DNA of 57,585 nucleotides from Alphaproteobacteria bacterium (lineage in GTDB: Bacteria; Pseudomonadota; Alphaproteobacteria; Puniceispirillales; UBA1172): positions 1 through 57,585 of the forward strand of contig JADHOM010000014.1 of assembly GCA_016778985.1 (NCBI GenBank). The letters run 5' to 3'. The notes beneath the pieces were generated by a model. That model searched no databases, had not been told where the DNA came from, and saw only the letters and a program-made list of their open reading frames with translations. Numbering within the stretch: position 1 is the first letter of the stretch; each line of letters opens with the position of its first letter. The position numbers and the translations under genes are program-made. Of this stretch, positions 1 to 57,585 are shown piece by piece.

Positions 1-1368
1 AGCATCCGAAAGCCCTGAATAGGCCTTGCCAACAGGAACAAGAATGGGGGGCTCGGCAGGATTATCAGGATTTTCCATCCATGCGCCAAAGGTATAATCT
101 GAAAACAATGATGATCTCTTACCATGGCCGCGCTGAGCATAAAGCAAGACGACATCAGCGGTTAGCGGATCGCGTTTCCATTTGAACCATAATCCCTTGA
201 CGCGGCCTTGCTGATAAATGCTGTTGCGAGCTTTCAGCATTAATCCCTCGATCAGCCCGCCCTCACGACATTGCTGACGCCATGAAATCAGCTGCTGGGG
301 ATCGGTAAAAGGCAGAAACGCCGACAGATCAATAGCAGAATGGTTAAGCGTTTTGACCGTTTTTTCCAGTTTCAGACGCCGCTGTTCTATCGGCAATTGG
401 CGCAAGTCATCATCTTCTTCAAGCAAAATATCATAAGCGCGCAAAAAAACCGGGATAGATTGCATCAGATTAGCGGATGGCTTTTTGCGGTTCAGGCGTT
501 GCTGTAAGTTCTGGAAGGGCGCGATATTATCAGGCGTGCCTGCCAGCAATTCGCCATCCAATGTGCCGCGCCACGACAAGGCTTTTGTCAATTCTGGAAA
601 ACCAGATGAGATGTCATCGCCTGACCGTGAAAATAATCTGACCCCATCATGACCTGACGCTAGCTGAACCCGCGCGCCATCCCATTTCCATTCCACTAGC
701 CATTTATCAGGCGTCATATCTGTCACATCATTATCGTCAACAGGATGAGCAAGCATTAATGGCCGAAACACCGCCTTGCCATCGGCATTGGGACGCTCTG
801 CTTTGCCTTCAAGCCAGTCAAATAGCGTGCTGTAAGGCGGCTCCAATAGCGGCCAGATTTCCTCAATATCTTCCACTGCCGCCCCATAAGCATCGGCCAG
901 CGCTAACCGCACCATGCGCGCGGATGCCCCAACACGAAGCCCGCCAGTTGTCAGTTTCAAAAGCCCCCATCGGGTTGTTGTATCTGAACAATCGAGCCAT
1001 TGCTGGATCAAAAATCGGGTTTCATCAGCGCTGGCATGATCTAATGCGCCTACAATATCGGATAATGTTGGCGGTGGCTGGTTAGGGTGGCACTCCGGCT
1101 CAGGCCAGATTAAAGCCACGGTTTCCGCCAGATCACCAACAAAATCATAGGAAATGGCAAATAGCTCAGCATCACCTTTTGTGCTGACCATCTCACGGAT
1201 TAAGGCAGGCTTGGCCTTTTTGCTCTGGAACTCACCGACTAAAGCGGCCAAGCCCCAGCCACGATCAGGCATGGGCGTATGTTTGAGCCATTCCGACAAG
1301 TGCTGGATTTTGGTATTGCGCTGCGGCGTGAATAATAACTTCTCTAACAGACGGGCAAAGGAGATCAT
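1..1368 (-). CDS. ATP-dependent DNA ligase of the repair-cluster family, C-terminus cut by window edge
   Basis: This gene seals DNA nicks using ATP through a covalent lysine-AMP intermediate. The first 456 residues are visible. An N-terminal helical domain is followed by the nucleotidyltransferase signature EWKWDGAR, with the adenylated lysine at about residue 228. The later motifs FSRSGDD and LDGELLAG follow, and the window ends within VPVGKAYSGL, a motif typical of the OB-fold domain of this family. The ATG overlaps the stop of the upstream exonuclease as ATGA (1365-1368), so the two are translationally coupled. Such ligases are known to travel with an Exo nuclease, an Lhr-Core helicase and a metallophosphoesterase, and all three are present here. 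The role in repair is known from the family; the partner set is read from the sequence. Confidence 0.93.
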   Translation of the reverse strand, partial: MISFARLLEKLLFTPQRNTKIQHLSEWLKHTPMPDRGWGLAALVGEFQSKKAKPALIREMVSTKGDAELFAISYDFVGDLAETVALIWPEPECHPNQPPPTLSDIVGALDHASADETRFLIQQWLDCSDTTTRWGLLKLTTGGLRVGASARMVRLALADAYGAAVEDIEEIWPLLEPPYSTLFDWLEGKAERPNADGKAVFRPLMLAHPVDDNDVTDMTPDKWLVEWKWDGARVQLASGHDGVRLFSRSGDDISSGFPELTKALSWRGTLDGELLAGTPDNIAPFQNLQQRLNRKKPSANLMQSIPVFLRAYDILLEEDDDLRQLPIEQRRLKLEKTVKTLNHSAIDLSAFLPFTDPQQLISWRQQCREGGLIEGLMLKARNSIYQQGRVKGLWFKWKRDPLTADVVLLYAQRGHGKRSSLFSDYTFGAWMENPDNPAEPPILVPVGKAYSGLSDA

Positions 1369-2441
1369 TCGGCATCATCCTCATATCCGATGAGATGGAG
1401 CGCCTTTGCTGTCATATTTTTCAGTGATAATGCCCGCATCAGTGCATCTTCGCGGCCATGCGTGATCCAGACTTCTTGCGGATTGACCTCATCTATGGTG
1501 GTGAGCAAATCATTCCAGTCAGCATGATCGGAAAGGATCAATGGCATTTCTACACCTGACTGTTTGGCGCGTTGTTTCACCTGCATCCAGCCTGATGCCA
1601 TGATGATGAGAGGGTCAGGCAGGCGGCGTGACCAGCGATCAGCCAGCGCCGATGGTGGCGCGATAACAATCTGCCCTTCTAGGGCTTGTTGGGGCTTGCC
1701 TTTCTCGCCACTTGTTGCGGGTGCCAAAATGCCAAGATCAATGCCATGATCTTGATAAAGCTGACAGAGCTTTTGCAGGGCGCCATGAATGTAAATCGGC
1801 TCCTGATAACCGGCTTGCCGTAATAGCGCGATGACCCTCTGCGCTTTGCCAAGGGAATAGGCGCCTATCACATGCGCGCGCTCAGGAAACTGTTTTAAGG
1901 ATACCAATATCCGGTTTATCTCAAGCAGTGGCTCAGGATGGCTAAAGACAGGCAGGGCAAAGGTTGCTTCCGTGATAAAGATATCACATGGCACCACTTC
2001 AAATGGCGCGCAAGTAGGATCAGATTTGCGCTTATAATCACCTGAAACGACAACGCGCGCGCCCTCACAATCGAGGACAATTTGGGCGCTTCCTAAAACA
2101 TGACCAGCAGGCACTAGATGGATATCAACATCGCCGATACGCATGGTCTCATGCCAGTTGAGTGCGGTCACTCGCTCAGCAAAGTTTGCACCATATCGGG
2201 CTTTCATGATGGCTAATGTTTCTGCTGATGCAATCACATGCTTATGCCCGGGGCGAGCATGATCAGCATGACCATGAGTGACGATAACTGTATCTGCTAT
2301 GCGGGTCGCATCAATATGAAAGATTGGCTCACCATATCCATCAAGAACAGCCAGCCCAGAGGCTAGCGGCCTGATCCATTTCGATGGATGGACGCTTAGT
2401 TTGCGGTCGGCTGTATTCTGATCCAGCGTCTTTGATCCCAT
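1365..2441 (-). CDS. Ligase-associated exonuclease, metallo-beta-lactamase/beta-CASP fold
   Basis: This is a predicted metal-dependent DNA nuclease of the SNM1/CPSF-like superfamily found in ligase gene clusters. The HGHADH metal-binding motif lies at residues 56-61. Further conserved patches are GHVLGSAQ, SGDYKRKSDP, SDHADW and a C-terminal THGRED. I chose the internal ATG at 2441, giving 358 residues, because it sits 11 bp after the stop of the upstream GST gene. A longer in-frame start at 2492 would overlap that gene. It overlaps the ligase start by 4 bp. Biochemically studied homologues from a Pseudomonas putida cluster are Mn-dependent nucleases; activity here is inferred. Confidence 0.9.
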   Translation of the reverse strand: MGSKTLDQNTADRKLSVHPSKWIRPLASGLAVLDGYGEPIFHIDATRIADTVIVTHGHADHARPGHKHVIASAETLAIMKARYGANFAERVTALNWHETMRIGDVDIHLVPAGHVLGSAQIVLDCEGARVVVSGDYKRKSDPTCAPFEVVPCDIFITEATFALPVFSHPEPLLEINRILVSLKQFPERAHVIGAYSLGKAQRVIALLRQAGYQEPIYIHGALQKLCQLYQDHGIDLGILAPATSGEKGKPQQALEGQIVIAPPSALADRWSRRLPDPLIIMASGWMQVKQRAKQSGVEMPLILSDHADWNDLLTTIDEVNPQEVWITHGREDALMRALSLKNMTAKALHLIGYEDDAE

Positions 2442-2452
2442 AGAAATAGACT

Positions 2453-3145
2453 CTATTCGGTCTTTGGATTTGATCCAAACAGTTTTTGCCATTCGGCATC
2501 ATCAAGTTTTGACAAATCTTCACGCAGTTTTTTACCTACAAGAAATCCGGTTTTAACCGCTGGTCGCGCGCTCATCAATTCACGCCAGCGCACAACATGC
2601 GGATAATCGGTGATATCAACGCCTTGCCGCTCATAAGTGCGTGTCCAAGGGAAAATCGCCATATCAGCAATGCTGTAATCACCTGCGACATATTCATGAT
2701 CCGCAAGCTGCCGATCTAGCACCCCATAAAGCCGATTGGATTCGGTGCTGTATCTATCCATAGCATAAGGCAGCTTTTGCTTGGCGTAGAAATTAAAATG
2801 ATGGGCTTGCCCCAGCATCGGGCCAAAGCCGCCCATCTGCCACATAAGCCACTCATAGACTTTATATTTGCCGCGATCATCACTAGGCATAAATTGGCCT
2901 GTTTTTTCAGCAAGATAAAGCAAGATAGCGCCCGATTCAAAGATGCTTTGCGGTTCACCATCTGGGGTGTCATGATCAATAATAGCCGGCATCCGGTTGT
3001 TTGGGCTGAAGGCCAGAAACTCAGGCTTGAACTGATCTCCTTGGCCAATATTGATCGGCTTTATCGTATAGGGAAGCCCCATTTCTTCCAGAGCAATGGT
3101 GATTTTGTGACCATTTGGTGTTGGCCAGTAATAGACATCAATCAT
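2453..3145 (-). CDS. yfcG: Glutathione S-transferase family protein, YfcG type
   Basis: This is a 230-residue cytosolic thioredoxin-fold GST. The start PTPNGHKITIALEE, the SPNNRMPAIIDHD segment, FESGAILLYLAEKTG and GGFGPMLGQ match the YfcG (Nu-class) group, known for glutathione-dependent disulfide reductase activity rather than classic conjugation. The Thr/Asn-rich start (T9, N11) is typical of that class. It is the first gene of the minus-strand arm, just upstream of the exonuclease and ligase, and is probably co-transcribed with them. It is not a usual member of the ligase cluster. Substrate is unknown. Confidence 0.9.
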   Translation of the reverse strand: MIDVYYWPTPNGHKITIALEEMGLPYTIKPINIGQGDQFKPEFLAFSPNNRMPAIIDHDTPDGEPQSIFESGAILLYLAEKTGQFMPSDDRGKYKVYEWLMWQMGGFGPMLGQAHHFNFYAKQKLPYAMDRYSTESNRLYGVLDRQLADHEYVAGDYSIADMAIFPWTRTYERQGVDITDYPHVVRWRELMSARPAVKTGFLVGKKLREDLSKLDDAEWQKLFGSNPKTE

Positions 3146-3175
3146 TTTCGGTTATTTCCATTTCTTTCGTGTTAT

Positions 3176-3206
3176 TTGACTTATCAAAGCCCATTTATGG
3201 CATAAC
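3176..3206 (+). promoter_or_regulatory. Possible promoter in the divergent GST/helicase spacer
   Basis: The 101-bp spacer between the divergent GST and helicase genes contains TTGACT (3176-3181) and a CATAAC box (3201-3206) 19 bp away. The -35 is good but the -10 and spacing are only fair. It would drive the helicase arm. Confidence 0.3.
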
Positions 3207-3246
3207 TATATCAGCAATAGGTATTTATGATATTGGTTATATAATA

Positions 3247-5811
3247 ATGAGCGATATAGGATATCAACCCCCTGAGCAGGCCAAGCCAAGCACGCATCAT
3301 GCTCCTGACGGGCAGCGTTTGTCTATGGCAGAGGCTTTGCCTGAGCGATTTCTGCGCTGGTTTCAGAAAAAAGGCTGGGATTTGCATTCGCATCAATTTG
3401 CGATGTTGGATGCGGCAAGGCATCATCAATCGGCTCTATTGGTGGCGCCAACTGGCGGCGGCAAAACATTGGCCGGGTTTCTGCCCAGCCTGATCACGTT
3501 AGCCGATAAAGCCAATATATTGGAGCCGCCAAAGGCGTCCCTGCACACGCTATATATCTCTCCGTTGAAGGCGCTAGCCGCGGATATTGAGCGTAATTTG
3601 ATGCTGCCAATCACCGAAATGGACTTGCCGCTGCGGGCGGAAATGCGGACAGGTGATACCTGTGCCTCTGATCGTCAACGGCAACGCCAGAACCCGCCTG
3701 ATATTTTGATAACAACACCAGAATCATTACAATTAATGCTGGCATGGGATGATGCGGATCATATGTTTGGGGCACTTGATACGGTCATTTTGGATGAGCT
3801 ACATGCCCTGGCTGGCAGCAAGCGTGGGGATTTATTGGCGTTATTATTGGCGCGGTTGCGGTGCTTTAATCCTGATCTGCGTGTTGTTGGGCTATCCGCA
3901 ACGATTGCCACACCTGATCATTTGCGCGGCTGGCTCCACCCTGATCCTAATCGGGTCCGCATTATTCACGGTCAGGCCAGCCCGAAAGCCGATCTGACCT
4001 TGCTTGATAAGGCAGATACTATTCCATGGGCAGGTCATTCAGCCAATTATGCTATCCCCGATATTTATCAGCATATCAAAGATGCAGAACATACGCTGGT
4101 TTTTGTTAACACGCGCGCGCAAGCGGAAATATTGTTTCAGCAGTTATGGCGCATTAATGATGATAATCTGACTATTGGATTGCATCACGGGTCTTTATCG
4201 CGTGAACAAAGGCAACGCATAGAGGCGCATATGGCAGCAGGTAAATTGCGCGCTGTCATTGCCACGTCATCGCTTGATTTAGGCATAGACTGGGCTGATG
4301 TTGACCTTGTCATTCAAGTCGGCGCGCCGAAAAGCACCTCACGCCTTATGCAAAGAATAGGCCGGTCAGGGCATCGCTATGATCAGGTCAGCCGTGCTGT
4401 ATTAATACCATCGCATCGGTTTGAAGTGCTAGAATGCCTGGCCGCCATGCACGATGTCGCCGAAGGTCTGCTTGATGATCCACCTGATTATGATGGTGGA
4501 CTTGATATTCTGGCACAACATTTGGTTGGTCTGGCTATCCATGCGCCATTTGATGCGGATGATATTTTTGCAGAGATAAAGACAGCATGGCCATATCGGC
4601 ATCTGACGCGAGATGATTTTGACGAAACGCTGACCTTTTTGACGACAGGCGGCTATGCGCTCAAAGCATATGAGAAGTTTCATAAATTGAAACCTGGTAA
4701 AGATGGGCTTTATCGGATGGCAAGTCGCAGCGTTGCTACCCAATGGCGGCTTAATGCTGGCGTTATTGTTGAAACCCAAACCATGAAAGTTGATCAGCGC
4801 GGGGTCGGCAGGCTGGGTGAGATTGAAGAATATTTTGTCAATTCCCTCGTCCCAGGGGATAGTTTCATGTTTGCGGGCCGCATACTGCGCTTTCAGGGCA
4901 TCCGCAAAGCTGGCATCGTTGACGTGGTCGCATCAACCGATACTGAGCCGAAAGTCCCGGCATATGCGGGCGGCCGCTTGCCTCTGACCAGTAATTTGGC
5001 TGATCGTATCCGCGATATGATGGGACAGAGTGATGCATGGGGTCATTTTCCGCTAGCCTTGCGGCAATGGCTGTCGACGCAAAGCCGCAAATCCAGCTTG
5101 CCTGATAGCGATAGTCTCTTGGTTGAAACCTTTCCGCGTGGCGGTAAGTTCTACATGGTGATCTATGGTTTTGAAGGCCGCAACGCGCATCAGACGCTAG
5201 GCATGTTGGTGACGCGGCGGATGGAACGTCTGGGGCTAAAGCCGATCGGCTTTGTCGCCACCGATTATGCCATTGCGGTATGGTCACTAAAACGTGTCGA
5301 TATTCCCGATCAATTGCTATCTGCGGATATGATGGGTGATGATTTAGAAGAATGGATGCTCGAAAGCTCAATGCTCAAACGGGCGTTTCGGGTTGTTGCA
5401 ACGATTGCTGGATTATTGGAAAAACGGCTTCCTGGCGCGTCGAAAACAGGGCGCCAGATGACGATCAATTCAGACTTGATTTATGATGTTTTGCTGCGCC
5501 ACCAACCTGACCATATGCTGATCCGTGCAACCAGACAAGAGGCCGCAAGAGGGCTGACTGATATTCGCCGGCTAAGTGATATGCTAACCCGGTTTTCTGG
5601 CCGCATTAAAGCCAAGCATCTTAACCGCGCCTCGCCTCTTGCCTTGCCGTTGATGCTAGAAGTCGGGCGTGAGGTCGTGACATCCTCTGCGGTGGAAGAT
5701 GCGCTGGCTGAACTGGAACAAGAGCTATTGTCTGAAGTCATGAAAGATGATAGCGATTTGGCTTTGTCGCTTGATCCCGCACTTCCCTTACAGCCCCATT
5801 TGTTGATATGA
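3247..5811 (+). CDS. Lhr-Core DEXH-box DNA helicase, ligase-associated
   Basis: This is an ATP-dependent superfamily-2 3'-to-5' DNA translocase/helicase of the Lhr-Core type. Motifs seen are Walker A APTGGGKT (67-74), the DELH box (183-186), motif III SAT (217-219) and motif VI QRIGRSGHR (369-377). The winged-helix and Lhr core regions follow. At 854 residues it is the short 'Core' form and lacks the long C-terminal extension of full-length Lhr. The ATG at 3247 is preferred because an upstream start at 3115 would run back into the divergent GST gene and add an unconserved hydrophobic stretch. It overlaps the phosphoesterase start by 4 bp (ATGA, 5808-5811). Confidence 0.95.
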   Translation: MSDIGYQPPEQAKPSTHHAPDGQRLSMAEALPERFLRWFQKKGWDLHSHQFAMLDAARHHQSALLVAPTGGGKTLAGFLPSLITLADKANILEPPKASLHTLYISPLKALAADIERNLMLPITEMDLPLRAEMRTGDTCASDRQRQRQNPPDILITTPESLQLMLAWDDADHMFGALDTVILDELHALAGSKRGDLLALLLARLRCFNPDLRVVGLSATIATPDHLRGWLHPDPNRVRIIHGQASPKADLTLLDKADTIPWAGHSANYAIPDIYQHIKDAEHTLVFVNTRAQAEILFQQLWRINDDNLTIGLHHGSLSREQRQRIEAHMAAGKLRAVIATSSLDLGIDWADVDLVIQVGAPKSTSRLMQRIGRSGHRYDQVSRAVLIPSHRFEVLECLAAMHDVAEGLLDDPPDYDGGLDILAQHLVGLAIHAPFDADDIFAEIKTAWPYRHLTRDDFDETLTFLTTGGYALKAYEKFHKLKPGKDGLYRMASRSVATQWRLNAGVIVETQTMKVDQRGVGRLGEIEEYFVNSLVPGDSFMFAGRILRFQGIRKAGIVDVVASTDTEPKVPAYAGGRLPLTSNLADRIRDMMGQSDAWGHFPLALRQWLSTQSRKSSLPDSDSLLVETFPRGGKFYMVIYGFEGRNAHQTLGMLVTRRMERLGLKPIGFVATDYAIAVWSLKRVDIPDQLLSADMMGDDLEEWMLESSMLKRAFRVVATIAGLLEKRLPGASKTGRQMTINSDLIYDVLLRHQPDHMLIRATRQEAARGLTDIRRLSDMLTRFSGRIKAKHLNRASPLALPLMLEVGREVVTSSAVEDALAELEQELLSEVMKDDSDLALSLDPALPLQPHLLI

Positions 5812-6512
5812 CCGCCGTTTCATCTTGTTCCTTTACTCGTGCTGGTATCCCCATGCTAGCCTATGCCGATGGCTCATTATTTATCTCACATGAGCGGCTT
5901 TTGGTGTTCTCAGACCTACATCTGGAAAAAGGCCGTGCCATGGCTGGACATTCGCCTCTGCCTGAAATGGATACGGACACAACTTTAGCCTCCATGCAGG
6001 CGGCGATTGCGCGTGATAATCCTGAACGCATTGTGTTTCTAGGCGATAGTTTTCACCGCAGCCATATGGCGGCAAGCCTGCCTGAACGTCACCGTGACGC
6101 GCTCAATACTATGCTATCAGGGCGTCAGGTTATCTGGATTACTGGCAATCATGATCCTGATTTGCCGGACTTTCTGGTGGGTTCTGTGCATCATGAATTA
6201 ACCCTTGGCAGTCTGATATTTCGTCACGAAGCCGGGGTGTTGCCGCGAAAAAAAACAATAAACTATATTGAAATATCGGGTCATTTCCATCCAAAGGCAA
6301 GATTGGCAACACGCGCGCGGCGCATAACAGGCCGATGTTTCATGGCGACAACTTGGCGGCTTATCATGCCAGCCTTTGGCGCTTATACGGGCGGATTATT
6401 TATTGACCATCCTGCGCTTAAACCCTTTCATGATGAAGATATGGAAATATTTTTCTGTCACGCTTGCCGTATCTATCGCTACGCCTATTCTCAAGTAAAG
6501 AACAAAACATGA
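5808..6512 (+). CDS. pdeM: Ligase-associated metallophosphoesterase, PdeM-like
   Basis: This is a calcineurin-fold, two-metal phosphoesterase of 234 residues. Its metal-binding motifs are in the expected order: DLHLEKG (36-42), GDSFH (79-83), GNHDPD (113-118) and GHFHPK (158-163). Family members found with the ligase/Lhr/Exo set hydrolyse phosphodiester or phosphomonoester bonds of small substrates in vitro, but their biological substrate is not settled. It is translationally coupled to the helicase and lies 13 bp upstream of the photolyase, so all three may share a transcript. Confidence 0.93.
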   Translation: MTAVSSCSFTRAGIPMLAYADGSLFISHERLLVFSDLHLEKGRAMAGHSPLPEMDTDTTLASMQAAIARDNPERIVFLGDSFHRSHMAASLPERHRDALNTMLSGRQVIWITGNHDPDLPDFLVGSVHHELTLGSLIFRHEAGVLPRKKTINYIEISGHFHPKARLATRARRITGRCFMATTWRLIMPAFGAYTGGLFIDHPALKPFHDEDMEIFFCHACRIYRYAYSQVKNKT

Positions 6513-6525
6513 GAAAGATGCTATA

Positions 6526-7959
6526 ATGTCAGCTGTATTATGTTGGTTTCATCAGGATTTGCGTTTGTCTGATCATCCGGCGCTAACCGCTGCGATTGCT
6601 AGCGGCAAGCCGGTTATTCCGCTTTATGTGTATGATGCAAAAACCCCAGGAAAATGGGCGGCTGGCGGTGCTAGCAAGTGGTGGCTTGATCAGTCATTAC
6701 GCGCCCTTGATGCGGATTTACGGGCGCTTGGCTCACAATTAATTATGGCAGCTGGTCGCGCCGATGAAGTGATACCTGCACTCGCCAAAACCCATGCTAT
6801 CAGTGATGTTTATGCCCATACTCACCACGAACCATGGTCACGGCAGATGCAGCAAAATCTTGCGTCTCGTCTGACATCTGAAGGCATCGGCTTTCATCAT
6901 AGCGAAGGCGTCTTGCTATGGCCGCCGGGCTCAGCGCTGTCTAAAATGGGCGAGAGAATGCGAGTCTTTACGCCATTTAAGAAAAGCCTTTACCGGTTAG
7001 GGCGATATCGGCCGATAGCCCAACGACCTGATCATATTCTGGCGCCAGCGCAATGGCCAGAAAGCTTAACTTGCGACGCGCTCGAATTAGTTGATCACCG
7101 CACAGGCTGGCATAAAACGCTAATCCCACATTGGACGCCGGGTGAGCAAACGGCGCAAGCGATGCTGTCACGCTTTATTGATCAGGCGATGGATGACTAT
7201 AAAAGCCTGCGTGATTTCCCCTCCCTGGAAGCGACGTCACGATTATCGCCATATTTACATTTTGGCGAAATATCACCGCTTCAGATATTGAATGCTGTTG
7301 AGGCGGTCACTGATCTTGATGATAATCGCGGCGCTGAACATTTTATATCTGAGGTTGTGTGGCGAGAGTTTTCTTATGAATTGCTAGATCAACGCCCTGA
7401 TATGCCTGAAGCACCATTGAAAGAGGCGTTTTCGCGCTTCCCTTGGGTCGATCATTACGATCATTTGTTATCGGCATGGAAAAGGGGTGAGACGGGCTAT
7501 CCGCTTGTTGATGCCGGTATGCGTGAATTATACGCAACAGGCTGGATGCATAATCGGATAAGAATGATCACTGCGTCTTTTCTCACCAAACATTTGTTGA
7601 TCCCGTGGCAAGAAGGCGAGGATTGGTTTTTTGATACATTGGTTGATGCTGACCTTGCCTCCAACAGCGCAGGCTGGCAATGGGTTGCTGGGTCTGGGGC
7701 TGATGCGTCGCCGTATTTCCGGATTTTTAATCCGATCACCCAAGGCTTAAAATTCGATGCCTCCCAATATGTTCGGCGTTGGTTGCCGGAATTGAACGGG
7801 CTATCAGATGATATGTTGTTTGACCCCTCTTCGGCGCCCCCAGCACTGGTTGAGGCGGCAGGGATCAGGCTCGGGGAAACCTATCCCTATGGTTTGGTTG
7901 ATCACGCATCCGCACGACAGAAAGCCCTTGATGCGTATGAGAAAATAAAAGCATCTTAA
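6526..7959 (+). CDS. phrB: Deoxyribodipyrimidine photolyase, class I type
   Basis: This is a light-dependent DNA repair flavoprotein of 477 residues that splits UV-induced cyclobutane pyrimidine dimers. The N-terminal Rossmann-like antenna domain begins WFHQDLRLSDHPAL. The FAD-binding core contains the hallmark NSAGWQWVAGSGADASPYFR near residues 378-397. The end carries the usual FDASQYVRRWLPEL segment. It follows the phosphoesterase by 13 bp and precedes a lipid-modification gene set, a pairing also seen in light or singlet-oxygen regulons of other alphaproteobacteria. A cryptochrome-like role cannot be excluded, but the neighbourhood favours repair. Confidence 0.95.
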   Translation: MSAVLCWFHQDLRLSDHPALTAAIASGKPVIPLYVYDAKTPGKWAAGGASKWWLDQSLRALDADLRALGSQLIMAAGRADEVIPALAKTHAISDVYAHTHHEPWSRQMQQNLASRLTSEGIGFHHSEGVLLWPPGSALSKMGERMRVFTPFKKSLYRLGRYRPIAQRPDHILAPAQWPESLTCDALELVDHRTGWHKTLIPHWTPGEQTAQAMLSRFIDQAMDDYKSLRDFPSLEATSRLSPYLHFGEISPLQILNAVEAVTDLDDNRGAEHFISEVVWREFSYELLDQRPDMPEAPLKEAFSRFPWVDHYDHLLSAWKRGETGYPLVDAGMRELYATGWMHNRIRMITASFLTKHLLIPWQEGEDWFFDTLVDADLASNSAGWQWVAGSGADASPYFRIFNPITQGLKFDASQYVRRWLPELNGLSDDMLFDPSSAPPALVEAAGIRLGETYPYGLVDHASARQKALDAYEKIKAS

Positions 7960-8018
7960 TGGCTTTTCAATTCAGTTATCTGATCTAACTCATAAGCAAA
8001 GAGAGTGAATGTGGTGTC

Positions 8019-9377
8019 ATGCGAATAGCTGTTATTGGTTCTGGTGTATCTGGTCTTGCTTCCGCCCTTATTATGGATAAAGCCGCAGACGTAGATGTTT
8101 TTGAAAAAGACACGCGTATCGGCGGTCACAGTAATACTGTTGATGTCGAAACCGAGTATGGCACCATACCAGTTGATACAGGCTTCATCGTTTTTAATCC
8201 CAAACGCTATCCCAATCTAATTGGCATGCTGGACTATCTGAATGTTGCAAGCGAAGCAAGTGATATGTCTTTTGCCCTATCACTAGACCGTGGGCGCATG
8301 GAGTATGAAGGATCAGCCAAGGGATTGATAGGCCAACCTAGTAATCTCTTGCGGCCATCATATTGGCAGATGGTGTCTGATCTGATGCGGTTTTATCGTC
8401 AAGGTATGGCGGCGGTTGATGCGGGCGCGGTGGCTGAAACGCTTGGTGATTTCATTGCCCGGATGCGGTTTTCAAAGGCTTTTGTTAATTATCATTTATT
8501 GCCACTAGGGGCGGCAATATGGTCTTGCCCTGCCGACACTATGCTACAATTTCCGGCAAGGTCTTTCATGGCATTTATGGAAAATCATCAGTTGCTTGAT
8601 TTCACTGGCCGTCCGCGTTGGCGTACCGTGTCAGGTGGCTCACGGCAATATGTTCAGCGCATTTTATCACAATTGAAAAAACCTGTGCGGTCAGGCGTTC
8701 ATATCACCGGGTTGAGGCGGCAGGCAGGCGGCGTCATGCTTTCTATCGCAGGTGAGGGCGAAGTATGGTATGATCGCGTGGTAATGGCGGCACATGCTGA
8801 TCAATCACTGGCTATGATCAGTGATGCAACCGATGCTGAACGCGATATTCTTGGTGCTTTTGATTTTCAACCAAACACGGCAATTTTGCATAGTGATATT
8901 CGCCAAATGCCAAAACGCCGGCGCTTATGGGCATCGTGGAATTACCGGACAGGAACAAGCCATAAAGATACAGGCCATAAAGATACAGAACATACAGCAT
9001 CAGGCAAAACACATGATCTATCTGTTACATACTGGATGAATAAATTGCAGAATATTCGTCCTGATCAACCGATGTTTGTTACCCTCAATCCGATTGATCC
9101 CATTGCTGAGGATAAATTCCATGCGCAATTTTCATATGATCATCCGGTATTTGATCAGAAAGCTATGATAGCGCAAAACAAATTGCCGCGTATTCAAGGG
9201 CAAAATGGTGTATATTTCTGTGGCGCCTGGACAGGCTATGGGTTTCACGAAGATGGGATGGCATCGGCGGTAAAAGTGGCTAAGGCTATGGGCTTTGACG
9301 TTCCGTGGCCAAGCCCGACAGAGGCCGATTTTGAAGATGTGCCATTAATGCATCCAACGGAGGTTCCGGCACAATGA
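8019..9377 (+). CDS. FAD-dependent oxidoreductase, COG2907 family
   Basis: This is a flavoprotein of the amine-oxidase/phytoene-desaturase-like superfamily, 452 residues long. The dinucleotide-binding motif IGSGVSGLAS is at residues 6-15, followed by FEKDTRIGGHSNT, and the C-terminal FAD motif is FCGAWTGYGFHEDG. COG2907 proteins recur next to DUF1365 and Cfa-like methyltransferases and are thought to modify unsaturated or methylated fatty acyl chains. The exact reaction is not established here. An internal loop carries two copies of a 15-bp unit (8959-8988) encoding HKDTG-like repeats. It overlaps the next gene by ATGA (9374-9377). Confidence 0.88.
   Translation: MRIAVIGSGVSGLASALIMDKAADVDVFEKDTRIGGHSNTVDVETEYGTIPVDTGFIVFNPKRYPNLIGMLDYLNVASEASDMSFALSLDRGRMEYEGSAKGLIGQPSNLLRPSYWQMVSDLMRFYRQGMAAVDAGAVAETLGDFIARMRFSKAFVNYHLLPLGAAIWSCPADTMLQFPARSFMAFMENHQLLDFTGRPRWRTVSGGSRQYVQRILSQLKKPVRSGVHITGLRRQAGGVMLSIAGEGEVWYDRVVMAAHADQSLAMISDATDAERDILGAFDFQPNTAILHSDIRQMPKRRRLWASWNYRTGTSHKDTGHKDTEHTASGKTHDLSVTYWMNKLQNIRPDQPMFVTLNPIDPIAEDKFHAQFSYDHPVFDQKAMIAQNKLPRIQGQNGVYFCGAWTGYGFHEDGMASAVKVAKAMGFDVPWPSPTEADFEDVPLMHPTEVPAQ
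8959..8988 (+). repeat. 15-bp tandem duplication inside the COG2907 gene
   Basis: Two copies of GCCATAAAGATACAG (the second begins G at 8974), followed by a decayed partial third copy. It is in frame and adds an HKDTG/HKDTE loop between conserved segments. Confidence 0.85.
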
Positions 9378-10222
9378 TGTCACCAGTTATGCTGGTCTTA
9401 TCTGATATTTCACACATGCGCTATGGTAAGCCATCGCATTACCTCAAAAGAAAAGGTCTGTCGCTATGGATAGACCTTGATAATCTGGCGGCCGCCAATG
9501 ATGCCAGCTGGTTATTTGCAATTAACCGATTTAACCTTTTGTCTTTTAAGGAAAAAGATTACGGCCCTAATTTTCATGCGAAGCGCTATGTCATGCCATT
9601 AGCACAATATATTCGTGAGCTGGCGGCCGAGGTTATTCCAGAGACGAAAATTGCCAATGTGCGCTTGCTAACTTTTCCGCGTATTCTTGGCGCAGTCTTT
9701 AATCCATTGTCGGTTTATGTGGCGACCGATCAGTCTGGCCAGATTTTTATGACCGTTTATGAGGTCAGCAATACCTTTGGCGAAAAACATACCTATGTTG
9801 CGCATGATCATGTCGTAGATGATGCCGAAGAAACTACTGGAGAAACTACTGGAGAAACTACTGGGGCGCGGCCAGTACATGTGACGGAAAAACGCTTTTA
9901 TGTATCGCCTTTTTTCCCAGTTGAAGGCGAATATCGGTTGTCATTTCGGCATGAGAAAAACAGAATGCAGGTGATGGTTGCCTATAGCATCAAAAACAAG
10001 CCTGCCTTGCTTGCGGTGCTGCGGGGCGCGTTAACCCCCTTAACGGGGCTTAGTATTGTCAAGCATGTTATCAGCTCATGGCAGTTGCCGATGCGACCTT
10101 TTGTTTCAATCCATGTAGAAGCATTGAAACTCTGGTGGAAACGTGTACGTTATTTCTCAAGACCTGTGCCGCCTCAACAGCCATGGTCAAAAACTGAGTT
10201 GAAGAAAAACAAACCAAGATAG
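9374..10222 (+). CDS. DUF1365 family protein
   Basis: This is a 282-residue member of DUF1365 (COG3496), which almost always sits beside the COG2907 oxidoreductase and a Cfa-like methyltransferase. Typical segments are the initial YGKPSHYLKRKG-type stretch, FNPLSVYVATD and the C-terminal region around SIHVEALKLWWK. Its enzymatic role is unknown; genetic context elsewhere links it to modified membrane lipids under light or singlet-oxygen stress. A triplicated 12-bp repeat (9830-9865) encodes a TTGE loop. It overlaps the oxidoreductase gene by 4 bp. Confidence 0.88.
   Translation: MMSPVMLVLSDISHMRYGKPSHYLKRKGLSLWIDLDNLAAANDASWLFAINRFNLLSFKEKDYGPNFHAKRYVMPLAQYIRELAAEVIPETKIANVRLLTFPRILGAVFNPLSVYVATDQSGQIFMTVYEVSNTFGEKHTYVAHDHVVDDAEETTGETTGETTGARPVHVTEKRFYVSPFFPVEGEYRLSFRHEKNRMQVMVAYSIKNKPALLAVLRGALTPLTGLSIVKHVISSWQLPMRPFVSIHVEALKLWWKRVRYFSRPVPPQQPWSKTELKKNKPR
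9830..9865 (+). repeat. 12-bp tandem triplication inside DUF1365
   Basis: Three head-to-tail copies of GAAACTACTGGA (the last ends in G) are in frame and encode ETTG repeats in a variable loop between conserved blocks. Confidence 0.92.
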
Positions 10223-10254
10223 GATCCTGATATATTGGTTAAGGGTTTAATGCG

Positions 10255-11439
10255 ATGAAATCAAAATTGCAAAACTGGTTATTTATCCGATTATGTAGCC
10301 GCATCCGCAAAGGATCATTAACACTAACTATGGCTGATGGTGCTTCGCATCATTTTAGCGGCCAAATGGACGGCCCAGAAGCAGAGCTAATTTGCCATGA
10401 TCGGCGTGCCATTAGCATGATCCTCAAACATGCGCAGATGGGGTTTTGTGAGGCCTATATGATGGGCTATATCAGCAGCCCTAATCTTGTCAAAGTCATT
10501 GAGCTAGCATCTATCCAGCAAGATGTTGTTGATAAAGGCGCAGGCTTTAGCTTTATTCGTAAGATGTTTCTGAAATGGCAGCACTGGCGCAATCGCAACA
10601 ATAAGACAGGGTCGCGCCGCAACATTTCCTATCACTATGATTTGGGTAATCAGTTTTATTCGACTTGGCTTGATCAAAGCATGACATATTCATCAGCGTA
10701 TTTTGGCAATGATACCAATGACCTCTATAAAGCTCAGCAGAACAAATATGCGCGGGTTGCTGAACTTGCTGGCATTGGCAAAGGCAGCAAAGTGCTAGAA
10801 GTCGGATGTGGCTGGGGCGGCTTTGCCGAATATGCTGCCGCTGAACATGCGGCTGAGGTAACAGCAATCACGATCTCACAAGAGCAATATGATTTTGCGA
10901 AAGCGCGCATTGCCAAGGCTGGATTATCGCATTTGGTTAATATTCAGCTGCTTGATTATCGCGATATTAAGGGCAAGTTCGACAGCATAGTGTCTATTGA
11001 AATGATTGAAGCGGTTGGTGAGGAGTTTTGGCCATCCTATTTTCAAACCCTATCCAATAGCCTCAAGCCTGATGGTAAAGCGGTCATACAGATGATCACG
11101 ATGAATGATGACTTTTATGACTATTACCGATCAGGGCCTGATTTTATTCAGCGTTATATTTTCCCCGGTGGCATGTTGCCAGCTCTGACACCGCTCAAGC
11201 CTATTTTCAATAAAACCGGTCTTGAGCTTAAATCCGCTGATGGCTTCGGGCTTGATTATGCCAAAACATTAGCCATGTGGCGGGATCAGTTTTGGAGATC
11301 ATGGGAGCATATTGCCGATATGGGATTTGATGAGAAGTTTAAGCGCATGTGGGAGCTTTATTTGATGTATTGCGAGGGCGGCTTCCGCACCGGCTATATT
11401 GATGTCAAACATGTCCTATTAGAGCGTAAGTTAAGCTAA
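10255..11439 (+). CDS. cfa: Cyclopropane-fatty-acyl-phospholipid synthase-like methyltransferase
   Basis: This is a 394-residue SAM-dependent enzyme that transfers a methylene or methyl group to the double bond of unsaturated acyl chains in membrane phospholipids. The SAM-binding motif VLEVGCGWGGFAEYAA lies near residues 179-194. Other family segments are SYHYDLGNQFYSTWLD, MTYSSAYF, SIEMIEAVGEEFW and YIFPGGMLP. It could be a true Cfa synthase or a related acyl methyltransferase such as those of furan-fatty-acid synthesis; sequence inspection alone does not decide. Its TAA shares one base with the ATG of the next gene. Confidence 0.92.
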   Translation: MKSKLQNWLFIRLCSRIRKGSLTLTMADGASHHFSGQMDGPEAELICHDRRAISMILKHAQMGFCEAYMMGYISSPNLVKVIELASIQQDVVDKGAGFSFIRKMFLKWQHWRNRNNKTGSRRNISYHYDLGNQFYSTWLDQSMTYSSAYFGNDTNDLYKAQQNKYARVAELAGIGKGSKVLEVGCGWGGFAEYAAAEHAAEVTAITISQEQYDFAKARIAKAGLSHLVNIQLLDYRDIKGKFDSIVSIEMIEAVGEEFWPSYFQTLSNSLKPDGKAVIQMITMNDDFYDYYRSGPDFIQRYIFPGGMLPALTPLKPIFNKTGLELKSADGFGLDYAKTLAMWRDQFWRSWEHIADMGFDEKFKRMWELYLMYCEGGFRTGYIDVKHVLLERKLS

Positions 11440-11876
11440 TGGCTTTTGATCCTTGTCAATATTTTGATGGTGAGTTTAAGGCCACAGGCTGTTTTATTGA
11501 TCGCAAAGGCGTGATTCGCCGCCGCTTTGATGTTGATATTGTCGCGACCCCGCAAGCAAGTGGTTTCATTCTGGATGAAGATTTCCTTTATGATGATGGT
11601 GAGACAGAAAGCCGCCGATGGGTGGTGACGAAAGGTGCAGATCATCACTTCACGGGAAAGGCGGATGGCGTTATTGGCGAGGCTACCGGATATATTGATG
11701 GTAATGCCCTGATTTGGCGCTATCAATTTGCCTTACCTGTTGGCAATCGCAAGATAAACATCCGCTTTGATGATGTCATGGTGGAACAGCCTGATGGCGT
11801 GCTTATCAATCGGGCGCGGTTAACGAAATGGGGAATATGGGTTGGTGATGTGCTGATCAGCTTTCATCCGCAATAA
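11439..11876 (+). CDS. DUF3833 family protein, short form
   Basis: This is a 145-residue protein that matches DUF3833 along its length, from PCQYFDGEFKATGCFID to WGIWVGDVLISF, with the GNALIWRY block in the middle. Family members are usually longer, with an N-terminal lipoprotein-type signal. Here the protein begins right at the conserved PxxYFDG block with no signal or membrane segment. The start overlaps the Cfa stop by one base (TAATG), implying coupled translation. Function is unknown; the fixed association with Cfa suggests a lipid-related role. Confidence 0.8.
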   Translation: MAFDPCQYFDGEFKATGCFIDRKGVIRRRFDVDIVATPQASGFILDEDFLYDDGETESRRWVVTKGADHHFTGKADGVIGEATGYIDGNALIWRYQFALPVGNRKINIRFDDVMVEQPDGVLINRARLTKWGIWVGDVLISFHPQ

Positions 11877-11891
11877 CGGCGGCTATCAATC

Positions 11892-12362
11892 TTATGGCAT
11901 CTTGATTTGAAACAACCGCAATATCCGCCGCGTAATCCAGCCAATATAGGGCAGGGTTTGTAGTAACTGGCTGGCGCTATCCCAATGGTCGATATGCTTT
12001 TTAACGAGACCATTTGTATCAAAATGCAGCTCAGACATGCCATTGAGGTTAAGCGCCAGCCCTGTTTTGCCTTTTATCTGACCTGTCATGATCCAGCGCA
12101 TATAAACCGCCGCCTCGCCAATCGCGATATCTGTAACACTGAATTGCGGTACTTCACATGTATCAAACATATGTTGAAAGACGTGGCGAAATCTGTCTTT
12201 GCCATAAACTGTATTAAAGGGGTCGGTGAAAACAATATCTGGTGCCGCTAAATTGATCAGATTATCGAGTGTATCAGGCGTTAGCTGCTCAAATGCGTTG
12301 CGATAAGCATTGGCAGCCTCTGATCTTGTCATAATTGGATTGGGCATTGCCTGATCTGACAT
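11892..12362 (-). CDS. NTF2-like / SnoaL-fold protein
   Basis: This is a 156-residue protein with the cone-shaped NTF2-like fold pattern: an N-terminal helix AANAYRNAFEQL, then LINLAAPDIVFTDPFN, MRWIMTGQIKGK and IDHWDSASQLLQ. Close relatives sit beside an SDR and Cfa genes in many proteobacteria, and no reaction is known. I chose the ATG at 12362, 2 bp after the stop of the SDR gene, which gives a tight two-gene operon. A longer start at 12398 would overlap the SDR gene. It converges on DUF3833 with a 15-bp gap. Confidence 0.82.
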   Translation of the reverse strand: MSDQAMPNPIMTRSEAANAYRNAFEQLTPDTLDNLINLAAPDIVFTDPFNTVYGKDRFRHVFQHMFDTCEVPQFSVTDIAIGEAAVYMRWIMTGQIKGKTGLALNLNGMSELHFDTNGLVKKHIDHWDSASQLLQTLPYIGWITRRILRLFQIKMP

Positions 12363-12364
12363 GA

Positions 12365-13132
12365 TTACTGCTGTCCTGTGATGCGTTTGGTCAGCCAAAA
12401 ATACCAGCTATGCGGCATTATCCGAAGAATTTTTAGACAAAGGGCAAACATAAACGGAAAGCTGATCATAAATCGTGATGACCGCATGCCTTTAATGATG
12501 GCTTTGGCGGCTTGGGGCGGTGTCATCAGCATGGGCATCCGAAACGTATTTTGGGCAGTAGCCTCTGTATCAACAAATCCGGGGCAGATGACCTGCAGTT
12601 TTATGTTCTTCTGGCGGCATAAAAAATATAGCGATTCAGCAAGCGATATGCTGGCCGCCTTGGTTGGGCCATAACTGGCGGCAAGTGGCAAGCCGCGCCA
12701 GCCCGCCACTGACGATATCAGAACAATATGCCCGCTTTGCCGCGCCTCCATAAGCGGCAGTAATGCCGCAAGGACATTGACTTGACCTAAGTAATTAATC
12801 TCCATTTGCTGACGGAATAAGGTCGGATCAATATTCAAGTCTGATTGCGGGATATATATACCAGCATTACATATCGCCTGATTTATATCACCAAAGCGTT
12901 TTTCCGCCTGCTCAACAGCATTTGCAACAGCTTGGCTATCGGCGACATCACCGGTAATGCCAAAAAACTGATCATATTGATCTTCTAGGGATTTTAGTGC
13001 TTCTCGGCGTCTTGCCATGCCTGACACCTGCATGCCTTGATCGAGCATCATTTCGGCGAGCGCACGGCCAATTCCTGATGATACACCAGTGATAAAAGCA
13101 TGGATATTTTGTGTCGGATTTTTGATTGTCAT
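12365..13132 (-). CDS. Short-chain dehydrogenase/reductase
   Basis: This is an NAD(P)-dependent classical SDR of 255 residues. The cofactor motif TGVSSGIG spans residues 15-22, NAG follows at 89-91, the catalytic Ser is near 140-141, and YxxxK is Y154/K158 in SYGPTK. The C-terminus is hydrophobic (FPFMFALCLKI), suggesting membrane association, which suits a lipid-linked substrate. The start at 13132 fits SDR length better than the ORF start at 13168. It is in an operon with the NTF2-like gene. Substrate is unknown. Confidence 0.9.
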   Translation of the reverse strand: MTIKNPTQNIHAFITGVSSGIGRALAEMMLDQGMQVSGMARRREALKSLEDQYDQFFGITGDVADSQAVANAVEQAEKRFGDINQAICNAGIYIPQSDLNIDPTLFRQQMEINYLGQVNVLAALLPLMEARQSGHIVLISSVAGWRGLPLAASYGPTKAASISLAESLYFLCRQKNIKLQVICPGFVDTEATAQNTFRMPMLMTPPQAAKAIIKGMRSSRFMISFPFMFALCLKILRIMPHSWYFWLTKRITGQQ

Positions 13133-13170
13133 TGTTATTGATATAGCCCATAAATAATGCAAATCCACAA

Positions 13171-13219
13171 TAGCATCTTTGCTTTATATATGCCTTTATC
13201 GCAAAGGGTAATGGTGCTA
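13171..13219. promoter_or_regulatory. Imperfect dyad upstream of xsc
   Basis: The spacer between the divergent SDR and xsc genes holds CTTTGC (13177-13182) facing GCAAAG (13201-13206), flanked by TAGCA (13171-13175) and TGCTA (13215-13219). The AT-rich TTTATATATG between the arms could hold a -10 box. It may be an operator for xsc or the SDR; no known regulator motif is recognised. Confidence 0.3.
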
Positions 13220-13263
13220 GTCATAAATGAATAAATATTTTTTTCACTATCTGAGGAACTGCT

Positions 13264-15042
13264 ATGAAAATGACCACAGAAGAAGCATTTGTCAAAGTTC
13301 TACAAATGCATGGAATCGAAGAAGCCTTTGGAATTATAGGCTCTGCTTTTATGCCTATTTCTGATTTATTTCCTAAGGCGGGCATTCGTTTTTGGGATGT
13401 TGCTCATGAAAATAATGGTGGCATCATGGCTGATGGCTATACCCGCGCGACTGGAAAAATGTCTATGTGTATCGCGCAAAATGGCCCGGGGATTACGAAC
13501 TTTGTTACCGCCATTAAAACCGCATACTGGAATCACACGCCGCTTTTGCTAGTGACGCCGCAAGCCGCTAACAAAACTATTGGCCAAGGTGGGTTTCAAG
13601 AAGTTGAGCAAATGGCGCTATTTGAAGATATGGTTTGCTATCAAGAAGAAGTCCGTGATCCATCACGTGTTGCTGAGGTGTTGAATCGTGTTATTGAGCA
13701 AGCGCATCGGGCAATCGCGCCGGCACAGATTAATATGCCAAGAGATTACTGGACGCAGGTTATTGATATTGAAATGCCGCCAATTGTTCGCTTTGAGCGC
13801 CCTGCTGGTGGCACTGATGCTATTGTTGCGGCGGCTGATCTTTTATCAGAGGCATCTTTCCCGGTGATCTTGTCAGGCGCAGGCGTTGTTCTAAGCGGTG
13901 CTATCCCTGAGGTTATCAAATTGGCAGAACGGCTTGATGCGCCAGTTGCCTCTGGTTATCAGCATAATGACAGCTTTCCCGGCAGTCATGAGCTAGGGGT
14001 CGGGCCACTTGGCTATAATGGCTCGCGCGCAGCAATGGAATTAATTGCGAAGGCAGATGTTGTTTTGGCTTTGGGAACGCGCCTCAATCCGTTCTCAACC
14101 TTGCCCGGATATGGCATTGATTACTGGCCAAAAGACGCCAAGATTATTCAGGTGGATATGAACCCTGATCGCATTGGCCTGACCAAGAAAGTCACGGTCG
14201 GTATTTGTGGTGATGCGAAAAAAGTCACGACAGGTATTATGGATGCGCTTTCTGCCCAAGCTGGTGATACCAATCGCGCTGATCGGAAAGCAGCTATTCA
14301 CATGGCAAAATCATCATGGCTGCAAACGCTAAGCTCACTTGATCACGAAGATGATGATCCGGGGACAAGCTGGAATGCTGATGCACGCCAGTCAGAGCCT
14401 GATCGGATGTCGCCGCGGATGGCATGGCGGGCTATTCAAGCAGCGCTCCCGCGGGATGCCATTATCTCATCCGATATTGGCAATAACTGCGCAATCGGTA
14501 ATGCCTATCCCAGCTTTGAGAACGGCCGGAAGTATCTTGCCCCGGGGCTCTTTGGCCCATGCGGATATGGCTTCCCTGCTATTCTAGGGGCGAAAATTGG
14601 TTGCCCAGACGTGCCTGTGGTTGGCTTTGCTGGTGATGGCGCCTTTGGCATTTCTATGAATGAAATGACCGCATGTGGACGTGATGACTGGCCTGCTATT
14701 ACCATGATCATTTTCCGGAATTATCAATGGGGCGCGGAAAAGCGCAACACGACCTTATGGTATGATAATAACTTTGTTGGAACTGAACTTGATCCGCATC
14801 TCAGCTATGCCAAAGTTGCCGAAGGCTGTGGGCTGAAAGGGGTTAGTGTGACATCTATGGAAGACCTCACCAATGCGCTGAAAACGGCCATTGATGATCA
14901 AATGGATAACAATGTCACGACCTTTGTTGAGGTCATTCTCAATCAAGAATTGGGTGAGCCGTTCCGCCGTGATGCCATGAAAAAGCCGGTTGAAGTTGCT
15001 GGCATTAACCCTGCGGATATGCGGCCACAACAACAAGCATGA
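13264..15042 (+). CDS. xsc: Sulfoacetaldehyde acetyltransferase
   Basis: This is a thiamine-diphosphate enzyme of 592 residues that converts sulfoacetaldehyde plus phosphate to acetyl phosphate and sulfite (EC 2.3.3.15), the key C-S cleavage in taurine and other C2-sulfonate breakdown. It carries the Xsc-specific stretches [16 protein letters not shown] and [17 protein letters not shown], and the TPP-binding [11 protein letters not shown] near residue 458. A good SD (GAGGAA) precedes the ATG. Typical partners (pta, taurine transaminase or dehydrogenase, sulfonate transporter) are absent on both sides. Its stop overlaps the pyrC start as ATGA. Confidence 0.96.
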
Positions 15043-16106
15043 CGACAACACTGACTATACGGCGGCCAGATGACTGGCACCTTCATCTTCGTGATGGCGC
15101 TATGTTGGCCGCTGTTGCACCTGATACGGCTAGGCATTTCGGACGAGCTATGATTATGCCTAATCTGGTACCGCCAGTGACTGATGTTGCCGCCGCCTCT
15201 GCCTATCGTCAGCGTATTTTAGCGGCTACCAAGGGCATGGACTTTATGCCCTATATGACGATCTACTTAACCGAAGACACCCAAATTGAGACAATAAAAG
15301 CCGCTGCTGCCGATGCTATGATCTTGGCCGTTAAACTATATCCGGCAGGGGCGACAACCAATTCGGCATCTGGTGTTCGTGATATCAATAAAGTTATGCC
15401 GCAATTAGAAGCTATGGCAGAAGCCGGATTACCGCTCGCCGTTCATGGTGAGGTAACGGATGCCGATGTTGATATTTTTGATCGTGAAAAGCAGTTCATT
15501 GATAAGGTGTTAGACCCTTTGCGGCGGCGGCTACCGCAACTGCGGATTGTTATGGAACATATCACGACGTCTGATGCTGTTGACTATGTTCGCGCATCAC
15601 GAGATCAGTCATCAGAAGAACTGACTTTAGGGGCAACGATTACCGTTCATCATTTAATGATCACCCGTAATCATATTCTGGCTGGCGGCATTAGACCGCA
15701 TTACTACTGTTTGCCAGTGGCGAAACGCAACACTCATCGTGATGCCCTGATTGCGGCCGCCTTATCAGGTGATAGCAGATTTTTTATGGGGACGGACAGC
15801 GCGCCGCATCCGGATAGCGGCAAGCTCAGCCCATGTGGATGTGCTGGAATATACACAGCACCAGTTGCCATGGGATGCTTAGCGCAGGTATTTGATGACG
15901 CCAATAGCATTGATGCGCTTGAGCGGTTTGTTAGCATAAACGGCGCAGGCTTTTATAATCTGCCAATTAATTCGTCAACCCTAACCCTGATCCGACATAA
16001 TGCGCCGATTGATATCATGCCGCCGATACATGCTGGCGGTGAGGCAGTTACTGTTTTTGATCCGATGCGATCTATTTATTGGTCAGTTGCACCTGATACA
16101 GAATAG
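15039..16106 (+). CDS. pyrC: Dihydroorotase, class II (homodimeric) type
   Basis: This enzyme cyclises carbamoyl-aspartate to dihydroorotate in pyrimidine synthesis. It has 355 residues and aligns with E. coli-type PyrC. Visible metal-site residues are H14 and H16 in DWHLHLRDG, the carbamylated lysine K99 in KLYPAG, H136 in HGEV, H174 in MEHIT, and catalytic D252 in GTDSAPH. Translation is coupled to xsc through a 4-bp overlap. pyrE follows after about 50 bp, so this is a small pyrimidine operon attached to a sulfonate-degradation gene. Confidence 0.96.
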
Positions 16107-16158
16107 GCTGTATAGATAACAATCAAGGTATCGGTGACTCAGATGAGGAATGACCAGA

Positions 16159-16842
16159 ATGTTTAATAATAGTTTCCCCAAAAAATCATTTATTGCAAAG
16201 CAAGCGGCCAGTATGTTGTTGGAAATAGAAGCTGTTCATTTGCGACCGGATGAGCCATTTACCTTAACCTCTGGCGCTAAAAGCCCTGTCTATATTGATT
16301 GCCGGAAGCTCATCTCATTTCCTCGGATACGGTCGGCTTTAATGGATTTTGGCTGTGCTACGGTTATGCGTGATGCTGGGTTTGAGGCATTTGACGCTAT
16401 CGCTGGCGGGGAAACTGCAGGTATTCCGTTTGCTGCTTGGTTTGCGGAACGGCTTGGACTGCCCATGCAATATGTGCGGAAAAAACCCAAAGGTTTTGGT
16501 CGTGATGCCCGTATCGAAGGCCATCTGAATAAAGGTGATAGAGTGTTATTGGTCGAAGACCTGGCCACTGATGGCGGCAGTAAGATCAGTTTCGTTGATG
16601 CCCTGCGTGAGGCTGATGCTAAGGTTGAACATTGTTTTGTGATTTTCTTTTATGATATTTTTCCAGCGGCGCGGCAAATCCTGGCTGATGCAGGGATCAC
16701 TCTCCATTATCTCACCACTTGGCGAGATGTTCTGGATGTTGCAGCGGAAAAAGGCATGCTTTCATCAAAGCAGATTAAGGCGATTGAGGCATTTCTGAAT
16801 GATCCTGCAACGTGGTCAGAACAGCATGGCGGCAAGGCCTAG
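16159..16842 (+). CDS. pyrE: Orotate phosphoribosyltransferase
   Basis: This enzyme transfers orotate to PRPP to make OMP, the step after dihydroorotate oxidation. The PRPP loop is seen as [14 protein letters not shown], and the N-terminal [16 protein letters not shown] segment is typical. I prefer the ATG at 16159 (227 aa) because GAGG (16145-16148) is well spaced for it; the ATG at 16150 is too close to that SD. It is slightly longer than E. coli PyrE, as is common in Alphaproteobacteria. Co-transcribed with pyrC. Confidence 0.94.
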
Positions 16843-16865
16843 GCGTTAAAAATTAAAGCGGAAGA

Positions 16866-17474
16866 TTAAAGCGCTGTGCCTTTCAGCATATCCTTCAATT
16901 TTGGAATATAGGTAATAGCATCTGGACTAAAGGGATGAATTTCCAGCACTTTTTCATAGATACTAAGCGCGGTTGAATAATCTCCCTGGTGCAGACGTAT
17001 CATGGCCAATCCTGACATCGCCCCAAAATGCTTTGGCTCTAATGCCAGCACTTCGGCAATATCAGCTTCTGATCCTGTCCAGTTTCCGCGCATAAATCTG
17101 ACCGTCGCGCGTTTATTCCATGCCTCAGCATAATCACCATGTGATGAAATAATATTGCTGAACACATCTTCAGCCAGCGGCAAATTACCGGTTTGCATAA
17201 GATAAACCCCGCGCTCCATCAATTCATCTGTGGCATCATCACCACTTGTTGACATCCAGCGATTCCAAATCTTGATGGCGGTATTGTTGGCGCTGGCAAT
17301 ATCGTTAGCCGCTTCCAGCTCATTGAATAATTGCTGAAGCGTTGTATCGTTTTGACTAGATACTGATGCCGAATATGCGGATAAAGGGCTCATCGTAATA
17401 CTGATAAATACAGCAATTACCAGGCTAAACTGACGCAGTATTTTATTCTTTTTTAAGGGTTTTATTTTCATCAT
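16866..17474 (-). CDS. Secreted tetratricopeptide-repeat protein
   Basis: This is a 202-residue protein with a cleavable-looking signal peptide: lysine-rich n-region, hydrophobic FSLVIAVFISITM core, and an A-x-A-like SAYSAS site near residue 36. The mature part is made of TPR helices, with clear repeats around MQTGNLPLAEDVFSNII, YAEAWNKRATVRFMRGN, and the last two (PKHFGAMSGLAMIRLHQGDYSTA and onward). TPR arrays mediate protein-protein contact, and no catalytic motif is seen. It is convergent with pyrE. Partner unknown. Confidence 0.85.
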   Translation of the reverse strand: MMKIKPLKKNKILRQFSLVIAVFISITMSPLSAYSASVSSQNDTTLQQLFNELEAANDIASANNTAIKIWNRWMSTSGDDATDELMERGVYLMQTGNLPLAEDVFSNIISSHGDYAEAWNKRATVRFMRGNWTGSEADIAEVLALEPKHFGAMSGLAMIRLHQGDYSTALSIYEKVLEIHPFSPDAITYIPKLKDMLKGTAL

Positions 17475-17602
17475 AATTTTAATCTATATCAAAATGTAGA
17501 TCAGACAAGTTATGATATTTTGCCAATATTACAGCGGCTATGACTTGCGATTTTATGACAGGCTAGCCATAGTTAACTACAAGTTTAGATAAGGATATTA
17601 TT

Positions 17603-18784
17603 ATGACGACAGGCGCATTATCTGGCATTAAAGTTCTTGATCTGACACGTATCTTAGCAGGCCCTAGCTGTACGCAGATGCTAGGTGATCTGGGTGCCGA
17701 TGTGGTAAAAATTGAACGCCCTGGCAAGGGTGATGATACGCGCGCATGGGGGCCGCCCTATGTTAAGGATAAGCAAGGCGATAACACTACCGAAAGCGGC
17801 TATTACCTGTCCGCCAATCGTAATAAGCGTTCCGTGGCGGTTGATATCACAACCGATGAAGGCGCTGATCTGGTTAGGCAATTAGCCGCAAAAGCCGATA
17901 TTGTTATTGAAAACTTCAAAGTCGGCGGCCTGAAAAAATATGGCCTTGATTATGATACTCTGAGTGCGTTTAATCGGCGCTTGATTTACTGTTCTATCAC
18001 GGGCTTTGGTCAGACAGGGCCTAATGCTAGCCGTGCTGGCTATGATGCGATGGTGCAAGGCTATGCCGGCATTATGTCGCTGACTGGCCCCCCGGAAGGT
18101 GAGCCCTATAAGGTTGGGGTAGCGATTGTTGATGTGATGTGCGGGATGCATGCCATCACTGGCATTTTGGCGGCACTTCATCACCGTCACAGCAGCGGTA
18201 GGGGGCAGTATATTGATATTGCCCTGGTTGATAGCCAAGTGTCATGGCTGGTCAATCAAGGGGCAAATTATCTGCTCAATGGTCAGGTGCCAGCGCGCTA
18301 TGGCAACGCGCATCCTAATATTGTGCCGTATCAAGTGTTCGCCGTCGCCGATGGGCATATCATTGCCTCGGTTGGCAATGATCAGCAATTTGCCCGTTTT
18401 GCAGATATTCTTGGTCTAGGAGAATTAGCCGCAGATGCGCGTTTCACAACCAACCCTGCTAGAGTAGAGCATCGGGAGATATTGATCCCGATCTTGGTTG
18501 AATCCATTAGCCATAGGCAGAAAGCCGAATTGCTGGCGGCAATGGAAGCGGCAGGTGTTCCCGGCGGCCCTGTGCATACTCTTGATGAGGTGTTTTCATC
18601 TGAACAGGTGAAGGCGCGAGATATGGTCGTTCAAATGCCTTATGATCTGTCCGGGGATGGGGAAGTCCGGTTAATTGGTAATCCTATTAAAATGTCCGAA
18701 ACGCCGGTGAGCTATCGTCACGCGCCGCCTCAATGTGGTGAGCATAATGATGCTGTCATGGCTGACTGGCTCGCCGATGATTGA
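17603..18784 (+). CDS. CaiB/BaiF family (class III) CoA-transferase
   Basis: This is a 393-residue class III CoA-transferase that moves CoA between acyl-CoA donors and carboxylic acids through an aspartyl-CoA thioester. The start LSGIKVLDLTRILAGPSCTQ, the GADVVKIERPGKGDDTR block and the NRNKRSVAVDI segment are typical. The catalytic Asp is expected in GYDAMVQG near residue 150. Substrate cannot be told from sequence; many similar proteins are annotated as succinyl-CoA:glutarate or formyl-CoA transferases. A good SD (AAGGAT) precedes the ATG. Confidence 0.92.
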   Translation: MTTGALSGIKVLDLTRILAGPSCTQMLGDLGADVVKIERPGKGDDTRAWGPPYVKDKQGDNTTESGYYLSANRNKRSVAVDITTDEGADLVRQLAAKADIVIENFKVGGLKKYGLDYDTLSAFNRRLIYCSITGFGQTGPNASRAGYDAMVQGYAGIMSLTGPPEGEPYKVGVAIVDVMCGMHAITGILAALHHRHSSGRGQYIDIALVDSQVSWLVNQGANYLLNGQVPARYGNAHPNIVPYQVFAVADGHIIASVGNDQQFARFADILGLGELAADARFTTNPARVEHREILIPILVESISHRQKAELLAAMEAAGVPGGPVHTLDEVFSSEQVKARDMVVQMPYDLSGDGEVRLIGNPIKMSETPVSYRHAPPQCGEHNDAVMADWLADD

Positions 18785-18802
18785 GTAATGATCTGCCCCT
18801 GG

Positions 18803-18886
18803 CTTGGTATCAGACTTGGTATCAGACTTGTTATCAGACTTGGTATCAGACTTGTTATCAGACTTGGTATCAGACTTGGCACCGGT
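18803..18886 (+). repeat. 12-bp tandem repeat array, six copies plus one decayed
   Basis: Six head-to-tail units of CTTGGTATCAGA, with G/T variation at position 5, run from 18803 to 18874. A degenerate seventh follows at 18875-18886. The array lies in the 255-bp gap between the CoA-transferase and the DMT transporter. A TTG-started reading frame (18804-19049) crosses it and gives VSDL/LSDL repeats, but nothing shows it is translated; it overlaps the transporter start by 10 bp in a different frame. Confidence 0.93.
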
Positions 18887-19039
18887 ATCGGACGATATAG
18901 CAAAAGGCTTGGATCGAGCGGATAAGCGACGTATGGTTGGCTATAAGCTAACTAAAAAGGCGGATAAGACAATCAAAACCCATGAAATTGATGCCACAAG
19001 CAAAGGCATCATTCAAACCCATCGCGCGGCGCGTCTGAT

Positions 19040-19912
19040 ATGGGGTTGAAATCAAACATAATCCTTGGTGGTCTTTTTGTTGTTGTTTGGAGTTCAGGAT
19101 TTGTCGGCGCAAAATATGGGCTTGCCTTTGCAGGGCCATTTACCATCCTATTTTGGCGGTATCTGCTTGTCGTCTTGCTGTTGGCTGTATTGGTTTCGGT
19201 GTGGCGAAAATGGCAGGCGATCCCGCCGCGTGAGCTCATCAGGCATCTGATTGTTGGCGGCATGGCACATGCGGTCTGGTTGTCTGCTGTCTTGGGGGCG
19301 ATTAATCTTGGGCTGTCGGCTGGACTGACGGCATTTATCACGGCGCTTCAACCGATCTTGACGGGGGCGCTGTCTGCGCGAATGACAGGGGAGGCTGTCT
19401 CACCGCGTGAATGGGGCGGACTTGTCCTTGGATTGCTGGCGGTTGGGATTGTCATTGGTGATGGCATTGCGCTTGGCGGTGCGCCTATTGCTTATGTTCT
19501 GCCATTTATCTCAGTTATTGCCATTAGCATTGCCTCGCTGATCGACCGTAAAGCCACTAATCAAGGCGATAATCAAGCGTCGATTATGCTTGTGGCTTTT
19601 TGGCATAGTGTTGCCTCGCTGATCATATTAACGCCGATGGCCTTTGGCTTTGAAGGGTTTCAAGCGACATGGAATGGGGAATTAATTTTTGCGATTATCT
19701 GGCTTGCGGTAATTGTTTCTATGGCAGCATATGGGTTGATGTTTTTGCTTCTGCGGCGTATTGCTGCGGCCAAGGTGGCAAGCCTGATTTATTTATCGCC
19801 GCCAGTCACCATGATGATGGCATGGCTGTTATTCGCGGAAACCGTGACCAATGCTGGCATAATCGGGCTAATCATTGCCGCTATCGCCGTCAGCCTAACC
19901 ATGAAGCGATGA
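19040..19912 (+). CDS. DMT-superfamily (EamA) transporter
   Basis: This is a 290-residue inner-membrane protein with about ten hydrophobic segments arranged as two EamA repeats. The first repeat opens LGGLFVVVWSSGFVGAKYGL and the second begins around APIAYVLPFISVIAISIASL. Members export amino acids, metabolites or nucleotide-linked compounds; the substrate here is unknown. The start ATG overlaps nothing certain upstream, and the SD region is weak. It lies downstream of the tandem repeat array and converges with the deacetylase-like gene. Confidence 0.9.
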   Translation: MGLKSNIILGGLFVVVWSSGFVGAKYGLAFAGPFTILFWRYLLVVLLLAVLVSVWRKWQAIPPRELIRHLIVGGMAHAVWLSAVLGAINLGLSAGLTAFITALQPILTGALSARMTGEAVSPREWGGLVLGLLAVGIVIGDGIALGGAPIAYVLPFISVIAISIASLIDRKATNQGDNQASIMLVAFWHSVASLIILTPMAFGFEGFQATWNGELIFAIIWLAVIVSMAAYGLMFLLLRRIAAAKVASLIYLSPPVTMMMAWLLFAETVTNAGIIGLIIAAIAVSLTMKR

Positions 19913-20019
19913 GTTTAGGGGCATAACGAAGGATGCCCTCTCATGTTTGACTGTTTATTGCGCTTGGCATAAGGCTCGCGCTTGAACGCTAATATGATCG
20001 GTATAATGCTGGCATTGCT

Positions 20020-20940
20020 CTAGCGCAGAGCGTTTAGATGCGCCGTCGCCGATGTCCGTAATCCATCCAGATCATAACCGCCTTCGAGGATAGAAACGAT
20101 ACGCCCGTCGGCATATTTATCGGCCAGGTCTCTGATCATGGTGGTGATATTGCCAAAATCGACATCCTGCATCCGCAAGCCGCCAAGTGGGTCATTTTCA
20201 TGCGCGTCAAAGCCAGCCGAGATGATGATTAATTGAGGCGCCATTGCCGCTATTTGCGGCAATAAATGATCACGCCAGATTTGCGTGATAGTGGCGCCAT
20301 CAGTGCCGGGGTCAATAGGGGCATTAAAAATATTGCCAACGCCAGTCTCACTTTTCGCGCCAGTTCCGGGGTATAGCGGCATCTGGTGGCTTGAGGCAAA
20401 GACGCAATGGCTGTCAGACCAGAACGCGGCTTGCGTACCGTTGCCATGATGGACGTCAAAATCAACCACCGCGACCCGATCAAGCCCATGCGTATCAATG
20501 GCATATTTGGCGGCAATCGCGGCGTTTGAGAACAGACAAAACCCCATGGCCTGTTCAGGTTCGGCGTGATGCCCCGGTGGGCGTGAGGCAACAAAGACAC
20601 GTTTGCTTGCACCGTTAAGCACCTGCTGTGTTGCTTCGACTGCCCCGCCAGCCCCTGCCAATGCCGCGGTCAAAGAGCCCTCTGACATATGCGTGTCACC
20701 ATCCAAACTGATCATGCCGTCGCTTGGTGCGGCCGCAACAATAGTATCAATATAGGCGGCGCTATGGACTAGCCGCAAATGATCGGTTTCTGCTAACGGG
20801 CATTCTGATTGCGGAATATCGGCAAAATCATCATCAAGCATGGCATTGATCACCTTGATACGATCAGGACGTTCTGGGTGACCAAGGGGGACGATATGAT
20901 CAGCAAAACAAAGGTGGCGGAGGATTGATAGATTTGTCAT
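20020..20940 (-). CDS. Histone-deacetylase-family amidohydrolase
   Basis: This is a zinc-dependent deacetylase-fold enzyme of 306 residues. The active-site histidines H124/H125 are in RPPGHHAEP, the zinc ligands D162 and H164 are in DFDVHHGNGTQ, and the third ligand is in SAGFDAHENDPLGGL. LEGGYDLDGL closes the protein. Bacterial relatives act on acetylated polyamines, acetoin-linked proteins or other acetyl amides. The gene faces away from an aldehyde dehydrogenase and an agmatinase-family enzyme, which makes an acetylpolyamine or similar amine substrate plausible but unproven. Confidence 0.9.
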   Translation of the reverse strand: MTNLSILRHLCFADHIVPLGHPERPDRIKVINAMLDDDFADIPQSECPLAETDHLRLVHSAAYIDTIVAAAPSDGMISLDGDTHMSEGSLTAALAGAGGAVEATQQVLNGASKRVFVASRPPGHHAEPEQAMGFCLFSNAAIAAKYAIDTHGLDRVAVVDFDVHHGNGTQAAFWSDSHCVFASSHQMPLYPGTGAKSETGVGNIFNAPIDPGTDGATITQIWRDHLLPQIAAMAPQLIIISAGFDAHENDPLGGLRMQDVDFGNITTMIRDLADKYADGRIVSILEGGYDLDGLRTSATAHLNALR

Positions 20941-21002
20941 CTTATGCCTTTCTTATATATAAACTTATGCTATCGTGAATGCATTTAGAGGATCAAGTAA
21001 CA

Positions 21003-22442
21003 ATGACAACTATTATCAAAAATCATATTGCCGGATCACTGGTCGATGGTGATGGAAGTTATATTGATAAATATTATCCGGCGACAGGTGAGGTGATTGC
21101 TAAAGTATCATGCGCCTCAACTGAGATGCTTGATGAAGCGGTTGCCAAGGCAAGTGAAGCCCAGAAACTATGGGCGGCGCAATCCATTCAGGAACGCGGC
21201 CAGATCATGATCAGGGCGGCGCATGCCTTGCGTGATGCCAATGATGAGCTGTCCCGACTAGAAGTCCAGGATGTTGGCAAAGTCTATGCTGAGGCGGTGA
21301 GCGGTGATGTCCCATCAGGGCCTGATGCGCTTGAATATTTTGGTGCGGCGATCATGACCTATACAGGGGTTCAGCACCAATGGCCGGGGGCTATCGGCTA
21401 TTCGCGGCGGGTTCCGTTGGGCGTTTGTGCAGGTATTGGGGCATGGAATTATCCGGCGCAGATTGCGCTCTGGAAATCGGCGCCAGCGCTGGCAATGGGC
21501 AATGCTTTCATCCTCAAGCCGTCTGAAATGACGCCGCTCGTATCAATGCGGATTGCCGCCATCATGGAAGATGCAGGGCTGCCGAAAGGCTTGATGAATA
21601 TAATTCATGGTGATTATCGGATGGGGCAGGCGATTTGCGCGCATCCTGGCATTGCGAAAGTGTCTTTGACTGGCGGCGTTGATACTGGCCGCATCATTAT
21701 GAAGCAATCGGCTGATACCTTAAAACGCGTGACGCTTGAGCTGGGCGGCAAAGCGCCGTTTATTATCTGCGCTGATGCTGATCTTGATAAGGCTGTCGAA
21801 TTGGCTATGGCGGCTAATTTTTATACGGCTGGCGAGGTCTGTTCCAATGCCACCAGAGTATTTGTGCATCGGTCTATCGCTAATGAGCTAATCGCGCGAA
21901 TGGTTGAAAAAACGGCCGCGCTGAAAGTTGGTGATCCTATGGCTGAAGATGTTGATATCGGGGCGCTAATTTCTGAGGAACATTTGGGTAAAGTTATGGG
22001 CATGATTGCCAAAGGTCTTGAAGAAGGCGCTAAATGTGCTGTTGGCGGGCAAAGAGTTCGGCCGCAAGGCTTTGAAAATGGCTATTTTGTTGAGCCAACA
22101 ATATTGACAGAATGTCAGGATGATATGACCGTCGTCAGGGATGAGATTTTTGGCCCGGTGATGAGCGTTCTGGTCTTTGATGACGAAGATGAGGTGATAC
22201 GTCGTGCCAATGCTACCCCCTATGGTTTAGGGGCTGGATTGGTAACACGCGATCTGGCACGCGCGCATCGCATGGCTGACCGCCTTGATGCAGGAAATGT
22301 CTGGGTAAATACCTATAACTTGATCCCGCCGGATCTGCCATTTGGTGGTGTCAAAGGGTCTGGTTTTGGTCGAGAATCATCGCTATTTGCACTAGAAGGT
22401 TATAGCGATGTCAAAGCAACTTATATAGCATTAGATGAATAG
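21003..22442 (+). CDS. betB: Betaine-aldehyde-dehydrogenase-type aldehyde dehydrogenase
   Basis: This NAD(P)-dependent enzyme oxidises an aldehyde to an acid. It resembles BetB closely in RVPLGVCAGIGAWNYPAQIALWKSAPALAMGN. The general-base Glu is in LELGGKAP and the catalytic Cys in GEVCSNATRVFV, at about residue 280. The ATG at 21003 (479 aa) has GAGG 11 bp upstream and the usual N-terminus; the upstream ATG at 20979 adds eight unconserved residues. Betaine aldehyde is the default substrate, but aminobutyraldehyde or guanidinobutyraldehyde would fit the ureohydrolase next door. No betA is seen. Confidence 0.9.
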   Translation: MTTIIKNHIAGSLVDGDGSYIDKYYPATGEVIAKVSCASTEMLDEAVAKASEAQKLWAAQSIQERGQIMIRAAHALRDANDELSRLEVQDVGKVYAEAVSGDVPSGPDALEYFGAAIMTYTGVQHQWPGAIGYSRRVPLGVCAGIGAWNYPAQIALWKSAPALAMGNAFILKPSEMTPLVSMRIAAIMEDAGLPKGLMNIIHGDYRMGQAICAHPGIAKVSLTGGVDTGRIIMKQSADTLKRVTLELGGKAPFIICADADLDKAVELAMAANFYTAGEVCSNATRVFVHRSIANELIARMVEKTAALKVGDPMAEDVDIGALISEEHLGKVMGMIAKGLEEGAKCAVGGQRVRPQGFENGYFVEPTILTECQDDMTVVRDEIFGPVMSVLVFDDEDEVIRRANATPYGLGAGLVTRDLARAHRMADRLDAGNVWVNTYNLIPPDLPFGGVKGSGFGRESSLFALEGYSDVKATYIALDE

Positions 22443-22448
22443 AGGGAA

Positions 22449-23423
22449 ATGATGAAAAACGATCCTTTTTTTGAGCCTGTATCAGGCGCTGTCTTGCCGC
22501 GATTTGCTGGTGTGCCTAGTTTTATGCGCCTGCCTGTCGTTGAGGATAACCACGACCGCATTGGTGATGTTGATATTGGTATTGTTGGTGTGCCATGGGA
22601 TGGCGGCACCACTAATCGTCCGGGTGCGCGCCATGGCCCTCGGCAGTTGCGTGATCTGTCCACCATGATCAGAGCAACGCATCCGGTCTCACATATCTCA
22701 CCATTCAAAATGGTGAATTGCGCCGATATGGGTGATTGTCCTATTAATCCGGCTGATCTTAATGATACGATGGAACGGGTGACGGCGTTTTATAAACAAA
22801 TGAAATCGCGCGGCATCACGCCAATGACGGCAGGGGGTGATCATTTGGTATCCTTGCCAGTGCTTCGCGGCATTGCCAGCGATGAGCCTGTTGGCATGAT
22901 CCATTTTGATGCCCATACCGATTTGTTTGACAGCTATTTTGATGGCTTTAAATATACCCATGGAACACCGTTCAGACGGGCGATAGAAGAAGGCTTGCTT
23001 GACCCGAAACGAGTTGTTCAGATTGGTATTCGTGGCACAATGTATGACGGCGAAGACATTGAATGGGGGCGCGCCAATGGCGTTACCATCATAACTATGG
23101 ATGAGTTTGCTGACCAAACTATCGCTGATGTTATGGCGCAGGCGCGATCCATTGTCGGTGCTAAGCCTACTTATGTCAGCTTTGATATTGACTGTATTGA
23201 TCCTGCCTTTGCCCCCGGAACAGGGACACCTGAGATTGGTGGATTTACAACCAGAGAGGCGCAATTGCTCGTTCGTCAACTGAAAGGCCTGAACTTGATT
23301 GGAGCAGATTTGGTTGAGGTATCACCGCCATTTGATGACAGTGGCAATACTGCATGGGTAGGCGTTTCAATGATGTTTGAGATTCTATGTATGCTTGCAG
23401 TGGCGGTGGATCAACGGAGTTAA
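22449..23423 (+). CDS. speB: Agmatinase-family ureohydrolase
   Basis: This is a binuclear manganese enzyme of 324 residues that hydrolyses guanidino compounds to urea plus an amine. The metal motifs are GGDH (129-132), DAHTD (154-158) and SFDIDCIDP, with D246 and D248. The family includes agmatinase, guanidinobutyrase, guanidinopropionase and proclavaminate amidinohydrolase, which motifs alone do not separate. It starts 6 bp after the aldehyde dehydrogenase with SD AGAGGG, so the two form an operon. This makes a guanidino/amino-aldehyde pathway the simplest reading. Confidence 0.9.
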   Translation: MMKNDPFFEPVSGAVLPRFAGVPSFMRLPVVEDNHDRIGDVDIGIVGVPWDGGTTNRPGARHGPRQLRDLSTMIRATHPVSHISPFKMVNCADMGDCPINPADLNDTMERVTAFYKQMKSRGITPMTAGGDHLVSLPVLRGIASDEPVGMIHFDAHTDLFDSYFDGFKYTHGTPFRRAIEEGLLDPKRVVQIGIRGTMYDGEDIEWGRANGVTIITMDEFADQTIADVMAQARSIVGAKPTYVSFDIDCIDPAFAPGTGTPEIGGFTTREAQLLVRQLKGLNLIGADLVEVSPPFDDSGNTAWVGVSMMFEILCMLAVAVDQRS

Positions 23424-23438
23424 TTCAGGCAGCTAACT

Positions 23439-23942
23439 ATGGATGGAATTAATACCAAAGCAACCAGACATGTCCGTGCATGTTTAGCTGAAGCAGGGCT
23501 AGAAGACCGCTTGCTTCAGCTTAATGAGACATCACGCAGTGCCGTTGAAGCTGCCGCCGCGATCGGCGTTGAAGTCGGCGCTATCGTGAAAACTCTAATC
23601 TTTACTATTGATGAGATCTTAATAGGTAAAATCTGGACGGTCGCGGCATTAGTCAGCGGTGATCGTCAATGTATTATTGAGGCCTTATCGGATCTCGCCG
23701 CTATTGATGGCAAGCCAAAACGGCCAGATGCCAATTATGTCAAAGAGATGACTGGATATTCTATCGGTGCGGTGTCACCGATAGGACTTAGCGAGGACAT
23801 TACCATTTTGATTGATAGTGCGTTAGGACGCTTTGATCGGGTCTGGGCATCTGCTGGTCATACGCATCTTGTGGTGGGCTTAAGTTTTGATGAATTGGCA
23901 CAGCTTATCCCCGGCCGCGTTACTGGTGATCTTGCCAGATAA
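23439..23942 (+). CDS. YbaK/EbsC-family aminoacyl-tRNA deacylase-like protein
   Basis: This is a 167-residue YbaK/ProX-domain protein. The conserved stretches are TSRSAVEAAAAIGVEVGAIVKTLIF, the KEMTGYSIGAVSPIG loop and a C-terminal ASAGHTHLVVGLSFDEL. Family members clear mischarged Cys-, Ala- or other aminoacyl-tRNAs in trans, and the substrate is not predictable here. It follows the ureohydrolase by 15 bp and may only share its transcript. It converges with pckA. Confidence 0.88.
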   Translation: MDGINTKATRHVRACLAEAGLEDRLLQLNETSRSAVEAAAAIGVEVGAIVKTLIFTIDEILIGKIWTVAALVSGDRQCIIEALSDLAAIDGKPKRPDANYVKEMTGYSIGAVSPIGLSEDITILIDSALGRFDRVWASAGHTHLVVGLSFDELAQLIPGRVTGDLAR

Positions 23943-23991
23943 CATAGCGGCAATCAGGGTGATTTTATTTAAATTGCCTAAACCCTGATGA

Positions 23992-25602
23992 TTACTTACT
24001 GATATTAGGGCCCGCCGCGACAAGGGCTGAACCTGCTTGCGTGGTGGTGAACTTTTCAAAATTATTGATAAACAATTTGGCCAGATCATTAGCTTTTTCT
24101 TGCCACTGCTCAACCGTGTCATAGCTGTTGCGTGGATCAAGAATAGACGTGTCAACACCAGGCACATGTTGCGGCATATCCAGATTGAAAATAGGCAAGC
24201 TCGTCGTGCTTTCGCCATCAAGCGCGCCTTCTAGCACGGCTTTGATAATAGCCCGTGTATCTTTGAGAGATATACGCTCAGACTTACCATTCCAGCCAGT
24301 ATTGATCAGATAGGCTTGGGCGCCAGCATCAATCATGCGCTTATTCAGTACCTCAGCATAAACGGTTGGATGGAGGCTCAGGAAAGCGGCACCAAAACAA
24401 GCCGAAAAGGTTGGAGTCGATTTTGTTAGACCACGTTCTGTTCCAGCCATTTTTGCCGTAAAACCAGACAGAAAATGATATTGCATTTGCTCATGGCTCA
24501 AAATGCTAACAGGCGGGAAAACACCAAAAGCATCAGCGGTAAGGAAAATAACACGTTTAGGGTGATCGCCCTTGGATACGGGCTGGACACGGTTGGCAAT
24601 ATGTTCAATTGGATAGGATACACGGCCATTGCTGGTTAAGGTATCGTCATCAAAATCAATCTTGCCATCATCGCTAACAACAACATTCTCTAGCAAGGCA
24701 TCACGTTTGACCGCGGCATAAATATCAGGCTCTTTTGCGGGGTCAAGATTGATAGTTTTTGCATAACAACCCCCTTCAAAATTGAAAATACCATGATCAT
24801 CCCAGCCATGCTCGTCATCACCAATTAGCAAGCGATCTGGATCAGCCGATAGTGTTGTCTTACCTGTTCCGGAAAGCCCGAAAAACAATGCTGTATCGCC
24901 GCCATGCCCCATATTGGCAGAACAATGCATGGAGGCAATGCCGCGCCGTGGCAACAGATAATTCATCAGTGAAAACATGCCTTTTTTCATCTCACCGCCA
25001 TACCAGCTACCGCCAATAATTTGCATATTCTCGGTCAGGTTGAAGGCAATGAAGGTTTCAGAGTTGAGGCCATGCTTAGCGTAATCGGCAAAACCTGTTT
25101 TCGACGCATTAACAACAACAAAATCAGGGCTGAAGTCGGCAAGTTCTGAGGCGTTAGGGCGGATAAACATATTTTTGACGAAATGCGCCTGCCAAGCGAC
25201 TTCCATGACGAAACGGACACTTAGTCGGGTGTCTGCGCTGGCGCCGCAAAAGGCATCAATAACAAAAAGCCGCTTACCCGATAGCTGATCGGTTGCGGTT
25301 TGCTTGAGCTCTGCCCAGATATCAGGTGATATAGGTTTATTGTCATTTTTGATCTCACCATTCCACCAAAATGTGTCACGCGTCTTATCATCTATGGTGA
25401 TATACTTATCTTTTGGCGAGCGCCCCGTATATTCGCCAGTCAGGACATTAACAGCCCCTAGTTCAGACACAACGCCGCGCTCATAACCGGAAAGCTCAGG
25501 GTTGGTTTCTTCTTCATAGAGTGTCTCGTATGAAGGGTTGTGTAAAACCTCAGCTATATTGGTGATCCCAATGGAATTTAAATAATCTGTGATACTGCTC
25601 AT
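23992..25602 (-). CDS. pckA: Phosphoenolpyruvate carboxykinase (ATP)
   Basis: This enzyme converts oxaloacetate plus ATP to PEP, CO2 and ADP, the committed step from TCA intermediates into gluconeogenesis (EC 4.1.1.49). At 536 residues it is full length. The kinase loop [14 protein letters not shown] is at about residues 240-253, preceded by the substrate-binding [13 protein letters not shown] region and followed by IGDDEHGW and EGGCYAKTI. It lies near fbp, tkt, gap and pgk on the opposite strand, indicating a gluconeogenic neighbourhood. A likely promoter lies 33 bp upstream. Confidence 0.97.
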
Positions 25603-25634
25603 GATAACTTATTCTATTAGTAAAGAGGAACGAC

Positions 25635-25664
25635 AATATAATGATGTGATGGCGCAGTTGTAAA
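25635..25664 (-). promoter_or_regulatory. Predicted promoter of pckA
   Basis: On the minus strand, TTTACA (25664-25659) and TATATT (25640-25635) are separated by 18 bp and lie just upstream of the pckA ATG at 25602, with an SD-like AGTTATC region after it. It fits a housekeeping sigma-70-type promoter. Confidence 0.45.
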
Positions 25665-25733
25665 GACGTTTAGATATTGCCATCACGGTTTCTTATCTAT
25701 ACTTTTTTTTGGAGAAACAAAGTGGAGATGAAA

Positions 25734-26348
25734 ATGAATAAATCAGATCAAGTTTCATTTACGCGGATGGATGAGGGAACTTATGAAGATTATCAGCTTC
25801 TGCATGAGTTAGAAGCTGAATATTTTAGCGGTACACCAAAGCGGATACTGGCTCAATTAGCCGCGCAAGGCGAAGAATCGCTGTCAGGGTATCAAATCTC
25901 GCGGCTTGAACATGGGCTGCAATCAGCAACAAGAGCGGAGCGTGATGGAGCTGATATTGACTGGATCGTTGCTGCGCTTATTCATGATATTGGCGACGGC
26001 TTGTCGCCACAAAATCACGACCGCATGGCGGCAGAAATTATCCGCCCTTTTGTGCGGGAAGAAGTGTCATGGGTGGTTGAAAAACATGGCATATTTCAGA
26101 TGAAATATTATGGTCACCATTATGACTGGAATCCTGATGAGCGTGACCAGTTTAAAGATAATCCCTATTGGCAAAGCTGCGCTGATTTTTGTGAACGCTG
26201 GGATCAGATGTCATTTGACCCGAATTATGTGATGCAGGATTTAGACCATTTCGCCCCTATGGTTTATGAGGTATTTGGCAGAAAAGCATGGGATGCTGAT
26301 TATCTTAAACCGGGTGTTGTTGTTGGTCTGCCGCCTAGCCAACACTAA
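25734..26348 (+). CDS. HD-domain protein, possibly a PhnZ-like diiron oxygenase
   Basis: This is a 204-residue protein of the HD superfamily. The core is SRLEHGLQSATRAERDGADIDWIVAA with the following LIHDIGD metal motif, then NHDRMAAEIIRPF, VEKHGIF and a YYGHHYDW cluster. The overall pattern recalls the HD-type oxygenases that cleave organophosphonates (PhnZ) more than phosphohydrolases, but this is recognition from memory. The start at 25734 has GGAG 6 bp upstream; an ATG at 25728 and a TTG at 25677 are alternatives. Neighbours (pckA, fbp) give no phosphonate context. Confidence 0.75.
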   Translation: MNKSDQVSFTRMDEGTYEDYQLLHELEAEYFSGTPKRILAQLAAQGEESLSGYQISRLEHGLQSATRAERDGADIDWIVAALIHDIGDGLSPQNHDRMAAEIIRPFVREEVSWVVEKHGIFQMKYYGHHYDWNPDERDQFKDNPYWQSCADFCERWDQMSFDPNYVMQDLDHFAPMVYEVFGRKAWDADYLKPGVVVGLPPSQH

Positions 26349-26438
26349 TCATTCTGATACCATTAGAATATCTTATGCGCTGATCAAAAGTAATATATGC
26401 GGATTGCATATTTCTCATTGCATATTATTAAAGGATAA

Positions 26439-27422
26439 GTGACAAAGAGCCCTATGAGATTAGAGGAATATATCAAAAATCGTCTGGCGGATGGCCGTAT
26501 TGGTGAGGATGTTGGCGGCATTATTAGCCAACTGGCGGATGCTGCTATGGTCATTTCAAAGACCATTCGTCTGAGCGGGATTGAATATGATCTTGGTGCC
26601 GAAACTGGTGCTGAAAATAGCGATGGTGATGAGCAAAAAACGCTCGATGTTCTGGCTGAAGACATTATCATCAATCATCTCAAACATACGGCGGCATCAC
26701 ATATTCTTTCCGAAGAACAAGATGATCCTATCACCACTGGTCAGGATGGGCAGGTGATGGTGGCAATTGATCCGCTCGATGGCTCATCTAATATCGCGGT
26801 GAATGTCAGCGTTGGGACGATATTCTCATTAATGCCGCGACAAGATGCCCCTATCGCCTGTGCTGGCCGTGATCAGCTCGCCGCTGGATTTTTTGTTTAT
26901 GGGCCACAAACGACATTAATTCTCGCTGTCGCCAGCGATCAAGCCCCGCAATGTTTTATTTTGGATGACCGAAAAAACAGCTTTGTTGCTGTTGGCGGCG
27001 CTGTCTCCATCCCCACAAAAACAGAAGAATACGCCATTAATGCGGCTTATGCTGAGCATTGGTTTCCACCTGTGCAGGAATGGATGCGGCAAGTGCTTGC
27101 AGGCAAACAAGGCGCTTACGGTAAGGCATATCGTATGCGGTGGGTTGGTTCAATGGTTGCTGATGCGTGGCGGATTTTTCAACGTGGTGGCGTCTTTTTA
27201 TATCCAGGTGATAAGCGTGAAGGCTATACGGATGGCCGCTTGCGGTTAGTTTATGAAGCAAACCCGATCAGCTTTCTAATTGAAAAGGCTGGCGGTATGG
27301 CGACCAATGGTAAAGATGCTATTCTTGATCTTACGCCGGAAAGCCTGCACCAACGGACACCGCTATTTTTTGGCGCAACCCAAGAAATGACTCGCCTGAA
27401 TACGCTTCATCACAATAAATGA
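26439..27422 (+). CDS. fbp: Fructose-1,6-bisphosphatase class I
   Basis: This enzyme removes the 1-phosphate of fructose-1,6-bisphosphate, a one-way gluconeogenic or pentose-cycle step. The metal and substrate motif DPLDGSSNIAVNVSVGTIF is clear, and LSEEQDD upstream supplies further metal ligands. The C-terminal KREGYTDGRLRLVYEANP and FLIEKAGG regions are typical. The start is uncertain: GTG at 26439 has AAGGA 3 bp before it, while ATG at 26454 would remove five residues. It leads the fbp-tkt-gap series. Confidence 0.94.
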   Translation: MTKSPMRLEEYIKNRLADGRIGEDVGGIISQLADAAMVISKTIRLSGIEYDLGAETGAENSDGDEQKTLDVLAEDIIINHLKHTAASHILSEEQDDPITTGQDGQVMVAIDPLDGSSNIAVNVSVGTIFSLMPRQDAPIACAGRDQLAAGFFVYGPQTTLILAVASDQAPQCFILDDRKNSFVAVGGAVSIPTKTEEYAINAAYAEHWFPPVQEWMRQVLAGKQGAYGKAYRMRWVGSMVADAWRIFQRGGVFLYPGDKREGYTDGRLRLVYEANPISFLIEKAGGMATNGKDAILDLTPESLHQRTPLFFGATQEMTRLNTLHHNK

Positions 27423-27499
27423 GGCATAAGATTGTTGAAGCAGAGGCAAGGAGTTGGTAGAAGATACCATAACGCGCCCGCTAGCCTGAGGGAAGAACC

Positions 27500-29488
27500 A
27501 TGCCAAATCAAAAGATTTCATCTGACCGTCATAATCATATGGCCAATGCCATAAGATTTCTTTCTATGGATGCGGTTCAAGCCGCAAAATCTGGTCATCC
27601 CGGTATGCCCATGGGAATGGCAGATGTAGCAACGGTTCTGTTTTCTCAATTTATTAAAATCAATCCGGCTGATCCAGCATGGCCAGATCGTGACCGTTTT
27701 GTTTTATCGGCTGGTCATGGCTCAATGCTGCATTATTCCTTAAATCATTTGCTCGGCTATGCTGATATGACAACAGAACAGTTGCGCCAATTCCGCCAGA
27801 TTGGTTCTATCACCGCAGGCCATCCTGAATATGGGCTGGCTAGCGGGATTGAGACGACAACAGGGCCATTAGGGCAAGGGCTTGCTACCTCGGTTGGTAT
27901 GGCACTCGCAGAGCGCATGATGTCGGCACGCTTTGGAGCCTCGCTAGTCGATCATAGAACATGGGTGATTGTGGGGGATGGTTGTCTGCAAGAAGGCATC
28001 AGCCATGAGGCGATTGATCTTGCTGGCCATCTTCGGCTTGGACGCTTAACCGTATTTTGGGATGACAACAGCATTTCCATTGATGGTGCAACTGATCTAT
28101 CAACCTCAACTAATCAGCTAGCCCGCTTTCGTGCCGCAGGCTGGCATGTGCAATCGGTTGATGGGCATGATCCAGATGCGATTGCCGCGGCGACAGAAAA
28201 GGCACTGGCTAATTCACGGCCATCGCTGATTGCCTGTAAAACAACAATTGGCTTCGGCGCCCCGACATTGGCAGGATCATCTAAAACCCACGGCGCGCCC
28301 TTGGGGGATGAGGAAATTGCCGGTGCCCGCAAAGCCTTGGGTTGGCCACATGCGCCGTTTGTTGTTCCTGATGATGTTCGCGCTGACTGGAAACAGGCGG
28401 CAGAACGTAGCCATGATGCCTATCAAGAATGGCAAGCTCGTTACGCCCAATCGCGCAGAGCACGGCGTTTTAATGAAGCCATTGAAGGTGTTCATCCTCA
28501 AAAACTATGGCGTGAGTTAAAAAAATTGCGCCAACAGTTTAAGACAAGCCAGCCTAAAATAGCGACACGGCAATCATCACAGCAAACACTGGCAGTGATA
28601 AATGCGGCGACTAGCCTGACCATTGCTGGATCAGCCGATTTGACAGGCTCTAACCTGACCAAAACTGATGACACAAAGCCAATTTCGGCCAGACAGTTCA
28701 AAGGCCGTTATGTCTATTACGGTATTCGCGAACATGGCATGGCAGCGGCCATGAATGGCATGGCTCTGCATGGTGGAGTAGTGCCCTATGGCGGCACTTT
28801 TCTAGTCTTTTCTGATTATGCACGCGGCGCTATGCGCCTGTCGGCATTGATGCGGCAACAGGTGATTTACGTCATGACCCATGATTCTATTGGTCTGGGA
28901 GAGGATGGCCCAACGCATCAGCCAATAGAGCATTTGGCGATGTTGCGGGCGACCCCTAATTTGTATGTTTTCCGTCCTGCTGATGCGGTAGAAGTAGCAG
29001 AGGCTTGGGAGGCGGCATTATCCATATCTGATGCGCCATCGGTGCTGTCATTATCACGTCAAAGCACGCCAACACTTCGCGATGAGAGCAGCTCTCTCAA
29101 CAAAACCCTAATGGGGGGGTATGTCTTGCGAGAAACCGATGGCAGGCGCGATGTAACCCTAATCGCAACAGGAACAGAGGTTGCGCTAGCCGGTAATGCG
29201 GCTGACCAGCTTGCCGAAAAGGGCATGAAGGCAGCGGTTGTGTCCTTGCCGTGCTGGGAGCTGTTTGAGCAGCAAGACCTAGCCTATCGTCATAAGGTGT
29301 TAGGCCGTGCCCCTCGGCTAGCGATTGAGGCCGCAAGCAGCTTTGGATGGGATAGATATGTTTCTGATCCAAAGGGCTTTATTGGTATGAATAGCTTTGG
29401 CGAATCTGCCCCGGCACCTGATCTGTATAAGCATTTTGGCATTACCGTTGAAAATATTGTGGAAACAGTTCAAGAATTGACACTCTAA
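27500..29488 (+). CDS. tkt: Transketolase
   Basis: This TPP-dependent enzyme moves two-carbon ketol units between sugar phosphates in the non-oxidative pentose phosphate route. It is full length at 662 residues. It shows [14 protein letters not shown] at the start, [14 protein letters not shown], and the TPP motif beginning VGDGCLQEG and ending DDNSISIDG. The catalytic [18 protein letters not shown] and [15 protein letters not shown] follow. It lies 77 bp after fbp and 29 bp before gap, so likely in the same operon. Nothing is missing from the active site as far as motifs show. Confidence 0.97.
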
Positions 29489-29517
29489 TTCTAAAAGATG
29501 AATTTAAGGATAACAAC

Positions 29518-30525
29518 ATGACAATACGTCTGGGCATAAATGGATTTGGCCGCATTGGACGCAATGTATTGCGTGCGATCATAGAAGAAAATCGATCAGA
29601 TATTGAGGTCGTCGCAATAAATATCTCAGGTAGTATTGAAACCACTGCCCATCTCTTGCGCTATGATAGCGTTCATGGCCGCTTTCAGCACCCGGTTACG
29701 ATTGACGGTGACATAATGGATGCTGGCAAAGGCCCTATGCGTATTACAAGTACCAGAAATATTGCTGATCTTGATTGGGGGGCTGTTGGGATTGATATTG
29801 TGCTGGAATGTACGGGCGCCTTTAATAGCCGCGATAAAGCCATTGAGCATACCGCCGTTGGGGCAAAAAAGGTTCTGGTTTCAGCACCTGCAAAAGACGC
29901 TGATTTAACTGTTGTCTATGGCGTAAATCATGATCAGCTTAGCGCAGACCATATTGTTGTCTCAAATGCCTCATGCACGACCAACTGTCTGGCGCCGCTA
30001 GCGTCGGTTCTGCATAACGCGATCGGAATAGAACAAGGCTTTATGACGACCATCCATAGCTACACAAGTGATCAGCGGATATTAGATAATAATCATAAAG
30101 ACCCTTATCGTGCCCGTGCTGCCGCGGAAAGCATAGTGCCAACAACAACGGGTGCTGCCAAGGCGGTTGGGCTGGTTTTGCCAGAGTTAAGCGGCAAGCT
30201 GGATGGTGTTGCCATGCGTGTGCCAACGCCAAATGTGTCTGCTGTTGATCTTAAATTTATGGCTGGGCGTGATACCAGTATTGATGAGATTAATGCCTGC
30301 TTTGCGGAAGCAGCAACAGGCAAGATGAAAGGCATATTGGGAATAACGGATGAGCCGTTAGTATCCATTGATCTTAATCATGACCCCCGATCTTCGGTGG
30401 TCGCATTAGATCAAACAAAAGTGTTAAACCAACGGTTTTGCCGTGTCATGGCATGGTATGATAATGAATGGGGATTTTCCATGCGGATGCTAGATACCGC
30501 CGCCGTCATGGGCGCTTTGCTATAA
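29518..30525 (+). CDS. gap: Glyceraldehyde-3-phosphate dehydrogenase, type I, with altered NAD-site residue
   Basis: This enzyme interconverts glyceraldehyde-3-phosphate and 1,3-bisphosphoglycerate. It has 335 residues, with GINGFGRIGRN at 6-16 and catalytic C153 in SNASCTTNC. The Asp that normally follows NAD-binding beta-2 (usual pattern AIND) is replaced: the codons read A-I-N-I-S-G (residues 33-38). That Asp holds the adenosine ribose of NAD in classic enzymes, so cofactor use may be shifted toward NADP or be relaxed. It is directly downstream of tkt. Confidence 0.95.
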   Translation: MTIRLGINGFGRIGRNVLRAIIEENRSDIEVVAINISGSIETTAHLLRYDSVHGRFQHPVTIDGDIMDAGKGPMRITSTRNIADLDWGAVGIDIVLECTGAFNSRDKAIEHTAVGAKKVLVSAPAKDADLTVVYGVNHDQLSADHIVVSNASCTTNCLAPLASVLHNAIGIEQGFMTTIHSYTSDQRILDNNHKDPYRARAAAESIVPTTTGAAKAVGLVLPELSGKLDGVAMRVPTPNVSAVDLKFMAGRDTSIDEINACFAEAATGKMKGILGITDEPLVSIDLNHDPRSSVVALDQTKVLNQRFCRVMAWYDNEWGFSMRMLDTAAVMGALL

Positions 30526-30534
30526 AGCTGTTCG

Positions 30535-30849
30535 CTAAATAAAAATCATATGCCGTGAGACCCATAATGCCAGCAATCCAACCGCAATAGTCAGAACGAT
30601 GTTGCGGAATAATAAAGCGACAATTCCAGCGATGATAAGCGCCGGCACCTGAGGGTTCTCAGTCACATTAAATTGATGATCAATGATAAGCACATCTGAG
30701 GCGATTAACGCGGTTAATACCGCGGTCGTGACATATGCCAATAATGACCGAACTGATGGCGGTAACTGACGACCAGATAAGCCACCAATAAAAGCAAAGC
30801 GTGTCAAGAACGTGAATAGGCCAGAAATAATAATCGCAATCCAGATCAT
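30535..30849 (-). CDS. azlD: AzlD-family small subunit of branched-chain amino acid exporter
   Basis: This is a 104-residue membrane protein with four hydrophobic segments, opening MIWIAIIISGLFTFLTRFAF and carrying the FRNIVLTIAVGLLA segment near the end. AzlD works with AzlC to export branched-chain amino acids or analogues. It starts inside the azlC stop (ATGA, 30846-30849) and converges with gap, with only 9 bp between stops. Together with AzlC it interrupts the gap-pgk series on the other strand. Confidence 0.92.
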   Translation of the reverse strand: MIWIAIIISGLFTFLTRFAFIGGLSGRQLPPSVRSLLAYVTTAVLTALIASDVLIIDHQFNVTENPQVPALIIAGIVALLFRNIVLTIAVGLLALWVSRHMIFI

Positions 30850-31586
30850 ACCTCCCCCCTATTCTTAGCTATAGATTTAGTCAAAGATTCGGTTAGGTAT
30901 CCTGCCAACATTCCTGCTATGGCAGCAATGATAAGGTTTAATTTCCAAGGCAAGGCATAGGTAAATATAGCTATGCTAGCTGAAACCAAGACAGCGATCA
31001 GATGCGGGAATTGCGTGCAATAGGGAATTATTATTGTCATAAAGGTGAGGGCGATAGCAAAGCCAAGCCCTAGTGATGGCGGGATAGCCGCACCAAGCAA
31101 TATGCCCAGGACTGTTGTGATCTGCCAGCTTATCCAGAGGCATAACCCGGTTCCCAGCATATGATAATGCATAAAAGCATTATGGGGCAGAGTCTCAAAT
31201 CGCCGAATGGTCATGGCATAGGCTTCATCCGTCAACAAATAGGAAAGTATGATTTTCCAGCCAAGGCTTAGTTGGCTAAAAAAGGGGGCTATGCGCGCCG
31301 AATAAAGCGCGTGTCGCAAATTAATTACTCCAACGGTAGAGCTAATCAAAAATGGATTAACCCCGGTTGCGACAAGATCAAGAAAAATAATCTGACTAAC
31401 GCCACCAAAGATAATCACCGACATCAGTATGATTTGCAGTGGCGTCAAGCCAGCCTCAATGCCTAAGACACCAAAAATCAAGCCGAATGGAATGACCCCA
31501 ACCAGCAAGGGCGCTTCATGTTTTACGCCAAGCATGAACTCATCCAGGCGACGATGATGGGAATAATTTGAGGTGGGTTTTGCCAT
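30846..31586 (-). CDS. azlC: AzlC-family large subunit of branched-chain amino acid exporter
   Basis: This is a 246-residue inner-membrane permease. Conserved stretches are PLLVGVIPFGLIFGVLGIEAGL, IIFGGVSQIIFLDL, NLRHALYSA and LLTDEAYAMT, all typical of AzlC. With AzlD it forms an exporter for leucine, isoleucine or analogues such as azaleucine; substrate here is inferred from the family. The ilv biosynthesis genes lie about 13 kb away in the same window. It is divergent from pgk across a 135-bp spacer. Confidence 0.93.
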   Translation of the reverse strand: MAKPTSNYSHHRRLDEFMLGVKHEAPLLVGVIPFGLIFGVLGIEAGLTPLQIILMSVIIFGGVSQIIFLDLVATGVNPFLISSTVGVINLRHALYSARIAPFFSQLSLGWKIILSYLLTDEAYAMTIRRFETLPHNAFMHYHMLGTGLCLWISWQITTVLGILLGAAIPPSLGLGFAIALTFMTIIIPYCTQFPHLIAVLVSASIAIFTYALPWKLNLIIAAIAGMLAGYLTESLTKSIAKNRGEV

Positions 31587-31721
31587 AAGCGAAGATCATT
31601 AAACACATATTGGAAGATTACCGTTCGCATGCTATGTGAAAAGCCAAATAGTCGCAATGGCTTATTAAATCGAATGAAAATTATATCATTTACGATATCA
31701 TGACGATACAGTGAGGATACT

Positions 31722-32930
31722 ATGTCACAGCTTCCGCTTTTAGTAGAGCCGCAAATGATGCGCGGAAAAACCGTGTTATTAAGAGCAGATTTAAATGTCC
31801 CAATGCAAGATGGTGACGTCACTGATACAACGCGCATTGATCGAATTTCTGGCGGTATAAAGGCACTGGCAGAGCATGGCACGAAAATTGTTGTGGTCTC
31901 GCATTATGGCCGCCCAAAAGGTCAGCCCAACCCTGAGATGAGCCTTGCCCCGGTTGCTGAGGCTTTGGCGCAATCCCTTGGCCAGCCTGTGCGCTTTGTT
32001 GCCGATATTATTGGTGAGGCGGCGGCGCAAGCCAAGGCGGAATTAAACAACGGTGATATTATGATGCTGGAAAATCTGCGTTTTGCAGGCGGCGAAGAAG
32101 CGAATGATCATGATTTTGCCAAAGCCTTGGCCGAAGGCGTCGATGCCTATATCAATGATGCCTTTTCATGTAGTCACCGCGCCCATGCCTCAACTGAGGC
32201 GATTACAGCCTATCTGCCATCCTATGCGGGTGCGTTAATGATGGATGAATTATCAGCCCTCGATCAAGCATTGGGCCAACCGCGGCGGCCAGTTGGTGCG
32301 ATTGTAGGCGGCGCAAAAGTATCCACCAAGCTAGATGTGCTGACAAATCTGATTGCCAAAGTCGATGTTGTTATTGTTGGCGGCGGCATGGCGAACACTT
32401 TTCTTATGGCAGAAGGTCATAATATCGCCGCCTCATTGGTTGAGCCAGATATGGTCGATACGGCAAAAGCTATTCGCCAGCAGGCGGCAGCTATTGGCTG
32501 CCAATTGATGTTGCCGCAAGATGGTATTGTCGCAACAGCTTTTGCCGCCCATGCGCCGCATCGAAAGGTGCAGTTTGCGCGTGACCAATTGGCCGAAAAT
32601 GAAATGATACTCGATGCTGGCAGTGATGCGGTGGCAATGATCAAGACGGCGATTGATAATTGCCAGACATTGATTTGGAACGGCCCGATGGGCGCTTTTG
32701 AGCTTGCCCCATTTGATCAAGCGACAACAGAACTAGCGCAACATGTGGCTAAGCGAACGGCGGCTGGTGAAGTAATCTCAGTCGCCGGCGGCGGTGATAC
32801 TATTGCGGCACTTAATCACGCCGATGTGCTTGATCAATTTAGCTATGTCAGCACCGCTGGCGGGGCTTTCCTTGAATGGCTTGAGGGTAAGACCTTGCCA
32901 GGGGTGGCCGCGCTTATGGCAAAATCCTGA
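31722..32930 (+). CDS. pgk: Phosphoglycerate kinase
   Basis: This enzyme transfers phosphate between 1,3-bisphosphoglycerate and ADP, and runs in reverse in gluconeogenesis. Full length at 402 residues: LLRADLNVPMQDG near the start, SHYGRPKGQPNP, the hinge and nucleotide-binding PVGAIVGGAKVSTKL, WNGPMGAFE, and the C-terminal VAGGGDTIAAL. It has the expected place downstream of gap, but azlCD on the opposite strand intervene, so it needs its own promoter. Confidence 0.97.
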   Translation: MSQLPLLVEPQMMRGKTVLLRADLNVPMQDGDVTDTTRIDRISGGIKALAEHGTKIVVVSHYGRPKGQPNPEMSLAPVAEALAQSLGQPVRFVADIIGEAAAQAKAELNNGDIMMLENLRFAGGEEANDHDFAKALAEGVDAYINDAFSCSHRAHASTEAITAYLPSYAGALMMDELSALDQALGQPRRPVGAIVGGAKVSTKLDVLTNLIAKVDVVIVGGGMANTFLMAEGHNIAASLVEPDMVDTAKAIRQQAAAIGCQLMLPQDGIVATAFAAHAPHRKVQFARDQLAENEMILDAGSDAVAMIKTAIDNCQTLIWNGPMGAFELAPFDQATTELAQHVAKRTAAGEVISVAGGGDTIAALNHADVLDQFSYVSTAGGAFLEWLEGKTLPGVAALMAKS

Positions 32931-32959
32931 TCTGCCGAAACCGCATATTTGCCTAAACC

Positions 32960-33007
32960 TTGTCAGCCTCGCCGCCACTAACCATATATATGTTAGTCCT
33001 ATATAGG
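32960..33007 (+). promoter_or_regulatory. Palindromes and promoter-like boxes upstream of msrA
   Basis: CTAAC (32978-32982) faces GTTAG (32992-32996) around an alternating ATAT core, and a perfect palindrome CCTATATAGG lies at 32998-33007. TTGTCA at 32960-32965 could be a -35 for a TATATA -10 inside the dyad, although the spacing (19 bp) is loose. A repressor or redox regulator of msrA could bind here; the protein is unknown. Confidence 0.35.
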
Positions 33008-33040
33008 TTAAGCTGATCTTTGTAAAAATGGAGCCTTGCT

Positions 33041-33676
33041 ATGTTGTCATCGCTGTTTGCCAAGCCAATGACTGTCCCTGATGGCGTTGACGCCTTACCA
33101 GGGCGCGATATGGCTATTTTATCACCAAAGCCACATGCGGTTCATGGGCGGCCAATCGCTGCACCTTTCCCTGATCAAATGCAGACGATTTTGGTCGGGA
33201 TGGGATGTTTTTGGGGGGCAGAACGGCTATTCTGGGGGCTGGATGGCGTTTGGACGACCTCGGTTGGATTTGCTGGCGGTGCAACGCCAAATCCGACTTA
33301 TGAAGAAGTCTGTTCAGGGCTTACCGGTCATACGGAAATTGTTGAGATTGTCTATGATCCAAACGTGATCACCCTTGACGATATTCTGCGCTGTTTCTGG
33401 CAAGAGCATAACCCAACTCAAGGCATGCGGCAGGGTAATGATCGCGGCACGCAATATCGGTCAGCCATTTATTGTTCGACGCCTGAGCAGATGGATATCG
33501 TCAAAGCATCGAAAGCCCATTATGCTGGCAAACTGCACAATCAGGGCATGGCTGGTATCACGACTGAGATCGGGTTTAGAGACGCCTATTATCTGGCTGA
33601 GGATTATCATCAGCAATATCTGCATAAGAATCCAAACGGCTATTGTGGGCTGGCTGGTTGCGGGGTTTCGTATTAA
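33041..33676 (+). CDS. msrA: Peptide methionine (S)-S-oxide reductase
   Basis: This enzyme reduces the S-epimer of methionine sulfoxide in proteins using thioredoxin. The catalytic Cys is C56 in MGCFWGAER, and the SGLTGHTEIVEIVYDP and WQEHNPTQGMRQGNDRGTQYRSAI stretches are diagnostic. The C-terminal NPNGYCGLAGCGVSY carries candidate recycling cysteines. At 211 residues it has the N-terminal extension (AILSPKPHAVHGRPIAAPFP) common in alphaproteobacterial MsrA. No msrB is nearby. Confidence 0.96.
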   Translation: MLSSLFAKPMTVPDGVDALPGRDMAILSPKPHAVHGRPIAAPFPDQMQTILVGMGCFWGAERLFWGLDGVWTTSVGFAGGATPNPTYEEVCSGLTGHTEIVEIVYDPNVITLDDILRCFWQEHNPTQGMRQGNDRGTQYRSAIYCSTPEQMDIVKASKAHYAGKLHNQGMAGITTEIGFRDAYYLAEDYHQQYLHKNPNGYCGLAGCGVSY

Positions 33677-33728
33677 CCGTAATTTTATCGAATTTACCTC
33701 AAAATCATGGGATAATGGTATTTACGGC

Positions 33729-33757
33729 TTGACGTTTTATGCATCAGGCGGTATCAC
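33729..33757 (+). promoter_or_regulatory. Predicted promoter of rpmJ
   Basis: TTGACG (33729-33734) and TATCAC (33752-33757) are separated by 17 bp, about 30 bp before the rpmJ ATG. The spacing and position fit a housekeeping promoter. Confidence 0.55.
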
Positions 33758-33786
33758 ACCAACTGTTCATGAGAAAGGTTGGAGCG

Positions 33787-33912
33787 ATGAAAGTAGCAAG
33801 CTCATTAAAAACACTTAAAAATCGCGACCGCCACTGTCAGGTGGTACGTCGTCGCGGCCGTTTATATGTCATCAACAAAAAGAACCCACGGATGAAGGCT
33901 CGCCAAGGCTAA
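33787..33912 (+). CDS. rpmJ: 50S ribosomal protein L36
   Basis: This is a 41-residue, very basic protein: [20 protein letters not shown], then [21 protein letters not shown]. It is the last and smallest large-subunit protein. The form matches the alphaproteobacterial type with a single Cys and no complete zinc-binding set. It stands alone between msrA and the fumarase, as usual for this lineage, with its own promoter upstream and a strong terminator just downstream. Confidence 0.96.
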
Positions 33913-33937
33913 ATCTATGTGTTTATGATGTTGAATG

Positions 33938-33961
33938 AGCCCGGTTTTACCGGGCTTTTTC
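33938..33961 (+). terminator. Rho-independent terminator after rpmJ
   Basis: The 7-bp stem AGCCCGG / CCGGGCT with a short TTTTA loop is followed by a T run. It lies 25 bp after the rpmJ stop and also separates it from the convergent fumarase gene. Confidence 0.9.
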
Positions 33962-34002
33962 TGTTTTATGCGGTTTAGTTTTATGTGGTTTAGGTGATTG
34001 CC

Positions 34003-35619
34003 TTAACTCAGGTTGAAAAAATCATTGCCTTTATCGTCAATAATAATAAAGGCGGGGAAGTTTTCCACCTCAATTTTCCAGACAGCTTCCATGCCGAGTT
34101 CAGGATATTCTAGAACCTCTACTTTGCGGATAGCATCAAGGGCCAGCTTTGCCGCGGCCCCACCGACAGACCCAAGGTAAAATCCGCCATAGGTGGCGCA
34201 GGCGTCCCGTACCTCGCGGCTACGATTACCTTTCGCCAGCATAATCATAGACCCGCCAGCCTCTTGAAAGCGTCTGACATAGCTATCCATGCGGCCAGCG
34301 GTGGTCGGCCCGAAACTGCCCGATGCCATGCCTTCAGGCGTCTTTGCAGGGCCAGCATAATAAATCGGATGGTTGCAAAAATAATCAGGCAGTTTGCCGT
34401 CTGCCTCTAGCTGTTCTTGTAATTTGGCATGCGCGCTGTCACGCGCCACAATCAATGTTCCGGTCAATTTGAGCCGCGTTTTAACAGGATACTGGCTGAG
34501 CAGGGCGCGAACTTTATCCATAGGTTGATTAAGATCAACAGCGACCGCATCATCTTCATCCATTTCAACCGTTGGCAGGAAACGCGCCGGATCATGCTCT
34601 AGCTTTTCAAGGAAAATCCCGTCTGTGGTAATCTTCGCCATGGCCTGCCTGTCGGCGGAACATGATACGCCAATGCCAACAGGGCAAGAGGCACCATGAC
34701 GCGGCAGACGAATAACCCTCACATCATGACAAAAATACTTGCCGCCAAACTGTGCGCCAATCCCCAAATTGCGGGTAATTTCCAAAATGATGTCTTCCCA
34801 TTCGCGGTCACGATAGCCGGCGCCAAGCCCATCACCTGATGTTGGCAGATGATCAAGCCCGCGCGTTGATGCCATTTTAACAGTCTTAAGGTTTGCCTCC
34901 GCCGAGGTGCCGCCAATGACAATAGCCAAATGATAAGGTGGACAGGCGGCTGTTCCTAATGTGCGTAAAGTTTCGTCTATAAATTGGCTAAGCGTTTCAG
35001 GGTTCAAAATCGCTTTGGTTTTTTGAAACAAGAAGGTTTTATTCGCCGAGCCGCCGCCTTTTTGAATGAAATCGAGATGATATTCCATGCCCTTGCCAGC
35101 ATATAGATCAATTTGAGCAGGCAGGTTTGTCGCGGTATTAACCTCATCAAACATGGATAGCGGTGCGACTTGCGAATAGCGCAGATTGCTCGTCTGATAG
35201 ACTTGCCAGACCCCACGCGCCAATGCCTCACCATCATCACCGTCAACGAGAACACGATCACCACGGACACCATTGATAATCGCCGTTCCCGTATCCTGAC
35301 ACATCGGCAGCACTTGATCAGCAGCAATGACTGCATTTTTGAGCATTTCTAGCGCCACAAAATGATCATTATGTGAGGCATCTTTATCATCAATGATAGC
35401 GCGCAGTTGCGCCAAATGAGATGCTCGCAAAAAATGTGAGATTTCCTTAAATGCGCGTTCTGAAATAAGGCTAAGCGCCTCAGGCTGAACTCGCAAAAAT
35501 GATGTTTCGCCAGAACTGCCGCTTAAAGTCACCTCTTCAACATAATCGGATGTTATATGCACCCACTCACATTCAGGGCGAGTTTTTGGTAAAATAGGGC
35601 TGTATTTAAATTCAGTCAT
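34003..35619 (-). CDS. fumA: Fumarate hydratase, class I (Fe-S)
   Basis: This [4Fe-4S] enzyme hydrates fumarate to malate in the TCA cycle. At 538 residues it is the fused two-domain form. Candidate cluster cysteines are in [29 protein letters not shown] and [27 protein letters not shown]. The C-terminal beta-domain carries [17 protein letters not shown]. It is oxygen-labile compared with class II fumarase. It lies 5 bp downstream of sspB on the same strand and is probably co-transcribed with it. Confidence 0.95.
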
Positions 35620-35624
35620 AAGTG

Positions 35625-36113
35625 TCAGCTTTTATTACGAAAGGTATCTAATGATACGATATCGGCGCTTTTGGCGGCAATGTCCCCGGTGTTGGTATCG
35701 TTACTATCGTCTGCTGAGATGTCTTCTACGTTATCGTTATTTTCCATCATGGTGAATTGTAACCCGAACCCTGCTGACGGATCATTAAACTCTGTTATAG
35801 CGGTAAATGGGATGCTGAGATGCTCTTTCTGGCCGCCAAAGGATAGGGTGATTTCAAAATGATTGTCATCAACAAACAAATCCCAGAACTGATGCTGAAT
35901 GATAATAGTCATTTTATCAGGATGGCTTTCTTTTAAGCGGGACGGGATATTTACATAATCCTGATTGGTGTTAAAGGTTATGAAAAAATGGGTTTCACCA
36001 GCAAGACCTTGCTCTTGAGTGATCATCAAAGCAGACCTCACCACATCTTTTAAGGCATTTTCAACCAGCAGCTCATAATTTATTTGAGATTTAATACCAT
36101 TTTCATCTGACAT
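35625..36113 (-). CDS. sspB: ClpXP adaptor SspB, alpha-proteobacterial type
   Basis: This adaptor binds the ssrA tag and delivers tagged proteins to ClpXP. It has 162 residues. The compact substrate-binding fold is seen as [36 protein letters not shown] and [20 protein letters not shown]. An acidic linker leads to a C-terminal ClpX-binding-like tail ending [10 protein letters not shown]. Its N-terminal helix [15 protein letters not shown] is characteristic of the alpha-type dimer. The tmRNA gene that makes the tag lies about 100 bp upstream on the same strand. Confidence 0.93.
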
Positions 36114-36219
36114 TTAACCATCCCCCCATAGCGTATTACTATAATCTGATTCTATATCAGTTTTCAAATACCCATTTGGGGTTGCAAAAAATAAAACGCC
36201 AAAAGGGATCCGCCAAACG

Positions 36220-36246
36220 TAAAACGGCAGGGGTAAACCCCTGCCG
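36220..36246 (-). terminator. Rho-independent terminator of ssrA
   Basis: The perfect 9-bp stem CGGCAGGGG / CCCCTGCCG with a 4-base loop is followed by TTTT on the minus strand. It ends the coding piece of tmRNA. Confidence 0.85.
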
Positions 36247-36588
36247 CCGGATTATTCTGTTGCAAGGTCAATCCAGACCCCGCCAACAGGGCTCAACCTG
36301 TTGGAGTTTAAGAGTGGTTTTTGTAACCGCAATTAAGCAGCGACAGCAACCGGAGCATAGTTGTCGTTTGCAACTACTATTTTGGCCCGATATCGGTGGT
36401 GCCATGCCGAGCGAAAACTTTGCCTTTACTACATGCGTCGATCCTGACTCGCCCCCATAAAAATTTTTCCGATAGAACGTTTCTTATACAAAAGTTCCTA
36501 AAGAAATTATGGTGGAGGCGCCGGGCACTGCCCCCGGGTCCGCTCTGCCTATTTCGCATCGCGTTTATCGCCATAGCTGTTACCAGCA
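36220..36588 (-). ncRNA. ssrA: Transfer-messenger RNA, two-piece (circularly permuted) form
   Basis: This RNA rescues stalled ribosomes and adds a degradation tag. On the minus strand the acceptor piece comes first and ends in GGCGCCTCCACCA (CCA end at 36510). A spacer of about 53 nt (36509-36457) follows, then the coding piece opening GGGGGCG (36456-36450). These two ends pair into a seven-base acceptor stem with one G-U. The tag frame is 36371-36333 and encodes ANDNYAPVAVAA then stop. The piece ends in a strong hairpin. The T-stem (CCGGG/CCCGG) encloses GGCAGTG instead of the standard T-loop. The 5' end is set from the predicted promoter. Confidence 0.95.
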
Positions 36589-36593
36589 TGACT

Positions 36594-36622
36594 AATATAA
36601 TCTCTTTTAACCGCATTGCCAA
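36594..36622 (-). promoter_or_regulatory. Promoter of ssrA
   Basis: On the minus strand, TTGGCA (36622-36617) and TATATT (36599-36594) are separated by exactly 17 bp and are placed to start transcription near 36588, just before the acceptor piece of tmRNA. The divergent thyA gene begins 50 bp away. Confidence 0.7.
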
Positions 36623-36671
36623 GACATAGCCTTCGGCTTAACATATATTCAAGCAAAGGTGAGGAGACATT

Positions 36672-37466
36672 ATGCAAGCCTATCTGGATTTATTGGGCCA
36701 TGTGTTAACACATGGCCACCGCAAGGATGACCGTACAGGAACAGGCACATTATCAGTATTTGGCTGGCAAAGCCGCTATCCGCTTGCCGCCGGCTTCCCA
36801 TTAGTCACAACAAAAAAACTTCACCTGAAATCAATCATTCATGAATTGCTGTGGTTCATTAAAGGCGACACAAATATCGCCTATCTCAATGAAAATGGGG
36901 TTAGAATTTGGGATGAATGGGCAGATGAAGATGGTGATCTTGGGCCTGTTTATGGGCGACAGTGGCGGCATTGGCAAACCCCTGATGGTGGTGCAGTGGA
37001 TCAATTATCAGATGTTGTCAATTTGATCAAAACTAATCCAGATTCGCGGCGGCTGTTGGTGACGGCTTGGAATCCGGCTGATATTGGCCAGATGGCTTTG
37101 CCGCCGTGCCATTCGCTTTTTCAATTTTACGTCGCGGATAATAAACTGTCTTGCCAGCTTTATCAGCGCAGTGCCGATATTTTTCTGGGTGTGCCGTTTA
37201 ATATTGCTAGCTATGCGTTGCTGACACATATGGTGGCCCATGTTACCGGATGTGAGGTTGGCGATTTTGTTCATACAATGGGTGATGCTCATCTCTATGT
37301 TAATCATCTGGATAAAGCCAAGCTGCAATGTCAACGTGCGCCAAGGCCGTTGCCGCAGTTAAAATTGATTGACCCACCCGATCAATTAGAGGCATTTCGC
37401 GCCGATCACATCGTCATTGAGGGCTATGATCCGCATCCGCATATTACCGCTGAGGTTGCCGTATGA
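36672..37466 (+). CDS. thyA: Thymidylate synthase, folate-dependent
   Basis: This enzyme methylates dUMP to dTMP using methylene-tetrahydrofolate. It is full length at 264 residues. It opens [20 protein letters not shown] with [11 protein letters not shown], has the [19 protein letters not shown] segment, and the catalytic Cys in [13 protein letters not shown] near residue 146. [19 protein letters not shown] follows. Its stop overlaps the DHFR start as ATGA, a classic thyA-folA pair that regenerates the folate it oxidises. Confidence 0.97.
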
Positions 37467-37993
37467 CCGATAAAATATCACGCTATCCTCTTGTTGCCGT
37501 TGTTGCGATGGCAAAAAATAGAGTTATTGGGGACGGCCAGCAATTGCTCTGGCATATTCCTGGCGACCTGCCGCGGGTGAAATCGCTGACTATGGGGCGG
37601 CCACTGATCATGGGCAGACGGACATTTGAATCCATAGGCCGCGCTTTGCCCGGCCGCGCCAATATCGTCTTAACCCGCCAACAAGATTGGTCAGGCGAGG
37701 GGGCGCTTTGCGTATCTTCTGCCGATGATGCTATCGTTGCTGCTGAGGACTGGATCAGTGAAGCATCTGATCGCATTGGGGAAATTGTTATTTTTGGTGG
37801 GGGTGAGATTTATTCTGCCTTTATGCCATATTTGGATGTTATTGATCTGACAGAGGTCGATTTATCCCCTGATGGCGCAGCCTTATTTCCTGAATGGAAT
37901 GATGCTGAATGGACTGAAGTAAGCCGCGCGCATCATCCGTCAACCGATAGCGCCATAGGATTTGATCTGGTGCGCCTCGAACGCCATAAATAA
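37463..37993 (+). CDS. folA: Dihydrofolate reductase
   Basis: This NADPH-dependent enzyme restores tetrahydrofolate after thymidylate synthesis. It has 176 residues. Visible motifs are [26 protein letters not shown] at the substrate end, [16 protein letters not shown] and [12 protein letters not shown]. It is translationally coupled to thyA. Its stop codon (37991-37993) lies inside a 15-bp tandem duplication that continues into the spacer before the convergent mrp gene. Confidence 0.95.
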
Positions 37994-38025
37994 GCACGCC
38001 ATAAATAAGCAAGCCAAAAATAAGA
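37981..38025 (+). repeat. 15-bp tandem duplication across the folA stop
   Basis: Two perfect copies of ACGCCATAAATAAGC (37981-37995, 37996-38010) and a decayed third. The first copy contains the folA stop codon; the copies are the only sequence between folA and the convergent mrp gene. Confidence 0.9.
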
Positions 38026-39153
38026 TCAGTTAATAGTGATTTTTGGGGCAGTGCGGTTTTGTTCGGGTAAAGATGCCAGTAGCGTTTTTGCAATACTGAT
38101 ATAAGGCGCGCTGTAAGGCCCTTCTGGGTCTGCGGCAACAACAGGATTGCCAGCATCGGCGCCGGATCGGATTGCCATCTCAAGTGGAATAGCTCCTAAA
38201 AACGGCACGCCAAGCTCTTTGGCTTCTTTTTCAGCTCCACCACGGCTGAAAATATCATGTGAGGTTTGACAGTTGGGACAGATAAAATAGCTCATATTCT
38301 CAATGATACCTAGCACCGGAACATGGACTTTACGAAACATATTCAGTCCTTTTCGCGCATCAATCAGGGCAAGGTCTTGCGGTGTTGAGACAATCACCGC
38401 ACCGGCCAGACTAGCCCGCTGTGACAGCGTTAATTGCGCGTCCCCCGTGCCCGGCGGCATATCAATGATCAATATATCCGGCTCACCCCACTCAACATCA
38501 CGCAGCATCTGTTCAATGGCAGACATAACCATTGGACCGCGCCAGATCGTTGGCGCATCCTCATCAACCAGAAAGCCAATAGACATCGCCGTCAGGCCAT
38601 GAGCTTTGATCGGCACTAATTTATTGTTTTCGGCACGCGGGCGTTCTTTTGTGCCTAATAATTTAGGTAATGAGGGGCCATAAATATCCGCATCAAGAAT
38701 AGCGACGTTTTGTCCTAGCTGTTGAAGCGCTAAAGCCAGATTGATCGCTGTGGTCGATTTGCCAACACCGCCCTTGCCAGAGGCGACAGCAATAACATGT
38801 TTTGCAGGCTTGTACATGCGTGCCTCAGCTGTTGCGCCAGATGAAGCCGCGGCCGATGGAGCATTTGGGGCTTGCGGCTGTTGAGCCTTAGCTTGTGCGG
38901 GGTTATGCGCGGTCAGCATGGCGGTTGCTGACAATACCCCAGGCAACGCCCGCAGCGCATCTTCGGCGGCTTGCTTAATCGGCGCGCTTTTTTCGACCTC
39001 TTTGGGGTCTACCTCAAGCGAGAAGCCAATATGACCATTTTTAACAACAACACCAGATACTAAACCTGTTGCAACTAAGTCATGGCTTGTGCCAGAAATG
39101 GTAACAGATGAGAGCGTTTTTAGAACGTCTGCTTCGGTTATTGATGGTGACAT
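38026..39153 (-). CDS. mrp: Mrp/ApbC-family Fe-S cluster carrier ATPase
   Basis: This P-loop protein of 375 residues assembles or transfers iron-sulfur clusters. An N-terminal MIP18-like (DUF59) domain occupies about residues 1-85. A low-complexity Ala/Gln linker follows. The deviant Walker A motif GKGGVGKS is at 126-133, and a conserved CPNC pair near residue 292 is the expected cluster site. WRGPMVMSAIEQMLRDVEWG is typical of Mrp. The class I fumarase 2.4 kb away is one potential Fe-S client, but no direct link is shown. Confidence 0.95.
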   Translation of the reverse strand: MSPSITEADVLKTLSSVTISGTSHDLVATGLVSGVVVKNGHIGFSLEVDPKEVEKSAPIKQAAEDALRALPGVLSATAMLTAHNPAQAKAQQPQAPNAPSAAASSGATAEARMYKPAKHVIAVASGKGGVGKSTTAINLALALQQLGQNVAILDADIYGPSLPKLLGTKERPRAENNKLVPIKAHGLTAMSIGFLVDEDAPTIWRGPMVMSAIEQMLRDVEWGEPDILIIDMPPGTGDAQLTLSQRASLAGAVIVSTPQDLALIDARKGLNMFRKVHVPVLGIIENMSYFICPNCQTSHDIFSRGGAEKEAKELGVPFLGAIPLEMAIRSGADAGNPVVAADPEGPYSAPYISIAKTLLASLPEQNRTAPKITIN

Positions 39154-39370
39154 GATGATCTCGCTTTCATAAATTTCTTAAGTTGTTTAGTATGTATTTA
39201 GGAAATATGCCAAGAGAATAAAGAGGGTTTCTTGAAATCAGCCAATAAAGAACAAATATAAAGGTCAATATTATTGTTTATGTTAAATATGAAACCTTAA
39301 TTTGAAATATTCAGATGCATGCCTGACAATCACCTAGAATACGCACATCTCAGCCAGATCGGAGAACATA

Positions 39371-40480
39371 ATGCCTTGGAATAATCAGGGGAATAATCAA
39401 GGGAATAATCAAGGAAACGATAACGGAAACCCAGGTGGCCCATGGGGCAATTCGCCTAATGGGTCTGGGCAAGGTCCCCGCAACCAGAAACCAGATTTTG
39501 ATGAATTTTTTCGTAAAGGGCGTGATAACTTTGGCCGCTTTATGCCAAGTTACTTTCGTGGTAACGCCATTATTATTTTGCTTGTCTTGGCAGCTCTAGG
39601 CTGGCTAGCATCTGGATTTTATCGCGTGAATACCCAGCAAGAGGGGGTTGTCCTGCGATTTGGTGAATGGATAAAAACAACGCCGCCTGGATTACATTAT
39701 CACTGGCCGTATCCCATTGAGACCGTCCTAACCCCCGAAGTCACGCGTGATAACCGCATCAATATTGGCTTCCGTAGCATTGGTGATGGCGGGCCTAGCA
39801 ATCGCCGTGATCTGCCCTTTGAAAGTGAAATGATTACTGGTGATGAAAACATTGTTGATATTGATTTTGTTGTCTTTTGGCGCATTGGTGATGCCGGCAA
39901 ATATCTCTTTAATCTGACTGATCCAGAAGAAACAACGAAAGTAGCAGCAGAAGCCGTGATGCGTGAAATTGTTGGCCGTGTTGATATTCAATTTGCCTTG
40001 ACCGATGGTCGTGAGCAAATCCAAGGGCAAGCCAAACAACAACTGCAGGACTTGTTGGATGAGTATCAGGCTGGCGTCATTATTCGTGAAGTGCAGCTAT
40101 TGGCTGTTGATCCCCCCGTCGATGTTATTGATGCCTTTAATGAGGTGCAAAGAGCACGTCAGGATAGAGACAGGCTGAAAAACGAAGCGGAAGCATATAG
40201 CAATGATATTATCCCAAGAGCGAGGGGTGAGGCGGCGCGGATTATCGCCGAAGCCGAAGCCTATGCTGAGCAGATCGTTAATCAGTCAGAGGGTGATGCC
40301 TCACGCTTTACACAGGTTTATGAGGCGTATTTGGTGAATAAAGACGTCACTAAAGACCGCATTTATCTGGAAACGCTCGAAGATATTTTGAGCAATGTTG
40401 ATAAAATTATCATTGATGATGGCGCTGGATCAGGAGTTATTCCTTATCTACCACTATCTGAAATTGGCAAAACGAAATAA
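39371..40480 (+). CDS. hflK: FtsH protease modulator HflK
   Basis: This inner-membrane SPFH/prohibitin protein of 369 residues forms with HflC a large cage around FtsH and tunes its activity. A Gly/Asn-rich cytoplasmic N-terminus (partly a 12-bp repeat, 39379-39414) precedes a single membrane segment, NAIIILLVLAALGWLASGFY, near residues 58-77. The SPFH domain has EGVVLRFGEWIKTTPPGLHYHWP. A coiled-coil EAEAYAEQIVNQSEGDASRF region lies near the end. hflC follows after 27 bp. Confidence 0.95.
   Translation: MPWNNQGNNQGNNQGNDNGNPGGPWGNSPNGSGQGPRNQKPDFDEFFRKGRDNFGRFMPSYFRGNAIIILLVLAALGWLASGFYRVNTQQEGVVLRFGEWIKTTPPGLHYHWPYPIETVLTPEVTRDNRINIGFRSIGDGGPSNRRDLPFESEMITGDENIVDIDFVVFWRIGDAGKYLFNLTDPEETTKVAAEAVMREIVGRVDIQFALTDGREQIQGQAKQQLQDLLDEYQAGVIIREVQLLAVDPPVDVIDAFNEVQRARQDRDRLKNEAEAYSNDIIPRARGEAARIIAEAEAYAEQIVNQSEGDASRFTQVYEAYLVNKDVTKDRIYLETLEDILSNVDKIIIDDGAGSGVIPYLPLSEIGKTK
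39379..39414 (+). repeat. 12-bp tandem triplication in hflK N-terminus
   Basis: Three copies of GAATAATCAGGG/GAATAATCAAGG are in frame and encode NNQG units in the low-complexity cytoplasmic tail of HflK. Confidence 0.88.
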
Positions 40481-40507
40481 CAGACCTAGCAAGACGGAGA
40501 TAAACTC

Positions 40508-41386
40508 ATGCGACTACAAACTTATATTTTGATTGCTGTAGGTCTGATTGGCTTTCTTGCCTACAACACACTATTCCTTGTCCAGCAAACCCAGCAAGCT
40601 ATTGTATTGCAGTTTGGTGAGCCTAAGCGGACCGTGCAAGAACCTGGGCTGAATTGGAAATTGCCGTTCGTTCAGAACGTCATTTTTTACGAAAACCGTG
40701 TGCTTTCGATGGTATCGCAAGGCTCGGAGCAGGTGATCTTATCAGATCAGAAGCGTCTTGAAGTGGATACATATGCGCGTTACGCCATTGTCAATCCGTT
40801 GAAGTTCTATCAGACTGTTCGGACGGTGCGAACAGCGCAAGAACGGCTTGAAGCTATGGTCGATTCATCTGTTCGTCGGGTTCTCGGTAATCAATCCTTG
40901 GTTGAGATTTTGTCAGAACAGCGTAATGAGATCATCACAACGATCCGTGATGAGGTTAATGCTTCTGCTGATACGCTTGGCATTCGTATTGTCGATGTGC
41001 GGATTAGACGTGCTGATTACCCTGACGCTACCTCACAAAATATTTTCAACAGAATGAAGTCTGAACGTGAGCGTGAAGCTAAAGAGTTTCGGGCAACGGG
41101 TGAGGAAGAAGCCCAGAAAATTCGTGCTACCGCAGATAAGCAACGGGCGGTTATTCTGGCTGAGGCCAAGCGTGAGTCTGAGATTATTCGTGGTAGCGGC
41201 GATAGCAAATCCATTGCCATTTATGCAGAGGCCTTTGGTGTTGATGAAGATTTTTATTCCTTCTACCGGTCGATGCAGGCATATCGGACATCATTTGCTG
41301 ATAACCCTACGTCAATGGTGATCTCACCCGATAGTGACTTTTTCCGTTTCTTTGGCAATAAGTCTGGCATCGTTGATGCAAAATAA
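40508..41386 (+). CDS. hflC: FtsH protease modulator HflC
   Basis: This is the partner of HflK, 292 residues. An N-terminal membrane anchor (residues 3-22) is followed by the SPFH domain with QQAIVLQFGEPKRTVQEPGLNWKLPF and RVLGNQSLVEILSEQRNEI. The long charged helix MKSEREREAKEFRATGEEEAQKIR is the usual cage-forming segment. SD GACGGAG precedes the ATG. It is in an operon with hflK and upstream of a DegP-type protease, as in many proteobacteria. Confidence 0.95.
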   Translation: MRLQTYILIAVGLIGFLAYNTLFLVQQTQQAIVLQFGEPKRTVQEPGLNWKLPFVQNVIFYENRVLSMVSQGSEQVILSDQKRLEVDTYARYAIVNPLKFYQTVRTVRTAQERLEAMVDSSVRRVLGNQSLVEILSEQRNEIITTIRDEVNASADTLGIRIVDVRIRRADYPDATSQNIFNRMKSEREREAKEFRATGEEEAQKIRATADKQRAVILAEAKRESEIIRGSGDSKSIAIYAEAFGVDEDFYSFYRSMQAYRTSFADNPTSMVISPDSDFFRFFGNKSGIVDAK

Positions 41387-41525
41387 AACCAGCATAAGAA
41401 ACACTGCTTAAATCATCATCTTTGCCGATATTGTGCCTAATAATTGACATAATATTCGGCAAGATAGATGTAATGAGTGTTTCAAATAATTACATAATTT
41501 TGATATGGATAGATCGGAGTAAACC

Positions 41526-43055
41526 ATGACATCGGATGTCGGCAAACAATCTAATCTGTTAATCAATACCCAGGTTTCACTATTTGAAGTTCGGCAATCA
41601 GGTCGGCATTTGGCCCGAAATTTAGCGCAGCATTTGGCATTGCATTTTGGTCTAGCCGTGGCATTTTTATTCACCATTATGATGACCCCGGCACTCGCTG
41701 GCGACAGGCCACAAAGTTTTGCTGATTTAGCCGAAGCGCTGACCCCGTCAGTCGTCAATATCTCTACCTCAACAGTAGTTAATCGTGATGGCGATAACCC
41801 TTTACAATTCCCGCCAGGATCACCCTTTGAAGATTTTTTTGAAGAGTTTCAGGATAGAGATAATCCTAGAACAGCACAGGCCTTAGGGTCAGGCTTTATT
41901 ATTTCTGCCGAAGGCTATGTCGTGACCAATAATCATGTCATTGATGGTGCTGATGCGATTAGGGTGACGTTGCACAATGACCGCAGTTTTGATGCAGAGT
42001 TAATTGGCCGAGATGAAAAGACCGATATCGCTGTATTGAAAATTGATCCTGCTGATGAAGTTCTGCAGCCGGTATCATTTGGCAATAGTGATCAGATGCG
42101 TGTTGGTGACTGGGTGCTGGCGATTGGTAACCCTTTTGGTCTTGGCGGCAGTGTCACGGCTGGCATTATTTCGGCGCGTGGGCGTGATATTGGCAGTGGC
42201 CCTTATGATGATTTTATTCAAACAGATGCATCAATCAATCGCGGCAATTCTGGTGGCCCATTATTCAATCTTGATGGTGAAGTGATCGGCATTAACACCG
42301 CCATATTCTCACAATCAGGTGGGTCAGTCGGCATCGGCTTTGCGATTGCCGCTAATCTTGCCAATAATGTGGTTGATCAACTGATTGACTTTGGTCAGAC
42401 CAGACGAGGCTGGCTCGGTGTCTTTATTCAAGAGATTACGCCTGAGATTGCGGAAAGTTTTGGTCTTGAAGATGAACGTGGGGCTTTGATCTCATCTGTT
42501 CATAAGGAAGGCCCTGCAGAAACCGCAGGCATAAAGGCTGGTGATGTTGTGCTTGCCTTTAACGGTAAGCCTATTGATGAAATGCGGAGCTTGCCGCGCA
42601 TTGTGGCGGAGTCCCCTATTGGTAAGCCGATTGATATTGTTGTCATGCGTGATGGCAAAAAGCTAACGCTATCGGTTACGCTTGGCGTGCTTGAGGAAGC
42701 CGAGGAATCTGGGCTACTGGCCTCAATTCCAACAGCTCCTGATGCGAGTGATGAGCTAAGTAACGAAAAACTTGGTTTTGTGTTAGAGCAGTTGACTCCT
42801 GAAAAACGCCAAGAGTTCTCGCTGGGTGATGATATCAATGGCGTTGTTATTTCTAGTATTGAGTCAGGCTCAGCTGCTGATGATGCCGGTCTCTTAGTTG
42901 GTGATGTTATCCGCCGTGTCGGTAAATCATCCGTGGATACATTGGATAAAGCCGATGCCGCGATTAGCCGTGAAATGGACAATGGCAAAACAAGCATTGT
43001 CTTGTTGATCAATCGTGGCGGCAGAGACCGCTTTATGGCAATTACCGTAAAATAA
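41526..43055 (+). CDS. degP: DegP/HtrA-family periplasmic serine protease
   Basis: This protease and chaperone degrades misfolded envelope proteins. It has 509 residues. A long n-region of about 35 residues leads to the signal core LALHFGLAVAFLFTIMMTP and an ALAG cleavage-type site near residue 59. The catalytic triad is visible as His in VVTNNHVIDG (about 137), Asp in DEKTDIAVLKID (about 166) and Ser in GNSGGPLFNLDG (about 241). Two PDZ domains follow. A strong terminator lies about 60 bp after the stop. It completes an HflKC-DegP membrane quality-control group. Confidence 0.95.
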   Translation: MTSDVGKQSNLLINTQVSLFEVRQSGRHLARNLAQHLALHFGLAVAFLFTIMMTPALAGDRPQSFADLAEALTPSVVNISTSTVVNRDGDNPLQFPPGSPFEDFFEEFQDRDNPRTAQALGSGFIISAEGYVVTNNHVIDGADAIRVTLHNDRSFDAELIGRDEKTDIAVLKIDPADEVLQPVSFGNSDQMRVGDWVLAIGNPFGLGGSVTAGIISARGRDIGSGPYDDFIQTDASINRGNSGGPLFNLDGEVIGINTAIFSQSGGSVGIGFAIAANLANNVVDQLIDFGQTRRGWLGVFIQEITPEIAESFGLEDERGALISSVHKEGPAETAGIKAGDVVLAFNGKPIDEMRSLPRIVAESPIGKPIDIVVMRDGKKLTLSVTLGVLEEAEESGLLASIPTAPDASDELSNEKLGFVLEQLTPEKRQEFSLGDDINGVVISSIESGSAADDAGLLVGDVIRRVGKSSVDTLDKADAAISREMDNGKTSIVLLINRGGRDRFMAITVK

Positions 43056-43113
43056 TTACGGTCACATACATTGGGCCTGCATCCTAATGATGCGCCCCAT
43101 AACCTCAATCGAG

Positions 43114-43147
43114 ACCGTCCTGATCGTAATCATCAGGGCGGTTTTTT
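43114..43147 (+). terminator. Rho-independent terminator after degP
   Basis: An 11-bp stem (ACCGTCCTGAT paired with ATCAGGGCGGT, one G-U) and a 7-base loop are followed by six T residues. Confidence 0.9.
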
Positions 43148-43221
43148 ATACCTCATATCCAAAATAGTGATACATTGCGGGTCAATAGACAAGCCGCGCC
43201 GGATAGCGTATCTGACTATAT

Positions 43222-44169
43222 ATGATGCCTGATACCGATATGATTTTTATTGCTGGCCCTACGGCTAGTGGCAAATCCCATCTAGGGCTGGCGCTGGCGG
43301 CGCGGCTTAATGGCGCCATCATTAATGCAGACTCGATGCAGGTTTATGCCGATATGCCGATCATCACAGCCGCCCCTAATCAGGCTGAAATGGCAAGCGC
43401 TCCGCATCATCTGTTTGCGCATATTGACCCAAGCAAGCCGTACTCGCAGGCAGAATGGCTAGATGATGCCCGTCAAGCCGTCGCCACGATCCGCACAGAT
43501 GGGCAAATCCCTATTCTAGTGGGGGGAACAGGATTTTATTTTAAGGCTGCCTTGGAGGGCATTGTTCCGATGCCTGATATTCCCCCTGATATTAAAGCAC
43601 AGACCAGGGCAATGATGCGTGCACATGATAATGCCGGGCTTCACGCGAAGCTGGCTGATGTTGATCCTGAACTGGCAAATCGGCTTGAGACTGGCGATAC
43701 TCAGCGGATATTGCGCGGATTAGAGATATGGCTCTCCAGCCAAATCCCTTTGAGCCAGTGGCAAAAGGGCAGCCCTCAAGGCCAGATAGATGGTAAGCCG
43801 TTTACCATCTATCTAAAGCCGCCGCGTGATGCCCTTTATGACCGGATCAATTGCCGCTTTAGCCGCATGTTTGCGGCTGGTGCGATTGCTGAAGTGGTGG
43901 CGCTTGCGGCGCGCCAATTGGATGAGAGATTGCCAGCAATGAAGGCGGTCGGCGTTCGCCCCATTCTTGATATGCTAAGGAATGAGATTGATAAAGAGAC
44001 CGCGATTACATTGGCGCAACGGGATAGTCGGCGTTATGCTAAGCGGCAATATACATGGTTTGATCACCAATATCATGCTGATATGACGATAAGTCAGTTT
44101 CCAGATGATGAGCAGGGTGATCAGGTCATAAATTTGATTTTGAGTAATTTTCAAAAAGAGTTTGATTAA
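43222..44169 (+). CDS. miaA: tRNA dimethylallyltransferase
   Basis: This enzyme adds a dimethylallyl group to N6 of A37 in tRNAs that read codons starting with U. It has 315 residues. The P-loop GPTASGKS is at 12-19, followed by IINADSMQVYADMPI, the VGGTGFYFKAALEGI block and TGDTQRILRGLEIW. RDSRRYAKRQYTWFDHQ near the end is the tRNA-binding tail. It stands between the degP terminator and the ilv operon and appears to be monocistronic. Confidence 0.96.
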   Translation: MMPDTDMIFIAGPTASGKSHLGLALAARLNGAIINADSMQVYADMPIITAAPNQAEMASAPHHLFAHIDPSKPYSQAEWLDDARQAVATIRTDGQIPILVGGTGFYFKAALEGIVPMPDIPPDIKAQTRAMMRAHDNAGLHAKLADVDPELANRLETGDTQRILRGLEIWLSSQIPLSQWQKGSPQGQIDGKPFTIYLKPPRDALYDRINCRFSRMFAAGAIAEVVALAARQLDERLPAMKAVGVRPILDMLRNEIDKETAITLAQRDSRRYAKRQYTWFDHQYHADMTISQFPDDEQGDQVINLILSNFQKEFD

Positions 44170-44194
44170 AAAACTTACTAAAAATTAGTTTTTT
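44168..44194 (+). terminator. Possible AT-rich terminator after miaA
   Basis: The 8-bp stem AAAAAACT / AGTTTTTT begins at the last base pairs of the miaA stop and ends in a T run. The stem is AT-only, so strength is doubtful. Confidence 0.4.
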
Positions 44195-44331
44195 CACTTG
44201 ATTTATATTCGTGGATATGGAACTAAACATATTATGAATCCTAAGGGTTCTGCTATTTTCATTGCAACATAATCCAGATGACTTCAAATAATAGAAGTTA
44301 GGTGGATTCATGTAATCTTTTTTTGAGGCAA

Positions 44332-46155
44332 ATGTCAGCTATGACCACAACAACTGAGACTTCTGTTAAGACAAGCGGCAAGGATGACGATAAAATGACC
44401 ACCAATGGCGCCGATGCAATCTTGCGGGTGTTGGAAGATTTAGGTGTTGATGTTATTTTTGGCTATCCGGGTGGCGCCGTTCTGCCAATTTATGATGCGT
44501 TATTTCAGCGCAATTCTATTCGTCATATTCTGGTTCGTCATGAGCAGGCGGCGGTTCATGCTGCCGAAGGTTATGCCCGTTCAACGGGAAAGGTTGGCGT
44601 TGTCCTAGTGACCTCTGGGCCGGGGGCGACTAATGCGGTTACGGGGCTGACCGATGCCTTGATGGATTCTGTCCCTGTCCTATGTCTGACTGGTCAAGTG
44701 CCAACCCATCTGATTGGCAATGATGCTTTCCAAGAAGCGGATACCGTCGGCATTACTCGTCCCTGCACGAAGCATAATTATCTGATCAAGAAAGCAGAAG
44801 ACCTCATTCCTTCTTTATATGAAGCGCATCATGTCGCCATGTCAGGCCGGCCGGGGCCGGTTGTCGTTGATTTGCCCAAGGATATTCAGCTGGCAGAGAT
44901 TACCATGGAATATTTGAAGCCATCGAGGGAAAAGGCGCAAATGCGATATCGGCCAACAGTGACGCCCGATGCTGATGCGATTAAGCAAGCTGCTGATATG
45001 CTGGTCAATGCAAAAAAGCCGATCATCTATGGTGGTGGCGGCATAATCAATTCAGGTGATAAAGCCTCAGCGCTGTTACGTGAGCTTGTTGATCTAACTA
45101 AGTTTCCAACAACCTTAACGCTGATGGGGCTAGGGGCATTACCGGCGGAAGACCCGCATTTTCTGGGGATGCTTGGTATGCATGGCACGTATGAGGCCAA
45201 TATGACCATGTTCCATTGTGATGTAATGCTTAATGTTGGGGCGCGATTTGATGATCGGGTGACTGGCCGCACATCTGGATTTTCACCATCTTCCCAAAAA
45301 ATTCATATTGATATTGATAAGTCGTCCATTAACAAAAATATCAGTGTTGATCTGGGCATTATTGGTGATGCGGCAATCGCCCTCGAAATGCTAATAGCTG
45401 AGGTCAAGAAGAAGAAAGCTAAGATTAAGACTGATGCTGTTGCATCATGGTGGAAGCAAATCGAAGAATGGCGCGCGGTTCGTTGCCTTGACTATGATCA
45501 AAGCAGTGACATCATCAAACCGCAATATGCTATTCACCGGCTCTGGCAAATGTCCAGGGATAGAGATGTTTATGTCACGACTGAGGTTGGCCAGCATCAA
45601 ATGTGGGCAGCCCAGTATTTTGGCTTTAGTAATCCTAATCGGTGGATGACATCTGGCGGCTTAGGCACGATGGGATATGGTCTGCCAGCGGCGATGGGTG
45701 TGCAGATTGGTAATCCTGACAAAACCGTTGTTGATATCGCTGGTGAAGCGTCTTTCATGATGAATATGCAGGAGCTGTCAACGATTGCGCAATATAATTT
45801 GCCGGTGAAAATTTATATTATCAATAATGAATGGATGGGGATGGTGCGGCAGTGGCAGCAACTGATCCACGGTGGCCGTTATTCAGAGAGTTATTCCGAA
45901 TCCTTACCAGATTTTCAGAAATTAGCCGAATGTTTTGGTATCAAAGGTTTGATGGTTGATGACGTTAACAATCTTGATAGTGTGATTACCGAAATGCTTG
46001 AAACGGCTGGCCCTGTCTTGGTTGATGTCCGTGTGGCCAAAGAAGAAAACTGTTTCCCAATGATTCCATCAGGGGCGGCGCATAATGAGATGTTGTTGGG
46101 CCCGAATGACAAGGCTGCAAAGCCAGTTTCTGAAGAAGGCATGGTTCTGGTTTAA
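44332..46155 (+). CDS. ilvB: Acetolactate synthase, large (catalytic) subunit
   Basis: This TPP/FAD enzyme joins two pyruvates, or pyruvate and 2-ketobutyrate, as the first step of valine, leucine and isoleucine synthesis. About 607 residues. Motifs seen are [44 protein letters not shown] and [12 protein letters not shown] with [12 protein letters not shown] (TPP binding). The ATG at 44332 follows TGAGG closely; ATG at 44341 is the alternative, and the GTG further up adds unconserved residues. ilvH follows after 21 bp. Confidence 0.95.
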
Positions 46156-46176
46156 GCCAAACCTGAAGATTTATTT

Positions 46177-46725
46177 ATGTCAAATCCCAAAATGCAAGAA
46201 GAAGTCCGCCATACCCTATCCATCCTTGTGGATGATGAACCGGGGGTATTGGCTCGTGTTATTGGTCTGTTTTCTGGCCGTGGTTACAATATCGAAAGCC
46301 TGACAGTGGCTGGCGTTGATGAAAGGCATAAATTGTCACGCATTTCTATTGTCACGCGCGGCACGCCAATGGTTATTGAACAAGTCAAAGCTCAACTTGA
46401 TCGGATTATTCCTGTTCACACGGTGAGAGATTTGACCGAGCAGGGTCGTCATATTGAGCGCGAGCTGGCATTAATCAAAATAGCAAATACTGGTGAGTCG
46501 CGGATCGAAGCTCTCCGCATAGCTGATACCTTTCGCGCCAGAACACTGGACAGCACGCTTGAGTCTTTTGTCTTTGAAATCACGGGCAGTAGTTCTAAAA
46601 TCACGGCATTTATAGAATTAATGCGGTCGCTGGGTGAATTAGAAGTTTCGCGGACTGGTGTTTCTGCTATTTCTAGAGGCTCTGATATTGATATGCCTAT
46701 CCAGCACCATATTGATATGAAATAA
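46177..46725 (+). CDS. ilvH: Acetolactate synthase, small regulatory subunit
   Basis: This subunit activates IlvB and confers valine feedback. It has 182 residues. The N-terminal ACT domain is clear in HTLSILVDDEPGVLARVIGLFSGRGYNIESL, and the C-terminal regulatory domain begins around RELALIKIANTGESRIEALRIADTFRARTLD. Lengths of 160-190 are normal for alphaproteobacterial IlvH. It lies between ilvB and ilvC in the expected operon order. Confidence 0.96.
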   Translation: MSNPKMQEEVRHTLSILVDDEPGVLARVIGLFSGRGYNIESLTVAGVDERHKLSRISIVTRGTPMVIEQVKAQLDRIIPVHTVRDLTEQGRHIERELALIKIANTGESRIEALRIADTFRARTLDSTLESFVFEITGSSSKITAFIELMRSLGELEVSRTGVSAISRGSDIDMPIQHHIDMK

Positions 46726-46738
46726 TCTGACTAAATAA

Positions 46739-47782
<1,044 letters not shown>

Positions 47783-47792
47783 TTATTACCTT

Positions 47793-47856
47793 GTGGCTGG
47801 ATTTAGCCACATTTCTGTATTAAAACAAAGTATCCAGCTCAGGTGAGTTGGATACT
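47793..47856 (+). terminator. Hairpins ending the ilvBHC operon
   Basis: Two stems occur in the spacer: GTGGCT/AGCCAC (47793-47810), and a 12-bp stem 47829-47840 with 47845-47856 around an AGGT loop (one G-U). A loose T-rich stretch follows the second. mreB starts 73 bp later. Confidence 0.65.
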
Positions 47857-47922
47857 TGTGTTTCTAATTGGATTTTCACAAGCTACGTCAATGATATTAT
47901 AAGGGGGCGGCGCTGCCGTTAA

Positions 47923-48969
<1,047 letters not shown>

Positions 48970-48981
48970 GGGGAAACGGCA

Positions 48982-49932
48982 TTGGCAAAAATAGCGCCTG
49001 ATCGAAAGAAAAGCCGTCGATCAGCAGGTCTATTTACTCATCTGATCATTTTTCTGGTCTGTGTTGTTCTTATGCTAGCAGGCAAGGCAGATATTTCTGC
49101 CATGAATTCCGCTCGCGGCATTATTGCTGGATTTTTTACGCCTATTGCTGAAATGGTTAGTGTGCCTTTTAGGGCTATTGGTATCATGGCTGATGGTATT
49201 GGTAATATTGCCCAATTACGCGAAGAAAATATTAAGTTAAAAGAACAAGTTAAGCAACTTCAGCGCTGGCAGAATGAGTCTCAAATGCTACTTGCTGAAA
49301 ACCGCCAACTGCGAGCATTGAGCAATTTTCCTGTGCCGACAGGGATGAAATCCATTTCAGCGCGTATTGTTGCGATCAATGCTGATAGTTTTGCTCATTC
49401 GGTGATGATTGATGCTGGTGCCGACAAAGGCATAAAAAAAGGCGCTACTGTAACCACCGAAGATGGGCTAGTCGGAATAGTCGTTGAGGTCGGACGGGTA
49501 TATGCACAGGTTTTGCTGATCACTGATCTCAATGCCATGATACCGGTGATCTTGTCTGATACGTCATGGCCAGTTATTGCTGCTGGCAATAACTCGCATT
49601 TGTTGGATTTGCAATTTGTGCCATCGCAAGCCGAACTTGAGTTAGGTGAATTGGTGCAAACATCTGGGCATGGTGGGGTTCTGCCAGCTGGCTTGCCAGT
49701 CGGTCAGGTTGTCCAGATAACTGAAAATTATATTCGTGTTAAGCCAGTTGTTGATATTCAGCGGCTCCGATTTGTCACAGTCCTGATCTGGCCGGAAGAA
49801 AATGACATGCCATCAGATAAGCTGTTTGATCAAAGCTATTCGCCGCTTCCTGATGAAGACAATGCGTTTAGCCTAGAAGGCATAAATGCCTTTGGTCAGC
49901 GCACAGGTGCAGCGGCTGAGGGAGATCAGTAA
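48982..49932 (+). CDS. mreC: Rod-shape protein MreC
   Basis: This bitopic protein links MreB to periplasmic PBP2. It has 316 residues, starting at TTG with a good AAGGGGA SD just upstream. A membrane helix (LFTHLIIFLVCVVLMLAGKA) is followed by a coiled coil (LREENIKLKEQVKQLQRWQN) and the beta-barrel MreC domain, with DSFAHSVMIDAGADKGIKKGA and TSGHGGVLPAGLPVG. It lies 12 bp after mreB. The last residues are low-complexity and unconserved. Confidence 0.93.
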   Translation: MAKIAPDRKKSRRSAGLFTHLIIFLVCVVLMLAGKADISAMNSARGIIAGFFTPIAEMVSVPFRAIGIMADGIGNIAQLREENIKLKEQVKQLQRWQNESQMLLAENRQLRALSNFPVPTGMKSISARIVAINADSFAHSVMIDAGADKGIKKGATVTTEDGLVGIVVEVGRVYAQVLLITDLNAMIPVILSDTSWPVIAAGNNSHLLDLQFVPSQAELELGELVQTSGHGGVLPAGLPVGQVVQITENYIRVKPVVDIQRLRFVTVLIWPEENDMPSDKLFDQSYSPLPDEDNAFSLEGINAFGQRTGAAAEGDQ

Positions 49933-49935
49933 GAT

Positions 49936-50460
49936 ATGGTTATTGCCCCGTCTTCTCATTATTTTACTCTGCCACATCAAATGATGGTGGCATCTGTGCT
50001 GTTTATGATCATGATGGTTGAAATATCACTTGGGTATTTTGCTGTCTTTCAAGGGGCTACACCTAAACTGCTTGTTGCTATGGTTTTTCTCATGGCAGTC
50101 TTTAATAAAGAAGACATTCATTTAATAAACTTGGTTGTCATTGGGTTGATATTTGATAGCCTTCAGGGAGCGCCTTTCGGCTATACGTCATCGGTTTTGC
50201 TTATCGTTAATATTATTAGCATCATCGGTAAGCGTCGCTTTAATTCCAAACTGATGTCGTATCTATGGCTTGATTTTGCTATGGTTATGGCCGTTGTCAT
50301 GATGTATTGCTGGATTTGCATTACCGTTTATTATAAGTCGCTTCCCGCCACTGGGCCATTGATTTTTCAATATAGCTCATCTGTATTACTATTTCCGGTC
50401 ATGATATTCTTGTTTCAAGGCATCCTTTATCTGGTTGAAATTGTGAGCAGGTTGAGATGA
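49936..50460 (+). CDS. mreD: Rod-shape membrane protein MreD
   Basis: This is a 174-residue inner-membrane protein with about five hydrophobic segments, such as MMVASVLFMIMMVEISLGYFAV and LVVIGLIFDSLQGAPFGYTSSV. The FDSLQGAPFGYTS block is the best-known MreD feature. It belongs to the elongasome with MreC and RodA. Its stop overlaps the mrdA start as ATGA (50457-50460). Confidence 0.9.
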   Translation: MVIAPSSHYFTLPHQMMVASVLFMIMMVEISLGYFAVFQGATPKLLVAMVFLMAVFNKEDIHLINLVVIGLIFDSLQGAPFGYTSSVLLIVNIISIIGKRRFNSKLMSYLWLDFAMVMAVVMMYCWICITVYYKSLPATGPLIFQYSSSVLLFPVMIFLFQGILYLVEIVSRLR

Positions 50461-52400
50461 TTACTCGCAAGGCAAAACAATTTGAACGATCTTTGTCACG
50501 GCGCTCATTGCTTATCGGTGGGGGACAAGCTGCGCTGACGTCTATATTAGTTGGGCGCCTGTTTTATCTGCAAGTCGTTGAATCCAGTCAATACGAAGCT
50601 CTGTCAGACCGTAATCGGTTTGATTATGTGATTATGCCGCCATCACGCGGCCGCATTTTTGATGCTAAAGGTCGTCTTCTCGCCGGTAATGCTGAGGCTT
50701 ATGCGTTGAAAATTATTCCGCAATTTACCGATGATTTATATCAATCTTTACGCGCCTTATCACAATTAGTAACGCTAGATGATGCACAGATTGCTGATCT
50801 GATGGAAGAGGCTGAACGCCAGCCATCTTTTCTGCCACTCACCATTCGAGATGATTTAACCCAGCGTGAAGTCGCGCGTGTTGTGGTGCGTGCGCCGGAA
50901 TTGCCGGGGGTGAGTTTTGACCGTATTGAAAAGCGCATCTACCCCCAAGGATTATTGACTGGGCATCTGACAGGATATGTTGGCAGGATTACGAAAGAAG
51001 ATATCGCCCAAGGCCGAGCGCTTCCTGAACTTATTAATATCCGCAATGGAAAATCGGGGATTGAATATGCATTTGAAAATGATCTGCGCGGTGAACCGGG
51101 GCGTGAGCAGGTTCTGGTTAATGCGCTAGGGCGGCCAATTAAAAAATCTATTAAGGAACAGCCCATATCTGGAATAGATATCAATCTTACCATTGATATT
51201 AATCTGCAATCTTATGCTGCTAGCATTTTGAAACGTGGTCGCAATACACCTCTTTCAATGAAATCAGCCAAAGTACAACGCGCAATCGCCAATGATCCGA
51301 CATTGGAAAAAGTGCTAAGTGCATCAGATGGTCTGGTTTTTGAGGATGCTAAAGGCCGCGTCGTGCCGCCGGAAACAGGCTCTGTTGTGGTTATTGATGT
51401 GCAGACAGGCGCAATCAAGGCGATGCTTTCAACACCAACCTTTGATCCTAATATTTTGTCTGGGCGCATAAGCCACAAGGAATGGAATAAGCTGGTTGAC
51501 CACCCACGCACGCCTTTGCTCGATCGCTGTATTAAAGGTCAATATGCCCCCGGCTCAACCTTTAAGATGATTGTTGCTTTAGCAGCGCTTGAGGCAGGTA
51601 TCATTAATGATGCAAGCACGTTTTTTTGTCCCGGGCATAAGGAATTAGGTAATGCCAAGTTTCATTGCTGGAATAAACTTGGCCATGGCAGGGTTAATGT
51701 TGTTGAGGCGCTGGAACAATCCTGTGATGTGTTTTTTTATGAACTGGCATTGAAAACTGGCATTAAGCGCATTGCTAGCATGTCAAAACGCTTTGGCTTA
51801 GGTGATGAAACCGCCATTATGATCCCGGGCGAGAAAACGGGTCTTATCCCTGATAAAGAATGGAAGCAAAAAAATATTGGTGAGGCATGGACACCGGGTG
51901 AGACGGTTGTTGCCTCAATTGGCCAAGGATATGTTCTTGCCACGCCCATTCAGTTAGCGGTAATGACAGCCCGAATTGCCCATGGTGAGAATAAAATCTT
52001 ACCTGTTCTGCGTCAGGAACAGAAAACAACCAATCATGATAAGATGGGTGTTTCTACGGCTTCTATGGCAATAATTCGGCGCGGCATGGATGCGGTTGTG
52101 AACGGAAAAAATGGGACGGCCAGAAATTATAAGCTTGATTTAGATGGGATATCTATGGCTGGGAAAACCGGAACTGTTCAAGTCAAGCGCATCACCAAAG
52201 CAGAACGTGAGCGTGGCATCGTTGATAATATGGACAGACCGTGGAAGTTTCGGGATCATGCGCTGTTTACCGGATATGCGCCGCTTGATAATCCTAAATA
52301 TGCGGTTGCTGTTGTTGTTGAGCATGGCGGTAGCGGGTCAAGTGGGGCGGCGCCAATTGCCCGTGATATCCTAACCTATATCTTTGAGCAGGGCATATGA
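50457..52400 (+). CDS. mrdA: Penicillin-binding protein 2
   Basis: This transpeptidase cross-links peptidoglycan during lateral growth. It has 647 residues: a membrane anchor around residues 18-37, a dimerisation domain, then the active-site SxxK in APGSTFKMIVALAAL, the SxN-equivalent QSCDVFF, and KTGT in SMAGKTGTVQV. RLFYLQVVES and GYVGRIT are typical of PBP2. It is coupled to mreD upstream and rodA downstream through 4-bp overlaps. Confidence 0.96.
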   Translation: MITRKAKQFERSLSRRSLLIGGGQAALTSILVGRLFYLQVVESSQYEALSDRNRFDYVIMPPSRGRIFDAKGRLLAGNAEAYALKIIPQFTDDLYQSLRALSQLVTLDDAQIADLMEEAERQPSFLPLTIRDDLTQREVARVVVRAPELPGVSFDRIEKRIYPQGLLTGHLTGYVGRITKEDIAQGRALPELINIRNGKSGIEYAFENDLRGEPGREQVLVNALGRPIKKSIKEQPISGIDINLTIDINLQSYAASILKRGRNTPLSMKSAKVQRAIANDPTLEKVLSASDGLVFEDAKGRVVPPETGSVVVIDVQTGAIKAMLSTPTFDPNILSGRISHKEWNKLVDHPRTPLLDRCIKGQYAPGSTFKMIVALAALEAGIINDASTFFCPGHKELGNAKFHCWNKLGHGRVNVVEALEQSCDVFFYELALKTGIKRIASMSKRFGLGDETAIMIPGEKTGLIPDKEWKQKNIGEAWTPGETVVASIGQGYVLATPIQLAVMTARIAHGENKILPVLRQEQKTTNHDKMGVSTASMAIIRRGMDAVVNGKNGTARNYKLDLDGISMAGKTGTVQVKRITKAERERGIVDNMDRPWKFRDHALFTGYAPLDNPKYAVAVVVEHGGSGSSGAAPIARDILTYIFEQGI

Positions 52401-53551
52401 AACAAATTATCCAGCCTCGACATAAACCGACCTTTAGCACCCCTTTGCATAGTCAAAATAGTGGTGACAGGAATTGGTTCTGGACAACACCATGGCTGAT
52501 GATTTTGATCATTGGTCTGATTGGCATGGTAGGAGTATTGGCACTTTATTCGGCGGCGCATGGGGCGTGGAGGCCGTGGTCCATGATGCATGGCATGAGG
52601 ATCGGCATTGGCTTTGTATTAATGCTTGTTGTTGCCATGTTTCCCATCAATTTCATCAAAAAATATGCCGTGCTATGGTGGGCCGGGGCGGTAATTTTGC
52701 TGGCTATATTAGAGGTTCTGGGCACAGGCAAAGGGGTGCAAAGGTGGTTTTCTGTCGGCGGCTTTAATTTACAACCATCTGAGCCAGCTAAATTGGCGGT
52801 AATCGTCATGCTGGCGGCGTATTTTCATAATATATATTCAGAATCAATGCGCTATTTGCGAACCTATATCCCGGTTGTTGCTATCGTTGGTATTCCATTT
52901 ATTCAGGTCTTGCTGCAACCTGATCTTGGGACGTCACTGATGTTGTTGCTTTCGGCATCTGTGTTGATTTATGTAGCGGGCATTCCACGCTGGATGGTCA
53001 TGTCAGCAATCGGGCTAGTGTTAGCGGCTGTTCCTATTGGCTGGTCAATGCTTTATGCCTATCAGAAAAGCCGAATTATGGTTTTTCTCAATCCTGATTT
53101 GGATGCTCTTGGTGCCGGCTATCAGGTGACACAATCTAAAATAGCATTAGGTAGTGGCGGGGTTGTTGGCAAAGGCTATCTGCAAGGAAGCCAAAGCCAT
53201 TTAGACTTTTTGCCTGAACGGCAGACAGATTTTATTTTTACCATGATTGGTGAAGAGTTTGGGTTTTTTGGCTGTCTTTATGTCATTGGACTTTATACAG
53301 GGCTGATTTTTCTATTATTAAAATATAGCTTTTCGGTTAGAACAACGTTTTCACGCTTGTTGATTATTGGTGTCGCCGCAATGATCAGTTTTTATGTCAC
53401 AGTCAATATTGGCATGGTATCTGGCATTCTGCCTGTTGTTGGGGCGCCATTACCGTTAATTTCATATGGTGGAACGGCCATGTTGACGGTGTTTTTGGGG
53501 CTTGGCTTAGTCATAAGCGCGATGCGAAATGATAAGGAAATTAGGGATTAA
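52397..53551 (+). CDS. rodA: Rod-shape glycosyltransferase RodA
   Basis: This SEDS-family polytopic protein polymerises glycan strands with PBP2. It has 384 residues and about ten membrane segments. Conserved stretches include GVQRWFSVGGFNLQPSEPAKLAVI, QPDLGTSLMLLLSASVLIYVAG, SGGVVGKGYLQGSQSHLDFLPERQTDFIFTMIGEEFGF and PLPLISYGGTAML. It completes the elongasome operon; its TAA shares one base with the ATG of rpoN. Confidence 0.97.
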   Translation: MKQIIQPRHKPTFSTPLHSQNSGDRNWFWTTPWLMILIIGLIGMVGVLALYSAAHGAWRPWSMMHGMRIGIGFVLMLVVAMFPINFIKKYAVLWWAGAVILLAILEVLGTGKGVQRWFSVGGFNLQPSEPAKLAVIVMLAAYFHNIYSESMRYLRTYIPVVAIVGIPFIQVLLQPDLGTSLMLLLSASVLIYVAGIPRWMVMSAIGLVLAAVPIGWSMLYAYQKSRIMVFLNPDLDALGAGYQVTQSKIALGSGGVVGKGYLQGSQSHLDFLPERQTDFIFTMIGEEFGFFGCLYVIGLYTGLIFLLLKYSFSVRTTFSRLLIIGVAAMISFYVTVNIGMVSGILPVVGAPLPLISYGGTAMLTVFLGLGLVISAMRNDKEIRD

Positions 53552-54915
53552 TGGTTTTATCCAAACAGCGTCGCCAAACACTTAACCCCAAAACTAGATT
53601 ACGCCTTTCGCTTACCCCCGCTATTCGCCAGTCGCTACAGATGATGTCATGGCGCAATCATCAGATCACGCCTTTTATCCGTGACCTAGCAGCAGATAAC
53701 CCTTTCCTGGATATTCGCTATCCTGAGCCTTCCAAATTTCACAAGACAAGTAGTCAGGCGGATATTCCAATTGACTTTCCGTTTTCATCAGCGATGGCGA
53801 TAGATCGGCCAGATATATCCCTTCATGCGCATATTATGGCTGAGATTGGGCTCTTGTTTCCGCTAGGCTTAGCGCGCTCTGTTGCGATGGCATTGGTGGC
53901 GCATATTACGCCTGCCGGCTGGTTAGACGATGAGGCCAAGCATACTGCCGCCAGATACGGCATTAAGGGTGATGCTTATCAAGCGCTCCTGGAGCAGTTG
54001 CAGAGGATTGAACCCGCAGGTCTATTTGCACAGAATTTGACAGAATGTTTGGCCTTACAGCTCAAAGATCGCGGTGCCTATGATGATAATATGCAACAGC
54101 TGTTATCATTTTTGCCAGTGCTGTTGGATGAAGGCATAGATGGTCTGGCGCATAAAATAGGGCTTAATCCTGATCAGCTTGAGCAGCTTCTTAAACAAAT
54201 CCGCCAGCTAGACCCTAAACCTGGGGCAAGGTTTAGCATTGATGATGGTGATATTTTTCACCCTGATCTTATTATCACAAAAACAAATGATGGGTATGAT
54301 GTGGCGGTTAATGCTTCAACCTTGCCAAGCATCACGGTTGCGGCTGACATTAAAGCCGATAAAGACATGAAGCCAGTCTTGCAAAAGGCGAAAGCCGAAG
54401 CCGCAGCATTGCAAGCGGCGCTTACCGCACGGACGAACTTGCTGACGGCATTAACTGGCTTTGCCGCAACTCGGCAATCCCAATTCCTAGCAAGTGGTGA
54501 CGATAAGCTTGTGCCGCTGACTATGGCTGAATCAGCCCAGCATTTGAATTGTCATCCGAGCACAATCACGCGGCTTGTCAAAGACAAATTAGTGGTAACT
54601 CCGCGTGGGATTATTCCATTATCACATTTTTTTAGCCCAGCTATAACACGCCCTGACGGTATAGCTGTCGCCAGCAGGGCTGTCACCGCAACGATTATTG
54701 CGCTCATCATGGCAGAGGATAAATTGGCTCCGCTTAGTGATGCTAATATCGCTGATGCCATAACCGCCCAGCACGGTATCACCCTAACCCCAAGGGCGAT
54801 CGCTAAACACCGTGCCAAGCATCATATTGCCAAAGCCCCCAATCGAAAAATTAAGCCCCGAAAATCAAGCCCCGAAAATCAAGCCCTGAAAATTAAACCA
54901 AAGATTATGTATTAA
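53551..54915 (+). CDS. rpoN: RNA polymerase sigma-54 factor, diverged
   Basis: This alternative sigma factor needs enhancer-binding activators to open promoters. It has 454 residues. Region I is recognisable as LSLTPAIRQSLQMMSWRNHQITPFIRDLAADNPFL. The core-binding and HTH parts carry HPSTITRLVKDKLVVTPRGIIPLSHFF. The RpoN box reads TPRAIAKHRA against the usual ARRTVAKYRE, only about four of ten positions identical. The tail after it is built from a 14-bp repeat. It starts 1 bp inside rodA (TAATG), an unusual context, with no activator gene nearby. Confidence 0.88.
   Translation: MVLSKQRRQTLNPKTRLRLSLTPAIRQSLQMMSWRNHQITPFIRDLAADNPFLDIRYPEPSKFHKTSSQADIPIDFPFSSAMAIDRPDISLHAHIMAEIGLLFPLGLARSVAMALVAHITPAGWLDDEAKHTAARYGIKGDAYQALLEQLQRIEPAGLFAQNLTECLALQLKDRGAYDDNMQQLLSFLPVLLDEGIDGLAHKIGLNPDQLEQLLKQIRQLDPKPGARFSIDDGDIFHPDLIITKTNDGYDVAVNASTLPSITVAADIKADKDMKPVLQKAKAEAAALQAALTARTNLLTALTGFAATRQSQFLASGDDKLVPLTMAESAQHLNCHPSTITRLVKDKLVVTPRGIIPLSHFFSPAITRPDGIAVASRAVTATIIALIMAEDKLAPLSDANIADAITAQHGITLTPRAIAKHRAKHHIAKAPNRKIKPRKSSPENQALKIKPKIMY
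54860..54887 (+). repeat. 14-bp tandem repeat at the end of rpoN
   Basis: Two units of GAAAATCAAGCCCC/T (54860-54873, 54874-54887) are flanked by related partial copies at 54845-54859 and 54888 onward. Because 14 is not a multiple of three, each copy is read in a different frame. Confidence 0.88.
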
Positions 54916-54921
54916 GCCTAA

Positions 54922-55905
54922 TTATGCTAGTTGCTCTTGTTCTTTAAGCTTATTTTCAAACTCACGCAGACGTTTGTAAACACTGGCCAGTTCAATAATT
55001 GTTGGCCATGATTTCAATAGATACTGCATACTGCCCTCAACCCGGCCAAAGGCACGAATAATCTGCTGCATCACCCCTAACGTAATCACCCCCGCAACAA
55101 TGGCAGGCGCCAGAAAGACATAGGCGCTTAGCACATTTGCTTGCAGATACGCTATACGGCCGACGTTAAAATAGAGATAACGTAAATAGCTAGTGAAATG
55201 GATGCTGCGGACATCATGGAAAAGCTCATCAATGCTTTTCGGGCGAATAGTTTCATCATCTTCGGCGATCACAAGGATCTTCCGATAGGCGGCTTCTTTC
55301 TTTTGCAGATCATATTCAATGCCAACTAGCCGCAACAGCCAACCAAGGCCGATCAAGAAAATTGTACCGCCAATGCTCCATATCAGGGCACCGGTAACAA
55401 GCCCATATTCCCATTCGCCGAAGAAGAAAATCGGAATACCGATAGACAGCCCGATCAAGATGGGGAAAAACTCTATCAATATCATCAGGGATTCGATAAG
55501 GCTGGTGCCTAGCGTTTCCATAATCCTGCTAAACTTAATGGTATCTTCTTGAACCCGTTGCGCCGCACCCTCTATTTTTCGAGCTCTATCATAAACGCTA
55601 TGATACCATTCCACCATAGAGGCGCGCCACCGGAACAGAAAATGTGAGGTGAAATAACTGACCAAAACGGCTACCAAGACATAGATGCCAGCCAAGGTGA
55701 TAAAGGATAATAAGCTGCCCCAATATTCTTGCATAGTGATTGCATTTGGGGTGCCAAGCGCAGTTTGGATCATGTCATAAAACTGACCGAACCATTCATT
55801 GATCTTAACATCAATCTGCACCTGTACCCATAATGATGAGAGAATAATGGCAGACCCTAGCCATGCCCATAATGCCCATTCACGCGATTTGAAAAACCTA
55901 AACAT
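54922..55905 (-). CDS. SbmA/BacA-family peptide transporter
   Basis: This inner-membrane protein belongs to the SbmA/BacA family, which imports peptides and peptide antibiotics driven by the proton gradient. It has 327 residues, shorter than E. coli SbmA (406) at the N-terminus. The shared core is strong: VKINEWFGQFYDMIQTAL, HFLFRWRASMVEWYH, IEGAAQRVQEDT, and at the end FGRVEGSMQYLLKSWPTIIELASVYKRLREFE. Several membrane segments are present. It converges with rpoN with only 6 bp between stops. Confidence 0.88.
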   Translation of the reverse strand: MFRFFKSREWALWAWLGSAIILSSLWVQVQIDVKINEWFGQFYDMIQTALGTPNAITMQEYWGSLLSFITLAGIYVLVAVLVSYFTSHFLFRWRASMVEWYHSVYDRARKIEGAAQRVQEDTIKFSRIMETLGTSLIESLMILIEFFPILIGLSIGIPIFFFGEWEYGLVTGALIWSIGGTIFLIGLGWLLRLVGIEYDLQKKEAAYRKILVIAEDDETIRPKSIDELFHDVRSIHFTSYLRYLYFNVGRIAYLQANVLSAYVFLAPAIVAGVITLGVMQQIIRAFGRVEGSMQYLLKSWPTIIELASVYKRLREFENKLKEQEQLA

Positions 55906-55970
55906 ACCTCATCCCTATTCTATCTGTGTCTGCGATTGTTTGCGATTGTATTCGGATTGATTGTTAAGTG

Positions 55971-57437
55971 TTAGCTCTGATTAAGCCGTGTTGTGGAATA
56001 GCCATCACGCAATGCAATAATCTCAATACTGCCACCGATTGTTTTCATATGATCTGCGCCAACAATCTCAGCGGCTTTGTAGTCGCCGCCTTTGACAAGG
56101 ATATCGGGATTAAGCTGAGTGATAAGCTCAATTGGGGTATCTTCTTCAAATATAATGACAGCATCAACACTCGCCAGCGCGGCGAGGGCGCTAACCCTGT
56201 CGGTCTCATTTTGGTAGGGGCGATGGGCACCTTTAAACCGTTTTGTTGAGGCATCACTATTTAGCCCAACAATCAGCCGATCACCCTTTGCGCGTGCTGT
56301 CTGGAGGAGCCAGATATGCCCAGGGTGCAGGCAATCAAAACAGCCATTAGTGAAAACAATGCGGTCGCCTTGCACCTTCCATTCTTTGATCTGATCGCTA
56401 AGGCGGTTAAGATCAAATGGCGGTATTTGCTGATTTGCCGCCAATATCTCCCCCGGTGTTACCGTCGCAGTGCCTGATTTAGCGACGACAATTCCGGCCG
56501 CAATATTAGCCAAAATGGCGGCATCTATCACCGAAGCACCAGCGCTGAAAGCCGCCCCTAAGAGAGCAATAACCGTATCGCCAGCACCTGATACATCAAA
56601 CACTGAGCGGGCAAAGCTATGCGAGTGAAACGGCGGTTTATCCTGCTGGCTGACGAGGATTCCATCAGCGCTTAATGTCGTTATCATGGCATTAATGGAT
56701 GTCTGACTTAACAGGTTTTGCGCAATCTTATCAATCACCTGGCTGTCTATGCTATCGGGTATAGCGATGCTATGGTTAAGGCAGAACCGATCAAACTCAG
56801 CCAGATTTGGCGTCAAAATATCAACCCCATCATATAGGCTGATATGTGGCTGTTTAGGATCGGCAAGAACTTTGAACCTATCGCGCTTAGGGTGTTCGAT
56901 AATGGCTTTCATAATTGGCGGCTGAATAACGCCTTTGTCATAGTCAGAAATAATCACCATATCGGCATCATCGAGGGTCGCTTGGATGATTGATATGATC
57001 TCCGTCAAACTGTTGCCAGTGACAGGTTTCGTTAATTCATCATCAACTCGCAGTAACTGATGGCCTTTTGCCATGAAACGGGTCTTTGTTGTTGTTGGCC
57101 GCAATGGATCAGCAATTAGATGCGCGGTAATAGCAGGTTCTTCGGATAGATAATGAAGCAACATGTCTCTAGCGCCATCATCACCTGTAACGCCAATAAG
57201 CGTGACCTGCCCCCCCAAATGCGCCAGATTACGCGCAACATTGGAAGCGCCGCCTGGCATATGTTTTGTGCTTTGATGCGCCAGAATAGGGATCGGGGCT
57301 TCGGGTGATATACGGCCAACAGACCCATCGACAAACGTATCCAGCATGACATCACCAATGACAACAATATGGCGATGTTGCATGTTACTTAATATGGCGG
57401 CTGCGTGGTTTGCTGATAAGCGATTTTGATCTGTCAC
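55971..57437 (-). CDS. hldE: Bifunctional heptose kinase/adenylyltransferase HldE
   Basis: This makes ADP-heptose for the lipopolysaccharide inner core. Residues 1 to about 330 are a ribokinase-fold D-glycero-beta-D-manno-heptose-7-phosphate kinase (IGDVMLDTFVDG, ISDYDKGV, VSGAGDTVIALLGAAFSAGAS). After a short linker, residues about 350-488 form the adenylyltransferase with the HxGH site in FTNGCFDCLHPGHIW. The start is GTG, overlapping the upstream gene as GTGA (57434-57437). Confidence 0.95.
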   Translation of the reverse strand: MTDQNRLSANHAAAILSNMQHRHIVVIGDVMLDTFVDGSVGRISPEAPIPILAHQSTKHMPGGASNVARNLAHLGGQVTLIGVTGDDGARDMLLHYLSEEPAITAHLIADPLRPTTTKTRFMAKGHQLLRVDDELTKPVTGNSLTEIISIIQATLDDADMVIISDYDKGVIQPPIMKAIIEHPKRDRFKVLADPKQPHISLYDGVDILTPNLAEFDRFCLNHSIAIPDSIDSQVIDKIAQNLLSQTSINAMITTLSADGILVSQQDKPPFHSHSFARSVFDVSGAGDTVIALLGAAFSAGASVIDAAILANIAAGIVVAKSGTATVTPGEILAANQQIPPFDLNRLSDQIKEWKVQGDRIVFTNGCFDCLHPGHIWLLQTARAKGDRLIVGLNSDASTKRFKGAHRPYQNETDRVSALAALASVDAVIIFEEDTPIELITQLNPDILVKGGDYKAAEIVGADHMKTIGGSIEIIALRDGYSTTRLNQS

Positions 57438-57585
57438 GATTTTCCCTTTTCGCGATTACGATATGTCGTGGCGCCATCTGTTATTGATTTAGTATCAGCG
57501 CGCACAACTGCTAGCGCATTATCCTCAACGTCAGTGGTAATTGTGCTACCAGCGCCAACCATGGCTCCGGCACCAATATTAACAG
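57434..57585 (-). CDS. glmU: C-terminus of a left-handed beta-helix acyltransferase, probably GlmU
   Basis: Only the last 50 or so residues are inside the window. They read VNIGAGAMVGAGSTITTDVE, then DNALAVVRADTK, then a short polar tail. This matches the end of GlmU, the bifunctional enzyme that makes UDP-N-acetylglucosamine for peptidoglycan and LPS. Another hexapeptide-repeat acyltransferase cannot be excluded. Its stop overlaps the hldE GTG start by 4 bp, so the two are coupled. Confidence 0.72.
   Translation of the reverse strand, partial: VNIGAGAMVGAGSTITTDVEDNALAVVRADTKSITDGATTYRNREKGKS

Follow-up and report, generated by a model that had tools for sequence, protein, structure and literature searches.

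Permuted tmRNA gene and SspB adaptor gene side by side: an old alphaproteobacterial gene order, most likely transcribed as separate units in one SAR116-type genus

The window, by which we mean the whole stretch of 57,585 nucleotides of alphaproteobacterial DNA that was analysed here, contains an ordinary permuted tmRNA gene (ssrA) and, directly downstream of it, an ordinary gene for the ClpXP adaptor SspB; such pairs are of a known kind, and the arrangement here looks locally uncoupled. Judging from genome comparisons, we regard it as highly probable that a standard permuted tmRNA and its adaptor are present in a gene order that is old within the class, and that the two genes are transcribed separately in this genus. 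The features concerned, numbered from the first letter of the window, are:

34003..35619, minus strand: fumarate hydratase gene, following sspB (PF05681/PF05683)
35625..36113, minus strand: sspB, encoding an alpha-type ClpXP adaptor SspB of 162 aa (PF04386, 129.5 bits)
36138..36167, minus strand: predicted promoter-like site of sspB, TTGAAA-18-TATAGT (10/12), 24 nt before the sspB ATG
36223..36248, minus strand: predicted intrinsic terminator separating ssrA from sspB (GC-rich hairpin, then TTTT)
36246..36626, minus strand: ssrA, permuted alphaproteobacterial tmRNA gene (RF01849 at full length, plus RF04321)
36249..36456, minus strand: coding piece (tRNA 5′ half and message part), starting at 36456, 3′ end approximate
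36333..36371, minus strand: tag reading frame, ANDNYAPVAVAA and stop (from the Rfam match and tag extraction)
36457..36509, minus strand: spacer of 53 nt between the acceptor and coding pieces
36510..36586, minus strand: acceptor piece, comprising the tRNA 3′ half with the T arm and ending in an encoded CCA at 36510
36526..36532, minus strand: T-loop GGCAGTG, seven bases, class-typical
36594..36622, minus strand: predicted promoter-like site of ssrA, TTGGCA-17-TATATT (10/12 positions)
36672..37466, plus strand: thyA, divergent neighbour of ssrA (PF00303)

A covariance model search, which the initial annotation had proposed as a check, returned a complete alpha tmRNA at 36246-36626 on the minus strand. 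The Rfam model RF01849 (alpha_tmRNA) matches there with 268.7 bits (E 3.8e-77; the gathering score is 50 bits) over its full length, model positions 1-355, and the model of permuted tmRNA, RF04321, matches at 36333-36572 on the same strand with 149.5 bits; despite these matches to two covariance models, ARAGORN called no tmRNA over the window. The two hits bear out the parts list of a permuted two-piece gene that had been drawn up from the letters alone: the order is acceptor, spacer, coding piece, and the spacer, put at about 53 nt beforehand, measures exactly that. In this family, the spacer is removed on maturation. The 5′ end of the acceptor piece was placed by the model's first helix, and UAUAUU stands in the RF01849 consensus at the position of the promoter-like site of ssrA. 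The tag frame has GCA as its alanine resume codon, reads ANDNYAPVAVAA and closes with a stop, and the tag ends in AA; this exact tag is common to the genus relatives and occurs in no other genome of our class sample of 289 genomes. The window's genome also has an SmpB gene, at another location. Set against RF01849, which describes the Caulobacter type, the gene shares the permuted order, the encoded CCA, an AND-type tag with an AA end and a class-typical T-loop, and nothing notable differs, ANDNYAPVAVAA being an ordinary tag variant. As to the T-loop, its sequence had been read correctly, but the peculiarity ascribed to it is ruled out: GGCGGTA, GGCAGTA or GGCAGTG stands in 229 of 251 loops (extracted by script from 263 class genes), and the consensus loop of RF01849 has the same form.

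The adaptor is likewise typical of its branch. The window's SspB clears the PF04386 cut-off of 27 bits and has the SspB core domain, and by sequence its nearest solved relatives are the chains 2qas, 2qaz (a chain named SspB) and 2nys, the SspB-like region covering residues 10-143 (2qas) or 10-161 (2nys). We take 2qas and 2qaz to come from Caulobacter and 2nys from Agrobacterium. Together with these alphaproteobacterial proteins it forms one sequence family with a conserved C-terminal tail; in the window this tail, VSLDTFR, is intact, and L155, F158 and R159 are invariant in 12 of 12 aligned proteins. Presumably, it is the tail that docks on ClpX. The NCBIfam equivalog model of the ClpXP specificity-enhancing factor, in contrast, gives only 19.3 bits where its cut-off is 135, which is to be expected for the divergent alpha branch of SspB. 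On the other side of ssrA, a dihydrofolate reductase (DHFR) gene lies, like thyA, on the strand opposite ssrA.

How common is this neighbourhood? In the window, sspB is the next gene downstream of ssrA on the same strand, as initially described, although the distance given then, about 100 bp, was too small: 132 bp separate the end of the RF01849 match from the sspB ATG. Among 289 class genomes, a tmRNA above the cut-off was found in 263, SspB in 253 and both in 246, with the two genes on one contig in 214 of these 246. In 180 of the 246 genomes, all among the 214, sspB lies downstream of ssrA on the same strand and within at most 1 kb; 23 further pairs lie within 10 kb and 11 farther apart, and at least one adjacent pair occurs in 105 of the 140 families that have both genes. 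Within the window's order (101 genomes sampled), the genes are adjacent in 73 of 75 genomes with both, the two remaining cases being one of separate contigs and one of overlapping matches. A tmRNA was also found upstream, on the same strand and within the 1.5-kb flank, at 68 of 80 named loci fetched via an SspB query, and the loci of Puniceispirillum, Magnetospirillum, Bartonella, Bradyrhizobium, Methylorubrum and Maricaulis agree with the window in order and strand. The neighbourhood survey called for at the outset thus reveals an adjacency that is widespread rather than unique, and chance is ruled out as its origin by the same count of 180 in 246. As far as genome sequences can tell, ssrA followed by sspB is an old class trait that this SAR116-type order has kept.

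Do ssrA and sspB share a transcript? In many lineages of the class, coupling is plausible. In 65 of the 180 pairs, from 43 families, fewer than 45 nt lie between the end of the tmRNA match and the sspB start codon (start codons were set by a script rule and not individually checked), a distance too small to fit a promoter for sspB alone outside the RNA gene. By the strict rule, 2 of the 180 pairs, one of them the window, have an intrinsic terminator after ssrA. We regard such absent terminators as weak proof of class-wide co-transcription, and the short gaps as the better argument, because non-adjacent ssrA genes also seldom have a terminator and because the terminal helix of tmRNA may itself act as one in part of the genomes. 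Indeed, a looser rule (G-T pairs and one mismatch allowed; within 150 nt) finds terminators in 9 of 77 non-adjacent versus 6 of 180 adjacent cases, and the terminal helix followed by T, searched in a 60-nt window, occurs in 36 of 78 non-adjacent versus 57 of 180 adjacent cases. As for a general sigma-70-type sspB promoter, the E. coli consensus says little in this class: where gaps are at least 45 nt, a match at 10 of 12 positions was found in 3 of 115, while shuffled sequences lead one to expect 1.6.

Whereas many class pairs thus have gaps too short for an sspB promoter of their own and nearly all are without a strict terminator, the window's genus has both elements between the genes. In the window, the terminator folds at -21.8 kcal/mol (z -5.6) and is followed, ahead of sspB, by the promoter-like site. 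All 7 genomes examined from the genus have a terminator on the 3′ side of ssrA, and in an alignment of the seven, ATTTGAA and TATARTA remain conserved as blocks throughout, even though gap lengths range from 107 to 185 nt; the consensus of the element is TTGAA-N17/18-TATARTA. Some members of another family of the same order (f161) also have a terminator. Because a terminator and a separate promoter-like element lie between the genes, ssrA and sspB are most likely transcribed as separate units in this genus. The coupling of tag production and tag recognition by read-through, which the initial annotation had considered, is consequently unsupported in this species; as the main mode it is unlikely, and on the strength of terminator and conserved promoter-like element we reject it as such. 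Among the findings that would speak against its idea, the initial annotation had itself named an sspB promoter of its own with no read-through, and a predicted promoter of this kind is what the genus shows. Intrinsic terminators leak, and some read-through past the ssrA terminator is possible.

Two other views of this arrangement have to be weighed. According to one, the genes form a true operon here too, polymerase passing the terminator so that tag and adaptor are supplied in a coupled manner. It draws on the co-directional pair being kept across the class, on the short gaps just described and on four relatives of the same family but of other genera that have no terminator and whose best promoter-like sites reach 7 to 9 of 12 positions; set against this are the stability of the hairpin with its run of TTTT and the combination of terminator and conserved promoter-like element in every one of the seven genus members, which together make an operon in this species improbable. 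According to the other, the adjacency has no functional meaning and is just an inherited gene order that is slowly being lost. That the order is ancestral is clear, and in 66 of the 246 genomes with both genes these are not directly adjacent or stand on separate contigs, and such genomes presumably still work. However, the window's other ssrA neighbours have been kept far less. The window's own neighbours served as queries against 85 class genomes in which the sequence extends for at least 1.4 kb to either side of ssrA; SspB turned up downstream in 57, but fumarase downstream in 10, and ThyA, Mrp and DHFR upstream in 14, 9 and 8, respectively; the counts for Mrp and fumarase are lower bounds, since in a window-like arrangement both (fumarase partly) lie beyond the flank, whereas ThyA and DHFR would fall inside it. 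Moreover, 22 of the 23 pairs separated by no more than 10 kb hold order and orientation. Erosion of gene order is thus a doubtful explanation of the adjacency, albeit one that retains some weight.

Separate transcription from an anciently ordered gene pair stays our reading of the window's genus. A wider scenario, which has a reasonable chance of being right but which we offer tentatively, is that in much of the Alphaproteobacteria ssrA and sspB may form one RNA-protein operon whose tag and adaptor coevolve, and that the window's genus would be derived, its link having been cut by a terminator and a new promoter. If true, the tmRNA precursor would serve as the leader of the sspB message, and maturation of the tag RNA would be tied to synthesis of the tag's reader.

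Is the adaptor matched to the tag? Tags were extracted from 256 of the 263 class genes (G154, G108, G141, G152, G124, G255 and G248 were left out) by a procedure that prefers a frame starting ANDN; the tag of G284, probably cut short, was counted as lacking the motif. Where SspB is present in the genome, 237 of 240 tags have an N-x-N motif, versus 7 of 16 where none was detected (Fisher p 2e-10, a value that ignores relatedness), and 213 of 240 versus 5 of 16 start with ANDN. Used as a check on the same genes, ARAGORN called 222 of 263, with 212 tags in agreement and 10 differing (6 of them where the extraction had none), and its tags alone give N-x-N in 206 of 210 with SspB versus 5 of 12 without. 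Shuffling residues within the tags of SspB-bearing genomes leaves the motif in 63 of 240 on average. This covariation of motif and SspB presence supports adaptor-tag matching, and it sits well with the proposed division of the window's tag into an SspB side (ANDNYA) and a ClpX side (VAVAA), in that N-x-N tracks SspB and tags end in AA. At four loci with SspB present (L260 in G111, L269 in G129, L257 in G085 and L294 in G103), the tags are 24-32 residues long and have at least one internal N-x-N without an ANDN start.

The most extensive case of a missing adaptor is the order of genome G098, which, going by the tag, we take to be the SAR11 group. SspB was found in 0 of its 117 genomes and tmRNA in 101 of 117. 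The 29 tags examined there, from best-scoring loci mostly of one family (f162), read ANDELALAA in 19 cases, ANNKLALAA in 6, ANNKVALAA in 2 and ANESYAIAA and ANDDLALAA in 1 each, and N-x-N occurs in 0 of the 29. According to one published account, the neighbours of the Pelagibacter tmRNA are thyX and COG4696, and not sspB (PMC2704228).

Could N-x-N track SspB merely by way of phylogeny or tag length, and not because SspB reads it? The genomes lacking SspB represent few lineages and have mostly short tags, and relatedness, as said, does not enter the Fisher test; besides, two nearly complete genomes without detected SspB (G030 and G188) keep ANDN, and a third genome (G134) keeps internal N-x-N motifs. 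Three of the five SspB-less genomes with an ANDN start (G202, G002 and G151) are incomplete (92, 81 and 79 per cent complete), so that SspB may simply be absent from the assembly. Such an explanation fits less well with the SspB-bearing tags that do not start with ANDN, of which 24 of 27 still contain N-x-N versus 12.5 after within-tag shuffling, or with the 29 motif-free tags of the SspB-less order, beside which several families outside that order are without both SspB and motif. We thus think it unlikely that shared descent or tag length accounts for the pattern, and retain adaptor-tag matching. In the searchable literature (most subscription journals fell outside this scope), no title or opening abstract that was retrieved dealt with ssrA-sspB adjacency or with a joint loss of tag motif and SspB. 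The Caulobacter adaptor and the two-piece tmRNA are said to have been the subjects of work by Lessner in 2007 and by Sharkady and Williams in 2004.

What would the gene pair of the window do? Sequence comparison shows what the genes are and how they are ordered, the predicted terminator, the conserved promoter-like element and the covariation of tag motif and adaptor. From knowledge of the two families, we infer processing, tagging, binding and delivery as follows. Once paired, the two transcribed ssrA pieces would make up a single tmRNA that, together with SmpB, would rescue stalled ribosomes and append the tag (A)ANDNYAPVAVAA. With ANDN as the region of contact, SspB would then attach to the N-terminal part of the tag and tether the protein so marked to ClpX, which in turn would engage the C-terminal VAA. 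The parts most worth pursuing lie beyond the window, namely the pairs with short gaps in other lineages and the disappearance of the motif where SspB is missing. With short-gap pairs in 43 families, one apparently uncoupled lineage and lineages devoid of both reader and motif, the survey yields a testable claim on how bacteria keep a degradation tag and its reader in matched supply, and the natural variation among tags offers a test of the residues that SspB needs.

Several minor observations concern the 3′ end of ssrA. In the SspB-less order, its last 24-30 nt (core GGCACCTGGCAACAGAACGCCCC) recur downstream at intervals of 0.2-2 kb, with small genes in between, at positions 712, 1136, 1962, 2195 and 3699 of L437, 689, 1564 and 2273 of L438, 3564, 2168 and 294 of L440, 1117 and 288 of L441, and 573 and 2582 of L444. 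Copies are also present at L439 885-1956 and L442 358-1731 (minus strand), stretches without a tmRNA above the gathering score. The repeat-bearing loci had been chosen for extra weak tmRNA matches (25 of the 117 genomes there have at least two matches); among 31 loci not chosen for repeats, a second copy of a 10-mer was found in 2 and of a 15-mer in none. The repeats resemble serial attachment sites at a tmRNA 3′ end. Across the class sample, duplicates of the ssrA 3′ end downstream of the gene, in short stretches only, were seen in 1 of 180 adjacent versus 1 of 83 other genomes, which leaves them unsupported as a cause of sspB relocation. An additional hairpin similar to the terminal helix of tmRNA stands directly after ssrA in L118 (G012) and L108 (G145) and 73 bases after it in L234 (G004); it may be a remnant of past integration.

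Unusual tmRNA matches were encountered elsewhere, too. One genome has, beside its full alpha_tmRNA match, a second and weaker one of 72.8 bits (G096:C5:288509-288849). In four others, the matches span 563-907 bp (G172:C27:2350-3256, G268:C22:2206-2983, G089:C59:31873-32506 and G073:C36:18959-19521), lengths that point to large insertions or long spacers in these genes.
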